Positions 1 to 16,235 of a stretch of DNA of 16,235 nucleotides are shown here, one piece after another. Origin of the DNA: Paracoccaceae bacterium (lineage in GTDB: Bacteria; Pseudomonadota; Alphaproteobacteria; Rhodobacterales; Rhodobacteraceae); NCBI GenBank assembly GCA_002400675.1, contig NVQY01000153.1:1-16235 (forward strand), written 5' to 3'. Both the position numbers and the translations under genes were made by a program. The notes beneath the pieces are model-generated. The model worked only from the letters and a program-made list of their open reading frames with translations. It was not told the origin of the DNA and searched no databases. Every line of letters starts with the position of its first letter. The first letter of the stretch is position 1.

Positions 1-2642
1 ACCGGGCCTGTTTGCGCGCCAGCGAGGCCGCCGTGGTGCTGGCCAATTACATTCGCCTGCTGGGCTGGGACGCCAAGGCGCATACCGCCACCAGTAGCGA
101 TGTGGACCTGAACCAGCTGACCGTTGCCGCCGGTCTGGCAACGGTAGAGGGTGGGCGTCTGGTCAACCCCTATCTGGGCGACCGGTTTGGTATGGCGGTG
201 GTCACCACCACCTATGACATGAGCCTTGATGCCCCACTGGTGCCGCTGGCGGATCAGCCGTGGCTACGCACCAAAGGCCCGGCCTGGTGGCTGGGGGCCG
301 GGTTTGCCAAATCGGCGTTCAACCTTGATCCCTATGCCCGGCGCGATTTTGTCGATGGCCCGCATCCGTTCGAGACCCTGAAACGGGTAGCGATCCCCAC
401 CACCCATATCGACGAGGCACATGTGGCCCGCGTCCCCAAGCGTGCCGATCTGTTTGCCCGCGCGCAATTTGGCGACATGGGCAAAAAGCTACAGGATGGC
501 GCAAAAGGCGGGCATTATGTGCGCAAGGCGGCACCCTCGACCGCGCAACGGCGCATGTTGGGCGCGTTGGTCCTGTTGCAGGACGGTGAGTCGGCAGAAG
601 GGCCAAGGCCCGACGACCCCGCCCGCAATGCCGCCAACATCAAGGCCGCCAGCTATTTCCTGGGCATTGATGCGGTAGGTCTGTCGCGCTGTCCGGACTG
701 GACCTGGTATTCCCATGACGCCACCGGCGCGCCGATCGACCCACCGCATGATCAGGCGATTTCGATGATCATTGATCAGGGCTATGAAACCATGGAAGGC
801 TCAAGCGGCGATGACTGGATCGCCGTGGCCCAATCCATGCGCGCCTATCTGCGGTTCTCGCTGCTGGGCGGTGTCATCGCTCAACAGATCCGCAACCTTG
901 GCTACAAGGCCAAGGCGCATTCGGTGATGGACGGAGAAGTCCTTCAGCCGCCCTTGTTGCTGCTTAGCGGGCTGGGCGAAGTCAGCCGCATTGGCGAAGT
1001 GATCCTGAACCCGTTCCTTGGGCCGCGCCTGAAATCGGGAGTGGTGACCACGGACATGCCGATGACCCATGACAAGCCGATAGACTTCGGGCTTCAGACG
1101 TTTTGCGAGTCGTGCAACAAATGCGCGCGCGAATGCCCGTCGGGGGCGATTACTGCCGGGCCGAAACTGATGTTCAACGGCTATGAAATCTGGAAATCCG
1201 ACAGCCAGAAATGCGCCACCTACCGGATCACCACCACCGGCGGGGCGATGTGCGGGCGCTGTATGAAGACCTGTCCCTGGAACCTCGAAGGCCTGTTCGC
1301 AGAAAAACCCTTCCGCTGGGCGGCGATGAACCTGCCCAAAACCGCCCCGGCGCTGGCGCGGCTGGATGATATGGTGGACAACGGCACGCTGAACCCGGTC
1401 AAGAAATGGTGGTGGGATCTGGAATTGGGTAGCGACGGCGGCTATCATCCGACCTCTCACGCCGTGAACCAACGCGGCCTGCAAAAGGGGTTGGACCTGT
1501 CCTACGCGGACCAAACGCTTGCGGTTTACCCGGCCCCGCTGGCCCCGCACCCGTACCCGTATCCGTTCCCGATGGACCGCGAGGCGGGGATCGAGGCCTA
1601 TCAGGCGATGATAACGGCCGAGGAATACAAAGCCCGCCGGGCGCGCGGGGAAACCGGCGAGTGGGACCACACGTATACCAGCGATGGGCAAAGCCCGGTG
1701 TTGCGGGTTGAAATCTCTAAAGCCGAACAGATGACCGACGGTGTGACTAAATACGAGTTCCGGGCGCTGGATGGCGCGGACCTGCCAGCGTGGCAGGCGG
1801 GGGCGCATCTGGATATTGTGGTCGCGCCGGAGTTTCTGCGGCAGTATTCCATGTCCGGCGATCCGGGCGATCGTTCCACCTATCAGATCGGCGTTTTGCG
1901 CGAAGATCACGGGCGCGGCGGGTCGGCCCTGTTGCACCGGATATTCAATGAGGGGCGCAAGGTGTTCATCTCGCGCCCGATCAACCATTTCCCGCTGGAT
2001 GAAACCGCGACGCGCAGCCTGTTGATGGGTGGCGGTATCGGCATCACACCGATGATCGCCATGGCACACCGTTTGCACGCGCTGGGGGCCGAGTTTGAGG
2101 TGCATTATTCCATTTCCGGGCGCGACTCTGCCGGGTATCTGGACGATCTTATGGCCGCGCCTTGGCGCGACCGGCTACATCTGCATGTCTCAGACGAAGG
2201 TACGCGCGCCGATCTGGACCGACTTTTGTCGGGGTATCAACCGGGCTGGCATGTGTACACCTGTGGGCCGGATCGTTTCATGACTGGCGTGATCGAGGCG
2301 GCAGAGCGTCAGGGTTTCCCCGAAGAGGCCCGCCATCTTGAATATTTCTCGGTTCCCGATCTGCCCGAGTATGAAAACCACGACTTTACGCTTGAACTAT
2401 CGGATGGGCGTTCGTTTCTGGTGCCCGCAGAACAAAGCGCGACGGACGTTCTGGCGCGAAACGGCGTTCAGGTGGACGTCAAATGTTCCGACGGGATTTG
2501 CGGCGTCTGCAAATGCACGCTGATCTCCGGCGACGTAGAGCACCGGGATTTTGTCCTGTCCAATGCGCAGCGCACAAGCAACATCATCCTGTGCCAATCC
2601 CGCGCGGCCAAGCCGGGTGGGGTCATCAAGGTCGATCTATAG
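1..2642 (+). CDS. rdhA: Self-sufficient (catabolic-type) reductive dehalogenase fused to flavin/[2Fe-2S] reductase, 5' partial
   Basis: Cobalamin- and Fe-S-dependent reductive dehalogenase, expected to remove halogen from organohalides in the cytoplasm using NAD(P)H. The frame is open to the left edge (first whole codon at base 3), so the start is off-window; the TTG at 12 is not a credible start. Residues are numbered from base 12. The dehalogenase Fe-S motifs are CxxCxxCxxxCP (C365, C368, C371, C375) and C401 with C414xxC417xxxC421P, binding two [4Fe-4S] clusters. The C-terminal part resembles phthalate dioxygenase reductase: flavin motif RQYS at 610-613, nucleotide-binding GGGIGITP at 673-680, CGPDRF at 751-756, and a plant-type [2Fe-2S] site C825-x4-C830-x2-C833 with C861. 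Residues 8-78 and 287-357 are a diverged internal duplication (shared IRxLG, AKAH, NPxLG, VVTT). This architecture is known from BhbA and related catabolic RdhA proteins. No rdhB-like membrane anchor gene follows. The halogenated substrate cannot be read from the sequence. Confidence 0.9.
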   Translation, partial: RACLRASEAAVVLANYIRLLGWDAKAHTATSSDVDLNQLTVAAGLATVEGGRLVNPYLGDRFGMAVVTTTYDMSLDAPLVPLADQPWLRTKGPAWWLGAGFAKSAFNLDPYARRDFVDGPHPFETLKRVAIPTTHIDEAHVARVPKRADLFARAQFGDMGKKLQDGAKGGHYVRKAAPSTAQRRMLGALVLLQDGESAEGPRPDDPARNAANIKAASYFLGIDAVGLSRCPDWTWYSHDATGAPIDPPHDQAISMIIDQGYETMEGSSGDDWIAVAQSMRAYLRFSLLGGVIAQQIRNLGYKAKAHSVMDGEVLQPPLLLLSGLGEVSRIGEVILNPFLGPRLKSGVVTTDMPMTHDKPIDFGLQTFCESCNKCARECPSGAITAGPKLMFNGYEIWKSDSQKCATYRITTTGGAMCGRCMKTCPWNLEGLFAEKPFRWAAMNLPKTAPALARLDDMVDNGTLNPVKKWWWDLELGSDGGYHPTSHAVNQRGLQKGLDLSYADQTLAVYPAPLAPHPYPYPFPMDREAGIEAYQAMITAEEYKARRARGETGEWDHTYTSDGQSPVLRVEISKAEQMTDGVTKYEFRALDGADLPAWQAGAHLDIVVAPEFLRQYSMSGDPGDRSTYQIGVLREDHGRGGSALLHRIFNEGRKVFISRPINHFPLDETATRSLLMGGGIGITPMIAMAHRLHALGAEFEVHYSISGRDSAGYLDDLMAAPWRDRLHLHVSDEGTRADLDRLLSGYQPGWHVYTCGPDRFMTGVIEAAERQGFPEEARHLEYFSVPDLPEYENHDFTLELSDGRSFLVPAEQSATDVLARNGVQVDVKCSDGICGVCKCTLISGDVEHRDFVLSNAQRTSNIILCQSRAAKPGGVIKVDL

Positions 2643-2665
2643 GCGCGCGGATTACCCGGTTGCGA

Positions 2666-3283
2666 TCAGTCGGCAAACGGATCCTTGCTCTTGTTTTTGC
2701 TATTGCCCGAGGTCGCGAACGGGTCCGACCCCTGCGATGCGCCCAATGCGTCGAAATAGGACCGCTGGCAGGTGATCACCTCGTCAAAGGCGCGTCTGGA
2801 TCCGCGCAAGGTATAGCGCCCCAACTCAGAGCCCTGGAAATTCCAGACCATCCTTGTTTCGCGCTGAAACTCGTCGATGAACAGATCGGCCTCGTCGCTG
2901 CTGGCGTCGATCATGATGTTCAGCCCCGGATACCCATCCGTCTGGATGCCGTCCATTTCCAGCGTCCAGGGTGTTTCATTGCCAAAGTTCAGCGTCACCG
3001 AATATTGTTTGCCGTCCTGAATCGACCCCCAGCGTTGATCAAGAAGTGTGACATCCAGTGCCAACACATTGTCGGTGTTGTCGAACCCGATGAAAAATGC
3101 GGTGTCCTCTTCGAACAGGGCGAAGGCCTGACAGCCCTCTGAATTGGGATAAAATGAGATGTCCCAGCCGCCAACCGTTTTCCAGTCAATCGTCTGTGCG
3201 ACAGCGCCATTGACGTTGAGAGCAAGAAAACCGGCTGCCAAAGTGGACAAAAGGACGTTTGAAATCTGTGTTCGACGTGCCAT
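2666..3283 (-). CDS. Exported protein of unknown function with C-terminal DPFA repeats
   Basis: A 205-residue protein I do not recognise as a named family. It has a clear Sec signal peptide: basic MARR, a hydrophobic stretch at about 9-22, and a likely signal-peptidase site after A27-V28-A29, giving a mature protein starting Q30-T-I-D-W. The mature part has only two cysteines (C51 and C172), which could form a periplasmic disulfide, and is rich in aromatic and acidic residues. The tail is polar and low in complexity and carries DPFA twice (187-190 and 201-204), separated by Ser/Asn/Lys. The start at 3283 is chosen because an AGGAGG box ends 5 bases upstream and the signal peptide begins there; the frame is open for 121 more codons upstream but that stretch looks non-coding. 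The gene converges on rdhA with only 23 bases between the stops and has its own candidate promoter, so a shared role with rdhA is unproven. Confidence 0.8.
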   Translation of the reverse strand: MARRTQISNVLLSTLAAGFLALNVNGAVAQTIDWKTVGGWDISFYPNSEGCQAFALFEEDTAFFIGFDNTDNVLALDVTLLDQRWGSIQDGKQYSVTLNFGNETPWTLEMDGIQTDGYPGLNIMIDASSDEADLFIDEFQRETRMVWNFQGSELGRYTLRGSRRAFDEVITCQRSYFDALGASQGSDPFATSGNSKNKSKDPFAD

Positions 3284-3311
3284 TTGCACCTCCTGATAAA
3301 ATGTTGCCATG

Positions 3312-3339
3312 ACTATAAGGGGTTTTTTGTGCCTGCCAA
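3312..3339 (-). promoter_or_regulatory. Candidate sigma70-like promoter for the exported-protein gene
   Basis: Read on the minus strand, TTGGCA (3339-3334) is followed after 16 bases by TATAGT (3317-3312). Both are close to the -35 and -10 consensus hexamers. Transcription would start near 3305, giving a leader of about 22 bases that includes the AGGAGG ribosome-binding site (3294-3289) before the ATG at 3283. This is a motif match by eye, not a mapped start. Confidence 0.45.
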
Positions 3340-3447
3340 CCGTTGCGGTGGGTATGGCCCGGTTTTGTGACGGAAAATCGACCACATCACCGGGTGGGTG
3401 GCGCGTGGGTCGCTTGTGGGCGGAGCGTACCTGAACCCGCGCGCCAT

Positions 3448-3461
3448 TTGATCTGGCGCAA
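3448..3461 (+). promoter_or_regulatory. Candidate Fnr/NNR-family binding site upstream of nnrS
   Basis: TTGATCTGGCGCAA keeps a perfect left half-site (TTGAT) and the TTG...CAA outer bases of the Fnr-family palindrome, with a degenerate right half (CGCAA against ATCAA), so 8 of 10 bases match. Its centre at 3454.5 would be at -41.5 for a transcript starting near 3496, 26 bases upstream of the nnrS ATG. An A/T-rich stretch (about 3483-3488) lies where the -10 element would be. This spacing is what class II activation by Fnr, NNR or Dnr proteins needs. NnrS genes are known NO-regulator targets in related bacteria; assignment to a particular regulator is inference. Confidence 0.5.
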
Positions 3462-3521
3462 TGACGGGGTGGTCGGCAGGGTCTAAATCGCGTACCTGAT
3501 GGAAAAGCTAAGGATAATCTG

Positions 3522-4730
3522 ATGAGCAATTTCGCAAAGGACGCGAAAGAGCGGCCCGCGGCGCGTGGCGTCAGCCTTGCCGCCTTTATGTCGCTGGGGT
3601 TCCGGCCCTTTTTCCTGGGGGCGGCGGTGTTTGCCATTGTCGCCATTTCGCTTTGGGTGGTGTCCTTGCGTGGCGGGGATCTGATCGCGCCGGGTTATGG
3701 CATGGCGTCGTGGCACATGCACGAGATGTTGTATGGCTACGGCCCGGCGGTTCTTAGCGGATTTTTGTTGACGGCGGTGCCCAATTGGACCGGGCGAAAA
3801 CCGTTGAAAGGAACCGGGCTGGCGCTGCTGTTCGGGTTGTGGCTGGCGGGGCGCATTGTGATGATGGCTCCGGTGCCGACGGCCGTTATGGTGGTGGTGG
3901 ACGTCGCGTTCCTGCCGGTGATCGCGCTGGTCATGTTGCGCGAAATCGCGGCGGCCGGGAACTGGCGGAACCTGATGGTGCTGGGGCCGATTGGCCTGTT
4001 CGCGCTGGCCAACGGGGTTTTCCATTTCGAGGTTCTGCGCGACGGCGTTGCGGATTACGGCGTTCGTCTTGGATTAAGTGCGCTGATCTTTCTGGTGATG
4101 TTGATCGGCGGGCGGATTATTCCGGCCTTTACCCGCAACTGGCTGGTAAACCGGGGATCGGACCTGCGCCCGGTTGCATTCAACCGCTTCGACGGGGTCA
4201 CTTTGATCGTTACCGTGGTGGCGCTGCTGTTGTGGGTCGGGATGCCGGTTGGCCCTGTCACGGCGCTGGCGCTGGGGGCAGGCGCGGTCCTGCATGTGGT
4301 GCGCCTGTCGCGCTGGAGAGGTCTGGCGGCGTTGCCGGAACCTCTGTTGTTTGTGCTGCATGCGGCTTACGCGGTTATTCCCGTTGGCATGGTCGCGCTG
4401 GCGCTGGGGGCCGGGTTGGATGACTGGGCGGCGCAGGTTGCCGGCATTCACCTGCTGGGAATCGGAGCGATTGGCGGCATGACCATGGCGGTAATGATCC
4501 GGGCCAGCCTTGGCCACACAGGGAGTGCGCTGAAGGCCGACATGGCGATGAAAGCCGGGTTGGCGTGCCTGTTTGCCGCCGCCGCGATCCGCGCAGGGGC
4601 GGGATTTGCCGATGATGCGACCATGTGGATCGACCTGTCGGCAGGCCTGTGGGTGACGGGGTTCGCCATGTTCGTGCTGCGGATCGGCCCGAGCCTGTTG
4701 AAACCGCGACCCGGTGCCGGTCAGGGATGA
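3522..4730 (+). CDS. nnrS: NnrS family membrane protein (NO response)
   Basis: Polytopic inner-membrane protein of the NnrS family. Studied members contain haem and copper and protect cells against nitric oxide stress, and they are co-regulated with nitrite and NO reductases. The 402-residue length is usual, and most of the protein is hydrophobic, consistent with about 12 membrane spans. Family-typical stretches include LGFRPFFLGAA near residues 25-35, WHMHEMLYGYGPAVLSGF near 64-81 (with H65 and H67 as possible metal ligands), AVPNWTGR near 85-92, GGRIIPAFTRNW in the middle and MIRASLGHTG in the C-terminal third. An AAGGA box (3510-3514) lies 7 bases before the ATG. The stop overlaps the nnrU start in an ATGA, so the two are translationally coupled. 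A candidate Fnr/NNR site lies upstream. No nitrite or NO reductase gene is visible in the window. Confidence 0.92.
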   Translation: MSNFAKDAKERPAARGVSLAAFMSLGFRPFFLGAAVFAIVAISLWVVSLRGGDLIAPGYGMASWHMHEMLYGYGPAVLSGFLLTAVPNWTGRKPLKGTGLALLFGLWLAGRIVMMAPVPTAVMVVVDVAFLPVIALVMLREIAAAGNWRNLMVLGPIGLFALANGVFHFEVLRDGVADYGVRLGLSALIFLVMLIGGRIIPAFTRNWLVNRGSDLRPVAFNRFDGVTLIVTVVALLLWVGMPVGPVTALALGAGAVLHVVRLSRWRGLAALPEPLLFVLHAAYAVIPVGMVALALGAGLDDWAAQVAGIHLLGIGAIGGMTMAVMIRASLGHTGSALKADMAMKAGLACLFAAAAIRAGAGFADDATMWIDLSAGLWVTGFAMFVLRIGPSLLKPRPGAGQG

Positions 4731-5386
4731 ACGGCTGGGGCGAATTCACCGCGGCGCTGACCCTGTTTCTGCTAAGTCACGTCTTTCCGGTGCGGCCGCC
4801 GCTGCGGCCATGGCTGGTGCGGGTGTTGGGGTTGCGCGGCTATATCGTCGGGTATTCTACGGTTTCAATTGCGTTGCTGATCTGGCTGATCGTGGCGGCG
4901 TCGCGCGCGCCTTATGTCGAAGTGATCCCCCCGCTTGAGGTGTTCCGCTGGGCCCCGATGGTGGCGATGCCGGTGGCAATCCTGCTGGCGGTGCAGGGGC
5001 TGAGCATTGCCAACCCGTTGTCCTTTGGCGGCATGGGCAAACGTCCCTTTGACCCGGACCACCCCGGCATTCTGGCCCTGACCCGCCATCCGTTGCTACT
5101 GGCGATTGCCCTTTGGGCGGGGGCGCATCTGCTGGCCAACGGCGATTTGGCGCATGTGGTGTTGTTTGGCCTGTTTGGGGCCTTTGCGGTTCTCAGCATG
5201 GGCCTGATTGATCGGCGCAAGAAACGACTGCTGGGGGCCGAATGGCAGGAACTGGCGAAAAACACCGCCCTGTTGTCATGGCGCGGAGCCATGCCCGGCC
5301 TGTGGGTCGGGGTGGCCAGCGTCGCCTTGTTTCTGGGTCTGCTGGCGTTGCATGCGCCGGTTATCGGTGTGTCGCCGTTGCCATGA
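4727..5386 (+). CDS. nnrU: NnrU family membrane protein
   Basis: A 219-residue integral membrane protein of the NnrU family, required for or associated with nitrite and NO reduction in denitrifying alphaproteobacteria; the biochemical role is not established. The C-terminal half holds the recognisable block DPDHPGILALTRHP followed by LLAIALWAGAHLLANGDLA (about residues 105-137), the pattern shared by NnrU proteins and resembling the isoprenylcysteine-methyltransferase-like membrane fold. About six to seven hydrophobic spans are apparent. I start it at 4727, where its ATG overlaps the nnrS stop (ATGA); the frame extends 34 codons upstream inside nnrS, but that part does not resemble the family. 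It forms a two-gene unit with nnrS and converges on the narR-like gene, with 25 bases between stops. Confidence 0.88.
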   Translation: MNGWGEFTAALTLFLLSHVFPVRPPLRPWLVRVLGLRGYIVGYSTVSIALLIWLIVAASRAPYVEVIPPLEVFRWAPMVAMPVAILLAVQGLSIANPLSFGGMGKRPFDPDHPGILALTRHPLLLAIALWAGAHLLANGDLAHVVLFGLFGAFAVLSMGLIDRRKKRLLGAEWQELAKNTALLSWRGAMPGLWVGVASVALFLGLLALHAPVIGVSPLP

Positions 5387-5401
5387 AATTTCAGGCAGGG
5401 G

Positions 5402-5420
5402 GCAACCGGCGTCAGGTTGC
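5402..5420. terminator. Weak inverted repeat between nnrU and narR-like gene (possible bidirectional terminator)
   Basis: GCAACC (5402-5407) and GGTTGC (5415-5420) can pair across a 7-base loop. The repeat spans the stop codon of the narR-like gene. There is no T-tract on either strand, so termination function is uncertain. A separate 10-base perfect palindrome, TGAAATTTCA, covers the nnrU stop (5384-5393). Confidence 0.25.
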
Positions 5421-6110
5421 GTAATCGTCGATCAGGGGGCTGGGTTTGGCCAGCGTTTGCAGCGCCTCCATGTCGGTTATCGTTACCTGTGTGCCGTCGA
5501 TGTGAACACCATATGGGCGCAGCGATTTGATCGCCCGCGACAGGTTTTCCGGCGTCATTCCCAGAAACGATGCAAGACGGCGTTTTTCGATCGCCAGTTC
5601 GAACACATGGGCACCCTCTGCGCGCAAGTGGCTGCGGATCAGGTAATTCGCCAGCCGCTCCAACGAACTGCGCAGCTTCAGGTTCTTGGTGTCCTTGACG
5701 ACGGAACGATAGCAATTTGCCAATTCCCGCACGACGGCACGGGCAAAGTTGTGATCCTTGTCAAAGATTTCGCGCACGTCCAACGAAGGCAACAGGACAA
5801 CACGGGATTTTTCCGTGGTGCGCGCCGACATCAGATAGGGGCCATCCTTGATCGTCGCCGCCAGAATAAAGCTGGAAACCGGGCGCACCGTGGCCATCGA
5901 CGTCTCGTGCCGGTTCCAGATGCAATACAGCTCAACACTGCCCGAGATGACCACATGCAGAAAATCGGCCGGGTCGCCTTCGGTGATCAGGTCCACCTGT
6001 GGCGGAAACGTCTGAACGTAGGCTGCGCGAACCAGATCCTGAAAATACGCCTCGGACATGCCAGAGAACAAATCCAACTCGCGAATTTCGGGTACGTCGT
6101 CGGCGCGCAT
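5412..6110 (-). CDS. narR: Crp/Fnr-family transcriptional regulator, NarR-like (no Fe-S cysteines)
   Basis: A 232-residue Crp/Fnr regulator: N-terminal cyclic-nucleotide-binding-type beta roll (about 14-110, with the family-typical ITEGDPADFLHVVISGSVEL at 42-61), a long dimerisation helix (about 115-160), and a C-terminal winged helix-turn-helix (about 172-215). The recognition helix has E188-x2-S191-R192, the Fnr-type contact set for TTGA half-sites. Only two cysteines exist (C63 and C133) and no N-terminal cysteine cluster, so it cannot hold an Fnr-type [4Fe-4S] oxygen sensor. Paracoccus NarR is of this type, lies divergent to narKGHJI, and activates it in response to nitrate/nitrite; the same position and orientation here support the symbol. 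An NNR/Dnr-type NO sensor is the alternative, given adjacent nnrS-nnrU. The start at 6110 is supported by AAAGGAGGA (6125-6117) 6 bases upstream; the frame stays open beyond it but the family homology does not. Confidence 0.82.
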   Translation of the reverse strand: MRADDVPEIRELDLFSGMSEAYFQDLVRAAYVQTFPPQVDLITEGDPADFLHVVISGSVELYCIWNRHETSMATVRPVSSFILAATIKDGPYLMSARTTEKSRVVLLPSLDVREIFDKDHNFARAVVRELANCYRSVVKDTKNLKLRSSLERLANYLIRSHLRAEGAHVFELAIEKRRLASFLGMTPENLSRAIKSLRPYGVHIDGTQVTITDMEALQTLAKPSPLIDDYAT

Positions 6111-6150
6111 GGGGCGTCCTCCTTTGTGCGGGGTCTTCAATGGCCCGGTC

Positions 6151-6168
6151 ACTTGATATTTGTCAAGT
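6151..6168. promoter_or_regulatory. Perfect Fnr-family palindrome close to narR start
   Basis: ACTTGATATTTGTCAAGT contains 6-base perfect inverted arms (ACTTGA/TCAAGT) around a 6-base spacer. The core TTGAT-N4-GTCAA matches the Fnr-family consensus at 9 of 10 positions. The centre (6159.5) is about 49 bases from the narR ATG. A class II start 41.5 bases downstream on the minus strand would fall inside the narR ribosome-binding site, so simple class II activation of narR does not fit. On the minus strand the site includes a TTGACA hexamer. Repression or autoregulation of narR, or upstream assistance to narK, fits better (inference). Confidence 0.6.
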
Positions 6169-6266
6169 GCCCACATGAAATATGCAACGAAACGCCTTGC
6201 AGAAACATTCCGCAGTGCAGCGATTATGTGCATTGGCGGATTATTTCGAGGCGAACCCTTGAAATC

Positions 6267-6280
6267 GTGATCCAGATCAA
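6267..6280 (+). promoter_or_regulatory. Candidate Fnr/NarR box driving narK1-narK2-narGHJI
   Basis: GTGATCCAGATCAA matches TTGAT-N4-ATCAA at 9 of 10 positions, with a perfect right half. Its centre at 6273.5 would be at -41.5 for a transcript starting near 6315, and an A/T-rich stretch (ATTAAC, 6301-6306) sits close to the expected -10 position. That would leave a leader of about 95 bases before narK1. The site is the better placed of the two palindromes in this intergenic region for activating the nar operon by Fnr and/or the NarR-like protein. Confidence 0.6.
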
Positions 6281-6409
6281 GTTGCCGGCGCGCCTCGCCA
6301 ATTAACCCCTGCGCAGGACACCTGACACCGTTGGCGGGGAAACGCGAAAAACTGCGGATCCCTTGGCTGATGCCCAGCAAGCCGACTGTCATTCTGAGGA
6401 GAACTGAAC

Positions 6410-7729
6410 ATGCACAATATCGACGGTGTGACACCGCAGGACCAGTACAGGGCGCTAGGGTTAAGCACGCTGGCCTTTACGGTCTGTTTTGCGGTCTGGA
6501 CAATCTTTTCGATCATCGGGGTGAAAATCAAACAGGATCTTGGCCTGTCCGAGACCCAGTTTGGCCTTTTGGTCGCGACCCCGGTTCTGACCGGATCGCT
6601 GAGCCGTATTTTTCTTGGCGTCTGGACCGACCAGTTCGGCGGACGCATCATGTTGCCGCTGCAAATGCTGATTACCGCCATTTCCGTGTGGTTGCTGGCA
6701 TCGGTTCAGACCTATGCCGTGTTCCTGATGATCGCGCTGGGTCTGGGTCTGGCCGGCGGGTCATTCATCATCGGTATCGCCTATGTATCGCGCTGGTTCG
6801 AAGCCGAACGTCAGGGCACAGCACTGGGCATTTTTGGCGCAGGTAACGTGGGCGCGGCTGTCACCAACTTTGCCGCTCCGTTTCTGGTGATCGCGCTGGG
6901 CTGGGAAGACACCGCGCGTGTCTATGCCGTGGTTCTGGTGGTCATGGCCGTCGTGTTCTACATCTTTGCCAAGGACGACCCGGTGCTGGTCGAACAGCGC
7001 AAAACCGGAGCCAAGCCGACCTCGGCCGCCAAGCAGCTTGAACCGCTCAAGGACATTCGGGTCTGGCGCTTTGCCACCTATTACTTCTTTGTCTTTGGTG
7101 CGTTTGTTGCCTTTGCCTCGTTCCTGCCGCGTTATTATGTGGGTGCATACGGTGTGGCGCTGACCTCTGCCGGTATCTTTGCTGGCATGTATTCGCTGCC
7201 CGGGTCGATTTTTCGTGCCCTTGGTGGCTGGATGTCGGACGTGTGGGGCGCGCGGTTTGTGATGTATCTGACCTTTATCGTCTCGCTGATCGTTCTGTTC
7301 GTCATGAGCTATCCCGAGACATCCTATGTGGTGCAGGGCATCCCTTATCCTGACGGCTCTGAACGGCTGATCAAATTCAGCTTTGGCATTCCGCTTTATG
7401 TGTTTGTGTTCCTGACCGTGATCCTTGGCTTTGTGATGAGCCTGGGCAAGGCCGCCGTGTACAAGCACATTCCGGTCTATTTCCCGCATAACGTCGGCGC
7501 CGTCGGTGGCCTTGTGGGTATGATCGGTGGGCTTGGCGGGTTTGTTCTGCCGATCAGCTTTGGCATCCTGCTGGATGTGTTTCAGGTCTGGTCGGTGGTG
7601 TTCATGCTGATGTTCGTGATCGTCGCGATCAGCACCATCTGGATGCATCTGGCGATCCGCAGGATGGACCGCGAACAGCACCCGGAACTGGCCAAGAACA
7701 CACATCTTTCCGATGTGCCGATGCCATAA
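6410..7729 (+). CDS. narK1: NarK1-type nitrate transporter (MFS)
   Basis: Major-facilitator nitrate carrier of the NarK1 group, thought to act as a nitrate/proton symporter that starts nitrate uptake. It has 439 residues and about 12 hydrophobic spans. Visible signatures are motif A, GVWTDQFGGR (70-79); the nitrate-signature blocks GAGNVGAAVTNFAAP (143-157) and the glycine-rich block from GGLVGMIGG to PISFG (366-385); and R66 (in SLSR) and R269 (in SIFRALGGW), in the positions of the two substrate-binding arginines of E. coli NarK (R89, R305). GAGGAG (6396-6401) lies 8 bases before the ATG. It is the first gene of the nar operon, divergent from narR, with a candidate Fnr-type box upstream. 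In Paracoccus NarK1 and NarK2 are one fused polypeptide; here they are separate genes 69 bases apart. Confidence 0.9.
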   Translation: MHNIDGVTPQDQYRALGLSTLAFTVCFAVWTIFSIIGVKIKQDLGLSETQFGLLVATPVLTGSLSRIFLGVWTDQFGGRIMLPLQMLITAISVWLLASVQTYAVFLMIALGLGLAGGSFIIGIAYVSRWFEAERQGTALGIFGAGNVGAAVTNFAAPFLVIALGWEDTARVYAVVLVVMAVVFYIFAKDDPVLVEQRKTGAKPTSAAKQLEPLKDIRVWRFATYYFFVFGAFVAFASFLPRYYVGAYGVALTSAGIFAGMYSLPGSIFRALGGWMSDVWGARFVMYLTFIVSLIVLFVMSYPETSYVVQGIPYPDGSERLIKFSFGIPLYVFVFLTVILGFVMSLGKAAVYKHIPVYFPHNVGAVGGLVGMIGGLGGFVLPISFGILLDVFQVWSVVFMLMFVIVAISTIWMHLAIRRMDREQHPELAKNTHLSDVPMP

Positions 7730-7750
7730 CCCGAAATTACCTGAATTAAT

Positions 7751-7774
7751 GGCGGGCCACACAAATGGCCCGCC
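7751..7774 (+). other. Intercistronic hairpin between narK1 and narK2
   Basis: GGCGGGCCA (7751-7759) and TGGCCCGCC (7766-7774) form a perfect 9-bp G/C-rich stem with a 6-base loop. No T-tract follows, and the narK2 Shine-Dalgarno GAGGAG (7787-7792) begins 12 bases after it. This looks like an RNA processing or stability element, or a leaky attenuator, rather than a full terminator. Confidence 0.6.
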
Positions 7775-7798
7775 CCAACCTCGCCCGAGGAGAAAAAA

Positions 7799-9406
7799 AT
7801 GGGACAAGACATAAAAAACTGGAACATTGAGGACGAGAGTTACTGGTCCTCGACAGGCAAGGCGATTGCCACGCGCAACCTGTGGATTTCGATCCCCTCG
7901 TTGCTGGTGGGGTTCGCGGTCTGGCTTTACTGGGGGATCATCACCGTTCAGATGATCAACCTTGGTTTTGCCTTTGAGAAATCAGAACTGTTTACTCTTG
8001 CTGCCATCGCCGGCCTGACCGGTGCCACGCTGCGTATCCCTTCAACCTTCTTTATCCGCATTGCAGGTGGGCGAAATACCATCGTTTTCACCACCGCACT
8101 GCTGATCATTCCGGCGCTGGGCGCTGGGTTCGCCCTGTCCAACCCTGATACGCCACTGTGGCAGTTTCAGGTTCTGGCCTTCCTAAGCGGCATTGGTGGC
8201 GGTAACTTCTCGTCCTCGATGTCCAACATCAGCTTTTTCTATCCTAAAAAGGTGCAGGGTTATGCGCTGGGCATGAATGCGGGTCTGGGCAACTTTGGTG
8301 TGACCACCATGCAGATCGTCATTCCTCTGGTGATGACATTTGGTCTGTTTGGCGGCGTGTCACGCACATTGCAGCAGACTTCGGGCACCCTGATCGGCAA
8401 GATTCCGGCTGGCACCGAGACTTTCATCCAGAACGCTGGTTTCATCTGGGCGGCGATCCTGATCCCGCTGGTGATCATCGGCTGGTTTGCGATGAACAAC
8501 ATTCGCGACGAACACGTATCGCCCGACATTCCCGGCCCGATTGGCGCGTTTGGCACCATTTCCGGCATGTTACTGATTGGTTTCCTGACCGCAGCCTTCG
8601 GTCTGTGGCTGTTGCTGCCTGCCAAAGTTGGCGGGTCCGGCTTTATGGTGTCCAAGTGGATCGTTCTGCCAATCGTGATTGCGCTGACGGTGTTCCTGCT
8701 GAAAATGATCCCCGGAGCGGTCGGGCAAAACCTGACGCGTCAGTATAAGATTTTCGGCAACAAGCACACTTGGGCGATGACCGTGATCTACACCATGACC
8801 TTTGGATCATTCATCGGCTATGCGGCGACTTTCGCGCTGGCGATCAAGGTGGTGTTTGGGTTCCAGCACATCGAAGTCGACGGAGCCATGGTTCACAACA
8901 TTGCCAACCCTGACGGGCCATCGGCCCTGATGTATGCATGGATGGGGCCATTTATCGGCGCGCTGATCCGGCCCGTTGGCGGCATGATCGCCGACAAGAT
9001 GGGCGGTGCCAAGGTGACGCAGATCATTTCGATCGTCATGGTGGCCTCGGCGCTGGGCGTGGCTTACTTCCTTAAGCTGGCGTATGCCTCGGCGACACCG
9101 CAGGACTATTTCGTGCCGTTCATGGCGCTGTTCCTGATCCTGTTCGCTGCCACCGGTATTGGCAACGGATCGACCTTCCGCACAATCGCCGTGGTGTTCA
9201 ACAAGGAACAGGCCGGGCCTGTGCTGGGCTGGACTGCTGCTGTGGCTGCTTACGGTGCCTTCATCATCCCCAAGGTGTTCGGCGAGCAGATCAAGGCAAC
9301 CACACCCGAATACGCGCTGTATGGGTTCGCGATATTCTACGGCGTCTGCATCATCATCAACTGGTGGTTCTACCTGCGCCCTGGTGCCTACGTAAAGAAC
9401 CCCTGA
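7799..9406 (+). CDS. narK2: NarK2-type nitrate/nitrite antiporter (MFS)
   Basis: Nitrate/nitrite exchanger of the NarK2 group, which takes up nitrate while exporting the nitrite made by NarG. At 535 residues it is longer than E. coli NarK (about 463) because of extra hydrophobic segments, as usual for alphaproteobacterial NarK2. Signatures include GLTGATLRIPS (72-82) with R79 matching the first substrate arginine of E. coli NarK, the first nitrate-signature block GMNAGLGNFG (158-167), the block FIGALIRPVGGMIADKMGG in the C-terminal half supplying the second arginine, and the second nitrate-signature region GWTAAVAAYGAFIIP near residue 480. The N-terminus (about 25 residues) is hydrophilic and acidic. 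GAGGAG (7787-7792) precedes the ATG by 6 bases. It lies between two intercistronic hairpins and is followed by narG. Confidence 0.92.
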   Translation: MGQDIKNWNIEDESYWSSTGKAIATRNLWISIPSLLVGFAVWLYWGIITVQMINLGFAFEKSELFTLAAIAGLTGATLRIPSTFFIRIAGGRNTIVFTTALLIIPALGAGFALSNPDTPLWQFQVLAFLSGIGGGNFSSSMSNISFFYPKKVQGYALGMNAGLGNFGVTTMQIVIPLVMTFGLFGGVSRTLQQTSGTLIGKIPAGTETFIQNAGFIWAAILIPLVIIGWFAMNNIRDEHVSPDIPGPIGAFGTISGMLLIGFLTAAFGLWLLLPAKVGGSGFMVSKWIVLPIVIALTVFLLKMIPGAVGQNLTRQYKIFGNKHTWAMTVIYTMTFGSFIGYAATFALAIKVVFGFQHIEVDGAMVHNIANPDGPSALMYAWMGPFIGALIRPVGGMIADKMGGAKVTQIISIVMVASALGVAYFLKLAYASATPQDYFVPFMALFLILFAATGIGNGSTFRTIAVVFNKEQAGPVLGWTAAVAAYGAFIIPKVFGEQIKATTPEYALYGFAIFYGVCIIINWWFYLRPGAYVKNP

Positions 9407-9430
9407 TCTGACCTGACCTGACACAAAGAC

Positions 9431-9456
9431 CCGCCCCGCGCATCCCTGCGGGGCGG
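9431..9456 (+). other. Intercistronic hairpin between narK2 and narG
   Basis: CCGCCCCGC (9431-9439) and GCGGGGCGG (9448-9456) form a perfect 9-bp stem with an 8-base loop. No T-tract follows; the narG ribosome-binding site AAGGAGA (9469-9475) starts 12 bases later. A short tandem repeat, three copies of CTGAC at 9408-9422, lies just upstream. The position suggests mRNA segment processing or stabilisation that separates transporter expression from enzyme expression. Confidence 0.6.
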
Positions 9457-9480
9457 TACAGCCTTATCAAGGAGAGAGAC

Positions 9481-12400
9481 ATGAGCCATCTGCTCGACCG
9501 ACTGAATTTTCTTCAGTCCAAGGAACTGGACCGGTTTTCCAACGGACACGGCCAGACCACGCGCGAAGATCGAAGCTGGGAAGACACCTATCGCAACCGC
9601 TGGCGGCACGACAAGATCGTGCGCTCGACCCATGGGGTGAACTGCACCGGGTCGTGTAGCTGGAAGATCTACGTAAAATCGGGGATCGTCACCTGGGAAA
9701 CCCAGCAGACCGATTACCCCCGCACCCGTAGCGATCTGCCCAACCACGAACCACGCGGTTGTGCGCGCGGCGCGAGTTACAGCTGGTACCTTTATTCTGC
9801 CAACCGGGTGAAAAACCCGCTGGTGCGCGGTCGCCTGATGAAAATCTGGCGTGACATGCGCAAGACCATGACGCCGATTCAAGCGTGGACCAAATTGCAA
9901 GGCGACCCGATCCTGCGCGCCTCTTACGTTGAAAACCGCGGCAAAGGCGGTTTCGTTCGCGCCACATGGGACGAGGCGACCGAAATCACCGCCGCTGCCA
10001 ACGCTTATACCACCAAGACATACGGCCCCGACCGCGTGTTCGGCTTTTCGCCGATCCCGGCGATGTCGATGGTCAGCTACGCTGCCGGATCGCGCTACCT
10101 TAGCCTGATGGGCGGCACTGTGATGTCGTTCTATGACTGGTATTGCGACCTGCCACCGGCGTCGCCGATGACATGGGGCGAACAGACCGACGTGCCGGAA
10201 TCGGCAGACTGGTACAACGCCGGTTACTTGCTGCTTTGGGGCAGCAACGTGCCGCAAACCCGGACCCCGGACGCGCACTTCTATACCGAAGCGCGCTATC
10301 GCGGCACCAAATCCGCCGTTGTGTCGCCGGATTACTCAGAAGCGGCCAAGTTCGGCGATGTCTGGCTGAACGTCAAACAGGGCACCGACGCCGCATTGGC
10401 GATGGCATTCGGCCATGTGATCCTGCGCGAATACCATCTGGACCATCAGGCCGAGTACTTTCAGGATTACACCCGCAAATACTCTGACTTTCCCATGCTG
10501 GTTAATCTGGAAGAAAGGGACGGCAAACTTGTGCCGGGCCGGTTTGTGCGCGCCGATGATCTGGACGGCAAGCTGGGTGAAAAGAACAATCCGGAATGGA
10601 AAACCGTGGCGTTGGACGACGTGTCCGGCAATCTGGTTTCACCAAACGGATCGGTTGGCTATCGCTGGGGCGAAGACGGCGAATGGAACCTTGAGGAACG
10701 CGCCGCCAAGACCGACATCAAGTTGAAGATGACGCTGGTGGACAAGGGCGATCACGACGATGTCGTTGCCGTGGATTTCCCCTATTTCGGCGGTGTCGCA
10801 ACCGAGGCATTCGCCACGGACGCCAACCATCCCGACATTCTGACCCGCAACATTCCGGTCAAAAAGGTCAAGACCGCGAATGGCGAAATGCTGGTTGCGA
10901 CCGTGTTCGACCTGTTCTGCGCCAACTACGGCCTTGATCGTGGTCTGGGCGGCGACTGGGTGGCTAAGGACTTTGACAGCGACGTGCCGGGCACGCCTGC
11001 ATGGGCCGAGAAAATCACCGGTGTGTCGGCTGAAAAGATCATCCACGTGGCGCGCGAATTCGCCGACACGGCGGAAAAGACCAACGGCAAGTCGATGATC
11101 ATCATCGGCGCGGCGATGAACCACTGGTATCACATGGACATGAACTATCGCGGTGTGATCAACATGCTGGTGATGTGTGGCTGTGTGGGTCAATCTGGTG
11201 GTGGCTGGGCGCACTATGTGGGTCAGGAAAAGTTGCGGCCACAGACCGGCTGGCAACCGCTGGCCTTTGCGCTGGACTGGAACCGCCCACCACGTCACAT
11301 GAATTCGACCAGCGCGTGGTATGCGCACACCGATCAGTGGCGTTATGAAACCCTGAAGGCGGACGAGATCCTGTCGCCAACCGCGCCAGAGGGCGATTGG
11401 GACATATCGTTGATCGACTACAACATCCGCGCCGAACGTATGGGCTGGTTGCCATCGGCACCTCAGTTCAAGACCAACCCGCTTGAGGTGGCCAAGGCTG
11501 CCAAGGCGTCAGGCAAGGACATCCCTACCTATGTGGCCGAACAGCTGAAGTCGGGCGAATTGGAGATGTCGTGCGAAGATCCGGATGCCCCGGAAAACTG
11601 GCCGCGTAACCTGTTCATCTGGCGCTCGAACCTGTTGGGATCGTCGGGCAAGGGGCATGAATACTTCCTCAAGCACCTGCTGGGCGCCGACAACGGTGTG
11701 ATGGGCGACAACGTCAAGGAAATGGGCGGCGATCTGCCCAAAGAGGCCAAGTGGCATGACGAGGACGCCAAGGGCAAACTTGACCTGCTGGTGACCATCG
11801 ACTTCCGCATGAGCACCACGGCGGTTTATTCCGATATCGTGCTGCCAACGGCGTCATGGTATGAAAAGAACGACCTGAACACGTCCGACATGCACCCGTT
11901 CATCCACCCGCTTCAGGCGGCAGTTGATCCGGCGTATGAGTCAAAATCTGACTGGGAAATCTTCAAGGCCATCGCCAAGAAGTTCCAGGAGGTCGCGCCG
12001 GAAATTCTGGGTGTTGAAACCGATATTGTCGCGCTGCCGATCCTGCACGACACACCGGCAGAGATCGCCCAAGATCAGGTCAAGGACTGGAAAAAGGGCG
12101 AATGCGACCTTATTCCCGGCAAAACCGCGCCGAACTTTATCGCGGTAGAGCGGGATTTCACAGCCGTCTACGACCGGTTCGTGGCACTTGGTCCACTTCT
12201 TGACAAGCTGGGCAATGGCGGCAAAGGCATCAACTGGAACACCAAGCCGGAAGTGCAGCATTTGCGCGACCTGAACGGTGAATGGCTGGACGGCCCGGCC
12301 AAGGGTTGCCCCAAGATCGTCACGGATATCGACGCGACAGAGGTCATTTTGATGCTCGCGCCCGAGACCAACGGCGAAGTGGCGGTCAAGGCATGGGACG

Positions 12401-13233
12401 CGCTAAGCGTGGCCACGGGGCGTGAACACGCGCATCTGGCGAAACCCAAGGAAGACGAAAAGATCCGTTTCCGCGATATCGCCGCGCAGCCACGCAAGAT
12501 CATTTCCAGCCCAACGTGGTCGGGCATTGAGAGCGAGGATGTCTGTTACAACGCCGGCTATACCAACGTTCACGAGTTGATCCCGTGGCGCACCCTGACC
12601 GGACGTCAGCAGCTTTATCAGGATCACCTGTGGATGCGGGCATTTGGCGAAGGGTTCATGTCGTATCGCCCACCGGTTGACCTCAAGACCATCACGGCCA
12701 AGGTCAACACGGATGCGCAGGAAGGTCTGCCGCATCTGGTGCTGAACTTTATCACGCCGCACCAGAAATGGGGTATCCATTCGACCTATTCCGACAACCT
12801 GTTGATGCTGACGCTGAACCGGGGTGGACCGGTGGTCTGGATTTCCGAGGTGGACGCCAAAAAGGCCGGCATGGTCGATAACGACTGGGTCGAGGCCTAT
12901 AACGTCAACGGTGCCCTGACTGCCCGTGTGGTTGTGTCCCAGCGCATGAAGGAAGGTACGATCTATATGTACCACGCGCAGGAAAAGATCGTGAACACGC
13001 CGGGGTCGGAAAAGACTGGTCTGCGTGGGGGTATCCACAATTCGGTCACCCGCACGACGCTGAAACCAACCCATATGATCGGCGCTTATGCGCAGCAGTC
13101 ATACGGCTTTAACTATTACGGAACCGTTGGGTCCAACCGCGACGAGTTCGTCATCCTGCGCAAGATGCGCAAGGTTGACTGGCTTGACGACGAAGTATCC
13201 GGCGATGCGACCAATAAGGAGGCTTTGAAATGA
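9481..13233 (+). CDS. narG: Respiratory nitrate reductase, catalytic alpha subunit NarG
   Basis: Molybdenum bis-MGD catalytic subunit of membrane-bound nitrate reductase; reduces nitrate to nitrite on the cytoplasmic side. Its 1250 residues match the family (E. coli 1247), and it is closely alignable to E. coli NarG throughout. The FS0 [4Fe-4S] cluster ligands are H51, C55, C59 (HGVNCTGSC) and C94 (PRGC). The Mo-ligand aspartate, equivalent to E. coli D222, is most likely D223 in WYCDLPPASP. Other strongly conserved blocks include GEQTDVPESADWYN near 233, WGSNVPQTRTPDAHF near 254, NHWYHMDMNYRG, CGCVGQSGGGWAHYVGQEKL, and near the C-terminus NFITPHQKWGIHSTYSDN and HNSVTRTTLKPTHMIG. The start is supported by AAGGAGA 5 bases before the ATG. 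The stop overlaps the narH ATG (ATGA), implying coupled translation. Confidence 0.98.
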   Translation: MSHLLDRLNFLQSKELDRFSNGHGQTTREDRSWEDTYRNRWRHDKIVRSTHGVNCTGSCSWKIYVKSGIVTWETQQTDYPRTRSDLPNHEPRGCARGASYSWYLYSANRVKNPLVRGRLMKIWRDMRKTMTPIQAWTKLQGDPILRASYVENRGKGGFVRATWDEATEITAAANAYTTKTYGPDRVFGFSPIPAMSMVSYAAGSRYLSLMGGTVMSFYDWYCDLPPASPMTWGEQTDVPESADWYNAGYLLLWGSNVPQTRTPDAHFYTEARYRGTKSAVVSPDYSEAAKFGDVWLNVKQGTDAALAMAFGHVILREYHLDHQAEYFQDYTRKYSDFPMLVNLEERDGKLVPGRFVRADDLDGKLGEKNNPEWKTVALDDVSGNLVSPNGSVGYRWGEDGEWNLEERAAKTDIKLKMTLVDKGDHDDVVAVDFPYFGGVATEAFATDANHPDILTRNIPVKKVKTANGEMLVATVFDLFCANYGLDRGLGGDWVAKDFDSDVPGTPAWAEKITGVSAEKIIHVAREFADTAEKTNGKSMIIIGAAMNHWYHMDMNYRGVINMLVMCGCVGQSGGGWAHYVGQEKLRPQTGWQPLAFALDWNRPPRHMNSTSAWYAHTDQWRYETLKADEILSPTAPEGDWDISLIDYNIRAERMGWLPSAPQFKTNPLEVAKAAKASGKDIPTYVAEQLKSGELEMSCEDPDAPENWPRNLFIWRSNLLGSSGKGHEYFLKHLLGADNGVMGDNVKEMGGDLPKEAKWHDEDAKGKLDLLVTIDFRMSTTAVYSDIVLPTASWYEKNDLNTSDMHPFIHPLQAAVDPAYESKSDWEIFKAIAKKFQEVAPEILGVETDIVALPILHDTPAEIAQDQVKDWKKGECDLIPGKTAPNFIAVERDFTAVYDRFVALGPLLDKLGNGGKGINWNTKPEVQHLRDLNGEWLDGPAKGCPKIVTDIDATEVILMLAPETNGEVAVKAWDALSVATGREHAHLAKPKEDEKIRFRDIAAQPRKIISSPTWSGIESEDVCYNAGYTNVHELIPWRTLTGRQQLYQDHLWMRAFGEGFMSYRPPVDLKTITAKVNTDAQEGLPHLVLNFITPHQKWGIHSTYSDNLLMLTLNRGGPVVWISEVDAKKAGMVDNDWVEAYNVNGALTARVVVSQRMKEGTIYMYHAQEKIVNTPGSEKTGLRGGIHNSVTRTTLKPTHMIGAYAQQSYGFNYYGTVGSNRDEFVILRKMRKVDWLDDEVSGDATNKEALK

Positions 13234-14750
13234 GAGTCCGCGCACAAATAGGCATGGTGCTGAACCTCGATAAATGCATCGGGTGCCACACCTGTTCCGT
13301 TACCTGCAAGAACGTCTGGACCAACCGTGAAGGGGTCGAATACGCGTGGTTCAACAACGTTGAAACCAAGCCCGGCACCGGTTACCCGCGCAACTGGGAA
13401 GACCAGAGCGAATGGAATGGCGGTTGGGAGCGGACCAAATCAGGTAAGCTTCAGCCAAAGCAGGGGGCCAAGTGGCGCATCCTGTCCAACATCTTTGGCA
13501 ACCCGGACCTGCCCGAGATCGACGACTATTACGAACCGTTCGATTTCGACTATGACCACCTGAAATCCGCGCCCGAGATGAAGGCGTTCCCAACGGCACG
13601 GCCACGATCCAAGATCACCGGCCTGCGGATGGAAAAGATCGAGATGGGGCCGAACTGGGAGGAAATCCTGGGCGGCGAATTCTCCAAACGTGGTCAGGAC
13701 TACAACTTTGAGGGCATCCAGAAAGAGATCTACGGAGAGTATGAAAATACCTTCATGATGTATCTGCCGCGCCTGTGCGAACATTGCCTTAACCCAACTT
13801 GCGTTGCGTCCTGCCCGTCAGGCGCGATCTACAAGCGCGAAGAGGACGGCATCGTTCTGATCGACCAGGAAAAGTGTCGCGGCTGGCGCATGTGCGTGTC
13901 TGGCTGTCCTTACAAGAAGGTCTATTACAACTGGGAATCCGGCAAATCGGAAAAATGCACCCTGTGTTATCCGCGCATTGAATCGGGCAACCCAACGGTG
14001 TGTTCGGAAACCTGCGTGGGCCGCATCCGCTATCTTGGTGTGATGCTGTATGACGCCGACAAGATCGAAGAAGCGGCCAACACGCCCGCCAAAACCGATC
14101 TCTACGAGGCGCAACTGGGTGTGTTCCTTGACCCCAACGACCCCGAGGTGATCGAGGCCGCCCGTCGTGACGGCGTACCCGAGGACTGGATCAAGGGCGC
14201 GCAAAACAGCCCGGTCTGGAAGATGGCGATGGAGTGGAAGGTGGCCTTCCCGCTGCACCCCGAATACCGGACCCTGCCGATGGTGTGGTACATCCCGCCG
14301 CTTTCGCCGATCCAGAACGCCGCAGAGGCAGGCCGGATCGACACCATTGGCGACATGCCGGACGTGAGCAAGCTGCGTATCCCGGTCAAGTATCTGGCCA
14401 ACATGCTGACCGCTGGCGATGAAAAGCCGGTGACAGTCGCGCTGGAACGGATGCTGGCGATGCGATCCTACATGCGCTCCAAGACGGTCGAGGGCGTGAT
14501 CAACGAGGGCATCGCGGAAAAGGTCGGCCTGACGGGTCGGATCATCGACGAGATGTACAAGATCATGGCGATTGCCAACTACGAAGATCGTTTCGTGATC
14601 CCGACCACCCACCGTGAAAAGGTCGAGGACGCCTATGACCTGCGGGGTGGGTGTGGCTTTACCGATACCAATGGTTGTTCCACCGGTATCAACAAAGGCA
14701 CGCTGTTTGGTGGCAAGAAACGCGCCCTCAAAATGCCGGAGGCCCTGTGA
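13230..14750 (+). CDS. narH: Respiratory nitrate reductase, Fe-S beta subunit NarH
   Basis: Electron-transfer subunit linking NarI haems to NarG. Four cysteine groups are visible in 506 residues: C16, C19, C22, C26 (CIGCHTCSVTC); C183, C186, C191, C195; C216, C222, C226 with W219 replacing the fourth cysteine (CRGWRMCVSGCP), the hallmark of the [3Fe-4S] cluster; and C243, C246, C258, C262. Together these give three [4Fe-4S] clusters and one [3Fe-4S], as in E. coli NarH (512 residues). AAGGAGG (13216-13222) lies 7 bases before the ATG, inside the end of narG. Its stop overlaps the narJ start in TGATG. Confidence 0.98.
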   Translation: MRVRAQIGMVLNLDKCIGCHTCSVTCKNVWTNREGVEYAWFNNVETKPGTGYPRNWEDQSEWNGGWERTKSGKLQPKQGAKWRILSNIFGNPDLPEIDDYYEPFDFDYDHLKSAPEMKAFPTARPRSKITGLRMEKIEMGPNWEEILGGEFSKRGQDYNFEGIQKEIYGEYENTFMMYLPRLCEHCLNPTCVASCPSGAIYKREEDGIVLIDQEKCRGWRMCVSGCPYKKVYYNWESGKSEKCTLCYPRIESGNPTVCSETCVGRIRYLGVMLYDADKIEEAANTPAKTDLYEAQLGVFLDPNDPEVIEAARRDGVPEDWIKGAQNSPVWKMAMEWKVAFPLHPEYRTLPMVWYIPPLSPIQNAAEAGRIDTIGDMPDVSKLRIPVKYLANMLTAGDEKPVTVALERMLAMRSYMRSKTVEGVINEGIAEKVGLTGRIIDEMYKIMAIANYEDRFVIPTTHREKVEDAYDLRGGCGFTDTNGCSTGINKGTLFGGKKRALKMPEAL

Positions 14751-15484
14751 TGGAGAATGTGATGGAGACCCAAATGGACCGGACCTACAAGGCCATATCG
14801 CTGATCCTCAGCTATCCGACCGAGGAATTGCAGGCGGCCATGCCGGAAATTACGGCGGTGATCCTGTCGGATACCCGCCTGACGTCCTTGTGCCGGCGCG
14901 AGTTCGCCACACTGTTGGACCAACTGGCAGAGGAAGACATCTATGCGCTGCAAGAGGCTTACGTTGGCCTGTTCGATCGCTCGCGTACCTTGTCGCTGAA
15001 CCTGTTCGAACACGTTCACGGCGAAAGCCGTGACCGGGGTGGGGCGATGGTGTCACTGGTGGAAACCTATCGGGATGGCGGATTTGATCCGGCCACCTCG
15101 GAACTGCCGGACCATTTGCCGGTGTTGTTGGAATTCCTGTCGATGCGTCCCTCGGCGGAATCGCAGGATACGCTGGCGGATGCGGCGCATATCTTTGCTG
15201 CTCTGATAGAACGGCTGGAACGGCGCGAAAGCGCTTATGCCGCCGTGTTCGCAGCACTTTTGCAGCTTTCGGGCGAACAGGCCGACACCGCAGCCGTGGC
15301 AGAACTGCTAGAGCAACCCGAGGACGATCCCGACGATCTCGAAGCGCTCGACAAGATCTGGGAGGAAACCGAAGTCACCTTTGGTCCCGACCCCAACGCA
15401 GGCTGCCCGCAGGTGCGCGATATGCTCGCCAATATGGACACGCCGGTTAACCCCGCACCTAATGCCGCACAAGCGGCAGAGTGA
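14750..15484 (+). CDS. narJ: Nitrate reductase assembly chaperone NarJ
   Basis: Cytoplasmic chaperone of the NarJ/TorD family that holds apo-NarGH for cofactor insertion and membrane docking; not part of the final enzyme. The 244-residue protein is all-helical in appearance, with typical NarJ blocks YKAISLILSYPTEE (13-26), YVGLFDRSRTLSLNLFEHVHGESRDRG (near 75-100) and DHLPVLLEFLS (near 122-132). The C-terminal 60 residues are acidic, again usual for NarJ. The start at 14750 is chosen because its ATG overlaps the narH stop (TGATG) and GGAGG (14737-14741) lies 8 bases upstream; the ATGs at 14762 and 14774 are alternatives. The frame is open further upstream, but only as a shadow of narH. Confidence 0.95.
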   Translation: MENVMETQMDRTYKAISLILSYPTEELQAAMPEITAVILSDTRLTSLCRREFATLLDQLAEEDIYALQEAYVGLFDRSRTLSLNLFEHVHGESRDRGGAMVSLVETYRDGGFDPATSELPDHLPVLLEFLSMRPSAESQDTLADAAHIFAALIERLERRESAYAAVFAALLQLSGEQADTAAVAELLEQPEDDPDDLEALDKIWEETEVTFGPDPNAGCPQVRDMLANMDTPVNPAPNAAQAAE

Positions 15485-15498
15485 TTGGAGGATCAGAT

Positions 15499-16194
15499 AT
15501 GAACACCTTTTTCTTTGGTATCTACCCGTATATCGCGCTTACCGTGCTGCTTGTCGGCTCGGTTGCGCGCTATGAAACCGTGCCTTTCACATGGAAATCC
15601 AGCTCTAGCCAGCTTTTGCGCCGCAAACAGCTGATCATGGGGTCGGTTCTGTTCCATGTGGGCGTTCTGGTGATTTTTGCCGGCCATGTGATCGGTCTGC
15701 TCACGCCGCTTAGCCTGTTTCACGCGCTGGGCGTCAGCAACGAGTTCAAACAGACGCTGGCGGTTGCTGCCGGTGGTATCGCCGGGGTTATGGCGCTGGT
15801 CGGCGGGGGCATGTTGTTTCATCGCCGCTGGAGCGACCCACGCATTCGCGCCACATCCAGCTTTGCCGACATCGCCATATTGGCGCTGTTGCTGATGCAA
15901 CTGGTGCTGGGTGTGGGCACGATCGTCATTTCAATACGCCATCTGGACGGCGGCGAAATGGTCAAGTTCATGGCTTGGGCACAGGGGATATTCACCTTTC
16001 AGGCCGGGGCTGCCGATAACATCGCCGATGTGGCATTTATCTTTAAACTGCACCTGGTTCTGGGGCTGACCATCTTTATCCTGTTCCCGTTCACCCGGTT
16101 GGTACACATGTTGTCGGTGCCGGTGCGCTATCTCTGGCGGCCCGGGTATCAGGTGGTGCGCTCGCGCCGCAAACCACAGAACCCGGCGGAGTAA
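15499..16194 (+). CDS. narI: Respiratory nitrate reductase, cytochrome b gamma subunit NarI
   Basis: Membrane anchor that oxidises quinol on the periplasmic side and passes electrons through two b haems to NarH. It has 231 residues (E. coli 225) and five hydrophobic spans. The four haem ligands are all present: H53 and H63 (LFHVGVLVIFAGH), and H185 and H203, with the spacing of E. coli H56, H66, H187 and H205. GGAGGA (15487-15492) sits 6 bases before the ATG at 15499. An in-frame GTG at 15481 overlaps the narJ stop but would add six residues and has no good ribosome-binding site, so I reject it as the start. Confidence 0.96.
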   Translation: MNTFFFGIYPYIALTVLLVGSVARYETVPFTWKSSSSQLLRRKQLIMGSVLFHVGVLVIFAGHVIGLLTPLSLFHALGVSNEFKQTLAVAAGGIAGVMALVGGGMLFHRRWSDPRIRATSSFADIAILALLLMQLVLGVGTIVISIRHLDGGEMVKFMAWAQGIFTFQAGAADNIADVAFIFKLHLVLGLTIFILFPFTRLVHMLSVPVRYLWRPGYQVVRSRRKPQNPAE

Positions 16195-16200
16195 GGTGAC

Positions 16201-16235
16201 ATGAGCAAATCCCTTTTCCCCGATATTGTGATCAA
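16201..16235 (+). CDS. Start of a gene downstream of narI (possible NifM/PpiC-like peptidyl-prolyl isomerase), 3' partial
   Basis: An ATG at 16201, preceded by AAGGTGAC and only 6 bases after the narI stop, opens a frame reading MSKSLFPDIVI to the window edge. Eleven residues are too few to identify a protein. By gene order it may be the NifM/PpiC-like parvulin isomerase gene that often follows narI in nar operons, and the LFPDIVI opening is compatible with that, but this is an inference from context and memory. Its tight spacing makes it part of the same operon. Confidence 0.5.
   Translation, partial: MSKSLFPDIVI

Follow-up and report, generated by a model that had tools for sequence, protein, structure and literature searches.

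Gene content of the window

The window analyzed here is the whole stretch of 16,235 nucleotides from a Paracoccaceae bacterium (NVQY01000153.1), the first base of which is also the first base of its contig (G000:C79) in a host assembly of 2.88 Mb that is 67.6% complete. It opens with one reading frame, 879 codons long and free of in-frame stops back to base 1, in which a reductive dehalogenase (RdhA) core with two [4Fe-4S] sites and a C-terminal reductase of the phthalate dioxygenase reductase (PDOR) type are part of the same polypeptide. An orphan gene on the opposite strand and a block of nitrate and nitric oxide genes follow (Table 1); in this block narG presumably deserves its name, which was given from the sequence, and we take the two MFS transporters to be NarK-like.

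Since the window opens at contig base 1, the true start of rdhA must lie off the contig. P0001, the closest of the proteins listed, is 97% identical to the window protein across all 879 residues and has a full length of 1072 residues, so that about 193 N-terminal residues are missing from the window protein. The corresponding N-terminal part of P0001 has no other match anywhere in the host genome.

Table 1. Features of the window; residues are numbered from base 3.
Feature	Position	Strand	Basis
rdhA-PDOR fusion gene, N terminus cut by contig start	3..2642	+	Open frame, homology, comparison with P0001
C-terminal part of vestigial (duplicated) cobalamin-type domain	3..242	+	Window residues 1-80 correspond to the last part of P0001 77-273
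Active cobalamin-binding core domain	597..1085 (boundaries approximate)	+	Aligned to NpRdhA and to the vestigial copy
Tyr282 (NpRdhA Y426), proposed proton donor	846..848	+	Alignment; role as given in the available part of PMC7565698
Lys344 (NpRdhA K488)	1032..1034	+	Alignment; role as given in the available part of PMC7565698
Two [4Fe-4S] sites: C368, C371, C374, C378; C404, C417, C420, C424	1104..1274	+	Each Cys in 108/108 fused rows and in NpRdhA
Arg408 (NpRdhA R552)	1224..1226	+	Alignment; role as given in the available part of PMC7565698
PDOR-type module (flavin, NAD(P)H, [2Fe-2S])	1692..2612	+	Matches 2pia, 6kbh, 6laa, 7ylr
RQYS (residues 613-616)	1839-1850	+	Within reductase module
GGGIGITP (residues 676-683)	2028-2051	+	Within reductase module
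Plant-type [2Fe-2S] site: C828, C833, C836, C864	2484..2594	+	PF00111 and cysteine conservation
205-residue orphan protein	2666-3283	-	Pfam (E <= 0.001) and NCBIfam (E <= 1e-5) gave no match; N terminus looks signal-like by eye
Nitrate/nitric-oxide block: nnrS, nnrU, Crp-type regulator, two MFS transporters, narGHJI	3522-16194

Domain architecture

A sequence-only reading had proposed one long frame in which RdhA motifs are followed by a reductase, and this is confirmed by the open frame and by homology far beyond chance. Searches of PDB sequences with phmmer align residues 2-552 with NpRdhA (4ras; E 2.1e-146) and residues 564-870 with phthalate dioxygenase reductase (2pia; E 2.4e-54), and the NCBIfam reductive dehalogenase family TIGR02486 is matched with 183.6 bits, above its cut-off of 160.35. 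The Pfam family Dehalogenase (PF13486) was absent from the list of 16 families obtained at E <= 10, and the genome search gave no window match to it either. The motif positions of that reading hold if its numbering starts at the TTG at base 12; in the numbering used here the RdhA motif CESCNKCARECP spans residues 368-379 and CGRCMKTCP residues 417-425.

From base 3 onwards the protein presents the remainder of a vestigial cobalamin-type domain, the active cobalamin domain, the two [4Fe-4S] sites, a linker and the flavin/NAD(P)H/[2Fe-2S] module. The vestigial domain upstream of the active one had gone unmentioned in the sequence-only reading. It is present in P0001, the N-terminal part of which can be aligned with its own core domain (E 2e-15 by blastp; 99.3% by hhalign for P0001 77-273), and the window holds its C-terminal part only. 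A duplicated vestigial cobalamin domain is described as a feature of catabolic RdhAs in PMC10463259, which, like PMC7565698 and PMC13101508, is cited throughout from the part of its text that was available. The AlphaFold model of P0001 (mean pLDDT 69.2) has good confidence in its vestigial and reductase domains and poor confidence over much of the core, and its best structural matches are NpRdhA chains. The C-terminal module shares its flavin, nucleotide and [2Fe-2S] sites with phthalate dioxygenase reductase and with the reductase parts of self-sufficient P450s (6kbh, 6laa), with the difference that these serve an oxygenase or P450s, whereas the module of the window serves a B12 enzyme.

Active site and substrate pocket

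The comparison of the catalytic Tyr, Lys and Arg with characterised RdhAs, which the sequence-only reading had called for, bears out its assignment. Residues F151, S278, M279, Y282, K344 and R408 of the window protein correspond to F291, S422, M423, Y426, K488 and R552 of NpRdhA, all of which are listed as conserved in JtRdhA in the available part of PMC10463259. These six residues, together with the 12 cluster cysteines, are kept in all 108 fused rows of the alignment (107 distinct sequences, window included), and the eight [4Fe-4S] cysteines are without exception common to NpRdhA. Elsewhere in the alignment, NpRdhA position 423 is Y in one partial unfused row, and the two QueG proteins show gaps at four of the six positions, with F and L at the final pair.

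Three characterised enzymes provide the frame for reading this active site. JtRdhA, from the marine bacterium Jhaorihella thermophila (WP_104007082), can be likened to the window protein from its published description (PMC10463259), which, in the part available, gives it the same duplicated cobalamin domain, two [4Fe-4S] sites, PDOR-like fusion and six active-site residues, and no Tat signal. According to the same source, the purified enzyme catalyzes a tightly coupled, NADPH-dependent and oxygen-tolerant debromination under air, and acts on brominated and iodinated phenols but not on the chlorinated ones reported there as tested. BhbA, from plasmid pBHB of Comamonas sp. 7D-2 (WP_015585978; 1071 aa), is 54% identical over 99% of the window protein, with the same domain order and the same six residues. 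NpRdhA, from Nitratireductor pacificus (4ras, 6zxu, 6zxx), also has these six residues and is 45% identical over 537 aligned positions, but its solved chain stops before any reductase.

The pocket is less uniform. At NpRdhA positions 290, 310, 311 and 419 the window protein has L, Y, V and V, where NpRdhA carries F, F, P and A and BhbA carries F, S, V and S; the residues at 290, 310 and 419 are L150, Y172 and V275 in its own numbering. Most fused rows depart from both NpRdhA and BhbA at these three positions, and the V at 419 and the Y at 310 recur in 105 and 106 of the 108 fused rows, respectively. In NpRdhA, A419 is reported to line a second-bromine pocket, and the A419M change to move preference to mono-halogenated substrates (PMC7565698, available part). 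Given these differences, the substrate of the window protein may differ from those of NpRdhA and BhbA. The unlike pocket, together with the fact that rdhA is tied to no single pathway across the relatives looked at, could also be read as the signature of a B12/Fe-S reductase that shares the fold but naturally acts on something other than an organohalide, in another kind of reductive aromatic cleavage, with dehalogenation as a side activity. We consider this improbable: the residues proposed for binding the halophenol hydroxyl and for proton donation are invariant in the fused rows, and JtRdhA, a marine fusion of the same kind, is a proven debrominase in the available part of PMC10463259.

The host encodes a second, short RDase (P0121; 393 aa; G000:C202:9723-10901, L116), with a TIGR02486 score of 178.6 bits, also over the cut-off. 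At the six active-site positions it carries F, T, G, Y, R and W, thus keeping two of the six, and its motifs CDICSKCADACP and CAICMRVCP differ little from those published for Ros_A3X954, which the available part of PMC13101508 describes as a 2,6-dibromophenol debrominase. This short type is found in 11 of 61 genomes, host included (E <= 1e-60), and some of the relatives are named QueG in their sources.

Class assignment

The window gene had been read as a BhbA-like catabolic RdhA fused to its reductase, and the domain order, the active-site residues, the lack of a Tat-like motif in relatives (106 rows), the lack of a small-protein cluster immediately behind rdhA in a rough table of neighbours and the tree placement support its assignment, on sequence grounds, as a self-sufficient catabolic RdhA of the BhbA/JtRdhA class. 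In a tree of the RdhA parts of 32 of 115 rows, rooted on the unfused group and with bootstrap not fully settled, a branch with 100/100 support splits the fused proteins, BhbA among them, from the unfused group that includes NpRdhA. Within the fused part, the window protein groups with P0001, P0002 and the protein of congener G003 (100/99), and BhbA stands on a separate branch with Nitratireductor OM-1 (100/99). When QueG was added, in a tree of 50 of the 115 rows that carries long-branch warnings, the 47 catabolic RdhA rows formed one group (100/99) apart from QueG; JtRdhA is in neither tree. An epoxyqueuosine reductase is rejected: the window protein falls among the fused RdhAs in the trees, and it scores 24.2 bits with TIGR00276 against a cut-off of 200, a family with which two QueG proteins of relatives reach 450.8 and 430.1 bits.

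A respiratory, exported enzyme of the CprA/PceA type, with Tat signal and RdhB anchor, was the other placement to be weighed, and it shares with the window protein the RdhA core recognized by TIGR02486 and nothing further. The host's own N terminus and upstream flank lie beyond the contig start, and export was accordingly judged on relatives. No Tat-like motif was found in 106 full-length rows, scanned from the chosen start or from where the open frame begins (12 of them covered as the whole stop-to-stop frame); no strongly hydrophobic N-terminal stretch was found in relatives, and a rough table of their neighbours has no small-protein cluster directly after rdhA. Neither the Tat signal nor the rdhB gene that the sequence-only reading had named as evidence against itself was thus encountered in relatives and, with a cytosolic-type reductase fused to the core, the respiratory reading is rejected as having practically no probability.

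Distribution and genomic context

Among named genome contigs, at least 594 stretches matched the fused protein, 592 of them with tblastn E <= 1e-3; the best 80 of these share 73-81% identity across almost the entire protein, and their titles are mostly of Rhodobacteraceae or the Roseobacter group. The wide occurrence of putative bhbA homologs among members of the Roseobacter clade has already been published (PMC13101508, available part). In the 61 genomes examined, the host's own and those of relatives, the fused gene occurs in 14 (one with the gene split over two contigs, and the host with its truncated copy), all belonging to the host family. The BhbA-like identity proposed from the sequence stands, but the description of this class as the rarer one does not hold within that family, where 14 of 37 genomes carry it.

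The surroundings of the gene vary among congeners. In G003 and G001, rdhA has a five-gene ABC operon of the urea/branched-chain type just ahead of it and nnrS behind it, with TrkA/TrkH genes following in G003. In congener G002 (L146, C97, 1768-3122, compared to window 1-3283), the same operon leads directly to a homolog of the 205-residue orphan, nnrS and nnrU, and neither rdhA nor a tblastn remnant of it is found at this locus. This empty site identifies rdhA as an accessory gene. It also indicates that the operon is not tied to rdhA, and its candidacy as a dedicated substrate transporter was consequently dropped. A search of the host for the binding protein of this operon gave no close ortholog (28% identity at best), which may be due to a gap in a genome that is 67.6% complete. 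A functional link between rdhA and the nar genes is likewise unsupported, because nnrS is the only member of the nitrate and nitric oxide block near rdhA in the stretches of G003 and G001 that were read; tblastn at E <= 1e-10 located none of NarG, NarH, NarI, NarK2 and NnrU in these downstream stretches, about 22 kb long in G003 and 8 kb long in G001.

The gene pobA lies 10 and 13 kb from rdhA in G003 and G001, respectively, and this linkage lends weak support to a connection between rdhA and the pob pathway. In both congeners a 959-residue protein with RTX-like repeats, so labelled by eye, is encoded between pobA and the ABC operon (L112:1982-4861; L114:11541-14420). The host itself has pcaQ-pobA-pcaC-pcaH-pcaG on contig C95, all over NCBIfam cut-offs, and the pobA family is over its cut-off in one of 14 control genomes. 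The loci of BhbA, which is plasmid-borne and lies beside protocatechuate 4,5-dioxygenase genes, and of OM-1 adjoin annotated protocatechuate or extradiol dioxygenase genes, and that of OM-1 also pobA. Across the 80 named loci, searched within their flanks at 40% identity or more over 60% of the query (54 of them with at least 22 kb), pobA was found in none and pcaCHG in one.

Proposed function

Taken with the characterised relatives, these results make it very probable that the window encodes a soluble, cytoplasmic and self-sufficient dehalogenase of the BhbA/JtRdhA kind, driven by NAD(P)H and directed at ortho-halophenols carrying bromine or iodine. The most likely function is to remove Br or I reductively from the position ortho to the phenol hydroxyl, and brominated or iodinated phenols resembling 4-hydroxybenzoate or 4-hydroxyphenylacetate are probably the preferred substrates of an enzyme whose host is probably marine. 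We infer the cofactors, electron path, mechanism and substrate class from the characterised relatives, and oxygen tolerance and substrate from JtRdhA in particular.

Following the electron path and proton-donor mechanism described for JtRdhA and NpRdhA (PMC10463259 and PMC7565698, available parts), NAD(P)H would reduce the bound flavin of the C-terminal module, from which electrons would pass singly through the [2Fe-2S] cluster and the two [4Fe-4S] clusters to a base-off cobalamin. The halogen of the ortho-halogenated phenol would be held on the cobalt and its hydroxyl by Ser278, Lys344 and Arg408, and Tyr282, together with Lys344 and Arg408, would give a proton as the carbon-halogen bond breaks. 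As regards the cofactor, cobyrinate a,c-diamide synthase is over its cut-off in the host, as it is in eight of the 14 controls. The halogenated phenols would be used as a carbon source or detoxified, and the product perhaps feeds the pob/pca pathway of the host.

The balance between these two fates leaves room for a variant in which rdhA serves to detoxify or scavenge marine bromophenols, or to recover iodide, and does not feed carbon metabolism; the chemistry is the same and the two are not exclusive. The patchy, accessory nature of rdhA and the finding of a pobA linkage only in G003, G001 and Nitratireductor OM-1, and in none of the 80 named loci, argue for such a role, while the pcaQ-pobA-pcaCHG genes of the host and the dioxygenase genes beside bhbA and at the OM-1 locus speak against it, and we regard it as a genuine possibility that falls short of being the favored one. 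Somewhat more speculative, and rather unlikely as it stands, is the idea that the fused clade of the window, with V at 419 in place of A or S and with Y at 310, has specialised separately from BhbA on bromophenolics of natural marine origin, and that in the host it would debrominate from NAD(P)H with oxygen and also under nitrate respiration, beside the short RDase and the nar cluster. If true, this would link bromophenol turnover to nitrate-respiring marine Rhodobacterales.

As a probable self-sufficient debrominase of the BhbA/JtRdhA kind, the window protein belongs to an enzyme class that is already known and characterised, to which it adds another member, leaving knowledge of the class unchanged. 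It nonetheless represents a clear, testable addition to the few NAD(P)H-driven B12 debrominases characterised so far, and the occurrence of the fused RdhA as a common accessory gene within one bacterial family bears on marine bromine cycling and on the clean-up of brominated phenols.
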